DNA from: Rhodanobacter sp.
GTDB lineage: Bacteria > Pseudomonadota > Gammaproteobacteria > Xanthomonadales > Rhodanobacteraceae
Assembly: GCA_030148505.1 (NCBI GenBank)
Contig: JASBTI010000012.1
Location: forward strand, 62,001 to 126,000
DNA: 64,000 nt
Direction of reading: 5' to 3'
Positions 1 to 64,000 of this stretch are shown here, one piece after another. Position 1 is the stretch's first letter, and the number at the start of each line of letters is the position of its first letter. Under the pieces are notes generated by a model. The model saw only the letters and a program-made list of their open reading frames with translations, made no database searches and was not told the origin of the DNA. Both the position numbers and the translations under genes were made by a program.

Positions 1-1
1 G

Positions 2-217
2 ATGGCGGTCGGCGGTGCGGCGTATCTCGTCTCCAAGGCGATCAAGGCTTCGCGCGTGGTCGGTTTCGCCGACCTCGGCATGGAGGCGATCTACGAATTC
101 ACCGTCGAGGACATGCCGGTGACGGTGGCGGTCGATTCGGCGGGCACGTCGGTGCACCAGACCGGGCCGAAGGAGTGGCAGGCGCGGATTGGGAAGATTC
201 CGGTGGTGGTGGTTTGA
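2..217 (+). CDS. Class I fumarate hydratase, C-terminal end (partial)
   Basis: The 5' part lies outside the window; the last 71 residues are visible. The segment GGAAYLVSKAIK followed by GFADLGMEAIYEF and VAVDSAGTSVH matches the C-terminal (beta) domain of class I iron-sulfur fumarate hydratases, which interconvert fumarate and malate in the TCA cycle. The iron-sulfur ligands would be upstream and cannot be checked. The methionine at position 2 is an internal codon, not a start. A cluster of hairpin repeats begins about 20 bases after the stop. The family assignment is from remembered conservation; the related L(+)-tartrate dehydratase beta subunit is a less likely alternative. Confidence 0.85.
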   Translation: MAVGGAAYLVSKAIKASRVVGFADLGMEAIYEFTVEDMPVTVAVDSAGTSVHQTGPKEWQARIGKIPVVVV

Positions 218-236
218 TTGTTGGCCACGTGAGGCA

Positions 237-811
237 TTTCAAGATCAAGAGCGTTTCGTCCTCCTGCGGAGGGCGAGTGGCTTTTCTCTGCGTGGCCAGA
301 GAAAAGCCACCAAAAGAGAGGCCACCCCGCTTCCGCGCTTTCCGGGCGTTGCCCGGAAAGTCCGCGCCGGGGGTTACGGGGTTTGTCGTCAGTCCATCCA
401 TGGACTGACGCCAAACTGGTTCGCATCCATGCGAACCACCCTGCGGGCTATTCCTCCACCCCGTCGCCGCTGCAGAGGGGAGGAAACGTCAAAAGCAGCG
501 TGCCGCTGCGCGCCACAGCTTGAGCCCATCGCGTCAGCCGTCGCCGTTGCCGTAGATCTTGATCTTCACCCCCTTGTAAGGTGGTGAGTCGTGGACCACA
601 GGCCCGCAGGGGCGTCGGCATGGATGCCGGCGCCTTTTCGCCAGGACAGGAGTCCTGTCGAAAAGCCCGGCCGCGGCTCACGGACTTGTCGGGCGTAGCC
701 CGGCAAGCGCCGAGGAGGGTGCCCCTCTCTCTGGTTACTCTCTCTCGGGCAAGCGAGAGAGAGTGACTCGCCCTCCGCAGGAGGGTGAAACGCCTTTGAT
801 TTCAAGATCCG
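237..811. repeat. Long hairpin-cluster repeat (family C), two halves in inverted orientation
   Basis: The 770-base gap between the fumarase gene and lysC-lysA is filled by repeats. The left end (from 237) and the reverse complement of the right end (to about 811) share a TTTCAAGATC-like terminus followed by CTCCTGCGGAGGGCGAGT. Inside are several strong hairpins: 14-bp perfect arms at 277-290/297-310, 10-bp arms at 387-396/401-410, and 10-bp arms at 417-426/429-438. Matching hairpins lie in the right half, around 667-760. A related single unit occurs at 10003-10345. No convincing coding region is present. Function unknown; it could terminate transcription or stabilise mRNA 3' ends. Confidence 0.75.
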
Positions 812-987
812 GTAGCCACGGCATTCGAAGGCCAGGGCGAATCAGCTGCGACAGATTGGGTTGCAGCACTACATCAAGGCTTGGAAGTCTAAACGTCCAA
901 ATACAAAATTTCACGAAACCATTGCATTTGCATTGCCGCAGCGCAACACTGTCGGGCCCCTTTTTTCCTTCTAACCATCGGATAGCC

Positions 988-3603
988 GTGAGCCTGCCAA
1001 CCCCTGAGCCGCTGCCCGCCACCGCCCCTTGGGTGGTGATGAAGTTCGGCGGCACCAGCGTCGCTACTCTGCCACGCTGGCAGAACATCCTTGAACTGGT
1101 CGCCAGCCGTCGTGCCGAGGGCGCGCGCGTGGTAGTGGTGGTTTCCGCGCTTTCCGGTATCACTGATGCACTCAAACAACTGTGCAAGCTCGGCGAACGC
1201 GGCCAGCGTATCGAGGCGGCCCGGGAAATCAGCCAGCGCCATTACGCCTTGCTGGAGCACATGCAATTGGCGATGCCGGAGACGCTCGGCGCGCGCCTGA
1301 GTGACTTGGCGAAGCTCGCTGACGAGGGTACGGCGACGCTGGGTGAACTGGCGTGGCAGGCGCAGGTGCAGGCCCACGGCGAGCTGATGTCCAGCGCGCT
1401 GGGCGCGGCCTTTCTCAGCCACAGCGGCTTGCCCACACAGTGGCTGGATGCGCGCGATTGCCTGGCCGCGGTCGCGCTGCCGAACCAGAACGAGCGTACC
1501 AAGCTGCTCTCGGCGATGGTCGAAACCACCCCCGACCCGGCACTCAAAGCCCGGTTGGCGGCGCTGGGCGAGGTATTCATCACCCAAGGTTTCATCGCCC
1601 GCGAGACGGCTGGTCGCACCGTGCTGCTCGGTCGCGGTGGTTCGGATACCTCGGCCTCGTATTTCGGCGCGCTGCTGAAGGCGCAGCGGGTGGAAATCTG
1701 GACCGACGTGGCCGGCATGTTCACCGCCAATCCGCGCCAGGTGCCGACCGCGCGGCTGCTGCAGAAGCTGGACTACGAAGAGGCGCAGGAGATTGCCTCG
1801 ACCGGGGCGAAGGTGTTGCACCCGCGCTGCCTGTCGCCGTTGCGCGAGCCGCGCGTGCCGCTGCTGATCAAGGACACCAACCGGCCCGAGCTGGAGGGCA
1901 CGGTGATCGGCCCGGAGGTGCGTGAGCACGCGCCCAGCGTCAAGGCGATCAGCGCACGCAAGGGCATCACCCTGGTGTCGATGGAATCGGTTGGCATGTG
2001 GCAGCAGGTCGGCTTCCTCGCCGACGTGTTCGATCAGTTCAAGCAACACGGGCTATCGGTGGACCTGATCGGTTCGGCTGAGACCAATGTCACGGTGTCG
2101 CTCGACCCCACCCAGAACCTGCTCGATTCCGACGCGGTGGCGGCGCTGGCCAGCGACCTTGCCAAGGTCTGCCGGGTCAAGGTGATCGCACCATGCGCCG
2201 CCATCACCCTGGTCGGCCGCGGCATGCGCTCGATGCTGCATACGTTGTCTGCTGTGCTGGCGGAATTCGGCCAGTTGCGCGTGCACATGATTTCGCAGTC
2301 GTCCAACAACCTGAATCTCACCTTCGTGGTGGACGAGAGCGTGGTCGACGATTTGCTGCCGCATCTGCACGAGTTGCTGATCAGCGCCGGCGCGTTGCGC
2401 ACCGACGACAGCGAGCTGTTCGGACCCAGCTGGCAGGCCTTGTATGGCGGTGGCGACATGCCGTTGCCGGCTGCCGCCTGGTGGCGCAACACATGTCGTC
2501 AGCAGCTGCTGGACATCGGCGCCGAGGCCACGCCGCGCTATGTCTACCACCTGCCGACCGTGCGCCGGCAGGCGCGTGCGCTGAAGACCCTGGCCGCGGT
2601 GGACCGGCTGCACTATGCGGTGAAGGCAAACACCCACCCGGCGATCCTCGGCGCGCTGGCTGACGAGGGCTTTGGCTTCGAGTGCGTGTCGCCCGGTGAG
2701 CTGAAGGCGGTGATGGCCGCAGTGCCCGAGAGCGCGCCGCTGCTGTTCACGCCGAACTTCGCGCCGCGCGAGGATTACGCCTGGGCACTGACCACCCGCG
2801 CCACCGTGTCGCTCGACTCGCTGTATCCGCTGGAACACTGGGGTGAACTGTTTCGTGCCCGCGAAATCGTGCTGCGCGTGGATCTTGGTCGCGGTCTTGG
2901 ACATCACGAAAAGGTGCGCACCGGGGGCAGCGGCAGCAAGTTCGGCCTGCCGGTCGACCAGCTCGATGCTTTTCTGCGCTTGGCCGACGCCCACGGCGTG
3001 ATCGTGCGCGGCCTGCATGCGCACCTGGGCTCGGGCATCCTCGATGGCGCGCACTGGGGCGAGGTCTATGCCCAGCTGGCCAGTCTGGCCGAGCGCATCG
3101 GCAGCGTCAGCTTCATCGACATCGGCGGCGGTCTCGGCGTGCCGTCGCATCCCGGCGAGGCGGCGCTGGATGTGGCCGAGCTGGATCGGGTCCTGCGCGA
3201 GGTGAAGGCGGCGTATCCGCACTACCAGCTATGGATGGAACCGGGCCGCTACCTGGTCGCCGACGCCGGTGTGCTGCTGGCGCGGGTCACCCAGCAGAAA
3301 GGCAAGGGCGCATTGCGCTACCTGGGCATCGATACCGGCATGAACAGCCTGATCCGCCCCGCGCTGTACGACGCCTGGCACGAGATCGTCAACCTGACCC
3401 GACTGGATGAGCCGGCCTCCGGCCTGTTCCAGATCGTCGGCCCGATCTGCGAGAGCGGCGACGTGCTTGGCACCGATCGCCGCCTGCCCGAGGCGCTCGA
3501 AGGCGACGTAATGCTGGTGGCCCAGGCCGGCGCCTACGGCAAAGTGATGTCCAGCCCGTACAACCTGCGCGACGAAGCCGAGGAAATCGTCCTCGACGAC
3601 TGA
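988..3603 (+). CDS. lysC-lysA: Bifunctional aspartate kinase / diaminopimelate decarboxylase
   Basis: An 871-residue fusion that carries out the first and last steps of the DAP-lysine pathway. The N-terminal half is an aspartokinase (KFGGTSV at residues 19-25, GRGGSDTSA in the middle, then regulatory ACT domains to about 460). The C-terminal half is a PLP-dependent diaminopimelate decarboxylase: PLP lysine in YAVKANTHP at residue 546, then HAHLGSG, GGGLGVP, EPGRYLVADAG and CESGD. The reading frame is open upstream to 763, but that part translates repeat DNA, so the GTG at 988 is chosen, 30 bases before the kinase motif region. The ACT domains suggest feedback inhibition, probably by lysine; this is inference. 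The fusion is characteristic of Xanthomonadales. Confidence 0.96.
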   Translation: MSLPTPEPLPATAPWVVMKFGGTSVATLPRWQNILELVASRRAEGARVVVVVSALSGITDALKQLCKLGERGQRIEAAREISQRHYALLEHMQLAMPETLGARLSDLAKLADEGTATLGELAWQAQVQAHGELMSSALGAAFLSHSGLPTQWLDARDCLAAVALPNQNERTKLLSAMVETTPDPALKARLAALGEVFITQGFIARETAGRTVLLGRGGSDTSASYFGALLKAQRVEIWTDVAGMFTANPRQVPTARLLQKLDYEEAQEIASTGAKVLHPRCLSPLREPRVPLLIKDTNRPELEGTVIGPEVREHAPSVKAISARKGITLVSMESVGMWQQVGFLADVFDQFKQHGLSVDLIGSAETNVTVSLDPTQNLLDSDAVAALASDLAKVCRVKVIAPCAAITLVGRGMRSMLHTLSAVLAEFGQLRVHMISQSSNNLNLTFVVDESVVDDLLPHLHELLISAGALRTDDSELFGPSWQALYGGGDMPLPAAAWWRNTCRQQLLDIGAEATPRYVYHLPTVRRQARALKTLAAVDRLHYAVKANTHPAILGALADEGFGFECVSPGELKAVMAAVPESAPLLFTPNFAPREDYAWALTTRATVSLDSLYPLEHWGELFRAREIVLRVDLGRGLGHHEKVRTGGSGSKFGLPVDQLDAFLRLADAHGVIVRGLHAHLGSGILDGAHWGEVYAQLASLAERIGSVSFIDIGGGLGVPSHPGEAALDVAELDRVLREVKAAYPHYQLWMEPGRYLVADAGVLLARVTQQKGKGALRYLGIDTGMNSLIRPALYDAWHEIVNLTRLDEPASGLFQIVGPICESGDVLGTDRRLPEALEGDVMLVAQAGAYGKVMSSPYNLRDEAEEIVLDD

Positions 3604-3608
3604 CCGAC

Positions 3609-3664
3609 CCCCTCTCCCCCGCGGGCGGCAGTCCCCTTTTTGGGAGCGAGGGTCGGGGTGAGGG
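3609..3664 (+). repeat. Degenerate family A repeat after lysC-lysA
   Basis: Starts six bases after the lysC-lysA stop. It begins CCTCTCCCCC and ends GGTCGGGGTGAGGG, the two ends of family A, but its middle differs from the other copies. It leads directly into a tandem duplication. A position just behind a stop codon is typical of REP-like elements. Confidence 0.6.
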
Positions 3665-3865
3665 CGATTCAATGGAGCGGATCGCGCGGGGCGTCTCTCT
3701 TGCCTCCTCTCCCCTTTGGGGAGACGACTGCATGGATGCAGGAGGTAGAGCAATGCAGGGAGCGATTGCCGAGGATTGAGGTGAGGGCGATTCAATGGAG
3801 CAGGTCGCGCGGAGCGTCTCTCTTGCCTCCTCTCCCCTCTGGGGAGAGGATTGAGGTGAGGGGCC
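3658..3865 (+). repeat. Tandem pair of family A repeats, long then short form
   Basis: Two successive units start GTGAGGGCGATTCAATGGAGC at 3658 and 3781. The first unit is 123 bp and contains the long family A form (3706-3786). The second is 75 bp to the next GTGAGGGG (3856) and contains the short form (3829-3865). The difference is exactly 48 bp: the long form carries an extra block after GGGGAGA that starts CGACTGCATGGATGCAG. That block contains a palindrome (CTGCAT..ATGCAG) and the inverted pair GCAAT/ATTGC. The short form is a hairpin, CCTCTCCCC/GGGGAGAGG, with a TTGAGGTGAGGGG tail. The right end of the pair is the left flank of the DUF559 gene. Confidence 0.85.
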
Positions 3866-4280
3866 ACGCCGCCACAAACCAGCAACAAAGGAGCTTTTCA
3901 AGGATGAAACGCCAAAACGTGGACCGAGCGCGCGGACTGCGCCAAACCATGACCGATGCCGAACGGCATCTCTGGTATCGACTGCGCAACCGGCAACTGT
4001 GCGGTCACAAATTCCGCCGCCAGCACGAAATCGACCACTACATCGTCGATTTCGTCTGTATCGACAGCATGCTGATCGTCGAGCTCGATGGCGGCCAGCA
4101 CGCCGATCAGCTGGATTACGACGAGCGCCGCACGCAACATTTGCAAGCTGGGGGATACCGCGTGCTGCGTTTCTGGAACAATGACGTATTGATGAACATC
4201 GAGAGCGTGCTTGAGGTGATCCTGGTGGCTGTGGCCAGCACGGCCCCTCACCCCAACCCTCTCCCCGCAGGGGAGAGGGG
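3829..4280. mobile_element. Candidate repeat-bounded unit carrying the DUF559 gene
   Basis: Short family A repeats at 3829-3865 (forward) and 4242-4280 (reverse) form near-perfect terminal inverted repeats of about 37-39 bp around the nuclease gene; the GAGGTGAGGGGCC end of each faces the gene. The arrangement recalls REP pairs around RAYT transposase genes, but here the enclosed gene encodes a DUF559 nuclease. No target-site duplication could be recognised. Mobility is inference. Confidence 0.45.
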
Positions 4281-4308
4281 GCAGTTCGCGCCGGAGAGTG
4301 AAGAGTGA
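3904..4308 (+). CDS. DUF559 (Vsr-like, PD-(D/E)XK fold) endonuclease-domain protein
   Basis: A 134-residue protein of the DUF559 family, small proteins with a very-short-patch-repair-endonuclease-like fold. Conserved features are LWYRLRNRQ, GHKFRRQ, YIVDF, IVELDGGQH and GYRVLRFWNNDVL; likely catalytic residues are D49, E60 and D62. A good ribosome binding site (AAAGGAG, 3887-3893) decides the start at 3904. The domain ends at about residue 115. The tail (PHPNPLPAGERG) is translated from a family A repeat at 4242-4280, inverted relative to the copy just upstream at 3829-3865, so the gene is framed by repeats. Its stop overlaps the murL GTG. Nuclease activity and target are not known for this family; any role in moving the repeats is conjecture. 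Confidence 0.85.
   Translation: MKRQNVDRARGLRQTMTDAERHLWYRLRNRQLCGHKFRRQHEIDHYIVDFVCIDSMLIVELDGGQHADQLDYDERRTQHLQAGGYRVLRFWNNDVLMNIESVLEVILVAVASTAPHPNPLPAGERGQFAPESEE
4242..4280 (-). repeat. Family A short repeat inside the 3' end of the DUF559 gene
   Basis: The sequence runs GGCCCCTCACCCCAACCC then CTCTCCCC-GCA-GGGGAGAG, the reverse complement of the 3829-3865 copy. It is translated as the last part of the nuclease reading frame. Its hairpin lies about 25 bases before the murL start and could affect murL translation. Confidence 0.85.
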
Positions 4309-5750
4309 CTACAACGATGCAACCGCGCCTGACCCAGGTGTTCCGCTTCACCCACTGCCGCTATGCCGATGGCCTGGCCGAGCTCGGCTATGCGTTCGAC
4401 GATGGCGAGGAGCTGATCGAGAAGATCCGCTTTCCGCAGGCGCCGGCGATTCCTGCCGCGCGGCGTGCGGCGTTCGATGCGGCGCTGAAGCTGTTGCACC
4501 TGGTCGCGGGTGTCAGCTACTACAAGGCCGGGGTGCCGCCGAAGATTGCGTTGGACGATGGTCCACTGGGCGACGCCACTGCCGACCTGCTCGATGCGTT
4601 GTATCTGCACGGGCTGGCCGAATTTGCCTACCGCAACAAGCTCGACCTGCGCAGCCGCATTGCCTTCCCGCGCTTGTCTCCTTCTCCCCTGCGGGGAGAC
4701 GACTGCATGGATGCAGGAGGTAGAGCAATGCCGGGAGCTATTGCCGAAGGTCGGGATCAGGGGGTGGCCTCGCCACAAGCCAGCGGTCGAAGCGCCGCAC
4801 CCAAGCTCAACCTGCCCAAACGCACCTTGGTCCCAATCGGTGGCGGCAAGGACTCGCTGGTGGCGGTCGAGGCGATCAAGTCGATCGGCGGCGAAGCGAC
4901 TGCGGTATGGGTCGGCAACTCCCCGCTGATCGCCGCTTGCGCCGAGCAGACCGGCCTGCCGAGGCTGAACATCCAGCGCGACCTGGCGCCGGGGCTGTTC
5001 GAGTTGAACCGGCAAGGGGCCTGGAATGGCCATATCCCGGTCACCGCGGTGAACTCGGCGATTCTCGCCGTGGCCGCGATCCTGTATGGCTACGACTCGA
5101 TTGCGTTTGCCAACGAGCGCTCGGCCTCGGTGGCGACATTGGAATACGAGGGGCAGCAGATCAATCATCAGTGGAGCAAGGGCTTTGCGTTCGAGACGAT
5201 GCTGGGGGACTGGCTGCACCGCAATGTTGCCGCCGATCTCGACTATTGCTCGCTGCTGCGGCCGTATTCAGAACTGGCGATTACTCGCGCCTTCGCCCGG
5301 CTGACGCCTTACTTCGACAGCTTTTCCAGCTGCAACCGTAACTTCCGCTTGCTCGGGCCGAAGCCGGCCGACCGCTGGTGCGGGCAGTGCCCGAAATGCC
5401 ACTTCGTGTTTCTGGCGCTGGCGCCCTTCCTGCCCAAGCCACGGCTGCTGGCGATCTTCGGCCGCAACCTGCTCGACGATGAAACCCAGACCGCCGGCTT
5501 CGACGCGCTGCTGGAATATCAGGACCACAAGCCGTTCGAATGCGTGGGCGAGGGCGCCGAGGCGCGCGCAGCCATGTATGCGCTGAGCCAGCGGCCGGAG
5601 TGGGCCGAGGATGCGCTGGTGGCGCGCTTCCGCAGCGAGATCCTGCCCCTGCTCAAGGTCGGCGAGCTGGCGTTGGAGCCGTGGTTGGAGCCGTCGCTGG
5701 AACACCGCGTGCCGTCGCGTCTGCAGTCCGCGCTGGCAATGATCGGCTGA
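4305..5750 (+). CDS. murL: UDP-MurNAc-L-Ala-L-Glu epimerase (MurL)
   Basis: Recognised as MurL, which in Xanthomonas converts the terminal L-Glu of UDP-MurNAc-L-Ala-L-Glu to D-Glu in an ATP-dependent reaction, replacing the MurI route. Visible features are a PP-loop-like GGGKDS at residues 179-184, suiting carboxylate adenylation, NERSAS in the middle, and the cysteine cluster CGQCPKCHFVF near the C-terminus. Residues about 123-155 are translated from an inserted family A repeat (4680-4764), making the protein 481 residues without breaking the frame. The GTG at 4305 overlaps the preceding stop (GTGA); ATG 4317 is an alternative start. The partner ligase murD2 follows. Confidence 0.88.
   Translation: MTTTMQPRLTQVFRFTHCRYADGLAELGYAFDDGEELIEKIRFPQAPAIPAARRAAFDAALKLLHLVAGVSYYKAGVPPKIALDDGPLGDATADLLDALYLHGLAEFAYRNKLDLRSRIAFPRLSPSPLRGDDCMDAGGRAMPGAIAEGRDQGVASPQASGRSAAPKLNLPKRTLVPIGGGKDSLVAVEAIKSIGGEATAVWVGNSPLIAACAEQTGLPRLNIQRDLAPGLFELNRQGAWNGHIPVTAVNSAILAVAAILYGYDSIAFANERSASVATLEYEGQQINHQWSKGFAFETMLGDWLHRNVAADLDYCSLLRPYSELAITRAFARLTPYFDSFSSCNRNFRLLGPKPADRWCGQCPKCHFVFLALAPFLPKPRLLAIFGRNLLDDETQTAGFDALLEYQDHKPFECVGEGAEARAAMYALSQRPEWAEDALVARFRSEILPLLKVGELALEPWLEPSLEHRVPSRLQSALAMIG
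4680..4764 (+). repeat. Family A long repeat inserted in murL
   Basis: An 85-bp long-form copy: CCTTCTCCCC-TGC-GGGGAGA hairpin, the 48-bp block with CTGCATGGATGCAG, then a GTCGGGATCAGGGG tail. It is read in frame as LSPSPLRGDDCMDAGG and following residues, between the N-terminal region and the PP-loop of MurL. Confidence 0.88.
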
Positions 5751-5783
5751 TGCACCTCGCGCACTCCCACCTGTGGCAGCGAT

Positions 5784-5858
5784 GTAGGAGCGCACCCTAT
5801 GCGCGATGCTGTTTGCGCACGGGGGCATCAAGGCATCGGGCACAGGGTGCGCTCCTAC
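5784..5858. repeat. Family B palindromic repeat between murL and murD2
   Basis: A 75-bp element with arms GTAGGAGCGCACCCT and AGGGTGCGCTCCTAC at its two ends and GCGCGATGC-like inner arms. It starts 34 bases after the murL stop. The same family occurs inside hrpA (36019-36094) and as a half copy at 9961-9990. As RNA it would form a strong hairpin between the two mur genes and could separate their expression. Confidence 0.9.
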
Positions 5859-5919
5859 GGTGTGCCCTCGAAGAGTGCTTTTTGCCGCCCTTGGCATGGA
5901 CACGCTGGTCGGGCAACGT

Positions 5920-7278
5920 ATGCGCATAGCCGAACTCGGCGGCAAGCGTGTCGCGATCTGGGGCTTCGGTCGCGAGGGGCGCGCCGCGCTTGCCGCTCTG
6001 CGCGAGCATTATCCGGCGCAGCTGTTCACCCTGTTTTGCGCCGCCGCCGAGATCGACGCCGCTCGCGCGTTCGATCCCTCGCTGGCGGTGATCGGTAGCG
6101 AACCGGATGCCGCCACGCTGGCTGGTTTCGATGTGGTGGTGAAATCACCCGGCATTTCCGCCTACAAACCGGAGCTGCTGGCTGCCCAGGCGCGAGGTAC
6201 CACGGTCTGCTCCGGCACTGCGTTGTGGTTTGCGGAAAACCCCGACGCCCAGGTGATCGCGGTCACCGGCACCAAGGGCAAGAGCACTACCAGCGCCATG
6301 CTCGCCCATCTGGCGCGCAGTCTCGGTGTGCGTACCGCGCTGGCGGGCAATATCGGCCTGCCGCTGCTGGAATTGCGCAATCAGCACGCCGACCTGTGGG
6401 TGATCGAGCTGTCCAGTTTCCAGACCGCCGAAGCCGGTGCGCTGGTGTTGGGCGTGGTCACCAGCCTGTACGAGGAACACCTCGACTGGCACGGTTCGCG
6501 CGAGCGGTACGTAGCCGACAAGTTGCGTCTGGCCGAGGTGTCGCGGCAAGTTCTGGTCAATGCGTTGCAGCCGCACTTGCTCGAGCGTACGCAGGCGCAT
6601 CCGCACCGGCTGCTGTTCGGCCAGCCGCAGGGCTGGCACGTCGCCGACGGTTTCATTCGGCGCGGCAGCCAAAACGTATTTCCGCTCGGCCAATTGGCGG
6701 CGCCGGGCTTGCACAACGCCCTCAACGCCTGCGCTGCACTGGCTGCGTTGGCCGCCGTAGACGTGGATGCGCTGGCGGCGGCCCCGGCACTGGGCAGCTT
6801 TCGCCCGCTGCCGCATCGGCTGCAACCGCTGGGCGAGCGCGCCGGTTTCCACTGGGTCAACGATTCCATCAGTACGACGCCGCAAGCCACACTGGCGGCG
6901 TTGCAAAGCCTGCCGGGTCGCGTAGTCACCGTACTGGTCGGCGGCCATGACCGCGGGCTGGACTGGACGCCGTTCGTCGAGGCGATGCGGGCAGCACCGC
7001 CGCACGCGATCATCTGCATGGGCAGCAACGGCGGGCGCATTGAAGCCGCGCTGCGTGCTGGCGATGTGTCCCGTGCGGTGATGCGGGTCGACGATCTCGC
7101 CAGCGCCGTGAGCGAGGCCAGGGCGTCCACGCCGCAGGGCGGGGTGATCCTGCTGTCGCCCGGTGCGCCGAGCTTCGATCAGTTCAAGGATTATGCGCAG
7201 CGCGGGCGGCGGTTTGCGGAGTTGGCGGGGTTTGATGGCGCGGCCATCGCCGGTATCGATGGGCTGGGGGTCGGTTGA
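5920..7278 (+). CDS. murD2: UDP-MurNAc-L-alanine--L-glutamate ligase (MurD2)
   Basis: A Mur ligase that adds L-Glu (rather than D-Glu) to UDP-MurNAc-L-Ala, supplying the substrate of MurL. The protein is 452 residues from ATG 5920 and has the Mur ligase order: N-terminal Rossmann segment (GKRVAIWGFGREG), ATP loop VTGTKGKSTT, LAGNIGLPLL, ELSSFQ, EHLDWHG, and the C-terminal HRLQ/NDSISTTP region ending in LLSPGAPSFDQF. The frame is open from 5806, but that part translates repeat B; ATG 5896 is a second possible start. The assignment to MurD2 rather than MurD rests largely on the neighbouring murL. A decayed copy of its 3' end lies at 9632-9873. Confidence 0.88.
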   Translation: MRIAELGGKRVAIWGFGREGRAALAALREHYPAQLFTLFCAAAEIDAARAFDPSLAVIGSEPDAATLAGFDVVVKSPGISAYKPELLAAQARGTTVCSGTALWFAENPDAQVIAVTGTKGKSTTSAMLAHLARSLGVRTALAGNIGLPLLELRNQHADLWVIELSSFQTAEAGALVLGVVTSLYEEHLDWHGSRERYVADKLRLAEVSRQVLVNALQPHLLERTQAHPHRLLFGQPQGWHVADGFIRRGSQNVFPLGQLAAPGLHNALNACAALAALAAVDVDALAAAPALGSFRPLPHRLQPLGERAGFHWVNDSISTTPQATLAALQSLPGRVVTVLVGGHDRGLDWTPFVEAMRAAPPHAIICMGSNGGRIEAALRAGDVSRAVMRVDDLASAVSEARASTPQGGVILLSPGAPSFDQFKDYAQRGRRFAELAGFDGAAIAGIDGLGVG

Positions 7279-7335
7279 TCGCCTGCGGTCTACGTTCCTG
7301 CCGGACGCGCTGGTCGTATAGGGACTGGAGCAAGT
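6976..7335 (+). repeat. Left copy of a direct repeat (3' end of murD2 plus downstream)
   Basis: This stretch recurs, degraded, at 9632-9935. Similarity starts in the murD2 codons for VEAMRAAPPH and continues past the stop through GGTTGATCGCCTG and the following 50 or so bases. The two copies bracket the Asp-box gene. Confidence 0.8.
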
Positions 7336-7539
7336 AGCACCCCTTGCCGCCGCAACAGCAGGAGACCGGGTCAACGTTGAGGGGGCAAGCTTTGGTTCGA
7401 AAGGTTGATGAAACCTCCGGGTTGTTAGGTGCGTACTTCACAGGTTTGATTTTGGCTGGCGATTCGAGGTCGGGGGACTGATTCGCCGCTTGCCAAATCC
7501 GTTCATCAAGAAAAACTTCGTTTGAGGGGAGGGGAGACT

Positions 7540-9573
7540 ATGTTGCGTATCGCAGCGTTGCGCACGGCGTTGGTCAGTTCGGTTTTTTCATGGGTCCTTC
7601 TGGCAGGTGTGGCTTACGCCGCCACCGCGCCCAGCGGAACGATCAGCAGCAACGCGGGCGCCTTGTCGTGGGACTTCGCGGCCGTTGGTGGTGGCACGGT
7701 CGTCAATGAGGGAGTGCAAGACATTTGCCCCCCGGGGATCTGCGACAACTACGATCTGACAGTCGTGCTTCCCGCGCCGGCGACGACGTTCTATCAGACG
7801 ATGACCGCCAAGCTGACGATTACGTATACCTGGACCAGCACGGTGCCGACCGATCTGGATCTCTTCGCCATCAGCCCCAAGGGCGCCGATCACGGACCGG
7901 GTGCGCCCGACGTCACCTCGACCGGCCCGGGCGAGGAGGTGTTGACGGTCACCGACCCCGTCGATGGTGTATGGCATATCCGCTCGGTCGCTTCACTGGC
8001 ACCGGTTCCCACGGCGGCGCATGCCGTGGTGACATTGACCGTCGCTCCACGACCGACCGTGCCGCCACCACCGCCGCCGTCTCCGGGCGTGCCCGCCTTC
8101 GTCAACTACCCGGCACCACCGGACTGCTCCGGTACCCAGCAGCCACCTAGCTGCATTCAGCCGTTGGCGGGTTCCACGACGGCCGGGGAGCATGGCGCGG
8201 GTGAGCCATCCATCGGGGTGAACTGGACCACCGGCAAAACCTTCATCCAGGCCGGAAACCACACGTTGCGTGTGACCTTCAATGATGCGGTCAAGCCCGC
8301 CACCGCATTCTGGGAGGACAAACGCTCGCCGTTTGCGATTGCCAGCCTCGACCCGATCCTGTTCACCGACAACGGTCAGTTCGGCGGACCCAACCGTACG
8401 TTTTCATCGCAACTCAATGGCGTCACCAGCGAGTTGTCCTTTACCGATGACGACGGCAATACATGGTCTCCGACCCAGGGTTCCGGGCAGCCGGCAGGCG
8501 TCGACCATCAGACTGTCGGCGGCGGTCCTTTCGCGGCTCCCGCTCCGCTGACCCAGTTGTCGTATCCTCACGCCATCTACTATTGCTCGCAGGATATCGC
8601 GACGGCTTTCTGCTCCCGCAGCGACGATGGCGGTTCCACCTTCGGGCCCGGCATCCCGCTTTACACGTTTACCACGTACAACGGCGTCGACCTGCCGGTG
8701 GCGCCGGGTACCTGTGGCGGCCTCCACGGCCATATCCGCGTCGCCCCCGACGGCACCGCCTACGTTCCCAACGAGAATTGTTCCGACCCCAGTGGCGTCA
8801 GCCGACCCGGTGTGGCTGTCTCCACTGACAACGGCATGAGCTGGGTAGTGCGCACCGTGCCGGATGGCACGACGCTGGCCCCGGGCGGCAGCGATCCATC
8901 TGTCGCCGCCGGAGCGGACAACACCATCTACCTGGGCTACGTGAACGGGGATGGCCATCCGAAGATCGCGGTCTCCCACGACCGTGGACTGCACTGGTCG
9001 AAATCGCAGGATGCGGGCACCGCATTCGGCATCCAGAATGCGGAATTCACCGAGGTAATCGCCGGTGACGGCAACCGTGCTGCGTTCGCGTTCCTCGGGA
9101 CCCCGACAATGGGCGACACCCAGTCGGCCGACTTCACGGGGGTCTGGCACCTCTATGTGTCGTACACCTATGACGGCGGTACCACCTGGACTACCGCCGA
9201 CGCGACGCCGGCTGATCCGGTCCAGCGTGGCTGCATCTGGAACGGTGGCGGCAGCAACCCGTGTCGCAATCTGCTCGACTTCAACGACATCACAGTCGAC
9301 AAGTACGGTCGCGTGCTGGTGGGCTATGCCGACGGCTGTACCGGGAGCTGTGTAAGCGACCCCACGCAGAACGCCAGCAGCGGTCCGGCCAGTGCGCAGG
9401 ACGCGCTGGCCACGATCGCTCGACAGGTCGGCGGTCGCGGCTTGTTTGCCGCATTCGACGGCACCCAGTTCAGCACCAAGAGCGGTGACGATGAAGGCGG
9501 CGGCGAAGTGTGCGAGGGTGACGCCGCCACCGGCGTGCATGGTGGCCCGGATTGCAACAAGCACGGCGATTGA
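7540..9573 (+). CDS. Secreted Asp-box (BNR) repeat beta-propeller protein
   Basis: A 677-residue exported protein. ATG 7540 has a purine-rich binding site (GAGGGGAGGGGAG) and starts a signal peptide ending near AYA-AT (residues 1-27). A P-domain-like beta region (about 45-165, with TDLDLFAISPKG and DPVDGVWHIR) is followed by a proline linker (VPPPPPPSPGVP). A propeller region then carries at least five Asp-box motifs: SFTDDDGNTW, SRSDDGGSTF, VSTDNGMSW, VSHDRGLHW, YTYDGGTTW. Asp boxes occur in sialidases and other glycosidases, but no sialidase arginine triad could be assigned, so no enzymatic role is claimed. Direct copies of the murD2 3' end flank the gene, suggesting acquisition. Confidence 0.8.
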   Translation: MLRIAALRTALVSSVFSWVLLAGVAYAATAPSGTISSNAGALSWDFAAVGGGTVVNEGVQDICPPGICDNYDLTVVLPAPATTFYQTMTAKLTITYTWTSTVPTDLDLFAISPKGADHGPGAPDVTSTGPGEEVLTVTDPVDGVWHIRSVASLAPVPTAAHAVVTLTVAPRPTVPPPPPPSPGVPAFVNYPAPPDCSGTQQPPSCIQPLAGSTTAGEHGAGEPSIGVNWTTGKTFIQAGNHTLRVTFNDAVKPATAFWEDKRSPFAIASLDPILFTDNGQFGGPNRTFSSQLNGVTSELSFTDDDGNTWSPTQGSGQPAGVDHQTVGGGPFAAPAPLTQLSYPHAIYYCSQDIATAFCSRSDDGGSTFGPGIPLYTFTTYNGVDLPVAPGTCGGLHGHIRVAPDGTAYVPNENCSDPSGVSRPGVAVSTDNGMSWVVRTVPDGTTLAPGGSDPSVAAGADNTIYLGYVNGDGHPKIAVSHDRGLHWSKSQDAGTAFGIQNAEFTEVIAGDGNRAAFAFLGTPTMGDTQSADFTGVWHLYVSYTYDGGTTWTTADATPADPVQRGCIWNGGGSNPCRNLLDFNDITVDKYGRVLVGYADGCTGSCVSDPTQNASSGPASAQDALATIARQVGGRGLFAAFDGTQFSTKSGDDEGGGEVCEGDAATGVHGGPDCNKHGD

Positions 9574-9631
9574 GCTCGATGCCGGCAATACCCTGGTGAG
9601 GAAAAAGGTATTGCCGGCGCGCGGGTACGCC

Positions 9632-9873
9632 GACGAGGCGATACGCGCGATACCGCCGCAAGCGGTCGTCTGCATGGGCAGCAACGGTGGCTGCATCGCC
9701 GCCGTTGCTGAAGCGAAGGCACGGGCACCTGCCGCGAGCGGGATCCCGCTGTCGCCCGGTGCCCCGAGCTCTGATTAGTTCAAGGATTATGCGGAGCGGG
9801 GGCGGCGGTTTGCGGGGTTGGTGGAGTTTGATGGCGCGGCCATCGCCGGTATCGATGGGCTGGGGTCGGTTGA
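9632..9873 (+). pseudogene. Truncated second copy of the murD2 3' end
   Basis: Homologous to 6976-7278. Recognisable in frame are AIRAIPPQAVVCMGSNGG and SGIPLSPGAPSSD, matching MRAAPPHAIICMGSNGG and GVILLSPGAPSFD of MurD2. The copy lacks the rest of the ligase, has lost about 60-70 bases in the middle, and has an in-frame TAG (9776-9778) where murD2 has CAG. Beyond that stop, up to 9873, the bases remain very close to the intact gene. Similarity extends past the former stop to about 9935. It cannot encode a functional ligase. Confidence 0.85.
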
Positions 9874-9960
9874 TCGCCTGATGCCTATTCCTGTCGGATG
9901 CGCTAGTCAGTCTGAGGTCAAGCAAGCCATGCCCCGTGCGGTTCCCACTCGACCGCAACT

Positions 9961-9990
9961 GTAGGAGCGCACCCTGTGCGCGATGCCCTT
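9961..9990 (+). repeat. Half copy of family B repeat
   Basis: GTAGGAGCGCACCCTGTGCG followed by CGATGC is one arm of the family B palindrome; the second arm is missing and the sequence runs into a family C unit. Confidence 0.75.
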
Positions 9991-10002
9991 GCTGCATTCA
10001 GA

Positions 10003-10345
10003 GCGAAGAGTTTTCGATCGCCTGCGGCGACCGAGTGACTTCTCTTTTGCTTGTCCAAAAGAGAAGTCACCAAGAGAAAACGACACCCCGCTTGGCGCTT
10101 GCCGCCCATCCCTGGGCGGCAAGTTCGTGAGCTGGGGCCGGGCTTTTCGACAGCACATCCCTGTGCTGACGAAAAGGAGTCGACCTCCTGCCGACTCCCG
10201 CTGCGCGGGCTGTCGTCCCCAACTCACCGCCGCACAGGGGCCCGGTAGGGCAGCGGGCCATCGTGGCCCGCACTTCGTGGAAGGGCCAGGGGATGGGCTG
10301 ACTGCTTGCGATGCAGCCCTGTGGTCAGATCCGGCGCGTTGAGTC
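10003..10345 (+). repeat. Family C hairpin-cluster repeat, single unit
   Basis: Contains a 15-bp perfect-arm hairpin (10035-10049/10056-10070), an 11-bp one (10098-10108/10113-10123), and a third around 10144-10175 starting TTTTCGACAGCAC. Order and sequence resemble the halves of the 237-811 element. No gene is supported in 9874-10381. Confidence 0.75.
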
Positions 10346-10381
10346 AGGCGGCAGCTTGCTACGCGGAGTTGCCGGTCGCTG

Positions 10382-11344
10382 CTACCTGGCCGAAGCAGCA
10401 TCCGCGCGTTGCTTCGCCAGTTGGGCCTCGAAGCTTTCGCGGGCATCTTTCGCATAAGCGCGGCACCCCATGGGATCGATCAGTGCATTGACGTCGCCTT
10501 GCTTGCGCTTGGCCACGCGGGCCCAGAAATTCACCATGCCCGGATGGGGCGCAAGCGGGATATCGCAAGGCAGCGCCGCGACCACCGCAAAGCTGTACTC
10601 AAAATCCCTGACCACACCTGGGTATTTCAGGTTGCCGATCAAGGTGAAGCCGGGCGCTGACAGGCTGCCAACATCCACCATATGCAAGCAGCGCGCGCCA
10701 ACGCATGAGATCCACGTCCACGTCGTGTTGCCTTGGGTATGGCCAGGGGTTGCGTGTGCGGTCAGCACCAGATCACCCAGGTGCAAACGCTCGCCATCAG
10801 TCACCGTGCGTGCCACATGCACCGGCGGGAACGGAAATCTATCGCCGTATTCCGGGTCGTCGAGACCGCCGCGTTCCAATAACGGGGTATCCGCGATATT
10901 CGCGATCACCTGCGCGCCCGTGTCGTGCGCGAGTTGCGCTATGCCGCCTGCATGGTCGGCGTGCGCGTGCGAATTGAGAATCCATTTGATATCGCGCAGA
11001 TGGACGCCGAGCTCCCGGATGTTCGCTTCGATCAGTCGAGCCTCTCCTGGCAAGCCGCCGTCAATCAGAACATGGCCCGTAGGCGCAGTGACAAGAAAGA
11101 CGCCGAGGCCGCGCGGCCCGATAGACCAGGTATTGCCATAGATGCGAAACGGCTTCTGTGGCGCCGTCCATGAGGGATTGTCTGCAATGTTCTTTCGCTC
11201 GGATGCAGGCATGCGAAACGACTTTTGGTGACCCGTCCACGAGAGGGTGGTCACGGTCTTCGTTTGTGCCGATGCGGGTACCTGCGCATGCGCGCCGGGC
11301 ACGATCAAACCGCAAAGGAGCATCGCAGCTAGCCACAAGCGCAT
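10382..11344 (-). CDS. Secreted subclass B3 metallo-beta-lactamase-fold hydrolase
   Basis: 320 residues with an N-terminal signal peptide (MRLWLAAMLLCG to AHA, about residues 1-20), which decides the start at 11344 over an in-frame ATG at 11389. The zinc ligands of subclass B3 are all present: H126, H128, D130, H131 (SHAHADHAGG), H202 (GHTQGNTTW) and H267 (APHPGM). The context WTAPQKPFRIYGNTW and GLGVFLVTAPTGHVLIDGG is also typical of B3 enzymes, which are periplasmic and include true beta-lactamases; activity on beta-lactams cannot be told from sequence. The segment WTGHQKSFRM (36-45) is echoed by WTAPQKPFRI (59-68), a local duplication unusual for the family. No regulator is adjacent. Confidence 0.88.
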   Translation of the reverse strand: MRLWLAAMLLCGLIVPGAHAQVPASAQTKTVTTLSWTGHQKSFRMPASERKNIADNPSWTAPQKPFRIYGNTWSIGPRGLGVFLVTAPTGHVLIDGGLPGEARLIEANIRELGVHLRDIKWILNSHAHADHAGGIAQLAHDTGAQVIANIADTPLLERGGLDDPEYGDRFPFPPVHVARTVTDGERLHLGDLVLTAHATPGHTQGNTTWTWISCVGARCLHMVDVGSLSAPGFTLIGNLKYPGVVRDFEYSFAVVAALPCDIPLAPHPGMVNFWARVAKRKQGDVNALIDPMGCRAYAKDARESFEAQLAKQRADAASAR

Positions 11345-11897
11345 ACGTCCATCCGATCTGGGGAAAGGTGAAGGGTGAGCGATCCACATGACCCGAAGCG
11401 GGCATAACCGTGAAAATTTGCGGGCCGAGGCAACGGGTCGTCACAATAACAACGGATACCGCGGCGTGCGCAGCGCGGACGCTTGATCGGAGCTGCGGGA
11501 CGTTCAAGGAAACCTACGGGTCAGAGTGCACCTTCGCAAACCTGATCACCCCTCTGCTGCATCCTTGTCTGGAGTATGGCCTTAGATGGCCATCCATCGA
11601 TCGATGGGGTCCAGCAGAACTCGGCAGGCCGCAATTGAGGATGCACGATGCGGGGAATCAGGAAACCCGCTCTCCTCCGCCGCGTAAAGCGGGGACGGTC
11701 CGCTGGAGCTGGCCCGATCGTCATGACGAAGCGCGACGGACGGTATCTACCCTACGCCGATACACGGGTTGCGCTCTACCCAATACCCTTGAAGTCACTG
11801 GATTCCCGCTTGACCCGCCATTCGGCGGTTGAGAGCCGCGGAATGACGAAAAGTGAGGTTTTTCGCTTGGTAGCCTGCCAGGAAGGTGCCATTCGAC
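11345..11897. other. Non-coding stretch, nothing recognised
   Basis: About 550 bases between the B3 hydrolase and the Doc toxin. Short open frames exist, but none has family features, a good binding site or plausible composition. The upstream signals of the B3 gene should lie in its first 100 or so bases; no clear promoter was found. Confidence 0.5.
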
Positions 11898-12326
11898 TCA
11901 GCGCGCGTAGCGTGTACGCGGCTCATTCACTCGCTTGTTGCCATCGAGGCTGATGTGCTGGCGCAGCCAGTCGGCGAGCTCGGCTTCGGGCAGGCTGCCT
12001 TCGGCGAGGGCGACATAGCGTGGATACAGGTCGAGATCATCAGCATTCAGGACGGCGCCGTTGAGCATGATGAAGGCTTCGCAAGCCACGGCTGCCGTAC
12101 GCTTGTTGCCGTCGACAAACGGATGGTTGCGCGCGAGACCGAAGGCGAGGCTGGCGGCGAGATCGGCGAGCTCCGGCGGCGGGTCGCCATAGGTATGCAA
12201 TTGCTGAGGTCTGGCGAGCGCGGAATCCAGCAGACCCTCGTCGCGCACGCCGCTGCCGCCGCCATGTTCGGCCAGCTGGCGTTCGTGGATGGCGATGGCG
12301 AGCGATCTTTCGATCCAGATGATCAT
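11898..12326 (-). CDS. doc: Doc-family (Fic fold) toxin
   Basis: A 142-residue death-on-curing family protein. The signature HPFVDGNKR (residues 68-76) is the Doc/Fic active-site loop, and GVRDEGLLDSALARPQQ (26-42) is the usual N-terminal block. Characterised Doc toxins phosphorylate EF-Tu and stop translation; that activity is inferred here. The gene starts 9 bases after the AbrB-type antitoxin stop, so the two are one operon. The C-terminal tail carries a second GNKR (LDGNKRVNE) of unknown significance. Confidence 0.9.
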   Translation of the reverse strand: MIIWIERSLAIAIHERQLAEHGGGSGVRDEGLLDSALARPQQLHTYGDPPPELADLAASLAFGLARNHPFVDGNKRTAAVACEAFIMLNGAVLNADDLDLYPRYVALAEGSLPEAELADWLRQHISLDGNKRVNEPRTRYAR

Positions 12327-12335
12327 GGTGGTGAC

Positions 12336-12557
12336 CTACTGCGCCAGTTTGCGCAACAGGGTACGGCGCTTGCGCATCACCTCCTCGGCCACTTCCATTT
12401 GCTGGGCGAGGGTGGGGTCGTAGGTGGTGAGGCGGAGGCCGTCGGGGGTCTCCAGCGCAAACAGCTCGTCGCCTTTTTCCAGTCGCAGGCGGGCCAGCAG
12501 TTCGCGCGGCAGAATGACGCCGGCGGAGTTGCCGATGGTGGTGATCTTGAGTTTCAT
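12336..12557 (-). CDS. AbrB/MazE-type antitoxin
   Basis: 73 residues with an N-terminal SpoVT/AbrB swapped-hairpin DNA-binding domain (LKITTIGNSAGVILPRELL, then GDELF) and a charged C-terminal helix (EVAEEVMRKRRTLLRKLAQ) likely to bind the toxin. GGGAGG precedes the ATG at 12557. It is first in the operon, as usual for antitoxins, and should neutralise Doc and autoregulate. Classical Doc partners are Phd-type; AbrB-type partners of Doc are known but less common. Confidence 0.9.
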   Translation of the reverse strand: MKLKITTIGNSAGVILPRELLARLRLEKGDELFALETPDGLRLTTYDPTLAQQMEVAEEVMRKRRTLLRKLAQ

Positions 12558-12572
12558 GGCGGCCTCCCGAAG

Positions 12573-12595
12573 ACGTTATAACGCACGTTATACGT
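12573..12595 (-). promoter_or_regulatory. Candidate operator/promoter of the antitoxin-toxin operon
   Basis: ACGTTATA occurs twice (12573-12580 and 12585-12592), 12 bases apart, and the first copy lies in the perfect palindrome CGTTATAACG (12574-12583). On the minus strand this AT-rich block lies 16-38 bases before the antitoxin ATG and contains TATAAC, a possible -10 box. Overlap of promoter and repeated half-sites fits autoregulation by the antitoxin-toxin complex. Confidence 0.55.
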
Positions 12596-12837
12596 CGATG
12601 AACGTCGGAACGCAACGGGCTGAAGGGCACGGTGAGGCCTTGCCAGCGACTGTGTTCGTCTGCTGCCTCAAGTGTGCCGGCACGGCGCCACGGGGTTGGG
12701 TTACGGTGAAAAACGGACTCGCGTGGTGCTTTCGAGCACGTCTTTCCCTGTCGATGACGGCCGATCGGCCGCCCTTTCACGCTAGCCGGAGGGCCGCACT
12801 GGTGTGCGGCTCTCCGGCGTTGGCATGCCTGGTCGGG

Positions 12838-14967
12838 TTACCAGATCTTCACGCGATCCTTCGGTGCGAGGTACAGCTTCGCGTCGGGCTTCACACCGAA
12901 GGCGGTGTACCAGGCATCGAGGTTGCGCACGGTTTCGGCGCGGAAGGGGGCCGGCGAGTGCACATCGGTATTGAGCCGTTGGCGGATCGCAGCGTCGCGC
13001 ATCTTCGAGCGCCAGGTCTGGCCGAAGGCGATGAAGAAGCGCTGGTCTCCGCTGAGGCCGTCGATGACCGGTGCCGGCTTGCCGTCGAGCGACTTCTGGT
13101 AGGCGGCATAGGCGACGGTGAGGCCGGAAATGTCGGCGATGTTTTCGCCCAGGGTCTGCTCGCCGTTGACGTGCAGGCCGGGCAGTGGCTGGTACTGGTC
13201 GTATTGCTTGACCAGTTGCTCGGTAGCGGCCTTGAAGTGCGCGGCGTCGGCGGGCGTCCACCAGTTGGCGAGGCGTCCCTCCGCATCGAATTCGGCGCCG
13301 GTGTTGTCGAAACTGTGGCTGATTTCGTGACCGATCACCGCGCCGATCGAACCGTAGTTTGCGGCCGGGTCGGCCTTGGGGTCGAAGAACGGCGCCTCGA
13401 GGATTGCGGCCGGGAAATTCAGCGCATTCTGCAGCGGCAGGTTGACCGCGTTGACGGTTTGCGGGGTCATCCACCACTCGCCCTTGTCCACCGGCTGATG
13501 CAGTTTGGCTTTCTGGTACTCGTACTCGAACTTTTCGGCGCGCAGATGATTGCCGAGTGCTTCGGTCGGGCTGATCTTCAGCGAAGCATAGTCGCGCCAG
13601 GTGTCGGGATAGCCGACGCTGACGCGCAGCGTGGTGAGCTTGGCGCGGGCCTTTTCCTTGGTGGCGGGTGCCATCCAGCTGAGGGTGTCGATACGCTGGC
13701 CGAAGGCGGCGATGATGTTTTTCACCATCTGCTCGACCTCGGCGCGCGAGGAGGCCGGGAAGTACTGCTTCACATACAGCTGGCCGACCGCATCGCCGAG
13801 GTCGGTGCTGACCGCGTCGACCGCGCGCTTGCTGCGCTCGCGCTGCTGCGGCACGCCTTGCAGCGTACGGTTGTGGAAGTCGAAGGCGAGCTCGGCATAG
13901 GCCTTGGGCAGCAGCGCCGCATTGCGGTCCAGGGTGTGAAAGCGCAGCAGCAGTTTCCATGCCGACAACGGCGCCTGCGCCACCAGCTTCGACAGGCCGG
14001 TGACGGCTTGCGGTTGCCACACGTCGATCTGCTTCTGGTCGGCCAGGCCGGCTGCCTTGAAATACGCTTTCCAGTCCAGACCCGGTGCCTTTTTCGCGAA
14101 GTCGGCCATGCGCCACAGGTTGTTGGCCTTGTGCACGTTCTGGCTGTCGATCAGGCTTTCCTGCGCCTTGGCGATGCGGGTTTCCAGCACGATCACGGTC
14201 TTTGCGGCGGCCTGCGCATGCGGCGTGCCGGCCTGCTTGAGCAAGGCGGCGACATAGGCACGGTACTTGGCGCGAAAACCCTTCATCGCCGGGTCGTTCG
14301 ACAGGTAATACTCGCGGCTGGGCATGCTCAGGCCACCTTGCAGCAGATAGGCCACGTGGTGGGAGGGATCTTCCAGCCCCTGGGTGACGAACAGCCCGAA
14401 CAAGTGGTCGGTGTGGAAGTGGGTGGCGTTGATGGGGTCGACGTCAGCCCGCAGGCGACTACCCAGCACGCTGGCGAGCTCTGCTCGCGAGCGGATATGC
14501 ACAATGGCGGAAAGCTCGGGTTGAAGCGGCTTCAGCCCCAGCGTCTCGATCGCCTCCACGTCCATGTAGGCGGCGTAGTCATCGGCGATCTTGCGCGCAT
14601 TGCTGCCGGCGGCGGGATGGCTCTTGCCGGCATTGCTGATCAACTCGGCGGTGCGTTTCTGGGCCTTTTCGTAGAGCTGCAGAAACGCGCCGGTGCCGGA
14701 GCGGTCGGCGGGAATGGTGGCGGTCTTCAGCCAGTCGCCGTTGGCGTAGTCGAAGAAGTTGTCGCCCGGCTTCACGGTCTTGTCCATGTAGGCCAGGTCA
14801 ATGCCGATCGGCTTGTGCGCCGGCGCCGCGATGGCTGCCGTCGCGCTGCTGCCGGCATGGGCGACCGGGGGAGTGGTGGCGGTGCTGGGCGCGTGGTCGG
14901 ACGCGTTGCCACAGGCGGCGAGGGCGGTGCAGATGGCGGCAGCGAGCATCCAGCGTACAGGTTGCAT
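12838..14967 (-). CDS. M13-family zinc metallopeptidase, lipoprotein
   Basis: A 709-residue peptidase of the neprilysin/PepO family. Zinc motif HEISH (H547, E548, H551), third ligand E608 in GENIAD, and substrate-binding NAVNLP are visible; the N-terminal M13 lobe (MDKTVKPGDNFFDYANGDW) is intact. The start is at ATG 14967, the first residue of a lipoprotein signal (MQPVRWMLAAAICTALAAC), so the protein should be lipid-anchored, probably facing the periplasm. Such enzymes cleave oligopeptides; the natural substrate is unknown. The gene lies 90 bases downstream of tamB and may be transcribed separately. Confidence 0.93.
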   Translation of the reverse strand: MQPVRWMLAAAICTALAACGNASDHAPSTATTPPVAHAGSSATAAIAAPAHKPIGIDLAYMDKTVKPGDNFFDYANGDWLKTATIPADRSGTGAFLQLYEKAQKRTAELISNAGKSHPAAGSNARKIADDYAAYMDVEAIETLGLKPLQPELSAIVHIRSRAELASVLGSRLRADVDPINATHFHTDHLFGLFVTQGLEDPSHHVAYLLQGGLSMPSREYYLSNDPAMKGFRAKYRAYVAALLKQAGTPHAQAAAKTVIVLETRIAKAQESLIDSQNVHKANNLWRMADFAKKAPGLDWKAYFKAAGLADQKQIDVWQPQAVTGLSKLVAQAPLSAWKLLLRFHTLDRNAALLPKAYAELAFDFHNRTLQGVPQQRERSKRAVDAVSTDLGDAVGQLYVKQYFPASSRAEVEQMVKNIIAAFGQRIDTLSWMAPATKEKARAKLTTLRVSVGYPDTWRDYASLKISPTEALGNHLRAEKFEYEYQKAKLHQPVDKGEWWMTPQTVNAVNLPLQNALNFPAAILEAPFFDPKADPAANYGSIGAVIGHEISHSFDNTGAEFDAEGRLANWWTPADAAHFKAATEQLVKQYDQYQPLPGLHVNGEQTLGENIADISGLTVAYAAYQKSLDGKPAPVIDGLSGDQRFFIAFGQTWRSKMRDAAIRQRLNTDVHSPAPFRAETVRNLDAWYTAFGVKPDAKLYLAPKDRVKIW

Positions 14968-15057
14968 GGTAGTGATTCCGGTGGTGGGCATCGGCCAACA
15001 ATAAACCCGATTCGGCACGGGCGCATCCTGCCGGCGTGGGCGCGGCGCCCCGCGGAC

Positions 15058-18000
15058 TCACTTCTCGTAGCGGTAGTTGAGACTGGCCCGGTTGAAGTCG
15101 CTGGCGTTCTGGGTTTCCAGGTCCCAGCGCTTGCTGAGCCGGTAGCGCAAGGTGATGACCTGGCCGGGCTGGAACAGGCCGACGCCATAGCTCAGGTACA
15201 ACCGCGGCGAAAGGTACTTGCCGACGGTGAATGCCGCGCTGCCGCCAAGTGCCGCATTGCTGGATACGCCGATCTCCTCGATCCCGAGGCGGGAACCGAT
15301 CTGCCTGGCCAGGAGGTTGCCTCCGGCCGAGCCCAGCGCTTGCGCCGCCGAGCTGACCATGCTGCCCTGGCCGCCTTTCAGCTGCGACAACGGCTTGCCG
15401 GTGATCAGGTAGGACAACGCGTCGGACTGCTCCATCACCGGGTTGGAAAACACCGTAAGGATTGGCCGCTGTGCGGTACCGGCGATATACAGCCCTACCT
15501 TTTGCCCCTGGTCGATGGTGGCGTTGGGATTGAGCTTGCGCACCGCGCGGATGTTCAAGCCGGGGTTGTCCAGAGGCGTGCTGGCGAATAGCAGCTGCCC
15601 GCGTTCGATGTTGAGCTCCTGCCCGTACGCCTTGTAGGTGCCGTCGATCGCCACCTGACCCTGACCGATCGGCGCCTGACCGGGTTGCTGGATCACTTTC
15701 AGTTGTCCATGCAGGTTGCCGTTGAGGCCCATGCCGACGATGTGCGTCTTGTTGCCGAGGTCGATGTTCACCGCCGCGCTTATGGGCATCTTCTTCTGCT
15801 TGAGCTGTTGCTGCTTCTGGTCGACCACTACCACATCGGGCGATACCGAGGCGGCACCGGCACCCGGCAGTTTCGCCAGATCCACATTGGCGCTATCCAG
15901 GGCAAGTTTGCCGGTAATGCCGATGCCCTCCGCGCTTTGGGTGATCGCCAGATCCGGCGAGATCACTACCTTGGCGGAAGGAATGTCCGCGGCGGTGAAC
16001 TGCTTGCCCTTGAGGGTGATCGCCGCTTGCATGGCCGTGCCCAGCGTGGCGGTACCGTTGAGTGCCAGTGCGCCCTGGCCGGACGTCACCGTGCCATCCA
16101 CGCGGAACGTTTTCGCATCGCCGGTGCTGAGCACAAGGCGGCCCTCGCGCAGCTTCAGTCCGGCGGCTGGCACCTCGGCGGCAAAGCGGTCCACGGTGGC
16201 CTGACCGGTCACGGCGGGTTGGGCTAGCGTGCCCCCCAGGCTGAAGTTGCCGTCGATCTCGCCGCGGACCTTGGCCAGACTGCTGGTGAGCAGCTCCACG
16301 AAGCCCAGGTTGTGCAGCTTCAAGGCGAGCTGTCCATGCAGCGTCTGCTGCTTGCCGCGGATGTCGAGTTGACCATCCAGGCGACCGTTCTGGTCGAGTC
16401 CGGCGGCCACGGTGAATTGCTGGCCGTTGGCGCCGAGCTTTGCCTGGAGTGTGAGCTGGCGATAGCTCAGCAGCGGTTGCTCGGGCTGGTCGGTGTAGTT
16501 GATGGTGCCCTGTGCGGACTCGATCGAGGCATTGCCGCTCAGCACCCCGCGGGCGCTGCGCTGAAGCGTGCCGTCGCCTTGCAAGCTGCCGTCGGCGCGG
16601 ATCGGCAGGTCGGCAAAGCCGCCGGCGTTGAGCAACAGCCCCAGCGGCAGCGCCCGCAGCCGATAGCTGGCGTCGAGGTTGCCGGCCTTGTCCTGCGTGG
16701 CGGCAACGCACAGCAGCGGGTCGCCCGCGCTGAGGCACAGCGGGGACAGGCTCATGGCGCCGTCACGCCAGGCCAGCTTCGCCGGCTGCCGCAGGCGCCA
16801 GCCCGGTAGTCCTTGCGGCTCGATGTTCAGCGTCGACAGGGTGCCGATCCAGGTCGATCCGCGGCGTGAGCCGTCCAGCCGCAGCGCGCCGGACAGCTGG
16901 CGTCCGCGAACATCGAGGGTCAGGCGGTGGCTGCCCTCACTGCCTTCGGCATGCAGCGTGAGTTGCTGGAACACCAAGCTTTGCACCTGTATGCCCTGGC
17001 CTTTCACGTCGAGCATGCCGCCGGGGTGGCTGATGTCCGGTACCCCGATGATCACGTCGAGCTGCTTGACGCGCTGTTTCCGATACGCCAGCGATGTACC
17101 TCGCATAGTGCCGTTGATGCTGAGCTTGGGTGGCTTTCCGGCAATCACGAAACGGCCGTCCAGACGTCCGCCAGCATCCGGCAGCCAGTCGCCGAGCGAG
17201 GCGATCGCCAGGGTCAGCGTGGCGTGGTTGCTGTTGCCCGGGGCGGCGCGCAGGTGGATCGCGCTGGCGCCCGAGGCGAGGTCGAGATGGCCGTCGATCA
17301 CCCGGTCCGGCGTCAGGTGCACTTTGCCACTACCGCTTACCGGGCGTTGTCGCAGGCGACCGCGAAGCTGGCGGATCTCGGCATGGGCATCGAGCCCCTG
17401 CTGCGTCGATGTGCCGTGGCTGGCGAGGTCGAAGTCCACCGCGCCAGGCCAGCCAGCCAACAATTGTCCGGGGTCGAAGCGTTTGCCCTGCGCCTCGGTC
17501 TGCCAGCTGATCACGGGCTTGAGCTTAAGCACGCCGCTGACTTGCAGTCGGCCTTGCGGCTGCGTCAGGGTCGCTGTTTTCAGCGCTATCCGCTGCGGCG
17601 TGCCGTCCAGCGCGAGCTTCAGCGCGGCCGGCTTGCCGGGTGGCCCCAGCACACCATCGACTGTGGCGTGGAAGCGAGCGAGGTTGCCGTTGGCACGCAG
17701 GCTGCCGTCGCTGGCCAGCTTCTGGCCGGTCAGATCGGCCGGCAGTTGCAGGCCACGCCAATCCAGTTGCAGCGTGCCGGCAAGGGGTTTGGCATCGAGC
17801 TGCAGCAAGCCGCTGGCGCTGAGGCTGCCGGGAATCTGCGGCGAGGTGAGCGCCAGCTGCTGCAGCCGCAGGGTATCGAAATGCTTGCTGAAAACAGCCC
17901 GCAGCGGTGCCAGCCGCAGCTGGTAGCGATTGAGCTTGACCAGTCCGCTGATGCTGCCACTGCGCTGGTCGCCACTACCCCGCAGCGACAGCGCAACGGT

Positions 18001-18858
18001 GGTGAGCTGGCCGGGGCCGAGCAGGGGCCGCGGATCGAAGGCTGGTGCGTCCAGCGTAGCCGTCCACGCGTGGGTGCCCGATTGAGTTAGTTGCAGCTGC
18101 AGGCGGGCGATGACGGGACGGGTCAGCTGGGCCTCCAGCTGCGCATGACGCCCATTGCTATGCGTCTGCAATACGCCGACGTAGTCGATTCCGTCGAGCT
18201 TCCAGCTGAAGCTGGCACGGCCGTCGCCGCGGTAGTCGTTGGCAGGCGTGCTGCCGAGCTGGAGTCTGCCGGCGAGCGCGGCGTGACCATCGGTAGCCTG
18301 CAGCTTCAGCTGGCGCACCACGATGCCGTTCGTGGTCCACGCGCCGGCCAGCAGCAGCTGGCGGGAGGCGAACAGTCTCTGTCCATCCCGCGCGATGGCA
18401 ATTTGGCCAATCTGCACGTGGTCGAGCAGCAGATCCAGCGGTGGCGTCAGACTGAGGCCAGCGGAGTTGCCGGAGGTAGTCGGTGCGGTCGGGGGCAGGG
18501 TGACGTCGACGCCGTCCAGTTGCAGGTCGAGAACGTGCAGGCGCTGGCGCAGCAGCGGCCAGAACGCCAGGTTCAAGCGCAGCTCGGCGATCCGCAGATC
18601 GAGGCCGCTGCTGTTGCGATAGCGCACGCCGCGCAAGTGCAGCGGGCCGATCAGGCGACCCTGGGAATGCTGCACGGTGAGTGCGCCAGCCGTGGCGCTG
18701 CGCGCCTGTGACAGCGCGAAACGCAAACCTGAGCCAGTCCCCAGCAGCCAGCCGACGGCGCTACCCAGCAGCATCAAGACGAACAGCAGGGCAAGACCGA
18801 GGCGGCGCGGCCAGCGACGGCGCTTCGGGGCGGCGGGTGCTTTTGGAGCCTCAGTCAT
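15058..18858 (-). CDS. tamB: Translocation and assembly module subunit TamB
   Basis: 1266 residues, close to the E. coli TamB length. A basic N-terminus and one membrane anchor (about residues 20-45, LGLALLFVLMLLGSAVGWLL) precede a long repetitive beta-rich periplasmic region of AsmA/TamB type. The conserved C-terminal DUF490 domain ends KRWDLETQNASDF and SLNYRYEK. TamB links the inner membrane to TamA and is implicated in autotransporter export and phospholipid transport. ATG 18858 is used; a GTG nine bases upstream (18867) is possible. The start lies 9 bases after the tamA stop, consistent with translational coupling. Confidence 0.95.
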   Translation of the reverse strand: MTEAPKAPAAPKRRRWPRRLGLALLFVLMLLGSAVGWLLGTGSGLRFALSQARSATAGALTVQHSQGRLIGPLHLRGVRYRNSSGLDLRIAELRLNLAFWPLLRQRLHVLDLQLDGVDVTLPPTAPTTSGNSAGLSLTPPLDLLLDHVQIGQIAIARDGQRLFASRQLLLAGAWTTNGIVVRQLKLQATDGHAALAGRLQLGSTPANDYRGDGRASFSWKLDGIDYVGVLQTHSNGRHAQLEAQLTRPVIARLQLQLTQSGTHAWTATLDAPAFDPRPLLGPGQLTTVALSLRGSGDQRSGSISGLVKLNRYQLRLAPLRAVFSKHFDTLRLQQLALTSPQIPGSLSASGLLQLDAKPLAGTLQLDWRGLQLPADLTGQKLASDGSLRANGNLARFHATVDGVLGPPGKPAALKLALDGTPQRIALKTATLTQPQGRLQVSGVLKLKPVISWQTEAQGKRFDPGQLLAGWPGAVDFDLASHGTSTQQGLDAHAEIRQLRGRLRQRPVSGSGKVHLTPDRVIDGHLDLASGASAIHLRAAPGNSNHATLTLAIASLGDWLPDAGGRLDGRFVIAGKPPKLSINGTMRGTSLAYRKQRVKQLDVIIGVPDISHPGGMLDVKGQGIQVQSLVFQQLTLHAEGSEGSHRLTLDVRGRQLSGALRLDGSRRGSTWIGTLSTLNIEPQGLPGWRLRQPAKLAWRDGAMSLSPLCLSAGDPLLCVAATQDKAGNLDASYRLRALPLGLLLNAGGFADLPIRADGSLQGDGTLQRSARGVLSGNASIESAQGTINYTDQPEQPLLSYRQLTLQAKLGANGQQFTVAAGLDQNGRLDGQLDIRGKQQTLHGQLALKLHNLGFVELLTSSLAKVRGEIDGNFSLGGTLAQPAVTGQATVDRFAAEVPAAGLKLREGRLVLSTGDAKTFRVDGTVTSGQGALALNGTATLGTAMQAAITLKGKQFTAADIPSAKVVISPDLAITQSAEGIGITGKLALDSANVDLAKLPGAGAASVSPDVVVVDQKQQQLKQKKMPISAAVNIDLGNKTHIVGMGLNGNLHGQLKVIQQPGQAPIGQGQVAIDGTYKAYGQELNIERGQLLFASTPLDNPGLNIRAVRKLNPNATIDQGQKVGLYIAGTAQRPILTVFSNPVMEQSDALSYLITGKPLSQLKGGQGSMVSSAAQALGSAGGNLLARQIGSRLGIEEIGVSSNAALGGSAAFTVGKYLSPRLYLSYGVGLFQPGQVITLRYRLSKRWDLETQNASDFNRASLNYRYEK

Positions 18859-18867
18859 CGTCGGCAC

Positions 18868-20631
18868 CTACAAGTCCGGTCCGATGACGATGTGCAGCTC
18901 CACGCCATGCCGGTTCGCGTCGTGGATCGGGGTGCCGAGATCGACGCGGATCATGCCGACCGGCGAGAGCCAGCGCACGCCCAGGCCGGTACCGATCCGG
19001 GGTCGGTAATCGGTGCCGCTGAAGGCATTGCCGGCATCGACGAAGGCGGCGATACCCCAGTGCGGCGTGAAGTAGTGTTCCACGGTGCTGCTGCCGACCA
19101 GCAGGTTGTGCCCGCCGATTACCCGACCGTAACTGTTTTGCGGGCCGATCGACTGGAACGGGTAGCCGCGTACCGAGCGGTCGCCGCCGGCGAAGAAGCG
19201 CAACTGGGGCGGCAGCGCCGTGAACTGGCCGCTCCAGGTCATCCCGGCGCTGCCGCGCAGGATCAGCCGGTTGTTGCCGGCAAAGGCGTCGATCCACTTG
19301 GCATCGGCGGTGATCTGGCTGAAGCGCGTGGTCGACAGCACCGTGCCGGCAGTGCTGCGCGCCGCTACGCTGAGCGACCAGCCATGATGGACGAAGTTGT
19401 CGTTGTCGGCACGTTTGCGTGACAGCGACGCTTCGGCAAACAGCAACGTGCTGGTGCCGCGCTCGATCCCCGGCGTGCTGTACGGCTCGTTGCCGTGGCG
19501 GCCCACGGTGAAGGTGCCGGAAAGCGCGTGCGCACCCAGGGTGCGGGTCCAGCCATGCCACAAGCGGGTCTCGTTGCCGACCAGTTCCAGCGTGCGCGAT
19601 TGCGAGGTGGTGGTGTTGGCGTCGCGGTAGTTGGCACCGATGTTCAGGCTGCGCTGGTATGGTCCCGACAGCGGAATCGCGTACTGCGTGGAAAGCGTCT
19701 TCAGTCGCTGGGCCAGCACCAGCTCGTTCTTCCATTTGTGCCCGCGGCGGTTGACCCAGCGCCGCTCGATGCCAGCGCGCAACCCGAACCCGGTGTCGGT
19801 ACCGATGAATGGGCCGCCGGTGTAAATGGTGCGTTTGGCCGGTACCAACTGCACGGTGACGTCGACGCTGCCATGGTTGGCGTCCTTGACATCGGGGATC
19901 ACGTTGACCACCGAAAAATAGTCGGCGCCGTTGAGCGCCTGCTGCAGGTCGAGCAGGTCGTGCTGGGCGAAGTACTCGCCGGACTCGAACGGCACGTAAC
20001 GATCGAGAAAGCCGGGGCGGAACTGCGAGCCCTCGAAGATCAGCTTGCCGAAACGGTAGCGTGGCCCGGCATGCCAGGCCAGTTTGATCACCGCGCTGTG
20101 CTGGCCGCGATTGATTTCCACCCGGTGGGTGACCATTTTGGCACCGAGGAAGCCGTTGGCGGTCAGCTGGGCACTCAGCGCGTCGCGCGCCGCCTCGTAG
20201 TTGCCATCGTTGAAGACCTGGCCCTTCATCTGTTCAATGTCACGGCGGGCCTTGCCGATCGGCCGGATCGCCAGCGCATCGCGATCGAGCTGCAGTTCGA
20301 CCGCCGTCACCTTGATCGGCTCCCCCGGCTTCACATGCAGCGTCACATGCCAGTCCTTGCCGACCTGTTTCAACGTGCCGTCCACGCTGGCGTCGTAATA
20401 GCCGTAAGGCTGCAAGGCGGCCTCCACTTGCGCCGGGGCGCGCGCGTACAGGCGGCGGAGCTGGGCATCGCTGACCTCGCGCTGGCCGTATTGCGACAGT
20501 TCGACACCGGCCACTACCGCGTTCCTCAGCGGCTCCGAAACGCCATCCACGGTCAGCGTCACCGCGGCATGGGCCATCGGAGTCAACAGCGGCAGGGCGA
20601 ACACAACCAGGCGTCGGAGAGCTCGGCGCAT
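18868..20631 (-). CDS. tamA: Translocation and assembly module outer-membrane protein TamA
   Basis: 587 residues (E. coli TamA is 577). A signal peptide (to about HAAVT, residue 24) is followed by POTRA domains (about 25-270, with YGYYDASV and FEGSQFRPGFLDRYVPF). The C-terminal BamA-type barrel has the hallmark FFAGGDRSVRGYPFQSIGP near 460-480 and ends in GPDL. It forms the outer-membrane half of the TAM complex with TamB, encoded next. The order tamA-tamB is conserved in proteobacteria. Confidence 0.96.
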   Translation of the reverse strand: MRRALRRLVVFALPLLTPMAHAAVTLTVDGVSEPLRNAVVAGVELSQYGQREVSDAQLRRLYARAPAQVEAALQPYGYYDASVDGTLKQVGKDWHVTLHVKPGEPIKVTAVELQLDRDALAIRPIGKARRDIEQMKGQVFNDGNYEAARDALSAQLTANGFLGAKMVTHRVEINRGQHSAVIKLAWHAGPRYRFGKLIFEGSQFRPGFLDRYVPFESGEYFAQHDLLDLQQALNGADYFSVVNVIPDVKDANHGSVDVTVQLVPAKRTIYTGGPFIGTDTGFGLRAGIERRWVNRRGHKWKNELVLAQRLKTLSTQYAIPLSGPYQRSLNIGANYRDANTTTSQSRTLELVGNETRLWHGWTRTLGAHALSGTFTVGRHGNEPYSTPGIERGTSTLLFAEASLSRKRADNDNFVHHGWSLSVAARSTAGTVLSTTRFSQITADAKWIDAFAGNNRLILRGSAGMTWSGQFTALPPQLRFFAGGDRSVRGYPFQSIGPQNSYGRVIGGHNLLVGSSTVEHYFTPHWGIAAFVDAGNAFSGTDYRPRIGTGLGVRWLSPVGMIRVDLGTPIHDANRHGVELHIVIGPDL

Positions 20632-20751
20632 GTGGGAGAAGGGCGTCCAGGGGCATTCGATGGTTGAGCGAGCTTACCCAAACAGGTGTTGGTTTCCCAT
20701 CAAGGCCTGCAAGCTGCACCCGCTGAGGTGCGGCGTTTCATGCGTGGCACC

Positions 20752-23352
20752 TCAGCCTGCCTTGTCGCCCGCCTTGTGCGCGATCCATGCGCCGATCACC
20801 GCCGAGAAGTACGGGATCGACTGCGCCGCAAGGATGAACATCCACAGTGTGCCCTCGACATAGCGGTTGCCGTAGCTCAGCGCCATGCCGACCACGCACA
20901 AGGTCAGCGCCACCGCCATCAGCAGTTCCTCGCGTACCGGTGCGAACGCGGCGAAGCCGGACTCGCCCAGGCGCCGGCTCTTGGCAGTGACCACGAACGA
21001 GGTCTTTTCGCGGGTCAGCCCATGCAGGATTCCGCGCGCGATGGCGTGGCTGAGGCTCATGCTGGCCAGCGACGCCATCAAGGTATCGCGCCAGCTACAG
21101 GGTACGCGGGCACGGTACAGCACGATGCCGAAGATCGCCTTGGCGACGAAGAAGCCGATCACCGGGATCATGAACAGCTGCATCGGCAGGCTGAAATATT
21201 GCGGCAGCGCCACCATGCCGGCGGTCCAGAACAACGCCATCAAGGTGAAGATCAAATGCAGCGCGTCGGCAAACCAGCTGAACCAGCCGGTGAGGAAGTG
21301 GAAGCGCTGGCCGGCGCTGAGCGGCCCGCGACCGGTCATCCAACGCCAGCGGCCCTTGAGGATCTGCATCGCGCCGAACGCCCAGCGGTAACGCTGGCTC
21401 TTGTAGGCCTTGAAGTCGGCCGGGGTCAGCCCCTTGCCCATCAGCTCGTCGACGTAGACCAGGTCGTAGCCGGCGTGCATCAGGCGCAGGCCGAGCTCGG
21501 CGTCCTCGCAGATCGTCCACTCCGACCAGCCACCGGTGCCTTCCAGCGCCGAGCGGCGCACCATCGTCATGGTGCCGTGCTGGATGATCGCGTTGCGCTC
21601 GTTGCGGTGGTGCATGCCGATGCGGAAAAAGCCATCGTATTCCCACGCAGTCATCCGCCGGAAGGTGTTGTGTTCGAACTCGCGGTGGGCCTGCGGACAC
21701 TGCACCACCGCCACCTTGGGGTCGTGGAAATGCCCGGTCAGGGTGGACAGCCAGTCGTGGCGCACCTCGTAGTCGGCATCGATCACGGCCACCACCTCGG
21801 CCGCGGGATCGGTTTCCTTCAAGCCGAAGTTCAGCGCGCCGGCCTTGAAGCCCGGCCACGGTTCCAGATGGAAGAAGCGGAAGCGCTTGCCGAGCTTTTC
21901 GCAGTAATCCTTTACCGGCTTCCACACCGCCGGGTCCTTGGTGTTGTTGTCGATCACCAGCACTTCGTAGTTTTCGTAATCGAGCCCGGCCAGCGAGTCG
22001 AGGGTCACGATCACCATTTCCGGTGGCTCGTTGTAACAGGCCAGATGGATCGACACGAACGGCTGCTTCTCCGGCCGATCCGGACGCAGCATGCCCGCAT
22101 GGCGCAGCCAGCTCGGCCGCCACAGCACCTCGGTGAACTCGAAGCCGTTGATCAGCAGGATCGCCAGGATCGCGATCTGCGCCGGGAACAGCAGCACCAG
22201 CATGGTCCAGTCGATCCAGCTCAAGTAGAACTGGAATGGTAACGTCGCCGACCACACCACCAGTCCGCAGGCGAGCTGGATCAGGGCAGCGAAGAAGAGC
22301 CGCCCCATCAGCTTGAAGCGATTGAACTTGCGGCCGAACCAGATCATCGGGATCAGTGCCAGCAGGCTCGCCGCCAGCGCCTTCCACGGCCAGCTGGTGT
22401 CCTCGACCACCGGGCCGGTGAACGGAAACTTCAGCTGACGGTCGGCGTTGAACATGCCCCAGTAGGCGCCGGTGCGGCCCTCGCCGAGATTTTCCTTCCA
22501 CGGCTGGTCGAACGCCTCCATCACGTAGTAATCGATGTGCAGCTTCTTTGCCGCGTTGAACCACTGGCGCAGGAAGATCGCCTCATTGGACACCGACGGG
22601 TAAGCGTATTCGTGGCGATCGCCGTTGGATGGCCAGCCGATCTCGCCGACCACGATCGGCTTGTTCGGGTACTTCCGGCGCAGCGCCTCGTAACTGCCCA
22701 CGGCGTCGTCGATGGCACGGTTGCGCGGCACCCCGTTCCAGTACGGAAACAGATGTACGGTGATGAAGTCCACGTGCTGCACCAGCTCCGGGTACTTCAG
22801 CCAGATGTAGTCCGGCTCGGCGATCGATACCGGCTGGTGCAGCGCCGCGCGCACGCGGTCGGCATAGGCCATCAACTGATCGGGGCTGAGGTCGTGGCGG
22901 AACAGCACCTCGTTGCCGACGATCACCCGGGTGATCGTACCCGGGTAGCGCCGTGCCTGGGCAATCAGCGCGGTGATCTCCTTTTCGTTGTTGTCGAGCC
23001 GGCGATCGATCCACGCGCCCGCCATCACCTTCAGGCCTTCCTTCTCGGCCAGCCGCGGCAGCTGCGGGTTCTGCAGCATCGAATAGGTACGCACATGCGA
23101 GGTATAGCGGCTGACCAGGCGCAGGTCGCTGTCGATCTGCTGGTCGCTGGGAAAGTCGCTTTTCAGCGGACTCTGATAACGCTGGAACACCGACAGCGCC
23201 ATGCCGCTGATCTTGCCATGCCAATCCTCCGGACCATGCGGCAGGTTGCCCCACCACCACAGCCCGATATTCATCGAGGCCACCAGCAGCGCCACGATCA
23301 CGGCGATCAGCAGGGGATGTCGGCTGTTGTGCAGGGTTGTGGTGACGCTCAA
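20752..23352 (-). CDS. GH17-GT2 fusion membrane glucan synthase (NdvB-like)
   Basis: 866 residues. An N-terminal membrane anchor (14-34) is followed by a glycoside hydrolase family 17 domain (about 45-310) with both catalytic glutamates: E148 in GNEVLF and E237 in GEIGWPS. After three or so membrane spans (about 330-420) comes a family 2 glycosyltransferase (HLACYNEPPEM, VIDADYEVR, ICEDAELGLR, QRYRW), then more membrane spans. This architecture matches the beta-1,3-glucan synthase NdvB of Pseudomonas aeruginosa, where periplasmic glucans are linked to biofilm antibiotic tolerance. The product here, probably a beta-glucan made by polymerisation and GH17-mediated transfer, is inferred. It stands alone, with no regulator nearby. 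Confidence 0.88.
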   Translation of the reverse strand: MSVTTTLHNSRHPLLIAVIVALLVASMNIGLWWWGNLPHGPEDWHGKISGMALSVFQRYQSPLKSDFPSDQQIDSDLRLVSRYTSHVRTYSMLQNPQLPRLAEKEGLKVMAGAWIDRRLDNNEKEITALIAQARRYPGTITRVIVGNEVLFRHDLSPDQLMAYADRVRAALHQPVSIAEPDYIWLKYPELVQHVDFITVHLFPYWNGVPRNRAIDDAVGSYEALRRKYPNKPIVVGEIGWPSNGDRHEYAYPSVSNEAIFLRQWFNAAKKLHIDYYVMEAFDQPWKENLGEGRTGAYWGMFNADRQLKFPFTGPVVEDTSWPWKALAASLLALIPMIWFGRKFNRFKLMGRLFFAALIQLACGLVVWSATLPFQFYLSWIDWTMLVLLFPAQIAILAILLINGFEFTEVLWRPSWLRHAGMLRPDRPEKQPFVSIHLACYNEPPEMVIVTLDSLAGLDYENYEVLVIDNNTKDPAVWKPVKDYCEKLGKRFRFFHLEPWPGFKAGALNFGLKETDPAAEVVAVIDADYEVRHDWLSTLTGHFHDPKVAVVQCPQAHREFEHNTFRRMTAWEYDGFFRIGMHHRNERNAIIQHGTMTMVRRSALEGTGGWSEWTICEDAELGLRLMHAGYDLVYVDELMGKGLTPADFKAYKSQRYRWAFGAMQILKGRWRWMTGRGPLSAGQRFHFLTGWFSWFADALHLIFTLMALFWTAGMVALPQYFSLPMQLFMIPVIGFFVAKAIFGIVLYRARVPCSWRDTLMASLASMSLSHAIARGILHGLTREKTSFVVTAKSRRLGESGFAAFAPVREELLMAVALTLCVVGMALSYGNRYVEGTLWMFILAAQSIPYFSAVIGAWIAHKAGDKAG

Positions 23353-23502
23353 GGAAATTCCCGGGGAGCCTGTGCTACAGGCGACAAAGCTCGGCGAGCT
23401 TAACCAATGCGTGGTGAAAGGCTCAATAAAGATCGTCGACCATGGTCAGCGTGAGGTCAGGTGGGCTGCGGCGGATAGGGAAAAACCCCCGGGCCAGATT
23501 CT

Positions 23503-26500
23503 TCACCCGTCACCTATTGCGGTACGCAATGCCATCAAAAGTTCCGATTTTCGGAACGGTTTGGACAGCAGCGTGAGGCCTGGCGCCAGTGTTTCAGCCT
23601 CCATGTATCCGGAAACCACCACGACCGCAATGCCGGGCCACCGCTCGGCTACGACCTGTGCCAAATGGGAGCCATTCATCCCCGGCATCAGGTAGTCGGT
23701 CAGCAAGGCATGAACCTGCAGACCGCCACTAAGCAACCTCAGGGCCTCCTCGCCGCCGCCGGCCTCGACTACATCAAAACCGGCTTCGGCAAGTATGGTG
23801 GCGGTGTTGTAGCGAACCAGTTGCTCATCGTCGACGAGCAGGATCGTGCCATGCTGGCCCGACTCGACCTCGCGAGCCGGAAGGTTGGGTAGCAGGAGTG
23901 CTCTTTCGCTGCAGGCTGGCAGGCGGATTTTCACCACGGTGCCGGTACCGAGCTCGCTGGTAATCGTCAGCTCACCCCCGAGCTGGGCCGCCAGTCCGTG
24001 TGCCATCGAAAGGCCGAGCCCAGTGCCCTTGCCGACGCCCTTGGTGGAATAGAAGGGCTCAACGGCACGCGCGAGTGTCGGTTTATCCATGCCGGTGCCG
24101 GAATCGGCAAGGGACAGCACCAGAAAGCAGTGCGGTTGCGGATCGCGATGATTCTGCGGCTCGGCAATTTCCCGTGTGACGGAAATCTGCAAGGTGCCAC
24201 CGTCTGGCATCGCATCACGGGCATTGACCGCGAGGTTGAGCACGGCGACTTCGAGTTGATGAGGGTCTGCGGCGACGGGCGGGAGGTCCGGATCGGCGCT
24301 TACGACGATTTTGATCTGTGGCCCCAGCGTGCTGGAGAGCAGATAACGCATGCCGGCGATCAATTGAGCCAGGTTTACCGGGAGCAGCTTCAGGGGCTGG
24401 CGGCGCGCGAAAGCCAGTAGCCTTTGAACGAGTGCCTTCGCACGATCCGCCGACTGCAGGGCGCCACAAATCAATTTTTGTTCGCGCGCATTGGCCGAAT
24501 GGCGCCCCTTCAGCAGGTCGAGCGTACCAATGATCGGCGTCAGCAAGTTGTTGAAATCGTGGGCGACGCCGCCGGTAAGCTGGCCCATCGCCTCGAGTTT
24601 TTGTGATTGCCGCAAGGCTTCCTCGGCCTTGCGGCGTTGGGTCGTCTCCACGGCTTCGGGTACCAAGGCGAATATTTCGCCGTGGCTGTCGCGAATCGGT
24701 CGCATGGCAAAGTCAAACCAACGCCAGCCCCCCTCGGGAAGGTTGACACGGACTTCATGGCGAATTATTTCGCCGCCTGCCACCTTAGGGATGGCATCGC
24801 GGATGGCGTCTGGCATGCCCGGCGTGCCGGTAAACCAGGGTGTCTCCCAGAACGGCCTGCCAACGACGTCGGCGCGCTCTCCCTTGATCCCGCTCAGGGA
24901 CGCGGTATTGGCGTCCAACACTATGCCGTCAGCGGTCAACAGGCCCTGATATTGATAGTTCGTTTCGAAGATCGCCCGCAGCGTTGCCTCGCTGGCCTGC
25001 AATTTGGCCGTTCGTTCGGCGACCTGGCTTTCCAAGGTGTCGTTCAGCCGTTGCAAGTCCTCCTCCAGGCGCTTGCGTTGCTCGATGTCGCGCACCATGC
25101 CCTTGATCCGCAGCGGGCGTTGGCCAGCATCCACCTCCACTTTGCCATGTCCCCATATCCAGCGAACGACACCATCGGCTCTCAGGATACGACACTCAAA
25201 ATCCCAGGTGCCTTGTGTCTCGATGGCTTCCCTGAGCTGCCGATCGACCGCGCTGCGGTCCTCAGGAAAGACATGGTCGAGGAAGGTCTGATAAGACCAC
25301 TCGGGAAGCATTCTGTCGTAGCCAAAGATCCGGTCGTGCTGGGCGGAGCGCCAGGCTTTTTGGGTCGCGATATCCAGCTCCCACACGCCCATCTCCGCGG
25401 CATCCAGCGAGCGGGCAAGCCTTTCCTCGCTGTCGCGCAGCGCTCTCTCGATGCGCTTCGTTTCGGTGATGTCGACGATGACACCCGGAAAGCGCAAGGG
25501 GAGACCCTCGGCGTCGTAAAATACGCGTCCGCGGGCCAGCAGCCAGCGGACGTTGTCGTCAACACATATCCGGTATTCGCATTGATATTCCTGATGTGTG
25601 TCGATGGCTTCCTGGATCGCCTGTTCGACCCGGTCCCGATCGTCGGGATAGATACCATCGGTAAAGGCGGGAAGTGGTACGCCTTTTTCAGCCTCCTTCC
25701 GGTCGATGTCAAAGAGCCGCGCAAGATGGGCGTCGGTGTAGACAAGGTTGGTGGCGATGTCCCAGTCCCAGGTGCCCACCGCGGAGGCAGCTTCGAAGGC
25801 CAGTTGAATGCGTTCCTCTCCTTCGCGCAGGGCGGCTTGCGCGCGTGCGCGCTCCACGTCTGACCAAGTGCGGTCGGCCACCTCGAGGGCCAACCTCTTT
25901 TCCTCATCCAGCCAGACGCGAGGGGTCGACTGGTGAACATACAAGACTGCAACGAGATGTCCGTTCTTGACCAACGGCGCCGCAATGGCCGCTCGGACGT
26001 GAATTTTTTTAAAGGCTTCGGCGACGCCTTCATCGGGGTGGTCATCGGCGCATATATCGTTGATCGTCACGACCCGGCCGGCGCGGAGCTCGGCGACCAA
26101 GGCAACGCCGAACGCCTCCAGCCGGTGTCGTCCGGCAAGGCTGGGCATGAAATCCACTGACCAATCCTGTTCGACGGTAAACACCTCGCCCTCAGGCTTC
26201 ACCTCGGCGTAACCGGCTCGATCCGCGGCGAGCTCGCGGCCAAGCAGCTCGGCGGCGCTGCGCATGACTTCCCGCGGATCAGCCAAGCCCCTCAGGCGTT
26301 CCTCCAGCGCCAACCTGAACACCTGCCGTCGCGCACCAAGCACTTGCTCGGTGGTTTCGGTACAGGCGCAGAACAAGCCCTCAACCGCGCCGCTCTCGTT
26401 CCGAACCGGAGAATACGAGAACGTGAACCAGGTGGGCTCCTCAAAGCCCTTGCGCTTCATCAGCAAAGGCAGATTTTCGTGATAGCTTGCCTCGCCTTGC

Positions 26501-26886
26501 ATCGCCGCATCGATAAGCGGACTGACATCCAGCCATATTTCGGGCCATACGTCGCAAAACGGCATGCCAAGTGCGGCAGGATGTCGGGTGCCGAGAATCG
26601 GCGCATAGGCGTCGTTGTAGATGAAGCCTAGGTCTTCGCCCCAGGCGACGAACATGGGGAACTTGGAGTTGAGCAGCAGCTCGACCACGGAACGCAGGGA
26701 CTGTGGCCAGGCGGAGGGTGGTCCCAGCACCGCAGACCTCCATCCCTGCGCCCTCATCATCTCGCCGACGGCCCCCCCTCCTGCGGGAAATCGCTGCGAA
26801 ACTCCCAGTGCCTCTTCCCCGCTGCGTGCGTTCACTCGAATAAGCCCCTGGTCCCGGTAGAGTTGGATGAGTTGACGGTGCTGCAT
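23503..26886 (-). CDS. Soluble multi-PAS/GAF hybrid histidine kinase
   Basis: 1127 residues with no signal peptide or membrane span, so a cytoplasmic sensor. Order: an N-terminal PAS-like region (WPQSLRSVVELLL, to about 185), a GAF domain (about 200-355, IAAPLVKNGHLVAVLYVH), two PAS-PAC units (about 360-490 and 490-620), a coiled linker, a fourth PAS (about 645-760), then the histidine kinase (H776 in GGVAHDFNNLL, ATPase motifs NLAVNARDAM, DSGTGM, GTGLGLSMAHG). A C-terminal receiver carries phospho-acceptor D1064 in LLTDYLMPG. No output domain or partner regulator is adjacent, so phosphoryl transfer to an unlinked protein is likely. Such kinases often sense light, redox or small ligands; no chromophore-binding residue was identified. 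Confidence 0.88.
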   Translation of the reverse strand: MQHRQLIQLYRDQGLIRVNARSGEEALGVSQRFPAGGGAVGEMMRAQGWRSAVLGPPSAWPQSLRSVVELLLNSKFPMFVAWGEDLGFIYNDAYAPILGTRHPAALGMPFCDVWPEIWLDVSPLIDAAMQGEASYHENLPLLMKRKGFEEPTWFTFSYSPVRNESGAVEGLFCACTETTEQVLGARRQVFRLALEERLRGLADPREVMRSAAELLGRELAADRAGYAEVKPEGEVFTVEQDWSVDFMPSLAGRHRLEAFGVALVAELRAGRVVTINDICADDHPDEGVAEAFKKIHVRAAIAAPLVKNGHLVAVLYVHQSTPRVWLDEEKRLALEVADRTWSDVERARAQAALREGEERIQLAFEAASAVGTWDWDIATNLVYTDAHLARLFDIDRKEAEKGVPLPAFTDGIYPDDRDRVEQAIQEAIDTHQEYQCEYRICVDDNVRWLLARGRVFYDAEGLPLRFPGVIVDITETKRIERALRDSEERLARSLDAAEMGVWELDIATQKAWRSAQHDRIFGYDRMLPEWSYQTFLDHVFPEDRSAVDRQLREAIETQGTWDFECRILRADGVVRWIWGHGKVEVDAGQRPLRIKGMVRDIEQRKRLEEDLQRLNDTLESQVAERTAKLQASEATLRAIFETNYQYQGLLTADGIVLDANTASLSGIKGERADVVGRPFWETPWFTGTPGMPDAIRDAIPKVAGGEIIRHEVRVNLPEGGWRWFDFAMRPIRDSHGEIFALVPEAVETTQRRKAEEALRQSQKLEAMGQLTGGVAHDFNNLLTPIIGTLDLLKGRHSANAREQKLICGALQSADRAKALVQRLLAFARRQPLKLLPVNLAQLIAGMRYLLSSTLGPQIKIVVSADPDLPPVAADPHQLEVAVLNLAVNARDAMPDGGTLQISVTREIAEPQNHRDPQPHCFLVLSLADSGTGMDKPTLARAVEPFYSTKGVGKGTGLGLSMAHGLAAQLGGELTITSELGTGTVVKIRLPACSERALLLPNLPAREVESGQHGTILLVDDEQLVRYNTATILAEAGFDVVEAGGGEEALRLLSGGLQVHALLTDYLMPGMNGSHLAQVVAERWPGIAVVVVSGYMEAETLAPGLTLLSKPFRKSELLMALRTAIGDG

Positions 26887-27058
26887 TGGGTGGGCTGTCG
26901 GGTCGCAAACCAGCCAACGGGGGGGACGAGAGCTCTTCTCGCGTCAACGCAGGGTGAAGTGGCTTGCAGCGTGAGAGAACACCACAGAGTTGGGGCGAAA
27001 TTTCTGTTCCTGGCATGGATTCGGAGGGCTCGTGCTCTGCAGGCGTCTAACGCCGTGC

Positions 27059-27093
27059 TTGACTTCGTCCTATCTGTATTGTTGTATTAATAC
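27059..27093 (+). promoter_or_regulatory. Candidate promoter and GntR operator, near-leaderless transcript
   Basis: TTGACT (27059-27064) and TTGTAT (27082-27087, a weak -10) are spaced 17 bases. The perfect palindrome GTATTAATAC (27084-27093) overlaps the -10 and ends two bases before the ATG at 27096. There is no purine-rich binding site before the ATG, so transcription probably starts at or just before the start codon. The palindrome is a plausible operator for the GntR protein encoded immediately downstream. Confidence 0.5.
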
Positions 27094-27095
27094 AC

Positions 27096-27485
27096 ATGGA
27101 TGCTTCGCTATTCACGGTTCAACCCGCTGGGCCCGAGCCGATCTATCGCCAGATCGTCGAACAGTTGCGCCGATTGATTGCCGGCGGCCAGCTTGGCGCG
27201 GGTGACGCGCTGCCGTCGGTGCGCGAGGTGGCCGGCTTTCACGTCATCAACCCGATGACGGTGTCGCGCGCCTACAGCCTGGCCGAAGCCGAAGGCTTGC
27301 TGGAGCGTCTGCGCGGCAAAGGCATGGTGGTGGCCAGCACCAGCCGTTCCAGTCAGAGCGAGGCAAGCCGGCTGGCGATGCTGGAGCCGTCGCTGCAGGC
27401 GCTGGTGCGCCAGAGCCGCGAACTTGAATTGCCCGCCGAGCGGGTGCTGCGGCGGTTGACCACACTGCTGGAGGACGAGCCATGA
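27096..27485 (+). CDS. GntR-family regulator, YtrA subfamily
   Basis: 129 residues: a winged helix (EPIYRQIVEQLRRLIAGGQL, LPSVREVAGFHVINPMTVSRAYSLAE, LLERLRGKGMVV) and a short helical tail of the YtrA type, with no ligand-binding UTRA or FCD domain. YtrA-type regulators repress neighbouring ABC transporters and in Bacillus respond to cell-wall antibiotics; the signal here is unknown. The stop overlaps the ABC ATPase start by 4 bases (ATGA), so they are translationally coupled. Confidence 0.92.
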   Translation: MDASLFTVQPAGPEPIYRQIVEQLRRLIAGGQLGAGDALPSVREVAGFHVINPMTVSRAYSLAEAEGLLERLRGKGMVVASTSRSSQSEASRLAMLEPSLQALVRQSRELELPAERVLRRLTTLLEDEP

Positions 27486-28378
27486 ACGCCGTACGACAGG
27501 AAAGAGACGAAGCCGCCATTGCGCCGCTGGCCGTGCGCGGCCTGGTGCATTGCTACGAAGGAAGCGAGGTGCTGACCGGGCTCGATCTCGCGGTGCAGCC
27601 GGGTAGTGTGCTCGGCCTGATCGGCCGCAACGGCGCCGGCAAGTCCACCCTGATCCGGGCCATGCTGGGGTTGCTGCAGCCGCTGTCCGGCACGGCTTTC
27701 GTTTTTGGCGAGCCAGCGCTGAAACTCAGCGACCGCAGCAAGCAGCGCCTGGCCTACGTACCGCAGCAACCCGAGGCACTGGCCTGGCTGACCGCGCAGC
27801 AAATGCTCGACTACGTCGGCCGTTTCTATCCGCGCTGGGATCGATCCTTCGCTACCAGGACGCTGGAGCGCTGGCAGATCCCGCCGAACAAGCTGCTGGC
27901 CAAGCTGTCGCCGGGCGAGCGCCAGCGGGTCGATCTGATCCGCGCGCTGGCCTCGCAGCCGGAGTTGCTGGTGCTGGACGAGCCCGCCGCCGCGCTCGAC
28001 CCGGTCGCCCGCCGCGAACTACTGCGCGAAATCGCCCTGCGCGCCGGCGAGTCCGGCACTACCGTGCTGTTTTCCACTCATATCGTGTCCGACCTGGAAC
28101 GGGTCGCATCGGACGTGGCCTTCCTGCATCAGGGCAAGCTGCTGATGCAATGCACAGTCGATGAGACCAAGGAGCGTTACGGTCGACTGTGGCTGCCGGC
28201 TCGCATCAGCGCTGCCGCACCCGCGCAGTCGTTGAGCAAGCGCCGTCACGATGATGGCAGCCTCAGCCTGGTGGTCGAGCGCGACGCACAGGGACAGTGG
28301 CCGCAAGCGGCGAACCAGCCCGGCGCGCGCGTCGATGCATTGGGGCTGGAGGATCTGTTCGTGGAGGTTGCCGCATGA
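27482..28378 (+). CDS. ABC transporter ATP-binding protein
   Basis: 298 residues. Walker A GRNGAGKST (about 43-51), Q-loop YVPQQPEAL, signature LSPGERQRV, Walker B LLVLDEPAAALDP, and the switch histidine in FSTHIVSD are all present. The C-terminal 80 residues are an accessory domain. It pairs with the two membrane proteins downstream, whose first start overlaps its stop (ATGA). The YtrA-type setting suggests a role in envelope stress or export; the substrate is unknown. Confidence 0.93.
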   Translation: MNAVRQERDEAAIAPLAVRGLVHCYEGSEVLTGLDLAVQPGSVLGLIGRNGAGKSTLIRAMLGLLQPLSGTAFVFGEPALKLSDRSKQRLAYVPQQPEALAWLTAQQMLDYVGRFYPRWDRSFATRTLERWQIPPNKLLAKLSPGERQRVDLIRALASQPELLVLDEPAAALDPVARRELLREIALRAGESGTTVLFSTHIVSDLERVASDVAFLHQGKLLMQCTVDETKERYGRLWLPARISAAAPAQSLSKRRHDDGSLSLVVERDAQGQWPQAANQPGARVDALGLEDLFVEVAA

Positions 28379-29865
28379 ACCTGCAGGCAGCATGGCTGGC
28401 GCCTTGGCAGGCCACGCAAAAATCGTTGCGCTGGTTGACGCTGGGGATCTTCGCGGCTTGCTGCCTGGGCGCCATCGGGGTAGGCGTGCTGGTGCAAGGA
28501 ACGCATTGGTGGCTGGTCAGTGCAGGGGTCTACTGCTTAGGTATCGGCTATCTGTGGGCTTTCCTGCTCTCCAGCTTGTTGCTGGTTTCGATCGACGCAC
28601 GGCAGCTGCGTATACCCGGCATGGTTCAGACGGCGGTCTGGAGCTTGATCTTTTACGGCGCGCCAAGTGTGGCTGTGCCGGCGGTAGTACTGGGGGTGTG
28701 CGGCGCGCCGGCGTTGACGGTCGCCTTGCTTGCGGCGTTGGCGGTAACGGCTGGTTTGGCCGTAGTGTTGTTGCCGGGGTACCTCGTCATGATGATGAGT
28801 TTGCTGCCAGCCATGAGCATTGGCTTGAGTCGTCTTGTCCATATTTCGTCGCTGGCTGACCCACGTTTCGTGCCATGGGCAGTCGTCGCTCTGTTTTTGT
28901 TGCTGCTGGTGGACATATTGCGTTGGCGACAGTTGCTGCACACCCAGCCCGGTGGTGTGCTCGGTATGAGCAGCGCGATGGTATTGCGCTTGCGCACGAA
29001 TGGAGGACTGGGCAAGTGGAGTCGCCTTGCCCAGCAGCAAAATGCCAGTCGGAGGCTACGTCAGCGCCCTGACTGGATGCAGGGGCGGGCCGATTTGCGC
29101 CGGGTTGGCCCACGCCGGCCGGTAGCCACGTTGCGTGTTGCCCTAGGCGGATGGTATGTCCCACAGACCTGGTCCAGCTATGTACGCCAGGCTACGCCGG
29201 TGCTGCTGCCGATCCTGCTGTTCGTGCCGATGATGGCGATCATGCAGGGCGGTGAGGTGGTGCATGGCGACGTATGGCGCAAGGTATGGCTGGACGTGGG
29301 CATCAACGTGATTGTCTGGATCGGGATCTTCGGTGGCCCGCTGCTGGCGATACTCACTGCGTTTACGGTGCGCCAGCGGTGGACCAGACTAAACGCTGAG
29401 TTACCTTTGCTCGCGCTGCTGCCGGGCCTAGGGGATGTCGCAGCAATGCGACGCAATCTGCTACGCGCCGCCCTGGTAGGGCCGTTCCTGGCACAGACGG
29501 TGGCACTCATGCTGCTGCTCGGTACCGCAATGGCGGTGCACATGGGAAGCGTTGTGATGCTTTTCGTGGCGCTATCCCAGGTCGGCTGTGCTGGTGTCGT
29601 GGCAGCCTTGGTGCTCGATACATTCGGCGGCGATCGACTACCGGCCTGGGGCACTGCCGTGCTGTCGGCTGCCGCCTTCGTGCTGGTCAGCCTCAGCAGC
29701 TTCATCCCGTTGACTGGTGTGGGCAGAAAACCCTGGCATTTCGCTGCCGCAGGGGAATGGCTGCTTGCCCTCGGCTGGGTTGCAATGGCCGGAATGTTGC
29801 TGTGGCTTGGCCGGCGTGGCTTGCGTGGCTTGCAGGCGCGGCCGCATCCGTTTTTGCCAAATTGA
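28375..29865 (+). CDS. ABC-associated multi-spanning membrane protein (paralogue 1)
   Basis: 496 residues, very hydrophobic, with roughly ten to twelve candidate membrane spans. It starts at ATG 28375, overlapping the ATPase stop by 4 bases; the longer open frame from 28297 is read-through of the ATPase region. It shares with the next gene the blocks QKSLRWLTLGIF/PRSLRWIAMLGL, ALGGWYVPQT/ALGGQYVPQT, RLNAELPLLALLPGLG and the end LRGLQARPHPFL. It is presumably the permease of this ABC system. No precise family name is claimed. Confidence 0.8.
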   Translation: MNLQAAWLAPWQATQKSLRWLTLGIFAACCLGAIGVGVLVQGTHWWLVSAGVYCLGIGYLWAFLLSSLLLVSIDARQLRIPGMVQTAVWSLIFYGAPSVAVPAVVLGVCGAPALTVALLAALAVTAGLAVVLLPGYLVMMMSLLPAMSIGLSRLVHISSLADPRFVPWAVVALFLLLLVDILRWRQLLHTQPGGVLGMSSAMVLRLRTNGGLGKWSRLAQQQNASRRLRQRPDWMQGRADLRRVGPRRPVATLRVALGGWYVPQTWSSYVRQATPVLLPILLFVPMMAIMQGGEVVHGDVWRKVWLDVGINVIVWIGIFGGPLLAILTAFTVRQRWTRLNAELPLLALLPGLGDVAAMRRNLLRAALVGPFLAQTVALMLLLGTAMAVHMGSVVMLFVALSQVGCAGVVAALVLDTFGGDRLPAWGTAVLSAAAFVLVSLSSFIPLTGVGRKPWHFAAAGEWLLALGWVAMAGMLLWLGRRGLRGLQARPHPFLPN

Positions 29866-29880
29866 GGAGCGAGGCCTGAC

Positions 29881-31350
29881 ATGAACCTCTGCCGTGTATT
29901 GCTGGCGTCGTGGATTGCCACGCCGCGTTCCTTGCGCTGGATCGCGATGCTTGGTCTGGGCGTTTGCGTCGTGTCTGACGGACTTGGCCGGATCTTCGGA
30001 CACGCAGACCGTGAGTGGCTGTGGAGTGCGGCAATGCTTGGGATCGGCAACGGCATCTGCTGGGGCTTGCTGATGCCGAACGCGGTTTTGCTGGTGCGGG
30101 ATGCGCAGCAGCTTCGCTTGCCGGGAATCTGCCGCGACGTGGCCTGGAGTCTGCCGTTGTATGCCGTGTTGAGCCTCGGTGTGCAGGTGCTGCTGCAGCT
30201 ACCTGATGGTCATGTGGCGAGCTTTGCCATCGCTCTGGTGCTGGCGGCTGCAAGCGGTGGGTTGTACATGCTGCTGCCCGGCCGACTGGCTCTCCTCGCG
30301 TACGTATTGTTGGTGGTGAACGGTACGGTGCTCCACGTTTTTCGCCTGCCCGGACTGACCGATCCGCGCTTTGTGGAGTGGGGCGCCGCCGCGGCTCCTC
30401 TGTTAGTGCTGGCGGTAGTCTGGCGCTGGCGTCAGTTGCTGCGGGCAGGCGATATTCCCCTGCGGGGGTTGCGTGCCCCGAATGTGATCAATATGCGCCG
30501 CGCATTCGGCATGTCGCGGGCCGACCCGCTGACGGACGCCGCGTTGTTGAGGGCGCGCCTGGACTGGCTTGCGATCCGGCCCGACCTGCGCGATACCGGT
30601 CCGCAAGCCCCGATCACCTCCCTGCGCATGGCGCTGGGCGGGCAGTATGTGCCGCAAACGCTGAGCGGTCGGCTGTATCAATTGGTGCCCCTTGCGCTGA
30701 TCATGTTGGTGGGTTTGATCTTCGTCGCTACCTCCTTCGGCGACCATCGCGTTTGGCCGGCGATGCGCTACCTGTTCGGCCGCGAAGGATTCGTCTATGT
30801 CGGTTGGCTTTTCGCGGTCGTGAGCATGATGAGCGTCATGACAGCCGTCGAAGTGGTGACGCTACGCTGGGGGCGATTGAATGCCGAGCTGCCGTTGCTG
30901 GCGTTGCTGCCGGGCCTGGGGCACGCGGGTAACATAAAGCGTGTGCTGCTGCGCGCGGTGCTCCAGCGGCCGGCCCGCTTCCTTGGCGCGTCATTGCTGA
31001 TTATCGGCCTGGACGCCGCAAGCCTGGGCGTTGGCTGGCCGGTCGTGCTGACCATGCTGTTGATCGCCGCCGGATGCCTGGGTTATCTGGTGGCGATGGT
31101 GCTGGGTATATTGGGCGGCCATGCGTTATCCGGTGTGGGCAAGCTTTTCGTGGTGATCGGCATGTTGGTGTTGCTCAGTGTCACCGCCCTGCTGCCGATG
31201 CTATGGCATGGTGGGAGCGGGTTGACCGTTATCGTGGCCGCTGCGCTTGCTGCCGCTTGGCTTGTGCTGGCGCTGCTGCTGCTTTGGCTGGGTCACCGCG
31301 GCTGGCGCGGTTTGCAGCAGCGGCCGCATCCATTTCTTGCCAATGACTAG
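29881..31350 (+). CDS. ABC-associated multi-spanning membrane protein (paralogue 2)
   Basis: 489 residues, homologous along its length to the previous gene (shared RLNAELPLLALLPGLG, ALGGQYVPQTLS and a terminal RGLQQRPHPFL), so the pair arose by tandem duplication and divergence. GAGGAGCGAGG-like bases (around 29863-29876) provide a ribosome binding site 15 bases after the previous stop. Two related permeases could form a heterodimer around the single ATPase. It is the last gene of the operon. Confidence 0.8.
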   Translation: MNLCRVLLASWIATPRSLRWIAMLGLGVCVVSDGLGRIFGHADREWLWSAAMLGIGNGICWGLLMPNAVLLVRDAQQLRLPGICRDVAWSLPLYAVLSLGVQVLLQLPDGHVASFAIALVLAAASGGLYMLLPGRLALLAYVLLVVNGTVLHVFRLPGLTDPRFVEWGAAAAPLLVLAVVWRWRQLLRAGDIPLRGLRAPNVINMRRAFGMSRADPLTDAALLRARLDWLAIRPDLRDTGPQAPITSLRMALGGQYVPQTLSGRLYQLVPLALIMLVGLIFVATSFGDHRVWPAMRYLFGREGFVYVGWLFAVVSMMSVMTAVEVVTLRWGRLNAELPLLALLPGLGHAGNIKRVLLRAVLQRPARFLGASLLIIGLDAASLGVGWPVVLTMLLIAAGCLGYLVAMVLGILGGHALSGVGKLFVVIGMLVLLSVTALLPMLWHGGSGLTVIVAAALAAAWLVLALLLLWLGHRGWRGLQQRPHPFLAND

Positions 31351-31453
31351 GGCCCGATGGCCATTTGCCGCGGTTGGCCGTGATCGGTGCGCCTGCGGGA
31401 ACGCACACGCGTTATCCGTGGTCAAACTCGGCAAGTTTGCTGCTTTTCAGAGA

Positions 31454-31482
31454 CCCCGGTGGCGCCGCGTTGCGCCGGGGTA
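31454..31482 (+). terminator. GC-rich inverted repeat between the ABC operon and the M16 gene
   Basis: CCCCGGTGGCGC and GCGCCGGGG form an imperfect hairpin about 105 bases after the last ABC gene. There is no run of T after it, so intrinsic termination is uncertain. Confidence 0.3.
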
Positions 31483-31541
31483 CTTACACCATCTGCGCGG
31501 CACCTCCCCATTGATCCATGTTACTCACAAGGACAGATCGA

Positions 31542-34205
31542 ATGAAGCATCGAGTCATGCAACTGGCCGCCGCGATTGCGCTGACCCTGGCCGTGGGTAC
31601 GGCCGCTGCCAGCGGGGCGAGCGACGTCACCCGCGCCACCCTGAACAACGGACTGCGCGTGGTGATCGTGCGCGACGCGCTGGCGCCGGTGGTGACTACG
31701 GAGATCAATTACCTGGCCGGTTCGGACGAGGTGCCGGCAGGGTTTCCGGGTACCGCGCATGCGGTGGAGCACATGATGTTTCGCGGTAGTCCGGGCCTGA
31801 GCAAGGACCAGTTGGCGGCGATCGCGGCAAACATGGGGGGCGCGTTCAATGCGGACACCACCCAGGGCGTGACCCAGTACTACTTCACCGCGCCGGCGCA
31901 GGATCTGGATGTGGCACTGCACATGCAGAGCCTGCGCATGCGTGGGGTGGACATGGCGCCGGCGGCGTGGGCGAAGGAGCGTGGTGCGATCGAGCAGGAA
32001 GTCTCGCGGGATCTGTCCAATCCGTCGTACAAGTTCTACGAGCAGTTGCAGGCGCAGCTGTTCGAAGGCACGCCGTATGCGCATACCCCGCTGGGCACGC
32101 GCGACTCGTTCAACAAGACCACAGCGGCAATGCTGAAGCAGTTCCACGACAGCTGGTATGCGCCGAACAACGCGATCCTGGTGATCGCCGGCGATGTCGA
32201 TCCGCTGGCGACGCTGGCCAAGGTCAAGCGTGAATTCGGCACGATCCCAAGCAAGACCATTCCCGCACGGCCGAGCTTCCACTTCAGGCCCGTGACGGCC
32301 AAAACGGTGCGCCTGCCCACCGACAGTCCGTACGGGTCGGTATACCTGGGCTGGCGCATGCCGGGCCTGAAGTCCGCCGACTACGCCACCGCGATGGTGC
32401 TCAGCCAGGCGCTGGGCTCGCAGCGCGCGGCGCTGTACGGCATGGGCATGGACGGCACGGCCTTGTTCGGCGGTTTCTTCGATCAGGCGATGCCCGCGGC
32501 CGGCTTCGGCATGGCGGTGGGCATCTTCCCCCGTGGAGGCAATCCGCAACCGGTGCTGAAGCGGATGCAGGCGATCCTCGCCAAAGCGGCAGCCAAGGGC
32601 ATCGACCCGGCACTGGTCGAGGCCGCCAAGCGCCAGGCGATCGCGGGGTTGGAGTTCAAGAAGAACTCGGTGGACGGCCTGGCCAACGCCTGGTCGCAGG
32701 CATTGGCATTTCAGGGACTGCAGTCGCCCGATGCGATCAAGCAGGCGGTCGAGGCGGTGACGCCGCAGGCCGTCGATGCGCTGGCCCGTGCCACCTTTGA
32801 TCCGGCCCATGCGGTGACCGCGATCCTGACCCCGCAAAGCTCGGGCAAGCCGGTCGCCGGCAAGGGCTTCGGCGGGGCCGAGAGTTTCTCCTCCAGCCCG
32901 GACAAGCCGGTGCAGCTGCCGACGTGGGCGGCCAAGGCGTTCGCCCAGCTGGCGGTGCCACACTCTACCCTCAAGCCCACGTCGTACACCTTGCCCAACG
33001 GTCTGCGGCTGATCGTGCAGCCCGAATCGATCAGCGATACGGTCGAGGTCTATGGCCAGATCAAGACCAACCAGGATCTGCAGTCGGCCAAGGGCGAGGA
33101 AGGCGTGGCCGAGGTGCTGGGGGGGCTATTCCCGTTCGGCACCACCACCCTGAACCGCTTGCAGTACCAGCGGGCGCTGGATGCGATCAGTGCACGGGCC
33201 AGTGCGGGCTCCAGCTTTTCGCTGGCGGTGCCATCGGCACATTTTGCGCAAGGCATGAAGCTGCTGGCCGACAACGAGTTGCATCCGGCGCTGCCGCCGC
33301 ACGCGTTCGCCGTGGTGCAGCACCAGATGGCCGGTGCCGTGGCTGGGCAGATCCAGTCGCCGGCCTTTCTCGCCGCGATGGGCCTGCAGAAGGCCTTGTT
33401 GCCAGCCGGTGATCCGCAACTGCGCTACGCCACACCCAAGGACGTGATGGGCCTCGATCTGGCCAAGGTGAAAGCGTATTACGCGAAGACCTTCCGTCCC
33501 GACATGACGACCATCGTGATTGTCGGCAAGGTCGACCCGGCCACCGCCAAGCAGGTGGTGGAAACGACCTTTGGCGGCTGGAAGCGCGCGGGTGCCAAAC
33601 CGGATGTCGACTACGCCGCGGTGCCGTTGAACAAGCCGGGCCAGTTGCATGTGCCGGACAGCAGTGCGTCGCAGGACAGCGTGCAGATGGCGGAGACGAT
33701 CCAGGTAACCCGCGACAATCCGGCGCGCTTTGCCCTGAATCTCGGCAACCAGGTACTGGGCGGCGGTTTCTACGCCTCGCGGCTATACCACGACTTGCGC
33801 GACACCTCCGGGCTGGTCTACACCGTGGGCACCCGCTTCGACCTTGGCAAGCATCGCAGCACCTATACGGTGTCGTTCGGCGCCGATCCGGACAAGGTAG
33901 CCGCGGCCAGCGCGATCGTGGTGCGTGACCTGAAGCAGATGCAGAACGAGCCGGTATCGGCCAGTGATCTCAAGCGCGCCAAGGGCATCCTGCTGCGGCA
34001 GATCCCGCTGGGTGAATCCAGCTTCGGTGCCATCGGTGGCCAGTTGCTGGAGCTGTCGATCGAAGGCAAGCCGTTGAATGCGATGACCGTAGCCGGTGAG
34101 CACTACCTCAAACTCACCGCCAAACAGGTGCAGCAGGCATATGCAACGTACATCCGTCCGGACGATTTCGTCACCGCGGTAAAGGGGCCCGCACCGAAGG
34201 GCTGA
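31542..34205 (+). CDS. Secreted M16-family zinc peptidase (two-domain)
   Basis: 887 residues with a signal peptide (MKHRVMQLAAAIALTLAVG to AAASG, about 1-24), which sets the start at ATG 31542 behind AAGGA. The inverted zinc motif is HAVEH (H73, E76, H77) with the distal acid in ERGAIEQEV about 75 residues later. A second M16 half (from about 470, TYTLPNGLRLIVQPE) lacks the zinc site and ends in RPDDFVTAVKGP. Such pitrilysin-like enzymes degrade peptides in the periplasm. The 190-base gap makes it independent of the ABC operon. Confidence 0.93.
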   Translation: MKHRVMQLAAAIALTLAVGTAAASGASDVTRATLNNGLRVVIVRDALAPVVTTEINYLAGSDEVPAGFPGTAHAVEHMMFRGSPGLSKDQLAAIAANMGGAFNADTTQGVTQYYFTAPAQDLDVALHMQSLRMRGVDMAPAAWAKERGAIEQEVSRDLSNPSYKFYEQLQAQLFEGTPYAHTPLGTRDSFNKTTAAMLKQFHDSWYAPNNAILVIAGDVDPLATLAKVKREFGTIPSKTIPARPSFHFRPVTAKTVRLPTDSPYGSVYLGWRMPGLKSADYATAMVLSQALGSQRAALYGMGMDGTALFGGFFDQAMPAAGFGMAVGIFPRGGNPQPVLKRMQAILAKAAAKGIDPALVEAAKRQAIAGLEFKKNSVDGLANAWSQALAFQGLQSPDAIKQAVEAVTPQAVDALARATFDPAHAVTAILTPQSSGKPVAGKGFGGAESFSSSPDKPVQLPTWAAKAFAQLAVPHSTLKPTSYTLPNGLRLIVQPESISDTVEVYGQIKTNQDLQSAKGEEGVAEVLGGLFPFGTTTLNRLQYQRALDAISARASAGSSFSLAVPSAHFAQGMKLLADNELHPALPPHAFAVVQHQMAGAVAGQIQSPAFLAAMGLQKALLPAGDPQLRYATPKDVMGLDLAKVKAYYAKTFRPDMTTIVIVGKVDPATAKQVVETTFGGWKRAGAKPDVDYAAVPLNKPGQLHVPDSSASQDSVQMAETIQVTRDNPARFALNLGNQVLGGGFYASRLYHDLRDTSGLVYTVGTRFDLGKHRSTYTVSFGADPDKVAAASAIVVRDLKQMQNEPVSASDLKRAKGILLRQIPLGESSFGAIGGQLLELSIEGKPLNAMTVAGEHYLKLTAKQVQQAYATYIRPDDFVTAVKGPAPKG

Positions 34206-34577
34206 TCGCAGACAGGATTGCGCGGTATCCCCGCGCAGCCCTGTATCGTCTGAATTGCGATCGGATTGATGCCCTGGTCTGCCATGAGACGGTGACGATC
34301 AAAGCCCCGGCTTTGCCGGGGAATGCTTGCGCGACATTTGTACTCACTCCCGAATGACGCGATCGCCACCTGACATGGTCTGCCAAGGACCGCCAATACA
34401 CGGTTTTGCTGGATATCAACAAGCGCCTTTGCCGCCTCGGGATCTGCGTCAGGCTGCATCTGCTTCAGTAACGGCGTAGGGCGGAGACTGTCCGCCGCTC
34501 GACTCCGGAACGTCGCACACGAACCCCGGCGGACGGTGCCCCTCCGACGAGGCGTATTCGCCTTCATGGACGGGTAA
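34206..34577. other. Non-coding gap between M16 peptidase and dps
   Basis: A convergent 372-base gap. It contains one clear hairpin (CCCCGGC-TTT-GCCGGGG, 34305-34321) that may help end transcription from both sides. Open frames here show no family features. Confidence 0.45.
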
Positions 34578-35045
34578 TCACTTCAGCAGCGAGCGCAGCA
34601 TCCAGGCGGTCTTCTCGTGCTCCTTCAGCCGACCGGTGACCAGGTCGGCGGTGCCTTCGTCGCCAGCGCTGTCGGCGGCCTTGATGGTGGCGCGGGCGGT
34701 GTGTGCGGCGATTTCGTGGCCTTCGACCAGTTGCTTCACCATCTCCTTCCACTCGGGTACGCCGGACTCTTCCTTGACCGAGGTGAGCTTGCCGAACTGG
34801 CTGTACGAGCCGGGCGCGGCCACATCGAGCGTGCGGATGCGCTCGGCCACTTCGTCGGCGGCCAGCCATAGCTCGTTGTACTGGGTTTCGAACATCAGGT
34901 GCAGGCTGTTGAACTGCGGGCCGGTCACATTCCAGTGAAAGCTGTGGGTCTTCAGGTACAACGAATAGGTGTCGGCCAGCAGCTTGGAGAGCTGCCTGGC
35001 AACCTGCTCGCGATCCTTCTTGGCGATGCCGATAGAAATGGCCAT
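34578..35045 (-). CDS. dps: Dps-family DNA-binding ferritin-like protein
   Basis: 155 residues forming one ferritin-like bundle. [11 protein letters not shown] and [26 protein letters not shown] hold the inter-subunit ferroxidase residues (His, Asp, Glu). Dps dodecamers oxidise and store iron with hydrogen peroxide and protect DNA under stress. ATG 35045 is preceded by GAGGAG; the frame extends to 35156 but without a binding site. A candidate OxyR site and promoter lie upstream. Confidence 0.95.
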
Positions 35046-35087
35046 GTGTCGCTCCTCAAGCCAGGGAAAAAGATATGCCGTGTGGAA

Positions 35088-35116
35088 ACAATAGTCCTCC
35101 AGGGAGTCGGTTGGAA
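35088..35116 (-). promoter_or_regulatory. Candidate dps promoter
   Basis: On the minus strand, TTCCAA (35116-35111) and TATTGT (35093-35088) are spaced 17 bases, with the -10 box 43 bases before the dps start. The -35 is weak, as expected for an activator-dependent promoter. Confidence 0.45.
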
Positions 35117-35153
35117 ATGCATCTTGCCGATATGTTCGATAGTCACCGCCTAT
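35117..35153 (-). promoter_or_regulatory. Candidate OxyR binding site upstream of dps
   Basis: A perfect ATAG-N7-CTAT palindrome (35139-35153) is followed after 7 bases by a weaker ATCG-N7-GCAT (35131-35117, read on the minus strand). This 15-7-15 geometry is that of tandem OxyR half-sites, and the block abuts the predicted -35 box, the position for activation. The inner consensus bases match poorly, so support is moderate. Confidence 0.4.
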
Positions 35154-35214
35154 CACACGGGCGAATCGGTGGTACGCAGATGCATGCCGGGGCAGCAGTT
35201 ATCATGCGCGGCTG

Positions 35215-38200
35215 ATGAACGACAAGAATGCCCCCCCACCTCCCTCGGTCGATGCGCAGCTGCGTGCGTTGCGGCGGGAGCTCGATGCGGTGTCCAGTCG
35301 CGACTTCGGTCGCCTGCTGGGCCGGTGGCGTGGGCTGTCGCGGCGGCCCGATGAAGGCAGGCTGGCGGCGCTGCTGGCCGACATCGAGCGGTCGGCGGCG
35401 AAGCGCGCGGCACGCAAGGCGGCGAAACCGCCGATCCGGCTGGACGAGTCGCTGCCGATCAGCGCGCGGGGCGAGGAGATCGTCAATCTGATCCAGCAGC
35501 ACCAGGTGGTGGTGATTGCCGGCGAGACCGGCTCGGGCAAGACCACGCAATTGCCGAAATTGTGTCTCGCCGCAGGCCGTGGCGAAGCAGGCATGATCGG
35601 TTGTACCCAGCCGCGTCGCTTGGCGGCGCGCTCGGTGGCCCGACGGGTGGCCGAGGAGCTGGGCAGCCCGGTGGGCGAGATCGTCGGCTTCCAGGTGCGT
35701 TTCACCGACCAGGTCTCCGAGCGCAGCCTGATCAAGTTCATGACCGACGGTATCCTGCTGGCCGAGACCCAGGGCGATCCATGGCTCAGCGCGTACGACA
35801 CGATCATCATCGACGAGGCGCACGAACGCAGCCTCAATATCGATTTTCTGCTCGGCTACTTGAAGACGCTGGCGCTGAAGCGGCCGCAGCTGAAGATCAT
35901 CGTCACCTCGGCCACGATCGATACCGCGCGCTTTGCCGAGCATTTCGACGGCGCACCGGTGGTTTCGGTGGAAGGCCGTGCGCATCCGGTGGAATTGCGC
36001 TGGCGGCCAGTGGATGCCGTAGGAGCGCACCCTGTGCGCGATGCTCTTTCTGGTAGGACGGCGAAGAGCGATCGCGCACAGGGTGCGCTCCTACCGGGCC
36101 GGCGCTCGAATCTGCAGCAGGGCAGTGCCGAGCACATTGCCGCGGTGCTGGATGAAATCAGCCACGATGATCCGCGTGGTGATGTGCTGATCTTCCTGCC
36201 CGGCGAGCGGGAGATTCGCGATGCGCACCTGCTGTTGTCACGCCGGCAATACCGCGAAACCGAGATCATGCCGTTGTATGCGCGGCTTTCGGCGGGCGAT
36301 CAGGACCGCGTGTTCAAGCCGGGCATCAGGCGCCGCGTGGTGCTGGCCACCAATGTCGCCGAAACCTCGCTCACCGTGCCGCGCATCCGCTATGTGATCG
36401 ACACCGGCACGGCGCGGGTGAAGCGCTACAGCCAGCGCAGCCAGCTTGAGCGACTGCATGTCGAGCCGATCTCGCAGGCGGCGGCGGACCAACGCAAGGG
36501 GCGTTGCGGGCGCGTCGGCCCCGGTGTCTGCTATCGCCTGTACGACGAAACCGATTTCGCCGGACGGGCCGCCTTCACCGATCCCGAGCTGCTACGTTCG
36601 TCGCTGGCCAATGTAATCCTGCGCATGCTGGCGTTGCAGTTGGGCGAGGTGGAGGCGTTTCCGTTTCTGGATGCACCCGATCCGCGCGTGGTGGCGGATG
36701 GCTATCGTCGCCTTGCCGAGATTTCAGCGATCGACGAAGCGCGCAAGCTCACCGCCATCGGACGTACCGTGGCGCGCCTGCCGATCGACGTGCAACTGGC
36801 ACGGATGCTGGTCGAGGCCGAGCAGCGACAAAGTCTGCGCGAGGTGTTGACCATCGTCAGTTTTCTCAGCGTGCAGGACCCGCGCGAGCGTCCGCCCGAT
36901 GCGCGTCAGCAGGCCGACGCGGCGCACGCGCAGTTTGCCGACCCGACCTCCGACTTTGTCGGCGTGCTGAAGCTGTGGCGCGCCTACCACGAGGCCCATG
37001 AGGAGTTGACCCAGTCGAGGCTGCGTGACTGGTGCTCACGGCATTTTCTCAGTTTCATGCGCCTGCGCGAATGGCGCGAATTGCATCGGCAGTTGCTGCT
37101 GGTGGTACATGAGCTAGGCTGGAAGCTGGAGGCCACCGACTCCGCCCGAAAACCCATGCGGGGAGAAGGGGCGGTCGTGCCCAAAAACCCACGCGCCGGC
37201 TCTGCCGCGGTTCGGAAGAACAAGAGCGGGAAGGTTTCCCGCGAGCACCCGCCCCTCACCCCAACCCTCGGCAATCGCTCCCTGCATTGCTCTACCTCCC
37301 GCATCCATGCGGTCGTCTCCCCGCAGGGGAGAGGGGGCGAACGCGAAGAGCGTGGTGTGGATCAACAGGGAGCGATGGACCGCCTTTTCGAGGCGGTCCA
37401 TCGCTCCCTGTTGGCCGGTCTGCCGACCCAGGTAGGGCGCAAGGACGATAAGGGTGTCTACCAGAGCACGCGCGAGCGAAAATTTCAGGTGTTTCCGGGC
37501 TCGGCGTTGTCGAAGCTGCCGCCGAAGTGGGTCTTCTCGGCGCAGATTCTCGATATCGGCGGGCGCGTGTGGGGGATGATGAACGCGCGGGTGGAGCCGC
37601 TGTGGATCGAGCAGCAGGCGGCGCATCTGTTGCGCGCAAGTTGCCGCGATGCGCATTGGTCGAGCAAACGCGGTGCGGTGGTGGCCTACGAGCAGGTTAG
37701 TCTGTTCGGGCTGGTGCTGGTGGAGAAACGCGCGGTGACGTTCCAGGTGCAGGACCCACCGCTGGCTCACGCGATTTTCCTGCGCGAAGCGCTGATCCGT
37801 GGCGACATCGATACCCGTGCCGATTTCGTGCGCGCCAACCAGCGCGTGCTGGAGGAGGCACGTGGCATCGAGGCGAAACAGCGGCGCGAAGGCCTGATTC
37901 GCCATGAGGACGAGTTGGTGGATTTCCTCGCCGGCAAGTTGCCGGAGGAGATCGCCGGTACCCGTGCGCTGGATGCCTGGTATCGCAAGGCACGTCCCGC
38001 CGAGCGGGCGGCGCTGCACTGGTCGCTGGATGACGTGATGGGAGGCGGCGTGGGCCTGGACGCCAAGGCTTTTCCGGCCATGTTGGAACTCGGTGGTCAG
38101 CGCTATCGGCTGGAATACCGTTTCCTGCCGGGAGACGAGGCCGATGGCGTGACCGTGCATCTTCCGCTGGCGATGTTGAACGCCTTGCCCCCAGCGCGGT

Positions 38201-39417
38201 GTGAATGGCTGGTGCCCGGTCTGCTGGGGGAGAAGGTCGCCGAGCTGATCCGGGGTCTGCCCAAGTCGTTGCGCCGGAATTTCGTGCCGGCACCGGACTT
38301 TGCGCATGCCTTCGTCGAAGCCGAAGCGCCACGTGACGAGCCTCTTGCGAAAGCTCTGGCGGAGTTTCTCAAGCGTGCAACGGGCGTGGATATCGGTCTC
38401 GCTGAATTCGCCGCAGTCGAACTGCCTGCGCATTTCCGGATGCGCTATCGCCTGCACGAAGGCGACGATGCGCAAGGCAAGACCCTGGCCAGTGGCCGCG
38501 ACTTGCCGGCGTTGCGGGCACAGTGGGAGGGCAAGGCGCGGGAAGCCTTCTCGCGCAAGACCGATGTGGAGCTGAACCGTGAGAATGTCACCGGTTGGGA
38601 TTTCGAGGAAATTCCGTCGCAGGTGGGCGCCGACGGCGGCATGGTGGCGTTTCCGGCACTGGTTGATCTGGGCGAGACGGTGGCCCTGCGGGTGTTCGAG
38701 CGCCATGACGAAGCGCTCGATGCGCATCGCCAGGGGGTGTTGCGATTGTTGCGCAATGCCCTCGCCAGTGATGCCAAGCAGGCACGTCGTCGATTGCCGG
38801 TCAGCAATCCGCTGGCGCTGAAATATGCGCCGCTCGGTGGCGTAGAGGGCTTGCGCGACGACTTGCTCGAAGGCGGTTTCGGCGATCTGCTCGAACGGCA
38901 TGAGCTGGACGTGCGCACGGCTGGAACCTTCGAGGCACTGCGTGCGCAATGTGCGCGCGAACTGTTTGCCGCTGGCATCGAGCGCCTGAAATTGGCCGAG
39001 CCGATCATCGACGCGCAGGCGGAGTTGAAACCCTGGTTGCAACCGCCGCTGCTGGGTTTTGCCAAGGCCAGCTACGACGATCTGCACGAGCAGCTGGAGG
39101 CCTTGCTGGTGCCGGGATTCCTGCGCGACCTGCCGGCGTCGCGGCTGGCACACTACCCCCGCTACCTGAAAGCGATGCGGCTGCGCGCCGAGCGCCTGCG
39201 CCAGGATCCGTCCAAGGATCAGCAACGCATGCTGCAGGTGCTGCCGTACTGGCGGGCGTATCTGCAGCGCCGCGCCGCGGGCGCCGACGCGGAAGCGCTC
39301 GCCGAGCTGCGCTGGCTGATCGAGGAGTGGCGCGTCTCGCTGTTCGCGCAGGAGCTGAAGACCGCCGAGCCGGTGTCGGCTAAGCGGCTGGCACGGGCGC
39401 GGTCGGCGCTGTCATGA
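35215..39417 (+). CDS. hrpA: ATP-dependent RNA helicase HrpA, with two in-frame repeat insertions
   Basis: 1400 residues against about 1300 in E. coli. Walker A GETGSGKTTQ and DEAHERS mark the DEAH helicase core; SATIDTARF, RRVVLATNVAETSLT and DQRKGRCGRVGPG follow, then winged-helix/OB and the large DUF3418 C-terminal region. HrpA unwinds RNA and helps rescue stalled ribosomes. Residues about 269-294 come from a family B repeat (36019-36094), between VELRWRPV and the conserved HIAAVLDEI region. Residues about 641-726 come from a second insert with a family A repeat (37252-37336), between ELGWKLE and EAVHRSLLAGL. The frame stays open throughout, so the gene is not called broken. ATG 35215 is the first start. 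Confidence 0.93.
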   Translation: MNDKNAPPPPSVDAQLRALRRELDAVSSRDFGRLLGRWRGLSRRPDEGRLAALLADIERSAAKRAARKAAKPPIRLDESLPISARGEEIVNLIQQHQVVVIAGETGSGKTTQLPKLCLAAGRGEAGMIGCTQPRRLAARSVARRVAEELGSPVGEIVGFQVRFTDQVSERSLIKFMTDGILLAETQGDPWLSAYDTIIIDEAHERSLNIDFLLGYLKTLALKRPQLKIIVTSATIDTARFAEHFDGAPVVSVEGRAHPVELRWRPVDAVGAHPVRDALSGRTAKSDRAQGALLPGRRSNLQQGSAEHIAAVLDEISHDDPRGDVLIFLPGEREIRDAHLLLSRRQYRETEIMPLYARLSAGDQDRVFKPGIRRRVVLATNVAETSLTVPRIRYVIDTGTARVKRYSQRSQLERLHVEPISQAAADQRKGRCGRVGPGVCYRLYDETDFAGRAAFTDPELLRSSLANVILRMLALQLGEVEAFPFLDAPDPRVVADGYRRLAEISAIDEARKLTAIGRTVARLPIDVQLARMLVEAEQRQSLREVLTIVSFLSVQDPRERPPDARQQADAAHAQFADPTSDFVGVLKLWRAYHEAHEELTQSRLRDWCSRHFLSFMRLREWRELHRQLLLVVHELGWKLEATDSARKPMRGEGAVVPKNPRAGSAAVRKNKSGKVSREHPPLTPTLGNRSLHCSTSRIHAVVSPQGRGGEREERGVDQQGAMDRLFEAVHRSLLAGLPTQVGRKDDKGVYQSTRERKFQVFPGSALSKLPPKWVFSAQILDIGGRVWGMMNARVEPLWIEQQAAHLLRASCRDAHWSSKRGAVVAYEQVSLFGLVLVEKRAVTFQVQDPPLAHAIFLREALIRGDIDTRADFVRANQRVLEEARGIEAKQRREGLIRHEDELVDFLAGKLPEEIAGTRALDAWYRKARPAERAALHWSLDDVMGGGVGLDAKAFPAMLELGGQRYRLEYRFLPGDEADGVTVHLPLAMLNALPPARCEWLVPGLLGEKVAELIRGLPKSLRRNFVPAPDFAHAFVEAEAPRDEPLAKALAEFLKRATGVDIGLAEFAAVELPAHFRMRYRLHEGDDAQGKTLASGRDLPALRAQWEGKAREAFSRKTDVELNRENVTGWDFEEIPSQVGADGGMVAFPALVDLGETVALRVFERHDEALDAHRQGVLRLLRNALASDAKQARRRLPVSNPLALKYAPLGGVEGLRDDLLEGGFGDLLERHELDVRTAGTFEALRAQCARELFAAGIERLKLAEPIIDAQAELKPWLQPPLLGFAKASYDDLHEQLEALLVPGFLRDLPASRLAHYPRYLKAMRLRAERLRQDPSKDQQRMLQVLPYWRAYLQRRAAGADAEALAELRWLIEEWRVSLFAQELKTAEPVSAKRLARARSALS
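36019..36094. repeat. Family B palindromic repeat inside hrpA
   Basis: A 76-bp element with arms GTAGGAGCGCACCCTGTGCG and its near-complement ending GGGTGCGCTCCTAC. It closely resembles the copy at 5784-5858. It is read in frame within the first helicase half of HrpA (as AHPVRDALSGRTAKSDRAQG). Confidence 0.92.
37252..37336 (-). repeat. Family A long repeat inside hrpA (reverse orientation)
   Basis: The reverse complement matches the long form at 3706-3786 and 4680-4764: CTCTCCCC-TGC-GGGGAGA, the 48-bp block with GCATGGATGC, then GGGTTGGGGTGAGGGG. It is part of a larger insert of about 255 bases (37136-37390) not expected from HrpA family conservation. Confidence 0.9.
37363..37413. repeat. 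Perfect 23-bp inverted repeat in hrpA
   Basis: Arms 37363-37385 and 37391-37413 are exact reverse complements around a TTTCG loop. The right arm encodes native HrpA residues (EAVHRSLL); the left arm is its inverted duplicate at the edge of the inserted DNA. The mRNA would form a very stable hairpin within the coding region. Confidence 0.93.
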
Positions 39418-39433
39418 GCGGTCCACGTCCTGG

Positions 39434-39925
39434 TCAGCGGATGCGCTTGACGTGCACGTTGTCGTTGCAGCCGTGCACATACATCAGCCAGTTGCCGAAC
39501 AGGCTCGGTTTGACCTTGACCACCGGGTTGTCGGCGTTCATGCACATCGGTTGATCCGTCCCGACCTGTTGCCACTCCTGGCCGTTGGCCAAGGTAAACC
39601 GGTCGGTGCCGTGCCAGCCGCTGAAATGACCGACGATGCGACTCTCGAACGCCTGGCGTTTCTTGTCGCTGGCATAAAATACCGGCTTGCCGCTGCTGTC
39701 GACCACGCGCGTGGTGACCTTGCCATAGGGGTGCTGCTGCAGCCAGCGGTCGAGATGCGCCAGTTCCCGGGGTGAAAGCTTGTCCAGACCGGCTTCCTTG
39801 AAGTCGGTGCGGCTCATGCGTTGCTGCAGCCCTGCCGTTTGTGGGGTATCGGCATGCAGTGCGGTGAAGCACAGTGGCATTGTCAGCAACAGCGGCAGGA
39901 TCAGATGACGGGAGCGCATCGGCAT
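39434..39925 (-). CDS. Small exported protein of unknown function
   Basis: 163 residues. The start at 39925 has AGAAGG upstream and begins a signal peptide (MPMRSRHLILPLLLTMPLC to LHA). The mature part has a predicted helix (SPRELAHLDRWLQQHPYG) and a beta-rich half containing two cysteines (PMCMNADN and VHGCNDNV) that may pair in the periplasm. No known family was recognised with confidence. It converges on hrpA, 16 bases away. Confidence 0.7.
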   Translation of the reverse strand: MPMRSRHLILPLLLTMPLCFTALHADTPQTAGLQQRMSRTDFKEAGLDKLSPRELAHLDRWLQQHPYGKVTTRVVDSSGKPVFYASDKKRQAFESRIVGHFSGWHGTDRFTLANGQEWQQVGTDQPMCMNADNPVVKVKPSLFGNWLMYVHGCNDNVHVKRIR

Positions 39926-40078
39926 GGGCAACCTTCTTGAATGCAGCAGTGGGCGTACAAGGATTTTGCGCGTCAATCGACCTCCACGCCAAGTCCCGGT
40001 AGGGCCACACTATGGCCTTCGCCGCGGCGACCACACAGGCTGCGGCTAAGATGGTGATCTGTTCAGGACCTTCGGATC

Positions 40079-42208
40079 ATGGTTGACGCCGCCAAATCCA
40101 CCCGATTGAGCCAGTGGCGTGAGCGTGCTGCTGACGTACCTCCCTTGCTGGATGAGGCGTTACAGGCGTGTGCGCCGCTGTCCATCCCCGAAGCCGAATG
40201 CTGCGATGTCCTGGATCTGCTGGCGATGCTCGGCTGCGATGCCCAGACCCAGGCAGCGGCCTTGTGGTTTGAACTGGCGCATGCCGATCCCGCATTGTGG
40301 GCGGCCAGAAGCGCAAGCCTGCCGCCCCAGGTGCAACGCCTGGTTGCGGGTCAACAGGCTGCCGAGCAGGTGTGGGCCTTACATGCGCGGCATGCGCCGC
40401 CGGAGGGTGCGGCCGAGGGACTGCGGCGGCTGTTGCTGGCAATCGTCCGCGACTTGCGGGTGGTGTTTGTCCTGCTGACCCGGCAGCTGGCGCGAATGCG
40501 CGCCGCCGTCACGTGGCCGGCGCCGCAGGGCGCCGAGTTAGCGCGTCTGACGCGCGATATCCACGCACCGCTGGCGAATCGCCTGGGCATCTGGCAGCTC
40601 AAATGGGAACTGGAAGATCTGGCTTTCCGCTACCTGCAGCCGGAAACCTACCAGCGTATTGCAAAACTGCTCGACGAACGGCGCGCGGATCGTGAGGCAT
40701 TCATCCGCGATTCGCTGGCGGAACTGAGCCAGCTTCTGCAGGCCGAGGGTGTCCGCGCCGACTTGGCCGGGCGTCCCAAACATATCTATTCGATCTGGAA
40801 GAAAATGCAGCGCAAAGCGCTGGAATTTTCCGACCTGTACGACATCCGTGCCGTGCGCGTGCTGGTCGACAACGTGACCGATTGCTATGCGGCACTGGGT
40901 GTAGTGCATGCGCGCTGGCCGCATCTGCCGGGCGAATTCGACGACTACATCGCCCGTCCCAAGCCGAACGGCTATCGCTCGCTGCACACCGCGGTACTGG
41001 GGCCTGCCGGCAAGACCCTCGAAGTGCAGATTCGCACCCGCGAGATGCATCGCGACAACGAGCTCGGCGTGGCGGCGCACTGGCGCTACAAGGAGGGCGG
41101 CAGCGGCGACGCCGAGTTCGAGGCGAAAATCGCCTGGATGCGCAAGCTGCTGGAGCCGCGCGACGACGATAGCGCGCTGGCCGCCGATCTGCAGACCGAG
41201 CTGCTGGAGGATCGGGTCTACCTGCTGACACCCAAGGGTGAGGTGTTCGATCTGGCACGGGGGGCCACCGTGCTGGATTTCGCCTACCTGGTGCACACCG
41301 AGGTCGGCCATCGTTGTCGCGGTGCCAAGGTCAATGGCCGCATCGTGCCGCTGACCTTCCAGCCGCGCAGTGGCGATCGGGTCGAAATTCTCACCAGCAA
41401 GTTGGGCGAACCCAGTCGCGACTGGCTTTCGCCACACCACGGTTACCTGCACACGGCGCGGGCGAAAGACAAGGTGCGAGCATGGTTTCGCCGGATCGCG
41501 CACGATGCCAATCTCGCTGCCGGCCGTAGCATGCTGGAGCGTGAATTGAGGCGGCTCGCGCTGCCGGCGGCGGATCTGGCAAAACTGCCCGCGCACTTCA
41601 ATTTGCAGACCCACGACGAGTTGTTGGTGGCGCTGGCACTCGGTGAGGTGAGTGCGGGACAGATTGCCCGGGTGCTGCAGGAGGCTGTGCACCCGCCGAC
41701 GGCCAGGCCCTCGCCACCGCCTGCAGTCGGCCCGCGCTCCACGACCGTGGATCACGGCGCGCTGAGCATCGAGGGGATCGGCAACCTGTTGACCACCCTG
41801 GCGCGCTGCTGCCAGCCGTTGCCCGGTGATCCGGTGAGGGGATTTGTGACTCGCGGCCGCGGGGTCTCGGTGCATCGCGCCGATTGCGCCAGTCTGGCGC
41901 GGCTGGCACGCCGCGATCCGGAGCGGGTAATCGAGGTGAGCTGGGGATCCGCCCCCGCACAGACCTACGAGGTGGAGATCGAGTTGCGCAGTTATGACCG
42001 CAAGGGGCTGCAGAAGGACGTGACCGCCGTCATCAGCAATGCGGCGACCCCTATCCTGGCATCGACCAGCCGGATGTTCGCGGCCACCGGTGAGGTGGAA
42101 ATGCGCTTCACCCTGCGGGTGCACGATTTCGAGCAATTGTCGGGTCTGCTGGACAAATTGCAGGTGCTGCCCAACGTTACCCAGGTACGTCGCATTGGCG
42201 CGGGTTAA
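40079..42208 (+). CDS. relA: GTP pyrophosphokinase RelA ((p)ppGpp synthetase)
   Basis: 709 residues with the RelA/SpoT order: a degenerate N-terminal hydrolase-like domain lacking the catalytic HD pair, a synthetase domain (RPKHIYSIWKKMQRK, DIRAVRVLV, EFDDYIARPKPNGYRSLHT), a TGS domain (VYLLTPKGEVFDL) and a C-terminal ACT domain. The acidic ExDD in EFDDYIA and the lost HD mark a synthetase-only RelA rather than bifunctional SpoT. It responds to amino-acid starvation on ribosomes. GGATC precedes ATG 40079. Confidence 0.95.
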   Translation: MVDAAKSTRLSQWRERAADVPPLLDEALQACAPLSIPEAECCDVLDLLAMLGCDAQTQAAALWFELAHADPALWAARSASLPPQVQRLVAGQQAAEQVWALHARHAPPEGAAEGLRRLLLAIVRDLRVVFVLLTRQLARMRAAVTWPAPQGAELARLTRDIHAPLANRLGIWQLKWELEDLAFRYLQPETYQRIAKLLDERRADREAFIRDSLAELSQLLQAEGVRADLAGRPKHIYSIWKKMQRKALEFSDLYDIRAVRVLVDNVTDCYAALGVVHARWPHLPGEFDDYIARPKPNGYRSLHTAVLGPAGKTLEVQIRTREMHRDNELGVAAHWRYKEGGSGDAEFEAKIAWMRKLLEPRDDDSALAADLQTELLEDRVYLLTPKGEVFDLARGATVLDFAYLVHTEVGHRCRGAKVNGRIVPLTFQPRSGDRVEILTSKLGEPSRDWLSPHHGYLHTARAKDKVRAWFRRIAHDANLAAGRSMLERELRRLALPAADLAKLPAHFNLQTHDELLVALALGEVSAGQIARVLQEAVHPPTARPSPPPAVGPRSTTVDHGALSIEGIGNLLTTLARCCQPLPGDPVRGFVTRGRGVSVHRADCASLARLARRDPERVIEVSWGSAPAQTYEVEIELRSYDRKGLQKDVTAVISNAATPILASTSRMFAATGEVEMRFTLRVHDFEQLSGLLDKLQVLPNVTQVRRIGAG

Positions 42209-42306
42209 AGCTAGGGTTCTTCCTGAACGGGGCGATGGGCGAGCTGAAGCGGGTGCGCCGGCCGATGCTAAGCTTGATTGGCTATCGCCCTGGCAGCTAC
42301 GGAATC

Positions 42307-44016
42307 ATGAGCGGACATCGAGATCAGACCCACGGCGGCCCACGCCACCGTACCGAGCCGACACTCGGCGATATCGGCCCTCTGGATGCGCCAACGCCAG
42401 CAACTCCTGGCGATCTGCCATCGATGGCCACCGAGTCACGGCTACGCCACCCCGAGCGCGTTGCCGGCAAGTCAGCGGCTGGCCGTCGAGGTTGGTGGAT
42501 TCCGTTGCTGATGTTGTTGGTGATCGGGCTGGCGACGACCGCGTGGATCAATCAGGGGTCGCTGCGTGCGTTGCTCCCGCGCACGGAATTCAACAGTGTC
42601 CTGGTTCGCGCGCAGGCTGCCTTGCAGGCAGGTCACCTGGATGGCCAGGATGGCACCAGCGCGCGTGAATTGTTTCAGGCGGCGGTCGCCCTGGAACCGG
42701 ATAACGACCGCGCCCGCAATGGCCTGCAGCAGGTGGGTCAGGCCGAACTGGCGCAGGCCGATGCCGCTCTGCAGTCCGGGCACATCGATCAGGCGGCACA
42801 GCAGGCAGCGGTCGCCCGCGAGCTGCTTGGCGGTGGCAGCGATATCGATCGACTCGATCGGGCGATCGACAAGGCGCGTGTCTCCAAGGCAAAAACCAGC
42901 GATCTGATCGAGCAGGCACAGCAGGCGTTCGCTGCCGGCAACCTGACCGGCGACCAGGGTGCTGGCGGTTTGTATCAACAAGTGTTGCGGGCCGATCCCG
43001 ACAACGCCGTGGCGGCTCACGGCCTGGACCAGGTCGGTGACGCGCTGGCGGCCCAGGCGCGCAAGGCCTTCGATGCCCAGGACACGACGACGGCGAATAC
43101 GCGGATTGAGCAGCTGGCCGCGCTGCAACCCAATAACGGCGCGCTGCCCTCACTGCGTGCCATGCAGGCACAAATTCGCCAGCAAAAGAGTGCCGCGCTG
43201 GATGCCGCATTAACGCAGGGCACTCAGGCCTTGCGCGACGGTCGTATCAGCGGCGTCGGCGATGACACGGCGCTGGCCTATTTCAAGGCTGCGTTGGCGC
43301 TGGACCCTGACAATCCACAGGCCAAGGCGGGTCTGGGCAAGGTAGCTCAGGCACTTACCGTGCAGGCGAATGCCGCGATCGATGCAGGCGACCGCGCACA
43401 AGCCAGACAACTGCTGCAGCAGGCCGCTGCGCTGGCGCCGAAATCGGCTGATCTAGCGGCCGCCCAGGCGCGTCTGGGCAGTACGGTCCCGACAGCGTCA
43501 TCGCCGGTCGCTGCACCGGCAGGGTCTGCCTCATCCGGTGGCGCCACCGGCCTTGTCACGCCGATATTGTCGGCGCAGCAGCAAGCTGCGGTGGCGCACC
43601 TGATCGAACGTGCGCGGGAGGCTACGCAGCAAGGTCAGATCATGTTGCCTCCGGGTGCCAGCGCCTACGATCTGTATCGCAATGCCTTGTCGATCGATGG
43701 CAACAACGTGGCTGCACGGAAGGGATTACGGGGGTTGCCCGGCCAGGTCGAGAAGCAGTTCAGGCGCGCGCTGTCCCGCGGCCAGCTGGGTCAGGCTGGC
43801 GAGATGCTGGACAATCTGGCCGAACTGTCACCCGGTGACCCGTCACTGGCTGACCTCAGCAACCAGTTGGCCACGGCTTGGCTGGACCAGGCCGAGCAAC
43901 AGTTGGCCAGCGGCGACCGCAATGGCGCAAGGCAATCGCTGGAACAGGCGCGCAAACTGGCACCCAATCACCCGCGCGTACAGGATTTGACTGCACGACT
44001 GCAGGCGGGCGCCTGA
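42307..44016 (+). CDS. Membrane-anchored TPR-repeat protein
   Basis: 569 residues from ATG 42307. A polar cytoplasmic N-terminus of 60 residues, one membrane span (about 63-80, WWIPLLMLLVIGLATTAW), and then a long periplasmic series of tetratricopeptide-like units with recurring blocks such as FQAAVALEPDNDRARNGLQQV, YQQVLRADPDNAVAAHGLDQV and FKAALALDPDNPQAKAGLGKV (each about 20 residues). It probably acts as a scaffold; its partner is unknown. The epimerase-like gene starts 7 bases after its stop. Confidence 0.8.
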   Translation: MSGHRDQTHGGPRHRTEPTLGDIGPLDAPTPATPGDLPSMATESRLRHPERVAGKSAAGRRGWWIPLLMLLVIGLATTAWINQGSLRALLPRTEFNSVLVRAQAALQAGHLDGQDGTSARELFQAAVALEPDNDRARNGLQQVGQAELAQADAALQSGHIDQAAQQAAVARELLGGGSDIDRLDRAIDKARVSKAKTSDLIEQAQQAFAAGNLTGDQGAGGLYQQVLRADPDNAVAAHGLDQVGDALAAQARKAFDAQDTTTANTRIEQLAALQPNNGALPSLRAMQAQIRQQKSAALDAALTQGTQALRDGRISGVGDDTALAYFKAALALDPDNPQAKAGLGKVAQALTVQANAAIDAGDRAQARQLLQQAAALAPKSADLAAAQARLGSTVPTASSPVAAPAGSASSGGATGLVTPILSAQQQAAVAHLIERAREATQQGQIMLPPGASAYDLYRNALSIDGNNVAARKGLRGLPGQVEKQFRRALSRGQLGQAGEMLDNLAELSPGDPSLADLSNQLATAWLDQAEQQLASGDRNGARQSLEQARKLAPNHPRVQDLTARLQAGA

Positions 44017-44023
44017 GCTCGAC

Positions 44024-44866
44024 ATGACGATTCTGATTTTCGGCGGCAGCAGCCAAATTGGCCATTTTTTGTTGCCTCGTCTGCTTCAGCGTGGTGATTC
44101 GGTACTGGCATTGAGCAGAAACCCACCTGCAAGCGCGCAAGGGGGCCTGATTTGGATGCGCGGTGAGCTGCCCACCCATATCCCCGCATTGCCTCCGTTG
44201 TCGGCAATCCTCTGTTTCGGACCGCTGCCGGCGTTTGCCGAGTGGCTTGCCCATGTGTCGCTGATCGGCACGCCGCAAGTGATTGCGACCAGCTCCATGA
44301 GCGCCGAAAGCAAGCGGGATTCGCAGGTGCCGGCGGAGCGGGCGCTTTCCCGTCAGCTGCGCGAAGGCGAGCTCGCCCTGGCAAACGCTTGTGCGCAGCA
44401 TGGCCTTGCCTGGACGGTGCTGCGACCCACCCTGGTTTACGGTGCCGGGCTCGACAGGAGCCTTACTCCGATCGCGCGTCGTGCATCACGCGCTCGCTGC
44501 TTTCCCTTGCCGGCCGGTAGCGGCCTGCGCCAGCCGGTGCACGCCGACGATATCGCCCAGGCCGTGCTATCAGCCCTGGGTAACGGAGCAGTGGCCGGCC
44601 GCGTCTTGCCGATAGGTGGTGGCGAGCGTTTCACCGCGGGGGAAATGTTCATTCGCGTGCGTGGCAGCTTGTCCGTGGCCACCTTGCCATTGCCATTGCC
44701 ATCGTGGCTGCTGCGGCTCGCACGTCATACGCTGCCGCAGTTGCGGGGGCCGTTGCATCGGCTAGATGCTGACCTGATTGCCGACAATAGCGAACTGCAG
44801 CGCCTGCTGGGAGTCCAGCCCCGGCCTTTCAGGCCGGATGCTTCCATGTGGACGCCACCTGGTTAA
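44024..44866 (+). CDS. NAD(P)-binding epimerase/reductase-like protein (extended SDR)
   Basis: 280 residues. A Rossmann nucleotide-binding start (ILIFGGSSQIGHFLLPRL) and TVLRPTLVYGAGLD, with VHADDIAQAVLSAL near the C-terminus, place it among NAD-dependent epimerase/dehydratase-like proteins. The usual YxxxK catalytic pair is not evident, so it may be a reductase or a non-catalytic relative. It is tightly linked to the TPR gene (7-base gap). Confidence 0.8.
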   Translation: MTILIFGGSSQIGHFLLPRLLQRGDSVLALSRNPPASAQGGLIWMRGELPTHIPALPPLSAILCFGPLPAFAEWLAHVSLIGTPQVIATSSMSAESKRDSQVPAERALSRQLREGELALANACAQHGLAWTVLRPTLVYGAGLDRSLTPIARRASRARCFPLPAGSGLRQPVHADDIAQAVLSALGNGAVAGRVLPIGGGERFTAGEMFIRVRGSLSVATLPLPLPSWLLRLARHTLPQLRGPLHRLDADLIADNSELQRLLGVQPRPFRPDASMWTPPG

Positions 44867-44986
44867 AACGCGCCTCCTTGGCGAGCGTGCGCGCATCCGG
44901 GTTCGCATTGCCCGCGTTTTGCCCGCAATCGGCCGCTCGTGTTCATGGTGGTGCCGGGGTCCAGGCCCTATGATCGAAACATCTGA

Positions 44987-47347
44987 TTGCCGGATTTCTT
45001 CACGTTGGCTTTTTTGACACGTACTCGCTCCTTCGCGCGCGCCAGCTGGCACTGGTTGCGCATTCCGTTCTGGGTCAGCATGGGGCTGTTGCTCGGTTTT
45101 GTGCTGCCTTACATCCTGGTGCTGAACCAGCGGGTACAGGACCGTTTCAGCGACCTGGTGTTTGCCGTGCCCACCCGCGTCTACGCGCGGCCCCTGCCGC
45201 TGGCCGCTGGCGAGCCGATGACCCCTGCCGCGCTGAAGCTGGAGCTGACGTTTGCCGGCTACAGCGATGACGGCAAGGGACGGGTACCGGGTAGCTGGGT
45301 GGAGCAGGGCAATCGTTTCACCATTTCCTCGCGGGGTTATGCCGGCCCGGACGGCGGTGAGCTTCCCGATCGCATCAGGATCACGCTTGGCAACGGCATC
45401 GTGCGCTCGGTGGAGGATGCGGCCAGCGGCAAGCGTATCGCCAAAACCCATCTCGATCCGGCGCGCATCGCGACGCTTTATGGCGCCAAGCAGGAGGATC
45501 GTCGCATCGTGCGGCTGAGCAACGTGCCACCGCTGTTGTTGAGTGGCCTGCAGGCGGTCGAGGACCGCGATTTCAAACACCATATTGGCATCGACTTCGC
45601 CGCCATCGCGCGGGCTGCGCTAGCCAACCTGAGGGCTGGCCACACGGTACAGGGTGGCTCGACGCTGACCCAGCAGCTGGTGCGCAACCTGTTTCTGAAT
45701 CGCGACCAGACCTTTACCCGCAAGATCAACGAAGCACTGATGTCGATGTTGCTTGAGGCGCATTACAGCAAGGGTCGCATTCTCGAGGCCTACGTCAACG
45801 ATGTGTTTCTCGGCCAGCAGGGCAGCCAGGCGGTACACGGTTTCGCTGCCGCCTCGGAGTTCTATTTTGCGCGTCGGCTGGAGGATCTACGGCCGCAGGA
45901 GATCGCGCTGCTAGTCGGCATGGTGAAAGGGCCTAGCTACTACGATCCGCGGCGTTATCCGTCGCGCGCACTGGCGCGGCGAAATCTGGTATTGCAGGAG
46001 TTCGCCACGACCGGTCTGCTGACCGCAGCGCAGACCAATGCCGCCCAGGCCGCGCCGCTGGACATCGTCAGCAACGGTCAGCTGCCGCACAACCGCTTTC
46101 CCGCGTTCATGCAGCTGGTGCGCAAACAGATCATTGCCGACTTCGACGAGCAGTCTCTGCGCCAGGGCAACCTGTCGATTTTCACCACCCTCGATCCAGC
46201 GGCGCAACTGTATACCGAGCAGGCGATTGACAGCACCTTGAAAGGTCTCGGCAAGCGCGGTCACGGCATCCAGGCCGCCGGGGTGGTGACCAATGCGCGT
46301 ACCGGCAACGTACTGGCCGTGGTCGGCAGCCGAATTCCCGGTGACACCGGCTTCAATCGCGCGCTGGATGCGCGTCGACCGATCGGTTCGCTGGTGAAAC
46401 CGTTTGTCTACCTGGTGGCCTTGACGCAGCCGGATCGCTGGAATCTGGCCAGCTTGCTGGATGATAGCCCGCTCAGCATGCGAGAACCGGATGGCAGTAC
46501 CTGGACCCCGCACAATGACGACAACCAGAGTCACGGTCGGGTACCGATGATCGACGCACTTGCCCACTCCTGGAATATCGCCAGCATCCGCCTGGGGCTG
46601 GCCGTGGGCCTGCCTCGGGTTCGCGCGTTTCTCGAGTCATTCGGTCTCGGTGACGTCAATCCGGGACCCTCGCTGCTGATCGGCGCACTGGATCTGGCAC
46701 CCCTGCAGGTGGCTCAGATGTATCAATATCTCGCTGCGGACGGGCATGCGTTGCCACTGGTGGCGGTGCGTGGCGTGCTCGATGGCAAAGGGCGCACGAT
46801 CAAGCGTTATCAGGTGCAGGGCGGCAAGGGTGAATACCGTCAGGCCGTGGCGCAGATTACCTGGGCGATGCAACAGGTGGCGCTGTACGGTACCGCCCAC
46901 TCCATCGGCGATTCGGGACTGGCCTGGCTGCATGCCGCGGGCAAGACCGGCACCAGTAACGACATGCGCGACAGCTGGTTCGCCGGGTTTACCGGCGAAC
47001 ATCTGGCGGTGTTCTGGATGGGCCGTGACGACAACAAGCCGACAACCCTGTTCGGTGCCAGTGGTGCCTTGCGAGCATGGCGCGATCTCTTCGCTAAGCT
47101 GCCGACCCGACCGCTGTCCGCGGTGCCGGGCGATGGCCTGGAAATGGCCTGGATCAATCCGGCTAACGGCAAGCGTACCGACCCGCAATGCCAGGGTGCG
47201 TTGCAAGTGCCGGTGGTGGCTGGCAGCCTGCCTGCGGATACCGAAGGTTGTTTCTGGCAAGGTGTGCGGAGTCTCTTCGGTGGGGGTGCTGCCCCTGCGC
47301 ACGTCCAAACGGTAGCCCATCCCGCCAGCAATCCGGTTCGGAACTGA
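44987..47347 (+). CDS. mrcB: Penicillin-binding protein 1B (glycosyltransferase/transpeptidase)
   Basis: 786 residues. An N-terminal membrane anchor (about 28-50) and UB2H region are followed by the GT51 glycosyltransferase (AVEDRDFKHHIGID, GGSTLTQQLVRNLF, RKINEALMS, KGRILEAYVN) and the transpeptidase (SLVK nucleophile motif in RPIGSLVKPF, SWN in AHSWNIAS, KTGTSND). It polymerises and cross-links peptidoglycan. No ATG or GTG fits the N-terminus; TTG codons at 44987, 45005 and 45014 are the candidates, so the exact start is uncertain. A TPR lipoprotein gene follows after 2 bases. Confidence 0.94.
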   Translation: MPDFFTLAFLTRTRSFARASWHWLRIPFWVSMGLLLGFVLPYILVLNQRVQDRFSDLVFAVPTRVYARPLPLAAGEPMTPAALKLELTFAGYSDDGKGRVPGSWVEQGNRFTISSRGYAGPDGGELPDRIRITLGNGIVRSVEDAASGKRIAKTHLDPARIATLYGAKQEDRRIVRLSNVPPLLLSGLQAVEDRDFKHHIGIDFAAIARAALANLRAGHTVQGGSTLTQQLVRNLFLNRDQTFTRKINEALMSMLLEAHYSKGRILEAYVNDVFLGQQGSQAVHGFAAASEFYFARRLEDLRPQEIALLVGMVKGPSYYDPRRYPSRALARRNLVLQEFATTGLLTAAQTNAAQAAPLDIVSNGQLPHNRFPAFMQLVRKQIIADFDEQSLRQGNLSIFTTLDPAAQLYTEQAIDSTLKGLGKRGHGIQAAGVVTNARTGNVLAVVGSRIPGDTGFNRALDARRPIGSLVKPFVYLVALTQPDRWNLASLLDDSPLSMREPDGSTWTPHNDDNQSHGRVPMIDALAHSWNIASIRLGLAVGLPRVRAFLESFGLGDVNPGPSLLIGALDLAPLQVAQMYQYLAADGHALPLVAVRGVLDGKGRTIKRYQVQGGKGEYRQAVAQITWAMQQVALYGTAHSIGDSGLAWLHAAGKTGTSNDMRDSWFAGFTGEHLAVFWMGRDDNKPTTLFGASGALRAWRDLFAKLPTRPLSAVPGDGLEMAWINPANGKRTDPQCQGALQVPVVAGSLPADTEGCFWQGVRSLFGGGAAPAHVQTVAHPASNPVRN

Positions 47348-47349
47348 TC

Positions 47350-47889
47350 ATGCGACACATCGTGAAACGTTTTCTGTTGTTGGTCTGCGTGCTGGCGCTG
47401 GGTTGGTTGGCCGCCTGCAGCATTTTTTCACCTGAACCTTCAGTACAGGTGGCGCGGCCGGTGGGGCCAACACCTGCCGAGATGGTGGCCGCGATCCGTG
47501 CCGCCGGTGCGCGTGAAAATTCCATCATCGCGGTCACTCCCTTGGGTGACCCTGGCGTCACAACCCTGCGTGACGAGGCGCAGCGGGACGAGGTAGCCGG
47601 GCATTATGCCGAGGCTGCCGGCAAGCTGGACGAGGCCCTCAAACTGAGCCCCGATTCACCGGACCTGTTGCAGGACCGCGCCGAGATGGCGGTGCGCTTG
47701 AAGGATTTCACCACAGCCGAGCGGCTGGCGCGTCGGTCCTGGTCGCTGGGGCCAAAGCTGGGACCACTGTGTGCGCGCAACTGGCAGACCGTCGTCGAGG
47801 TGCGCTTGCAGGCTGGCGATCAAGCTGCTGCCGCCGACGCCCGCAAGCGCGTCGGGCAATGCCACAAGGCCGGTATTCCGCGCTATTGA
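47350..47889 (+). CDS. TPR lipoprotein, likely PBP1B activator (LpoP-like)
   Basis: 179 residues with a lipoprotein signal (lipobox LAAC, cysteine 23) and a C-terminal TPR region (RDEAQRDEVAGHYAEAAGKLDEALKLSP, LLQDRAEMAVRLKDFTTAERLARRSW). It starts 2 bases after mrcB. In Pseudomonas aeruginosa the TPR lipoprotein LpoP activates PBP1b and is encoded beside it; the shared architecture and position suggest the same role here. Sequence identity to LpoP was not checked. Confidence 0.8.
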   Translation: MRHIVKRFLLLVCVLALGWLAACSIFSPEPSVQVARPVGPTPAEMVAAIRAAGARENSIIAVTPLGDPGVTTLRDEAQRDEVAGHYAEAAGKLDEALKLSPDSPDLLQDRAEMAVRLKDFTTAERLARRSWSLGPKLGPLCARNWQTVVEVRLQAGDQAAAADARKRVGQCHKAGIPRY

Positions 47890-47909
47890 CCATCTGTCGT
47901 GCGGAGCTT

Positions 47910-47942
47910 GCGCGCCCTTGCTCCGGTTGGGGCAGGGCGCGC
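47910..47942. terminator. Hairpin between convergent lpoP-like and MAPEG genes
   Basis: GCGCGCCCT (47910-47918) pairs with AGGGCGCGC (47934-47942), extended by GC/GC after one bulged T. It occupies the short convergent gap, where a bidirectional terminator is expected. No T tract is present. Confidence 0.4.
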
Positions 47943-47950
47943 GAGGTATT

Positions 47951-48340
47951 TCAGAACAAGGCTGCCAGCAACATCACGATACCGGTCAGGCTGATCGCCC
48001 AGATCAGCGAGCGCAAGTAGGGAATGCCGACAAGATACGCCGGCAAGTACGCCAGGCGGGCCCAGAAGTAGAGCTGGGCGCCAAGCACGGTCATCCCGGT
48101 GTGGCGATTGAGGGCAAACGCGGCCAGTACGGCCACCGCGAACAGCGGGAAAGTCTCCAGGAAATTGCCGCGCGCGCGATCGAGTCGCGCGGCAATGCCG
48201 GTCAGTGGCTTGGCCTCACCATCGCGGGAACCCGCAGCCCAATCCAATCCGCGCTGGGCGAGCGAGCCGGTCGCGGCCAGCGCTATATGTGCCAGCCCCA
48301 GCAACACGCTCCACGCTAGTATGCACAGTTCAGTCGTCAT
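47951..48340 (-). CDS. MAPEG-family membrane protein
   Basis: 129 residues with four hydrophobic helices and the MAPEG pattern (RLDRARGNFLETFPLFAVAVL, then LYFWARLAYLPAYLVGIPYLRSLIWAIS). The eukaryotic relatives are glutathione-dependent membrane enzymes; bacterial members are mostly uncharacterised. It is divergent from the helicase gene. Confidence 0.85.
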   Translation of the reverse strand: MTTELCILAWSVLLGLAHIALAATGSLAQRGLDWAAGSRDGEAKPLTGIAARLDRARGNFLETFPLFAVAVLAAFALNRHTGMTVLGAQLYFWARLAYLPAYLVGIPYLRSLIWAISLTGIVMLLAALF

Positions 48341-48456
48341 CCTGTTCTTCCCCTGAGGCTACGGAGAGGCCATGGTGGAGCATTCCTTTGTCGACTGCCA
48401 GTCGCCACAACGTCGCTCGGGTATGCCGACGACGGCCACTGGGCGATACTGCGACA

Positions 48457-50445
48457 ATGATGGATATCGAGCCCTGTGACATCGACGACACCGACGCCTT
48501 GCTCGGCCCGGAGGGGCCCTTTGCCCGCGAACTGCCGAATTTCGCGCCGCGCGCCGCGCAACAGGCGATGGCACGGGCGGTCGCCCAGGCCATCGCCCAG
48601 CGCGAGACCCTGGTCGCCGAGGCGGGCACCGGGACTGGCAAGACCTATGCCTACCTCGTGCCGGCCTTGCTGTCCGGCGAGCGGGTAATCATCTCCACCG
48701 GCACCAAGGCGTTGCAGGATCAGTTGTACTTCCGCGATCTGCCGAAGGTTCGCTCGGTACTGGGTGCGCGTCTGAAGACGGCCTTGCTGAAGGGGCGGGC
48801 GAACTATCTGTGCCTGTACCGACTCGATCAGACGGTACGCGAAGGTGTCAGCTTCGAGCCTGCACTGGCGGGACAGCTGGCGACGATCCGCGCCTGGTCG
48901 GTGCGTACGCGTCGTGGCGACCGGATGGAGCTCGCTGAAGTGCCCGAGGAGTCGCCATTGTGGCCACGGGTTACTTCCACACCGGAGAATTGCCTCGGTG
49001 TGGAGTGCCCGTTCTTCGACGACTGTCACGTGGTGAAGGCGCGCCGCGAAGCGCTCGAGGCGGATATCGTGGTAGTCAATCACCACTTGCTGTTTGCCGA
49101 CCTGGCACTGAAGCAGGAGGGGTTCGGCGAGATCCTGCCGGGGGCGTCGGCCTTCATTCTGGATGAGGCGCACCAAATCCCCGAGCTGGCAGGCCAGTTT
49201 TTTTCGCAAAGCATCAGCGCGCGCCAGCTGACCGAGCTGGCACAGGACGCGCTGACCGAATGCAGCGGCATTACCGGTGCGATCGGCCTGTTGCTGGAGC
49301 CGGTCGAGGCGCTGCAGGAGGCGATACGGCGTTTGCATCTGGCGATCGATGGCCTGCCGCAACGCGGTGCGTTTCAGCTGCTCCAGCAGCGCTCCGCGAC
49401 CAGCGACGGGCTGCATCGGCTGGGCGAGTTGCTGGCCGTGCTCGCCGACTTGCTGGAGTCCCAGGCGGAGCGCTCGCGCGGTTTCGCCAACCTGCATGAG
49501 CGGGCGCAGTTGTTCGTCGCACGGCTGGATCGTATCCTCGATCAGGACGGCGACGCCGCGCCGGGCGCGCATGACGTGCGCTGGTACGAGCATTACCCGC
49601 GCGGATTTGTGCTCTACGCCACTCCGCTGGATCTGGCGGCGCCGATGCGGGACCTGCGCGAACGCACGCAGGCCGCATGGATCCACACCTCGGCAACGTT
49701 GTCGGTGGCCGGGGACTTTGGCCATTTTTCCCGTCAGCTTGGGCTTGATAATCCGCGCACACTGAGCCTGGAAAGTCCGTTCGACTATGCGCGACAGGCG
49801 CTGTGCTTCCTGCCGCCGAGGTTGCCCGATCCGGGTTCGCGCGAACATACCGAGCGGGTGATTGAAGCAGTGCTACCGGTGCTGCATGCGTCGCGCGGTC
49901 GCGCATTTTTGCTGTTTACCTCACATCGCGCGTTGCGTCGCGCAGCCGAGTTGTTGCAGGGCAAGGTGCCGTGGCCACTGTTCGTGCAGGGCACGGCGCC
50001 GCGTCCACGCCTGCTGGAAGAATTCCGCGCCAGCGGTCATGGCGTGTTGCTGGGCGCGGCCAGTTTTTGGGAAGGCGTCGACGTGGTCGGTGAGGCGCTG
50101 AGTGTCGTGGTGGTCGACAAGTTGCCGTTTGCCGCACCCGACGACCCGGTACTGATGGCGCGTTTCGACGCGCTGCAGCAGGTCGGAGTCAATCCCTTCA
50201 TGGGTTGGCAGGTGCCCAGCGCAGTGATAGCACTGAAGCAAGGTGCCGGTCGTCTGATCCGCGATGTCCACGATCGCGGTGTGCTGGTGCTGTGCGATCC
50301 TCGGATTACCGGCAAAGGTTACGGCAAACTGTTTCTAGCCAGTTTGCCGCCGATGCCGCGTACCCGGGAGCTGGCAGAGGTGCAGGCGTTCTTCGAGGCG
50401 GCATCCGAGAGCGCGGCGGCAACTATGATGCCACTCGTGGAGTAA
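48457..50445 (+). CDS. yoaA: ATP-dependent DNA helicase, DinG/YoaA type
   Basis: 662 residues of the XPD-like superfamily 2. Walker A EAGTGTGKTYAYL, the iron-sulfur cysteines (NYLCL, then NCLGVECPFFDDC), the DEAH box ILDEAHQ, and the C-terminal motifs LLFTSHRALR, GAASFWEGVD and QGAGRLIRD are in order. The length and cysteine pattern fit YoaA better than DinG. YoaA helps process stalled forks. Two adjacent ATGs (48457, 48460) are possible starts. Confidence 0.9.
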   Translation: MMDIEPCDIDDTDALLGPEGPFARELPNFAPRAAQQAMARAVAQAIAQRETLVAEAGTGTGKTYAYLVPALLSGERVIISTGTKALQDQLYFRDLPKVRSVLGARLKTALLKGRANYLCLYRLDQTVREGVSFEPALAGQLATIRAWSVRTRRGDRMELAEVPEESPLWPRVTSTPENCLGVECPFFDDCHVVKARREALEADIVVVNHHLLFADLALKQEGFGEILPGASAFILDEAHQIPELAGQFFSQSISARQLTELAQDALTECSGITGAIGLLLEPVEALQEAIRRLHLAIDGLPQRGAFQLLQQRSATSDGLHRLGELLAVLADLLESQAERSRGFANLHERAQLFVARLDRILDQDGDAAPGAHDVRWYEHYPRGFVLYATPLDLAAPMRDLRERTQAAWIHTSATLSVAGDFGHFSRQLGLDNPRTLSLESPFDYARQALCFLPPRLPDPGSREHTERVIEAVLPVLHASRGRAFLLFTSHRALRRAAELLQGKVPWPLFVQGTAPRPRLLEEFRASGHGVLLGAASFWEGVDVVGEALSVVVVDKLPFAAPDDPVLMARFDALQQVGVNPFMGWQVPSAVIALKQGAGRLIRDVHDRGVLVLCDPRITGKGYGKLFLASLPPMPRTRELAEVQAFFEAASESAAATMMPLVE

Positions 50446-50492
50446 CCCAAGGAGCGGTTCCGTAAAAGACCACGATGCGATGCGGGGGGCAC

Positions 50493-50861
50493 ATGGGCAA
50501 GGTTATCGGACTGGGCGGTATTTTCTTCAAGTCGCACGACCCGGCCGCGCTGGCGGCGTGGTACCAGAAGCATCTAGGGCTTCAAGTCGATGACTGGGGC
50601 GGCGTGCGTTTCAACGAGGACGAGGGTCGTCCCGGTTATACGCTGTGGTCGGCGTTTGCCGACGACACGGACTACTTTGCGCCGAGCGCACAGCCGTTTA
50701 TGGTCAACTTTCGCGTCGACGATCTCGATGCACTGCTGGCGCAGCTGCGCGCGGCAGGTGTCGAGGTTGACGAACGTATCGAGGACAGCGAATTCGGTCG
50801 CTTCGGCTGGATCATGGACCCTGAGGGTCGGCGTGTCGAACTATGGCAGCCAGCGGGTTGA
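50493..50861 (+). CDS. VOC-superfamily (glyoxalase/bleomycin-resistance fold) protein
   Basis: 122 residues with one pair of beta-alpha-beta-beta-beta units (GIFFKSHDPAALAAWYQKHLGL, MVNFRVDDLDALLAQLRAAGV, GWIMDPEGRRVELWQP). The fold occurs in glyoxalases, dioxygenases and drug-binding proteins; the function here is not assignable. ATG 50493 follows GGGGGG. It lies 47 bases after yoaA. Confidence 0.85.
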   Translation: MGKVIGLGGIFFKSHDPAALAAWYQKHLGLQVDDWGGVRFNEDEGRPGYTLWSAFADDTDYFAPSAQPFMVNFRVDDLDALLAQLRAAGVEVDERIEDSEFGRFGWIMDPEGRRVELWQPAG

Positions 50862-51095
50862 GGCAGTCAAAGCTAATAGGCAAGTTCCGTCGCGTAGTCA
50901 TCGATCCCGGGAACGTCATCCGGGCGTCAGCTGACTGCCCGTGCTTGCCTGCGTTTTCACCGCGGGGCCGGCCATGGTGAGGGCTGCCATCCGGATGCAG
51001 TGGAGCCGCTGCATCGATCGACCTTAGTCCGGGTTGAGTGCTGCGTCGCGAGAGATACCGCGGTCGTGGTCGCCAGCCGCTATCATGGAATACTC

Positions 51096-51788
51096 ATGAA
51101 TCTGCTTGCCATCGAAACCGCTACCGAAGCTTGTTCTGTCGCCTTGATCCACGGCGAGCAGTTGATCGCGCGCAGCGAGATCGCGCCGCGCCGCCATACT
51201 GAGTTGGTATTGCCGATGGCGGACGCCCTGCTGGCCGAGGCTGGCATTGGCCGGCATGCGCTGGACGCGATTGCGGTCGGGCGCGGTCCAGGGGCGTTCA
51301 CCGGCGTGCGACTTGGCGTATCGTTGGCACAAGGCATGGCACTGGCGCTGGATCTTCCGGTGATCACCATCTCTTCGCTGGCGGCACTAGCGCTGGAGGC
51401 GCCGGAAGAGCAAGGCACCGCGATCCTTGCGGTGATCGACGCACGCATGGGCGAGATCTATGCCGCCTGCTTTCGCCGTGACGGCGACGGTGGGTTGATC
51501 GCGCTGGATGAGGAGCAGGTCTGTACGGCTGAGGCGCTGCAGTTGCCCAGCGCCGCCACCTGGCAGGTGGTGGGTACCGGTTGGGCCGGTTATGCCACCG
51601 TGTTATGCGAGCGTCTTACCGGCACATTGCACTCCGCTGACGGCATGCGCTATCCGCAGGCGGCGCATGTTGCCGAGCTGGCCGTGCGCGAGTTCGGGGC
51701 GGGCCATGCCCAGGCGCCCGAACGGGCTCTGCCGGTATACCTGCGTGACAAGGTGGCGATGACGCTGGTGGAACGAGGCAAGGCCTGA
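51096..51788 (+). CDS. tsaB: tRNA threonylcarbamoyladenosine biosynthesis protein TsaB
   Basis: 230 residues with the ASKHA-fold start LLAIETATEACSVAL and the block VGRGPGAFTGVRLGVSLAQGMAL that defines TsaB. TsaB is the dimerisation partner of TsaD in making t6A at position 37 of ANN-decoding tRNAs. The start at 51096 aligns with the family; the frame upstream to 51000 is extension. Confidence 0.95.
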   Translation: MNLLAIETATEACSVALIHGEQLIARSEIAPRRHTELVLPMADALLAEAGIGRHALDAIAVGRGPGAFTGVRLGVSLAQGMALALDLPVITISSLAALALEAPEEQGTAILAVIDARMGEIYAACFRRDGDGGLIALDEEQVCTAEALQLPSAATWQVVGTGWAGYATVLCERLTGTLHSADGMRYPQAAHVAELAVREFGAGHAQAPERALPVYLRDKVAMTLVERGKA

Positions 51789-51867
51789 GCGCAAGCATGG
51801 CGGTCGTGTAGCCGCGCCACGCCCGTGACGGCGATCCGGTGCGGAGGGAATTACAGGTCAGGCGGAT

Positions 51868-52587
51868 TCACTCTACCTCGGGGGTCGAGCGGCGGCGGCG
51901 GGTGACGCGCTCGATCAGCAGCGGCAGCAATGCGAGCAAGGCCAGCGCACCCAGCGGCAGCAGTATTTCGCTGTGCATGAGCATGGCGGTGCTGAAGCTG
52001 TTGCTCGCACCTCTGCCTAGCACGTCGCCGATGCCGGCCCCAACCGAGCTTTCGAAAAACAAGGTGATCGTGCCACCCAGCCAGCTGGCACCTATGAACA
52101 GCCACAGTGGGCAACGCAGCCAGGCAAGCGCCACGGTGACCCCGCCAAAGGGGACGACCGGCAGAAAGCGCAGGAAAAGCGTGTAGCTTACCGGGTGGCG
52201 TTCGAACCCGTGATGCAGTCGGGCAATCAATGGCGGCGGCTGTCGCCTGCCGCTGCCGAACGCGTAGCGGCTGGCCAGATATAGGATCAGCGATCCGAGG
52301 GTCAGTCCGATCGATGAGCTGACGGTGCCGTCGACCACGCCGAACGCAAACCCCCCGGCCAGGGTTACCACGATGGTGCCGGGGATCCCGGTCGAGACGG
52401 TGAGGGTCAGCAAGCCGATATAGGCCAGTCGGCTCAACCAGGGGTTAGCGGCAATTTGCGCATGCAGTTCGTGTTGATGACGAACCAGCTGGTGTGGTGT
52501 CAGCTGATCCAGCGAGCCGGAGGCGAACAATACGATGCCCGCCAGCAGCAGCAGAATCAACGGCAGGGCGGCGCGCAGGCGATTCAA
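51868..52587 (-). CDS. TVP38/TMEM64 (VTT-domain) membrane protein
   Basis: 239 residues, five or six membrane segments. The VTT core is visible as GIPGTIVVTLAGGFAFG, GSLILYLASRYAFG and LFLRFLPVVPFGGVTVALA. These proteins are linked to lipid scrambling and DedA-type transport. Its start overlaps the deaminase stop by 4 bases, making it the last gene of the glnS group. Confidence 0.9.
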   Translation of the reverse strand: MNRLRAALPLILLLLAGIVLFASGSLDQLTPHQLVRHQHELHAQIAANPWLSRLAYIGLLTLTVSTGIPGTIVVTLAGGFAFGVVDGTVSSSIGLTLGSLILYLASRYAFGSGRRQPPPLIARLHHGFERHPVSYTLFLRFLPVVPFGGVTVALAWLRCPLWLFIGASWLGGTITLFFESSVGAGIGDVLGRGASNSFSTAMLMHSEILLPLGALALLALLPLLIERVTRRRRSTPEVE

Positions 52588-53147
52588 TATGCCGCGCCGC
52601 TGGTGCCGTAAGCGCTCAGTACCGCGCGGGCTTGATCGCGCAGGATGTCACGACGCACGCGGATGCCCCGACGTTCCAATTCACCGACCCAGTCCGCGGG
52701 AAGCGGGCCTTCATCGAACTCGGTGAGTTCCTCGACATCGTCGGACCTTGCGCCCATCAGCAGCTCGTCGATACCGGCCCAGAAGGTGCCGCCGTAACAC
52801 TGGCAGCAGGGCTGTGCGCTGCTGGCCAGTACATAGCGCCGGCCGCCGTCGTTCAGCCGGGGTCGGCCGAGGCGCTGCTGGGCAATCATGATGGCCATCA
52901 TTTCCGCATGGGCAGCCGAGCAGTTTTGTGGCAATACCCGGTTGACGGCGGCGGCGACCAGGCGGCCGTCGTCGGCATCGAAGATCGCTGCGCCAAACGG
53001 CCCGCCGCTGCCGCGTTCGACATTTTGCCGCGACAACGCAATCGCCAGGCCGACACGTTCCTCGTCGCCCTGATAGCAGCGATCGATGTCACTGACCTCG
53101 TTGACCCACGGTGGCAGCGCAAGATGGATCTGCAACGGCAACATCAT
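52584..53147 (-). CDS. Nucleoside deaminase-like zinc enzyme
   Basis: 187 residues of the cytidine/deoxycytidylate deaminase superfamily. Zinc motifs AHAEMMAI (HAE) and QPCCQCYG (PCxxC) are intact. The length and GGPFGAAIFDADDG resemble guanine deaminase or TadA-like proteins, but the substrate cannot be assigned. GGGAG precedes ATG 53147; it sits 24 bases after glnS and overlaps the VTT gene. Confidence 0.88.
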   Translation of the reverse strand: MMLPLQIHLALPPWVNEVSDIDRCYQGDEERVGLAIALSRQNVERGSGGPFGAAIFDADDGRLVAAAVNRVLPQNCSAAHAEMMAIMIAQQRLGRPRLNDGGRRYVLASSAQPCCQCYGGTFWAGIDELLMGARSDDVEELTEFDEGPLPADWVGELERRGIRVRRDILRDQARAVLSAYGTSGAAY

Positions 53148-53171
53148 GATCTCCCGCGAGATTCTGGTCGT

Positions 53172-54932
53172 TTACGGAGTAGCTTGCCTGCTCCAGGTAT
53201 CACGGAGGGTAACTGTGCGATTGAATACCGGGGCATCAGCGGTGTGGTCGATACGGTCGGCTACAAAATACCCCAATCGCTCGAACTGGAACCGTTGTTC
53301 CGGCAAGACGGCAGCAGCGGCCGGCTCGAGCCACGCCCGGGCGATGCGTTTGGCCAGGGGGTTGAGATGCTCGAGCCAGCTTTTGCCATTCTCCTCACTG
53401 TCCGGTGCGGCGACATTGAACAACCGGTCGTACAAACGCACCTCGGTGGCGACGGCATGTTTCGCACTGACCCAGTGAATCGTGCCTTTCACCTTGCGAT
53501 CGGCGCCCGGCATGCCCTGGCGGGTTTCCATATCCAAGGTGCCGTGCAGCTCGATCAGCGCACCGGCAGCGTCCTTGATCAGCTTGGTGCAGCGGACGAT
53601 GCCGACGCCTCGCAGCCGGACCTCGCCATCAGGCTTCAGCCGATGGAAGCCCTTGGGCGGGATCTCGGCAAAATCGTCGCGTTCGATCCACAGCTCGCGC
53701 GCAAACGGCACTTCGCGGATACCGAAGTCCGGGCTTTTCGGGTGGTTGGGGAATGGCAGTGTTTCTTCATGCCCCTCGGGCAGATTGGTGAGTACCAGCT
53801 TCAACGGGTCGAGCACGGCCATACGACGTGCCGAGGTGGCATCCAGATCTTCGCGAACACAACCTTCGAGTACCGCATAGTCGATCACGCTATTCTGTTT
53901 GCTGACGCCAATTCGCTCGATCAGCAGGCGCAGGGCCGCGGGGGTGAAGCCTCGTCGACGCAGCCCCCGCAAAGTATTCATGCGCGGGTCGTCCCAGCCG
54001 TCTACGTGATTTTCGTTGACCAGTTGCGCGAGCTTGCGCTTGCTGGTGATGCTGTAGGAAAGGTTGAACCGCGAAAATTCAATCTGCCGAGGTTTGGCAG
54101 GCTTGGCCTCGAGCCCTGCTGCAACCACTGATTGCCACAGCTGCGGGTGATTGACCAGGTCGACATGGTCGACAAACCAATCGTACAACGGACGATGGTC
54201 CTCGAATTCCAGCGTACACAGCGAGTGAGTGATTCCTTCCATCGCATCGGACAGGCAGTGTGCATAGTCGTACATCGGATAGATCGGCCATGCCTCGCCG
54301 GTATTCTGGTGGGCAACCTTGCGGATACGGTAGATCGCCGGATCGCGCAGGTTGATATTGCCCGAGGCCATGTCGATTTTCGCGCGCAGTGTCTTGCTGC
54401 CATCGGCGAATTCACCGGCCCGCATGCGACGAAACAGGTCGAGGTTTTCCTCCACGCTACGTTCGCGATACGGCGAGTTTCGGCCTGGCTCGGTCAGGGT
54501 ACCGCGATACTCGCGCATCTGCTCGGCGTTCAGGTCATCGACATACGCTACGCCATCCTCGATCAGCTTGAGCGCCGAGTGGTAGAACACGTCGAAGTAA
54601 TCCGAGGCATGGCGCAGGCCGTGCCATTCGAAGCCGAGCCAGCGCACGTCCTCCTTGATGCCTTCGACGAATTCAGGGTCTTCACGACCCGGATTGGTAT
54701 CGTCCAGGCGCAGGTTGCACCAGCCGCCGAACTCGGCGGCAATGCCGAAGTTGAGACAGATCGCCTTGGCATGGCCAATGTGCAGGTAGCCGTTCGGTTC
54801 TGGCGGAAAGCGCGTGTGCACAGCGGCATGCTTGCCCGAAGCGAGGTCGTCGCGGACGATTTGCCGGATGAAATCGTTCTTGACGGGCAAAGCCGCATCC
54901 ACGGATTCAGCGGCAGGATGATCGATCGGCAT
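53172..54932 (-). CDS. glnS: Glutaminyl-tRNA synthetase
   Basis: 586 residues, class I synthetase. [14 protein letters not shown] contains the HIGH motif; SITSKRKL is the KMSKS equivalent; [20 protein letters not shown] and the C-terminal anticodon-binding beta-barrels follow. The start at 54932 precedes the conserved NDFIRQIV block by about 20 residues; the frame continues to 55028 but that part is unlike the family. Confidence 0.96.
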
Positions 54933-55048
54933 GGGGCGGGAACTCGCTTGGATGGGCGGAACCGCCAAGTTTACCTTGTCACCTGCATCGGGCGCAGGGT
55001 AGCTCGCCGCCGCTTGCCTGTTTGCCACAGGGGCGCTAGCGTGCCTTC

Positions 55049-55327
55049 ATGCATACTGTCTACCGTGCCGAGAACCTGTTCGATGCGCACCTGATCAAGG
55101 ATGCGCTGGAAGCCGAAGGCATACCCGCATTCATCGCCGGTGAATACCTTACCGGTGGCGTGGGCCAGTTGCCGGCGATGGACTACATTGCGGTGATGGT
55201 GCCGGAGTCGAGCATGATGGTTGCCGGCGGCATCGTGCATGAGGTAGAAGCGCGGCTGAGCGAGGCGCGTCAAGCCATCGACGAACATGATGCGGTGCCC
55301 GAGGGCCCATTGCCGGCGCCTGGCTAG
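55049..55327 (+). CDS. DUF2007-family small protein
   Basis: 92 residues. VYRAENLFDAHLIKDALEAEGI followed by VMVPESSMMVAGGIV fits the DUF2007 putative signal-transducing family, small ferredoxin-like-fold proteins without known activity. It is divergent from glnS with about 115 bases between the starts. Confidence 0.75.
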   Translation: MHTVYRAENLFDAHLIKDALEAEGIPAFIAGEYLTGGVGQLPAMDYIAVMVPESSMMVAGGIVHEVEARLSEARQAIDEHDAVPEGPLPAPG

Positions 55328-55695
55328 GTGCATCGGGCGAACCGAGACCGGTCATGGACAGTCATGGAGAGCCTCGTCAGGCTGGTTCGTCGCGTCGCCG
55401 ACTTTCCCCGTTCCCGGCCTGCTGTTTGGCGACCTCACGGTGTGGGTGGCGACCGCTGCCGCGTTTTCCGGTTGCATGGCGACGCTGGCCGAGCCGTGAA
55501 GGGACGCCAATGTGCAAACGGTAAGCGGTATCGATCCCTGGTCGGTACGCCTGACGATGAACTTGTCGGCGCCAGCGTCGTCATAGAATAGACGGCGTTG
55601 CATGGACGCGATCGCCGGTCCGGCAGCAGTCCATTGCCTGGCGTGCCGGAATACTGAAAACATGTAGCATCCCGACGCGTGGCGGAGAGAGCATC
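55328..55695. other. Gap between DUF2007 gene and msrA, nothing recognised
   Basis: About 370 bases without a supportable gene. Open frames on both strands lack family features. The msrA promoter should lie near its end, but no clear boxes were found. Confidence 0.4.
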
Positions 55696-56349
55696 ATGCT
55701 GGGAATCGGAGCCTGGAAGCAACGTATGCCGCGAGCCGGCGAAGCCTTGCCGGGACGTGCGCAAGCGATTCGGGTCGACTGGCCACACCACGTCAGCGGC
55801 CGCGCATTGGTGCCACAGGCGTTCCCCAAGAGTGCGACCGTGTGGTTCGCGATGGGTTGTTTCTGGGGTGCTGAACGCCTGTTCTGGGGATTGCCGGGAG
55901 TGCTTACCACGGCCGTCGGCTACGCGGGGGGCTTTACGCCCAACCCCACCTACCGCGAAGTTTGTTCCGGCCAGACCGGACATGCCGAGGCAGTGCAAGT
56001 GGTCTACGACCCGGCACAGATCAGTCTGCAGGATTTGTTGAAGACCTTCTGGGAAGGCCACGACCCAACCCAGGGCATGCGCCAGGGTAATGACCGCGGC
56101 ACGCAGTATCGCTCGGCGATCTACACGTCCAATGCGACACAGCTGGCGATCGCCGAGGCGTCGGCACGGGAGTATCAGGGCGCACTGGATAACGCCGGAC
56201 TGCCGCCAATTACCACCGAAATCGCCCTGGCGGGGCCGTTTTACTACGCCGAAGCGGAGCACCAACAGTATCTGTCGAAGAACCCGCTGGGCTACTGCGG
56301 GCTCGGTGGCACCGGAGTGAGCTGTCCGGTGGGTATCCCCTTGGGCTGA
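55696..56349 (+). CDS. msrA: Peptide methionine sulfoxide reductase MsrA
   Basis: 217 residues. Catalytic cysteine 55 in [32 protein letters not shown] and GTQYRSAIY are family hallmarks. A C-terminal [15 protein letters not shown] supplies resolving cysteines. It reduces methionine-S-sulfoxide in proteins. The 45-residue N-terminal extension before the domain resembles other proteobacterial MsrA proteins. Confidence 0.95.
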
Positions 56350-56382
56350 CGGCGGATCTTCCGGGCGACGCCGAAGCGCGGT

Positions 56383-57459
56383 TTACTGCTCGCGAAGCCG
56401 GCGTCCGTAGGCGTGGACTTCGTCGACCAGCACTTTCACATGCTCGGGGTCGACTTCCGGGGTGATGCCGTGGCCGAGGTTGAACACATGCCCCGGATGG
56501 TTGCCGTAGCTGTCCATCACCGCGCGTACTTCACGGCGGATCACTTCCGGGGAGGCGCGCAGGATCGCCGGATCGAGATTACCTTGCAGCGCAACCTTGC
56601 CGTTGACGGCAACGCGTGCATCCGCGAGGTCGACGGTCCAGTCCACGCCGAGTCCGCCGCAGCCGGTGTCGGCCAGCGCGGCGAGATGCGTGGCAGCCCC
56701 CTTGGAGAACAGGATGACGGGCATTTCGCGCGAGGCCGAGTCGGCCTGCAGGTGGGCAACGATCTGGGCCATGTAGCGCAGCGAAAACTCCCGGAACGGC
56801 GCCGGTCCGAGCAGACCGCCCCAGGTATCGAAGACCATCAGCACCTGGGCGCCGGCGGCGGCTTGGGCGATCAGGTAGGTGGCGACGGCGCGGGCCAGCG
56901 TGTCGAGCAACCGATGGGCGAGTTTCGGCTGATTCCAGCACATCGCCTTGAGCGTGGCGAAATCCTTCGAACCCTGGCCTTCCACCATGTAGCAGGCCAG
57001 CGTCCATGGGCTGCCGGAAAAGCCGATCAACGGCACCCGGTTGCGCAGCTCGCGGCGGATCAGCCGTAGCGCATCCATCACGTAGCGCAGTTCGCCATCC
57101 ATGTCGGGCACGGCGAGCCGGGCGATGTCGGCGGCGTTACGCACCGGACGGTCAAACTGCGGCCCCTCGCCCGCGGCAAAGGACAGGCCCAGACCCATCG
57201 CATCGGGGATGGTGAGGATGTCGGAAAACAGGATCGCCGCGTCCAGATCGAAGCGTTGCAGCGGCTGCAAGGTGACTTCGCAAGCGTACTCGGGATTCTG
57301 TGCCAGTGCCATGAAGCTGCCGGCCCGCTCGCGGGTAGCGCGATACTCGGGCAGGTAGCGGCCTGCCTGGCGCATCACCCATATCGGCGTGGTATCGGCT
57401 GGCTCGCGGCGCAGTGCGCGCAGGAAGCGGTCATTCGTCGGCAGGTCAGGCATGGTCAT
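56383..57459 (-). CDS. hemE: Uroporphyrinogen decarboxylase
   Basis: 358 residues from ATG 57459. [17 protein letters not shown] contains the N-terminal family signature, [19 protein letters not shown] the second, and [15 protein letters not shown] closes the barrel. It converts uroporphyrinogen III to coproporphyrinogen III in heme synthesis. ATG 57453 is an equally possible start. It follows the WGR gene by 16 bases. Confidence 0.96.
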
Positions 57460-57475
57460 CAACGTGTAAGGGGCA

Positions 57476-57736
57476 TCAGCGGCCGTGGGGGTTTTCCTGG
57501 CCCTGGGCAAACATCACCCGATAGCCGCGCTTGAGCTGGGTATCGCGGGCCCTCTCGAAGGCGGCAATAGCCTGGTCGCGTTCCAGAAACTGTTCGCGTT
57601 TCAAGGTGGCGCGGCCACCCTGGGCACCGGATTCGCGATACAACGTCCAGCCACCGAGAAGGTCCTGTTCCAGCACAATCTGGACGTAGCGCGGCGCCTC
57701 GGTCGAGGCTGGGGTGGTTTGCAGATAGAGGCGCAT
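57476..57736 (-). CDS. Stand-alone WGR-domain protein
   Basis: 86 residues, almost entirely one WGR domain ([43 protein letters not shown]). The domain is found in PARPs and MolR-like regulators, and stand-alone copies are common in proteobacteria without known function; nucleic-acid binding is plausible. It lies between aroB and hemE on the same strand. Confidence 0.8.
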
Positions 57737-57831
57737 GGCGACCAGTGAAGTGAGCGAGGACCGGCGATGACCAGACCGAACAGTTTATACGAGCGGCGTG
57801 CGATGTGCGGGAAGTGGATACCGCACAGACC

Positions 57832-58920
57832 CTACGACGCCTGAAGCGTGGCCAGGATATCCGCTTCAGCCACACCGCTGACGATCTCGGCACGACCGAC
57901 GCCCCGCCAGAGGATCAAGCGCAGTTGACCGCCGCTGTTTTTCTTGTCCAGCCGCATCAGTGCCAGCAGTTGCTGTGGGTCCATGCCGGCTGGAATCGTC
58001 ACCGGCAGGCCAAGCCGTTTGAGCAGGCGTTGCAGGCGCGCGGTGTCGGCAGCCTGGCTCATGTGCAGGCGCTCGGACAGGCGCGCGGCCAGCCCCATGC
58101 CGATAGCCACGCCTTCGCCATGCAGCAAGGTGGTGTAGTGACCGGCGGTTTCCAGGGCGTGGCCGAAGGTGTGGCCGAAGTTGAGCAGGGCACGCTCGCC
58201 CTGTTCGGTTTCATCACGGGCGACCACGCCGGCCTTGTACTGCACTTTGCGTGCGATCGCTTCGATCAGCGCCGCCTGGTCGCGGGCGAGAAGCGCGTCC
58301 GCCTGGTGCTCCAGCCAGGCAAAAAAGGGTTCGTCGCCGATCGCTGCGCCCTTGACTACCTCGGCCAGGCCGGCACGATACTCGCGCGCTGGGAGGGTTT
58401 CCAGCGTATCGATGTCGGCAAGCACGGCGCGGGGTTGATGGAAGGCGCCTACCAGATTCTTGCCGACTGGCAGGTTGACGCCGGTCTTGCCGCCCACCGA
58501 TGAGTCGACCATCGCCAACAAGGTGGTGGGGACCTGGATGAAATCGATGCCGCGCATCCAGCAGGATGCGGTAAACCCGGCCAGGTCACCAACCACGCCC
58601 CCGCCGAGCGCGACAATGCAGGCATCGCGGGTGGCGCCGAGCCCCCCAAGTGCCTCCAGCGCCTTGCCGACGTTGGCGAAGGTCTTGTGCGCTTCACCGT
58701 CGTCGAGCAGGAACGAAGACCAGGTCAACCCCTGCAGTCCCTCACTCAGGCGGTCGAGATACAGCGGCGCGACCGTGGTATTGCTCAGCACCAGGACGTG
58801 GCGGCCGCGCAGCATGCTGCGCCAACGGGCTGCATCCTCGAGCAGACCGGCACCGATCCACACCGGATAGCTGCGTTGACCGAGGGCGACGTCGATGATT
58901 CGGGGTGCCGTCATATTCAT
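57832..58920 (-). CDS. aroB: 3-Dehydroquinate synthase
   Basis: 362 residues. [53 protein letters not shown] and [11 protein letters not shown] carry the NAD- and metal-binding residues. It catalyses the second step of the shikimate pathway. Its start overlaps the aroK stop by 4 bases. Confidence 0.97.
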
Positions 58921-59474
58921 GCGTTCTGCGATACCGAAGGAAGGGGGTGACGTAGCCAGTGGCTGTCGATCAGGGCGATGCAGCGTTCACTGGCGGTACT
59001 GACGGTGCCGTGCTCGCCAGGTACGGCGATGTCGGCGATATCGCGATAAAGAGGTGCGCGGACCTGGGCCATCAGTTGCAGTCGCGCAAGCCGGTCAGCA
59101 CCCGCCAGGAGGGGGCGCCGGGTGTCGCGTTCCAGCCGCTCCAGTTGCTGGTCGATGCTGGTCTGCAGCCACACCACGAACCCCCGTTCGACCAGGTGCC
59201 GGCGATTTTGTGGGTCGAGTACCGCGCCGGCACCGGTTGCCAGGACCACGTGGCTGCAGCGGGTACATTCGTCGAGCAGGGCACTTTCGCGCTGGCGGAA
59301 ACCGACTTCCCCTTCAATATCGAAGACGGTATTCACATCGACACCGGTGTGCCGCTCGATCTCCTGATCGAGATCGATGAAGGGTAGGCCATAATGCACA
59401 GCAAGACGGCGTCCGACGGAAGTTTTGCCGGCACCAGTCGGTCCGACGATGAACAGGCTGGACGAGGGATTCAT
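58917..59474 (-). CDS. aroK: Shikimate kinase
   Basis: 185 residues. P-loop [12 protein letters not shown] (about residues 11-22), [10 protein letters not shown] with the shikimate-binding Asp, GFRQRES with the binding Arg, and the lid arginine in RRPLL are present. The usual GGG shikimate-binding triplet reads GAG here ([10 protein letters not shown]), an unusual change. It phosphorylates shikimate at the 3-hydroxyl and is coupled to aroB. Confidence 0.93.
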
Positions 59475-59509
59475 GCGCAAATGCTAACAGGGCCGCTACG
59501 GAGAAGGTG

Positions 59510-60343
59510 ATGGGCGAACGGGTATTGCTGGCCGGCTGCGGCGATCTGGGCGGGCGGGTGGCACAACGTCTGCTGGCGCGTGGCGACGAAGTCTTCGCGC
59601 TGCGTCGGCGGCCGCCAGCGTACGATTCCAGTGGTATCCGCTGGTGGCGCGGCGACCTGACCCGGGCTGAAAGCCTGCATGAACTGCCAAGAGGCATCAC
59701 GCGCCTGGTCTATCTGCCGACGCCGGATCGTCGCGAAGTGAGTGCGTATCGGGCGATTTTCCTCGATGGCTTGCGTCACTTGCTTGATGTACTGGAGCTG
59801 GACGTCTTGCAGCGGGTGCTGCTGGTTTCATCGAGTGCAGTCTATGGTGAACACGCCGGTGCCTGGGTGGACGAGAGGACGCAGCCGGCCCCTCTGGGCT
59901 TCAACGGCGAAGTCCTGCTAGAAGCGGAGCAGGCGCTGGCTGCGCGAAAGCTGTCGACGGTGGTGCTGCGCCTGGCCGGTCTTTACGGCCCAGGACGGCT
60001 GCAGCTGCTGATGCGGCTGCGGACGGGCCGAATAAGGGTACCTCGGGCACAACCGCATTGGGCGAACCGCCTGCATGTCGATGATGCTGCGGCGGCTATC
60101 GCGCATCTGCTGGATCTGCACGAGCCGTTGCCACTCTACCTCGGAGTGGACGACACGCCGCTGCCGCTGGATCAACTGTACGACCATCTGGCGTCGTTGC
60201 TCGGTATGCCACCTGCCGTGGAGGGCCCGGCACCGACGGCGGTGGGCAGCAAGCGACTCAGCAACGCTCGCCTGCGGGCCAGCGGCTTCGTCCCGCGGTG
60301 GCCTGACTCGCGCGACGGCTATGCGGCATTGCTTAAATGTTGA
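59510..60343 (+). CDS. NAD(P)-dependent extended SDR (YeeZ-like)
   Basis: 277 residues. The Rossmann start VLLAGCGDLGGRVAQRLLARG, SSSAVYGEHAG, VVLRLAGLYGPGRL and HVDDAAAAIAHLL match YeeZ-like epimerase-family proteins of unknown substrate. GGAGAAGG lies before ATG 59510. It is divergent from aroK with only 35 bases between the starts, so their promoters must overlap coding sequence. Confidence 0.85.
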   Translation: MGERVLLAGCGDLGGRVAQRLLARGDEVFALRRRPPAYDSSGIRWWRGDLTRAESLHELPRGITRLVYLPTPDRREVSAYRAIFLDGLRHLLDVLELDVLQRVLLVSSSAVYGEHAGAWVDERTQPAPLGFNGEVLLEAEQALAARKLSTVVLRLAGLYGPGRLQLLMRLRTGRIRVPRAQPHWANRLHVDDAAAAIAHLLDLHEPLPLYLGVDDTPLPLDQLYDHLASLLGMPPAVEGPAPTAVGSKRLSNARLRASGFVPRWPDSRDGYAALLKC

Positions 60344-60379
60344 GACCCTGCATGTGTCCGATCCAACCGGAGAACTCTC

Positions 60380-60721
60380 ATGGCTAATGGCATTCCCGCT
60401 CATCACGTCACCACGGCTGATCAGTTGCACGGTTTCCGGATCGTGCGCCCTCTCGGTATCGTGCGGGGCATCACGGTGAGGTCACGCAGTGTTATCGGCA
60501 ATCTCGGCGCGGCGCTGCAAACGCTGGTGGGGGGCAATATATCGATATATACCGAGTTGTGTGAAAAGGCGCGCCAGGAAGCGTTTGAACTGATGCTGCA
60601 GCATGCCGCCGCCATGGGCGCCAACGCGGTGGTGGCGATGCGCTATGACGCCAACGACGTAGCGGAGGGAGTCACCGAAGTACTCGCTTATGGCACAGCG
60701 GTACAGGTGGAGGCGGCCTGA
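60380..60721 (+). CDS. YbjQ/UPF0145-family protein
   Basis: 113 residues. [49 protein letters not shown] and [10 protein letters not shown] define the family, probable pentameric heavy-metal-binding-like fold proteins without a settled role. It lies 36 bases after the SDR gene. Confidence 0.9.
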
Positions 60722-60833
60722 GCGAACACGGCAAGCCGGCGTTCAGCCGGACATAACGGAAATACGGCGCGTTCCCAGGACTGGTTTGCGACAGGCTTCG
60801 CCCACACGCTGCCCGATGCACACCGCTCCATGC

Positions 60834-61664
60834 TTAATCGTGACGAATGCCGATAACGCGACGTGCATTATCGTATTCCACACAGGTATCGGCCAGTGCT
60901 GGCAGGGTGGCGAGTGCGTGGCGACTGAGTCGCTCAAAATGGGCCAGGAACCGTTTCATGGCGGCGCCGTCCATCGCCAACGGGGCACGGCGCGCCAGCA
61001 ATGCCTTTTCCTGTTCGCCACGCCAGCGACGTACCACCTCCCAGCTGGGTGCCTGTAGCACGATCAGGGCGTCGAACTTGCGCCACAGCGGTTGGTAGCT
61101 GCGCAATTGTTGATTGACCCAGCGGCGCCATCTGCCGTCAGGGTCTTCGGTGCGCTCAAGTGCATTGGTCGGTGTTGCCAGTGCGCTCTGCAACTGGGGG
61201 CGGATGCCAAGCGCCCAGCCTTCGACGATCACCAGCTTGGGCCGCTGGCTGATGCGCGACCAGCGCGATGGCGGGATGCGCGTGTCGCGTCCCTTGTCGA
61301 AGCGCGGGTGACGTACCGGCAGCCTCTCCGAGGCGTGCGGCAGTGCCGCCAGTACCGAAAGCAGCAGTTCAATCTCGTGCGTGCCGGGCACGCCGCGGCT
61401 TCGCAGCAAGGGGTGGAGCTGTTGCGCCAGTGCCTCCCGGTCGCTGCGGGCGTAATAAAAGTCATCCAGGGAAAGCACCACTGTGGACCAGCCACGACGC
61501 TCGGCCTGGGCCTTCATCACCCGGGCCAGGGTACTTTTGCCGCTGCCCTGCAGACCGGAAAGGCCCAGGATATAGGGACGCCGCGCGCGCGCGATACGCT
61601 CGCCATAGTGGTCGAGCAGATGGCCGGCAAGGGCCTCGTTCTGGGGGCTTGAGATCGGCATCAT
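60834..61664 (-). CDS. P-loop kinase of the YggC / D-glycerate 3-kinase type
   Basis: 276 residues. ILGLSGLQGSGKSTLARVM is the P-loop; LSLDDFYY with RGVPGTHE, and later FDKGRDTR and VIVEGWALG, follow the GLYK/YggC order. Plant relatives phosphorylate D-glycerate; the bacterial substrate is unproven. ATG 61664 or 61661 is likely. Confidence 0.85.
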   Translation of the reverse strand: MMPISSPQNEALAGHLLDHYGERIARARRPYILGLSGLQGSGKSTLARVMKAQAERRGWSTVVLSLDDFYYARSDREALAQQLHPLLRSRGVPGTHEIELLLSVLAALPHASERLPVRHPRFDKGRDTRIPPSRWSRISQRPKLVIVEGWALGIRPQLQSALATPTNALERTEDPDGRWRRWVNQQLRSYQPLWRKFDALIVLQAPSWEVVRRWRGEQEKALLARRAPLAMDGAAMKRFLAHFERLSRHALATLPALADTCVEYDNARRVIGIRHD

Positions 61665-61896
61665 CGGCCCCGTACCGCGGTCGAACGAGCGCACGCGCCC
61701 CCCGGACAATATTCACGCCCGATCCAGTCGGGCTCGGCTCCGAAGCCACAGCGGCGGAGCAAGGACGTCAGCATATTGGCCGAGGGTGCGGCGTTTGCGC
61801 TGCTGGATCGGGAGGGCATTGCATTATCATCACGTCGTTTCATCCATAACATGATGGCGCGTGTCGGCCACGATGCCAAAGGGAAGATTTCAGTTC

Positions 61897-62484
61897 ATGC
61901 TCAATCACGACCTCCTTGAGACCTTTCGAAAACTCCTGGACGAGGCCAGGGCAGGGGACGATGACGCTCCGATACCGATGAATCTGGCTACCGTCGACGG
62001 CGCGGGCCACGTGGCTTCGCGTATCGTATTGCTGAAGGGCGTGGACGAGCGGGGATTTCGTTTTTTTACCAACTACCACAGCGACAAGGGAAGCCAGATA
62101 GACGCGCATCCGCAAGTCGCGTTGTGTTTCTTCTGGGAAAAAGTTCGTCACGGCGTGCAAGTCCGGGTGGAAGGCACGACCCGCAAACTCCAGGACGACG
62201 AGTCCGATGCCTACTTCGCCGGTCGTCCGCGGCAGAGCCAGCTGGGCGCATGGGCCTCGCTGCAATCGCAGACATTGCCGGATCGTGACACCTTCGAGCA
62301 GCGGATGGCGCGTTACGAAAAGGCATATGCGGATCGCGACGTGCCGCGACCGCCGCATTGGGGCGGTTATATGGTTGAGCCGGATGTCGTGGAGTTCTGG
62401 TATGGGGCCGAATTTCGCTTGCATGAGCGGCTGCGGTGGAGCCGTCACGGCCAGACCTGGACCAGCCGGTTACTGTATCCGTGA
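61897..62484 (+). CDS. pdxH: Pyridoxine/pyridoxamine 5'-phosphate oxidase
   Basis: 195 residues from ATG 61897, with GGGAAG ten bases before it; the frame extends to GTG 61861. RIVLLKGVDERGFRFFTNYHSDKGSQI binds FMN, and QVRVEGTTRKL, PRQSQLGAWASLQSQ and the terminal WTSRLLYP are family marks. It forms pyridoxal phosphate, used among others by the LysA half of the fusion in this window. The stop overlaps the next GTG. Confidence 0.95.
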   Translation: MLNHDLLETFRKLLDEARAGDDDAPIPMNLATVDGAGHVASRIVLLKGVDERGFRFFTNYHSDKGSQIDAHPQVALCFFWEKVRHGVQVRVEGTTRKLQDDESDAYFAGRPRQSQLGAWASLQSQTLPDRDTFEQRMARYEKAYADRDVPRPPHWGGYMVEPDVVEFWYGAEFRLHERLRWSRHGQTWTSRLLYP

Positions 62485-63281
62485 GCCGCGACGGTTACCC
62501 TCGCCGTATCGTCTGCCTTACCGAGGAACCCACCGAGGTGCTGTATGCACTTGGTGAGGAGCACCGCATCGTCGGTATCTCGGGCTTCACCGTGCGTCCG
62601 CCTCGAGCACGCAAGGAAAAGCCCAAGGTGTCGGCTTTCACCAGCGCAAAGATCGGTGAAATCCTGAAATTGCAGCCGGATCTGGCGATCGGTTTTTCCG
62701 ACATCCAGGCCGATATTGCGCGCGAGCTGATCAAGGCAGGGGTAGAAGTGTGGATCAGCAACCATCGCAGCGTCGACGGGATTCTTGCCTATATCCGTCG
62801 GCTCGGCGCGATGGTCGGTGCGCACGAAAAGGCTGAGGCATACGCGCAAACAGCCGAGCAGCACATCGCGGAAATCCGTACCGCCGCCGCTCTGCAATCG
62901 CGTCGTCCAAAGGTGTATTTCGAGGAGTGGGACGATCCCATCATTACCGGCATTGGCTGGGTCGCCGAGCTTGTCGGAATCGCCGGCGGCGACGATTGCT
63001 TCCCCGAGCTGGCCCGCGAGCCGCTGGCGAGACAGCGCATCCTGGCCAACGGTGACGAGGTGGTGCGACGCGCGCCCGACATCATTCTAGGCTCATGGTG
63101 CGGCAAGCGGTTCCGGCCCGAACGGGTCGCCGCCAGGCCGGGCTGGGAGACCATTCCGGCCGTACGCCAGGGTGATCTGCACGAGATCAAGTCGCCGATC
63201 ATCCTGCAGCCCGGGCCGGCGGCACTGTTTGACGGGCTGGATGCGATGCATCGGATTATTAGCGCGTGGGCGCAGCGCTGA
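62481..63281 (+). CDS. BtuF-like periplasmic-binding-fold protein without signal peptide
   Basis: 266 residues. RIVCLTEEPTEVLYALGEEHRIVGISGF, ILKLQPDLAIGFSDIQ, WVAELVGIAGGDD and APDIILGSWCGK match the class III solute-binding (BtuF/cobalamin and iron-siderophore) family. GTG 62481 overlaps the pdxH stop (GTGA), so the two are coupled. From that start the protein begins directly with the domain; no signal peptide is visible, and the longer open frame is only pdxH read in another frame. It may act in the cytoplasm. Confidence 0.8.
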   Translation: MSRDGYPRRIVCLTEEPTEVLYALGEEHRIVGISGFTVRPPRARKEKPKVSAFTSAKIGEILKLQPDLAIGFSDIQADIARELIKAGVEVWISNHRSVDGILAYIRRLGAMVGAHEKAEAYAQTAEQHIAEIRTAAALQSRRPKVYFEEWDDPIITGIGWVAELVGIAGGDDCFPELAREPLARQRILANGDEVVRRAPDIILGSWCGKRFRPERVAARPGWETIPAVRQGDLHEIKSPIILQPGPAALFDGLDAMHRIISAWAQR

Positions 63282-63366
63282 CGATTGCCAAGCTGTGTAC
63301 AGCCTCATCGTTTCCACCCGCGCGCCGTCGATGCCAAGCAGGGGCCTGTCGCGCTGCTGGTCAGGG

Positions 63367-63942
63367 TCAGCTGCCCAGTGCCAGGCGGGCACCGAAATCC
63401 ATCAACGGGGCGGCGACCAGCATGCGCGCGAGCAGTAAGGCAAGCATCACCGCCATCGGCGCGAAGTCGATGTTGCCGAGCACCAGTCGTCCCTGCAGAG
63501 GCCGCAGCAGCGGTTCCACCAGACTGCCCGCCAGACGCAACAGCGGCTGGCGCTGATCGGGTGCAAACATACTCAGCAGCGACCAGCCGAAAATCACGAT
63601 CAGGTAGAAGACCAGGACGAAATCGAGCAACTTGGCCAGGCCCAGCAGCAGCAGTCCGAGCGGATGCGGCATCACGCCGAGCAGGCCAAACAGCAGCAGT
63701 TGCTTCAACACGACCGCCAGCCACGCCAGCAGCAGCGCGGCAACGTTGATTCGCCGCCAGTTCGGCACCATACGCCGGATCGGCGCCAGTGCCGGATTGG
63801 TGGTGCGGTAGACAAGCTGGCTCAGCGGATTGTTGAAATCGACGCGGCACGCTTCGGCCAACAGTCGCAGCACCAGCAGCGCGACCACGGCATCGAAAGC
63901 CAGGCCGATCAACATCGAGATAGCGTTCAGCAGATAGCTCAC
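63367..63942 (-). CDS. yggT: YggT-family membrane protein
   Basis: 191 residues, with two related halves each holding membrane spans and the YggT pattern (NPLSQLVYRTTNPALAPIRRMVP and FAPDQRQPLLRLAGSLVEPLLRPLQG). Members are linked to osmotic tolerance and cell division. The start is GTG 63942, overlapping the upstream stop as GTGA. Confidence 0.92.
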   Translation of the reverse strand: MSYLLNAISMLIGLAFDAVVALLVLRLLAEACRVDFNNPLSQLVYRTTNPALAPIRRMVPNWRRINVAALLLAWLAVVLKQLLLFGLLGVMPHPLGLLLLGLAKLLDFVLVFYLIVIFGWSLLSMFAPDQRQPLLRLAGSLVEPLLRPLQGRLVLGNIDFAPMAVMLALLLARMLVAAPLMDFGARLALGS

Positions 63943-64000
63943 TTGGACTGAGCTCCCTTGTCCAGCTCCGCTGCCAGTTCGATGCCACGCTGGGTGGCGG
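63939..64000 (-). CDS. proC: C-terminal end of pyrroline-5-carboxylate reductase (partial)
   Basis: The last residues read ATQRGIELAAELDKG to a TGA that overlaps the yggT start. The helix resembles the ProC C-terminus, and proC-yggT is a widely conserved pair, so the call rests mostly on context. The rest lies outside the window. Confidence 0.6.
   Translation of the reverse strand, partial: ATQRGIELAAELDKGAQSK

Follow-up and report, generated by a model that had tools for sequence, protein, structure and literature searches.

DUF559 nuclease genes framed by inverted BoxC/PIT-type repeats: a candidate mobilising unit found in many bacterial phyla

The window studied here is a stretch of 64,000 nucleotides from a contig of Rhodanobacter sp. 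(JASBTI010000012.1). At 3904-4308 on the + strand, with its stop codon at 4306-4308, lies a DUF559 (PF04480) gene for a protein of 134 aa, which is predicted by Pfam, AlphaFold2 and Foldseek to be a PD-(D/E)XK/Vsr-like nuclease. The gene is framed by two short-form copies of a BoxC/PIT-type element, here called family A. The left copy (3829-3862, +) is composed of the hairpin CCTCTCCCC-TCT-GGGGAGAGG and a tail directed inward to the gene, and an inner segment of 41 nt (3863-3903, +) leads from the repeat tail to the ATG at 3904. The right copy (4245-4278, -) is inverted with its tail inward as well, and falls within the 3' end of the DUF559 frame, where it doubles as the coding sequence of the ..HPNPLPAGERG.. 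C-terminal tail of the protein. A preliminary description of this DNA had reported inverted short-form copies on both sides, with the right one forming the gene's own 3' coding end, and both observations were confirmed. Alignment of the left flank with the reverse complement of the right flank, a test which is free of any assumed repeat sequence, scored 59 at this locus, compared with a 99th percentile of 30.75 for 926 random positions drawn from the 20-kb surroundings of DUF559 genes in other genomes of the family.

Further copies that the preliminary description had placed behind lysC-lysA and in the ORFs it called murL and hrpA proved to be real. Directly behind the lysC-lysA ORF a degenerate copy (3608-3664, +) was recognised by eye from its tail GGTCGGGGTGAGGG and a broken hairpin, while long-form copies are situated upstream of the DUF559 unit (3706-3787, +; hairpin, 48-nt insert, tail), inside the next ORF, the putative murL (4680-4763, +), for which the Pfam search gave no match, and inside the 1400-aa ORF 35215-39417, the putative hrpA (37252-37335, -). 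The long form equals the short form plus 48 extra nt between hairpin and tail, and these 48 nt (CTGCATGGATGCAGGAGGTAGAGCAATGC..) sit at the same position in all three long copies. As the relative G600 has the plain short form at the murL site, the long form resembles a nested insertion, or else a second loop that was extended. An alignment of murL from 30 genus members revealed the hairpin insertion in 9, another short insertion in 4, and none in 17. The genome from which the window was taken has one DUF559 gene and eight exact CTCTCCCCNNNGGGGAGA matches per strand.

Several other repeats were observed in the window. An 84-nt direct repeat left of the DUF559 gene (3647-3730 and 3770-3853, spacing 123 nt) links successive repeat copies, as if from tandem duplication, and a perfect 23-nt inverted repeat with a 5-nt loop (37363-37413) is located 28 nt past the 37252-37335 copy in the same ORF. 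The 946-aa ORF at 763-3603 joins an amino acid kinase with ACT domain to a PLP decarboxylase, and is hence a lysC-lysA fusion. A 124-nt direct repeat with 92% identity (7146-7269 and 9742-9865), adjoined by a second pair of 74 nt that is similarly spaced, suggests that the gene ending near 7278 was partially duplicated. RAYT-type REP repeats (GTAGGAGCGCACC..) form a separate family at 5784-5858, 9961-9983 and 36019-36094, some of them as inverted pairs, and the GTAGGAGC repeats of the window do not belong to family A.

Family A copies are built from a hairpin whose 5' arm is rich in pyrimidines and whose 3' arm is rich in purines; the purine tail next to it reads like the 3' arm in mirror order, often with T in place of A. 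In the right copy of the window, 9 of 10 tail positions are identical to the 3' arm with one A-to-T exchange, and in the left copy 8 of 9, again with one A-to-T exchange; pyrimidine 5' arm, purine 3' arm and mirroring purine tail are also what characterises BoxC/PIT elements. The copies, which were searched for with a hairpin pattern of 3-nt loop, begin with CCTC, and no GTAG-type tetranucleotide stands before their palindrome. Judged by its sequence, the tail is a candidate third strand of a potential intrastrand triplex; triplex formation in vitro was reported for the E. coli element (PMC4666352). Across 258 innermost hairpins, the best mirror match averaged 6.88 of 8 positions on the inward side and 5.59 on the outward side. 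When tails were swapped between loci the mean was 6.38 (maximum 6.48 in 200 swaps), and with the own tail shuffled 5.65. The excess of the own tail over swapped tails is small because many of the repeats are related, but it is still outside all swaps.

The profile match of the window protein to PF04480 (E 2.4e-43, 146.9 bits) is far over the curated cut-off of 20.6, and the only other Pfam match was a weak one to PF18741. A RAYT as mobiliser of family A found no support, as the enclosed gene is not a Y1 enzyme but matches PF04480 and, weakly, PF18741 only. The AlphaFold2 model (pLDDT 85.8, pTM 0.79) retrieved N. gonorrhoeae NGO0050 (3hrl, E 1.1e-8) as the best Foldseek match, the catalytic domain of the homing endonuclease I-Bth0305I (3r3p, E 1e-4) as the second, and weakly Vsr itself (1vsr, E 0.056), in line with the Vsr-like fold that had been proposed for the enclosed protein. 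The Vsr profile PF03852 gave no match at E up to 0.001. Residues invariant among 18 sequences include E20, D49, E60, D62, Q65, and H66, and these would make up a PD-(D/E)XK-type site, as expected. YcjD of the same Pfam family was assigned to the PD-(D/E)XK superfamily near Vsr as early as 2005 (PMC1189080).

A profile search detected PF04480 in 125 of the 197 genomes of the family and in 145 of the 398 of the phylum. We sampled 92 loci in 54 family genomes, the best 80 matches among named genomes of many phyla (broad set), and 29 loci of the phylum sample; all were DUF559 hits with the best scores or the highest similarity, so that the figures apply to this portion of the family, and weak or fused DUF559 proteins may be without repeats. 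L112 (runs of N), L087 (poly-C), and L138 (no flank) were dropped before the locus counts, as were the duplicates L084, L097, L108, and L137, and eight loci with flanks shorter than 250 nt were left out (L040, L047, L064, L067, L109, L111, L115, and L145). The detector required the hairpin-plus-mirror-tail build within 250 nt of the gene. Elements were found on at least one side of the gene at 180 of the 186 deduplicated loci and on both sides at 145 (77/88 in the family, 54/69 in the broad and 14/29 in the phylum sample), and 134 loci carry an inward pair. In contrast, among 623 other ORFs of at least 120 aa from the same loci, 44 had an element on at least one side and 1 on both, and among 30 Vsr loci the numbers were 1 and 0. 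DUF559 genes are therefore flanked on both sides far more often than other genes (145/186 vs 1/623; Fisher p 6.5e-121, ignoring relatedness), as the preliminary description would have it, and the arrangement was directly observed in many phyla.

Element density amounts to 6.57/kb within 250 nt of the gene versus 0.134/kb beyond 1 kb in Xanthomonadaceae, and to 5.97/kb versus 0.070/kb in the broad set. The sequence-free flank alignment exceeded the random 99th percentile at 44/50 and 66/79 loci, two of the 66 being the artefacts L112 and L087. With flanks paired between different loci, the 99th percentile rose to 61, as the repeats of different loci are alike, so that the flank alignment shows the kind of repeat rather than strict pairing. 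An outward pair without an inward pair occurs at 9 of the 186 loci (L102, L116, L119, L127, L147, L161, L166, L173, and L174), and three of L116, L119, L127, L147, and L161 are labelled Gastranaerophilales or Cyanobacteria. In the phylum sample, fourteen loci carry the element on one side only, which for 9 is the 3' side, and the detector found no element at six loci (L085, L103, L125, L131, L157, and L175).

Single loci deserve mention as well. L125 (Legionella anisa) is without a PIT-type element and has a long inverted flank match of other sequence (alignment score 252). At L293 (G029:C3:274800-278200), three tandem DUF559 genes follow each other with a spacing of exactly 501 nt, all with one repeat type. 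In the Klebsiella and P. aeruginosa plasmid records L224 and L226, fragments or remnants resembling DUF559 occur at the sites cysP|Dyp-type peroxidase and gtrS|ABC transporter, and the remnant in Klebsiella has PIT-like sequence on its 3' side.

The repeats also covary with the nuclease. Among the 92 family loci, repeat similarity is correlated with protein identity at a Spearman coefficient of 0.42, which was reached by 0 of 500 Mantel permutations. A paralogue test was possible for 62 of these 92 loci, after exclusion of paralogues with at least 85% identity and of loci for which there was no closer foreign nuclease. In 61 of the 62, the repeat resembles the one beside the nearest foreign nuclease more than the one beside a paralogue in the same genome, although these rows are not independent because orthologues recur. 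The repeat sequence thus follows the nuclease lineage and not the host genome, by 61 to 1.

Copy number follows the cognate nuclease type. Type-A hairpins reach a median of 53 in the 35 genomes with an A-flanked nuclease, compared with 3 in the 19 genomes with other fetched nucleases and 0 in the 72 without DUF559; the corresponding medians for type B are 15 (17 genomes with a B-type nuclease), 0 (37 with others), and 0 (72 DUF559-free), and the highest type-B count in a DUF559-free genome is 1. The nuclease type was known for 54 of the 125 positive genomes, and the type-A regular expression is loose, such that G105 counts as A-flanked via a related variant. In G072 and G140 there are two exact type-A hairpins each, one on either side of the DUF559 gene. 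The expectation that repeat number would depend on the presence of the nuclease was borne out in the family, where any type-A hairpin was seen in 7 of 72 negative genomes (maximum 22) against 75 of 125 positive ones; a partial exception is E. coli O157, of which four rows had no ycjD match yet 13 repeat places each.

Pairs of the repeat are also found with no gene between them. Fifteen stretches were fetched, most of them for two hairpins about 100 nt apart, and contained eleven close pairs with 52-98 nt in between, all eleven in the tails-inward orientation. Motifs such as GGGCGGGTGCTCGCG recur in their inner ends and in those of DUF559 units, and for 13 of the 22 ends the resemblance to the latter exceeds the 95th percentile obtained with random 27-mers (p 1.6e-5), so that the paired form with related inner ends is a direct observation. 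Three inward pairs (L010, L012, and L020) are present in the window's own genome. For E. coli K-12, five close pairs can be taken from a published table, four with tails inward and one outward, each made of one type A and one type B element (PMC4666352, Table 1).

At the lysA|murL site, a script detected DUF559 between the two genes in 9 of 30 genus members, and one more copy, in G607, is degraded. A short junction without DUF559 is present in seven (G039, G105, G164, G173, G195, G601, and G603), G609 holds a remnant, and 12 of the 30 could not be scored. Inspection of flanks by eye found DUF559 beside murL-like or lysA-like sequence in other genera too, which is why we consider the site an old one with subsequent losses; vertical inheritance with loss accords with the data. 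The empty sites that the preliminary description proposed to look for do exist at lysA|murL, but loss accounts for them no less well than insertion does.

The DUF559 gene of E. coli is ycjD, located between sapF and fabI, and the repeat is BoxC/TMECO, which we counted by sequences of the kind in PMC4666352 (Table 1), e.g. CCCTCGCCCCTCTGGGGAGAGGGTTAGGGTGAGGGG. The ycjD query was covered to at least 80% in about 3,365 of 5,426 genomes, and the repeat was found in 5,357 of them, so it persists without ycjD. In a spread sample of 60 rows, from which one plasmid-sized row was left out, the median number of repeat places was 17 (9-23, n=38) in ycjD-positive and 3 (1-13, n=21) in ycjD-negative rows, a contrast that follows a few old lineages and is confounded by phylogeny; in some lineages eefRABCD is described as replacing ycjD (PMC12817139). 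No element was found on the sapF side of ycjD, which may therefore be a one-sided, fixed copy.

Repeat sites differ within the species, as is directly seen from two ycjD-positive strains with 13 and 20 repeat matches: the flanks of 19 repeat sites in one of them were compared and match a site of the other at 2 only, while the ycjD site, also common to both, was not among the 19. E. coli repeat sites were described as hypervariable before (PMC4666352, section 19). At three sites, the strains lacking the repeat have, for the most part, another palindromic sequence in its place, or little at all. By eye, we take this alternative sequence to be REP-like. No clean insertion with target-site duplication is visible at these three sites, where the alternative sequence occupies the place; with other sequence present, replacement rather than clean insertion is possible. 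HH45 carries runs of C, G, and A in place of the repeat at site 1, probably a sequencing error.

Hardly any doubt is left that the DUF559 gene and its repeat form one co-evolving unit. The DUF559 nuclease is the prime suspect for moving the repeat, and we consider it fairly probable that it mobilises BoxC/PIT elements. The unit would read, in order, hairpin, inward purine tail, nuclease gene, inward purine tail, and hairpin. The Vsr-like PD-(D/E)XK nuclease would recognise the hairpin/triplex ends of its own lineage and nick or cut there, and the ends, alone or as MITE-like gene-free inward pairs, would then be copied or moved to other sites, probably by host repair or replication. The solo and paired repeats of the genome would be the non-autonomous products. 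Binding, cutting, movement, the route taken, and the folded triplex as substrate are what we infer from these patterns, while the one-sided loci, the nine outward pairs, and the copies in some nuclease-free genomes count against mobilisation.

In its widest form, towards which we lean by a little, the proposal would place DUF559 nucleases, as the autonomous part, at the centre of a class of minimal mobile elements that extends across bacteria, i.e. units of about 0.5 kb with one Vsr/homing-type endonuclease gene and two intrastrand-triplex ends, whose MITEs would be the gene-free end pairs, whose offspring would include E. coli BoxC and relatives in many phyla, and whose substrate would be the folded triplex end instead of a linear sequence.

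Elements that hug the gene on either side could also serve its own regulation or insulation. The hairpins would then be terminators or operators of the nuclease gene, which the protein binds or cuts for self-control, and the scattered copies fossils or local controls; lineage-specific covariation would likewise be expected of an operator and its protein. This seems unlikely to us, given that it leaves unexplained both the tens to nearly 200 hairpins per genome that track the nuclease type and the gene-free inward pairs with similar inner ends, and that the E. coli element is reported to be without promoter or terminator activity (PMC4666352, citing earlier work). Considering the Vsr-like fold, a role in host repair may be envisaged as well, with DUF559 as a Vsr-type mismatch nuclease, the repeats as its fragile or preferred substrate, and recombination driven by breaks placing repeats beside the gene. 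The hypervariable E. coli sites would suit such a role, and so would Caulobacter VsrA, a DUF559-carrying protein that triggers the DNA damage response and was proposed to be a mismatch-repair enzyme (PMC12907096). True Vsr genes are nevertheless without such flanks (0/30 on both sides), and paralogues in the same genome keep different, lineage-specific repeats, which makes host repair quite improbable as the explanation.

That an unrelated enzyme moves the hairpins, with DUF559 as a passenger or as an anti-repeat defence, would agree with the repeat-bearing genomes that have no DUF559. Yet the repeat variants stay specific to their nuclease lineages even within one genome (61:1), and the roughly 0.5-kb unit has no second gene inside, leaving this a very faint prospect. 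The likelihood that the flanks are merely chance or a selection artefact of GC-rich hairpins is negligible. Short GC-rich hairpins are indeed common, and our loci were drawn from the best-scoring DUF559 hits, but the same-locus ORFs (1/623) and Vsr genes (0/30) show hardly any two-sided flanking and the mirror tail fits its own hairpin better than swapped tails do; the random-position, other-ORF, and Vsr controls rule chance out. We thus retain mobilisation by the DUF559 nuclease as the preferred reading.

In E. coli, BoxC/PIT elements have been on record since the 1990s, and thousands of genomes are known to contain them. In a 2015 survey the mechanism of their instability was called unclear, with no mobility genes reported near them (PMC4666352). 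A candidate gene can now be named, and its presence in E. coli K-12 as ycjD renders the question testable in a laboratory strain. If true, the proposal would add mobile elements of a class that relies on a PD-(D/E)XK nuclease and triplex-forming ends, explain a very widespread bacterial repeat, and provide a Pfam family without known function with one. The BoxC/PIT repeat and the DUF559 domain were each known already, and it is the system combining them that is new; as far as our searches show, this applies to the paired mini-units, the covariation with nuclease lineage, and the connection with DUF559/ycjD, and no paper linking DUF559 to BoxC/PIT-type repeats was found in the open-licence literature. 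To our knowledge, no mobile-element class uses a Vsr-type nuclease with such ends, and as we can name none that does, we take the system as new in kind, while a cautious reader could regard it as a variant of the REP/RAYT kind.

The elements around DUF559 have the same build as BoxC/PIT/TMECO repeats and intrastrand triplex motifs, which were described as repeats alone, with no transposase or integrase at the sites covered by that account (PMC4666352). The window protein belongs to the same Pfam family as YcjD-type PD-(D/E)XK nucleases and Caulobacter VsrA, with a score far over the cut-off, whereas DUF559 as presented in these reports is a predicted Vsr relative or mismatch-repair enzyme with no repeat linked to it (PMC12907096, PMC1189080). 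The catalytic domain of I-Bth0305I (3r3p) comes from a selfish endonuclease of Vsr-like fold; DUF559 units differ from it in carrying their own hairpin ends and gene-free derivatives, and neither an intron nor a conserved target gene was seen with them. As with MITEs, gene-free inverted pairs share their ends with the gene-bearing unit, but the DUF559 unit encodes no DDE-type or other transposase, and no target-site duplication was seen at the three E. coli sites. The closest layout is that of REP/RAYT systems (REPtron, BIME, REPIN), in which palindromic elements are inverted around a single nuclease gene, occur throughout the genome both as single copies and as inverted pairs, and evolve together with the gene (PMC3686654, PMC2817692), and the analogy that the preliminary description drew with them holds for the inverted cognate repeats around a gene with which they co-evolve. 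The parts are different: RAYT is a Y1 tyrosine transposase and REP a GTAG-headed palindrome, whereas the DUF559 enzyme is a PD-(D/E)XK/Vsr-like nuclease and its element a hairpin with a mirror tail. If mobilisation holds true, DUF559 would be the cognate mobilising nuclease of BoxC/PIT, as RAYT is for REP, with unrelated parts.
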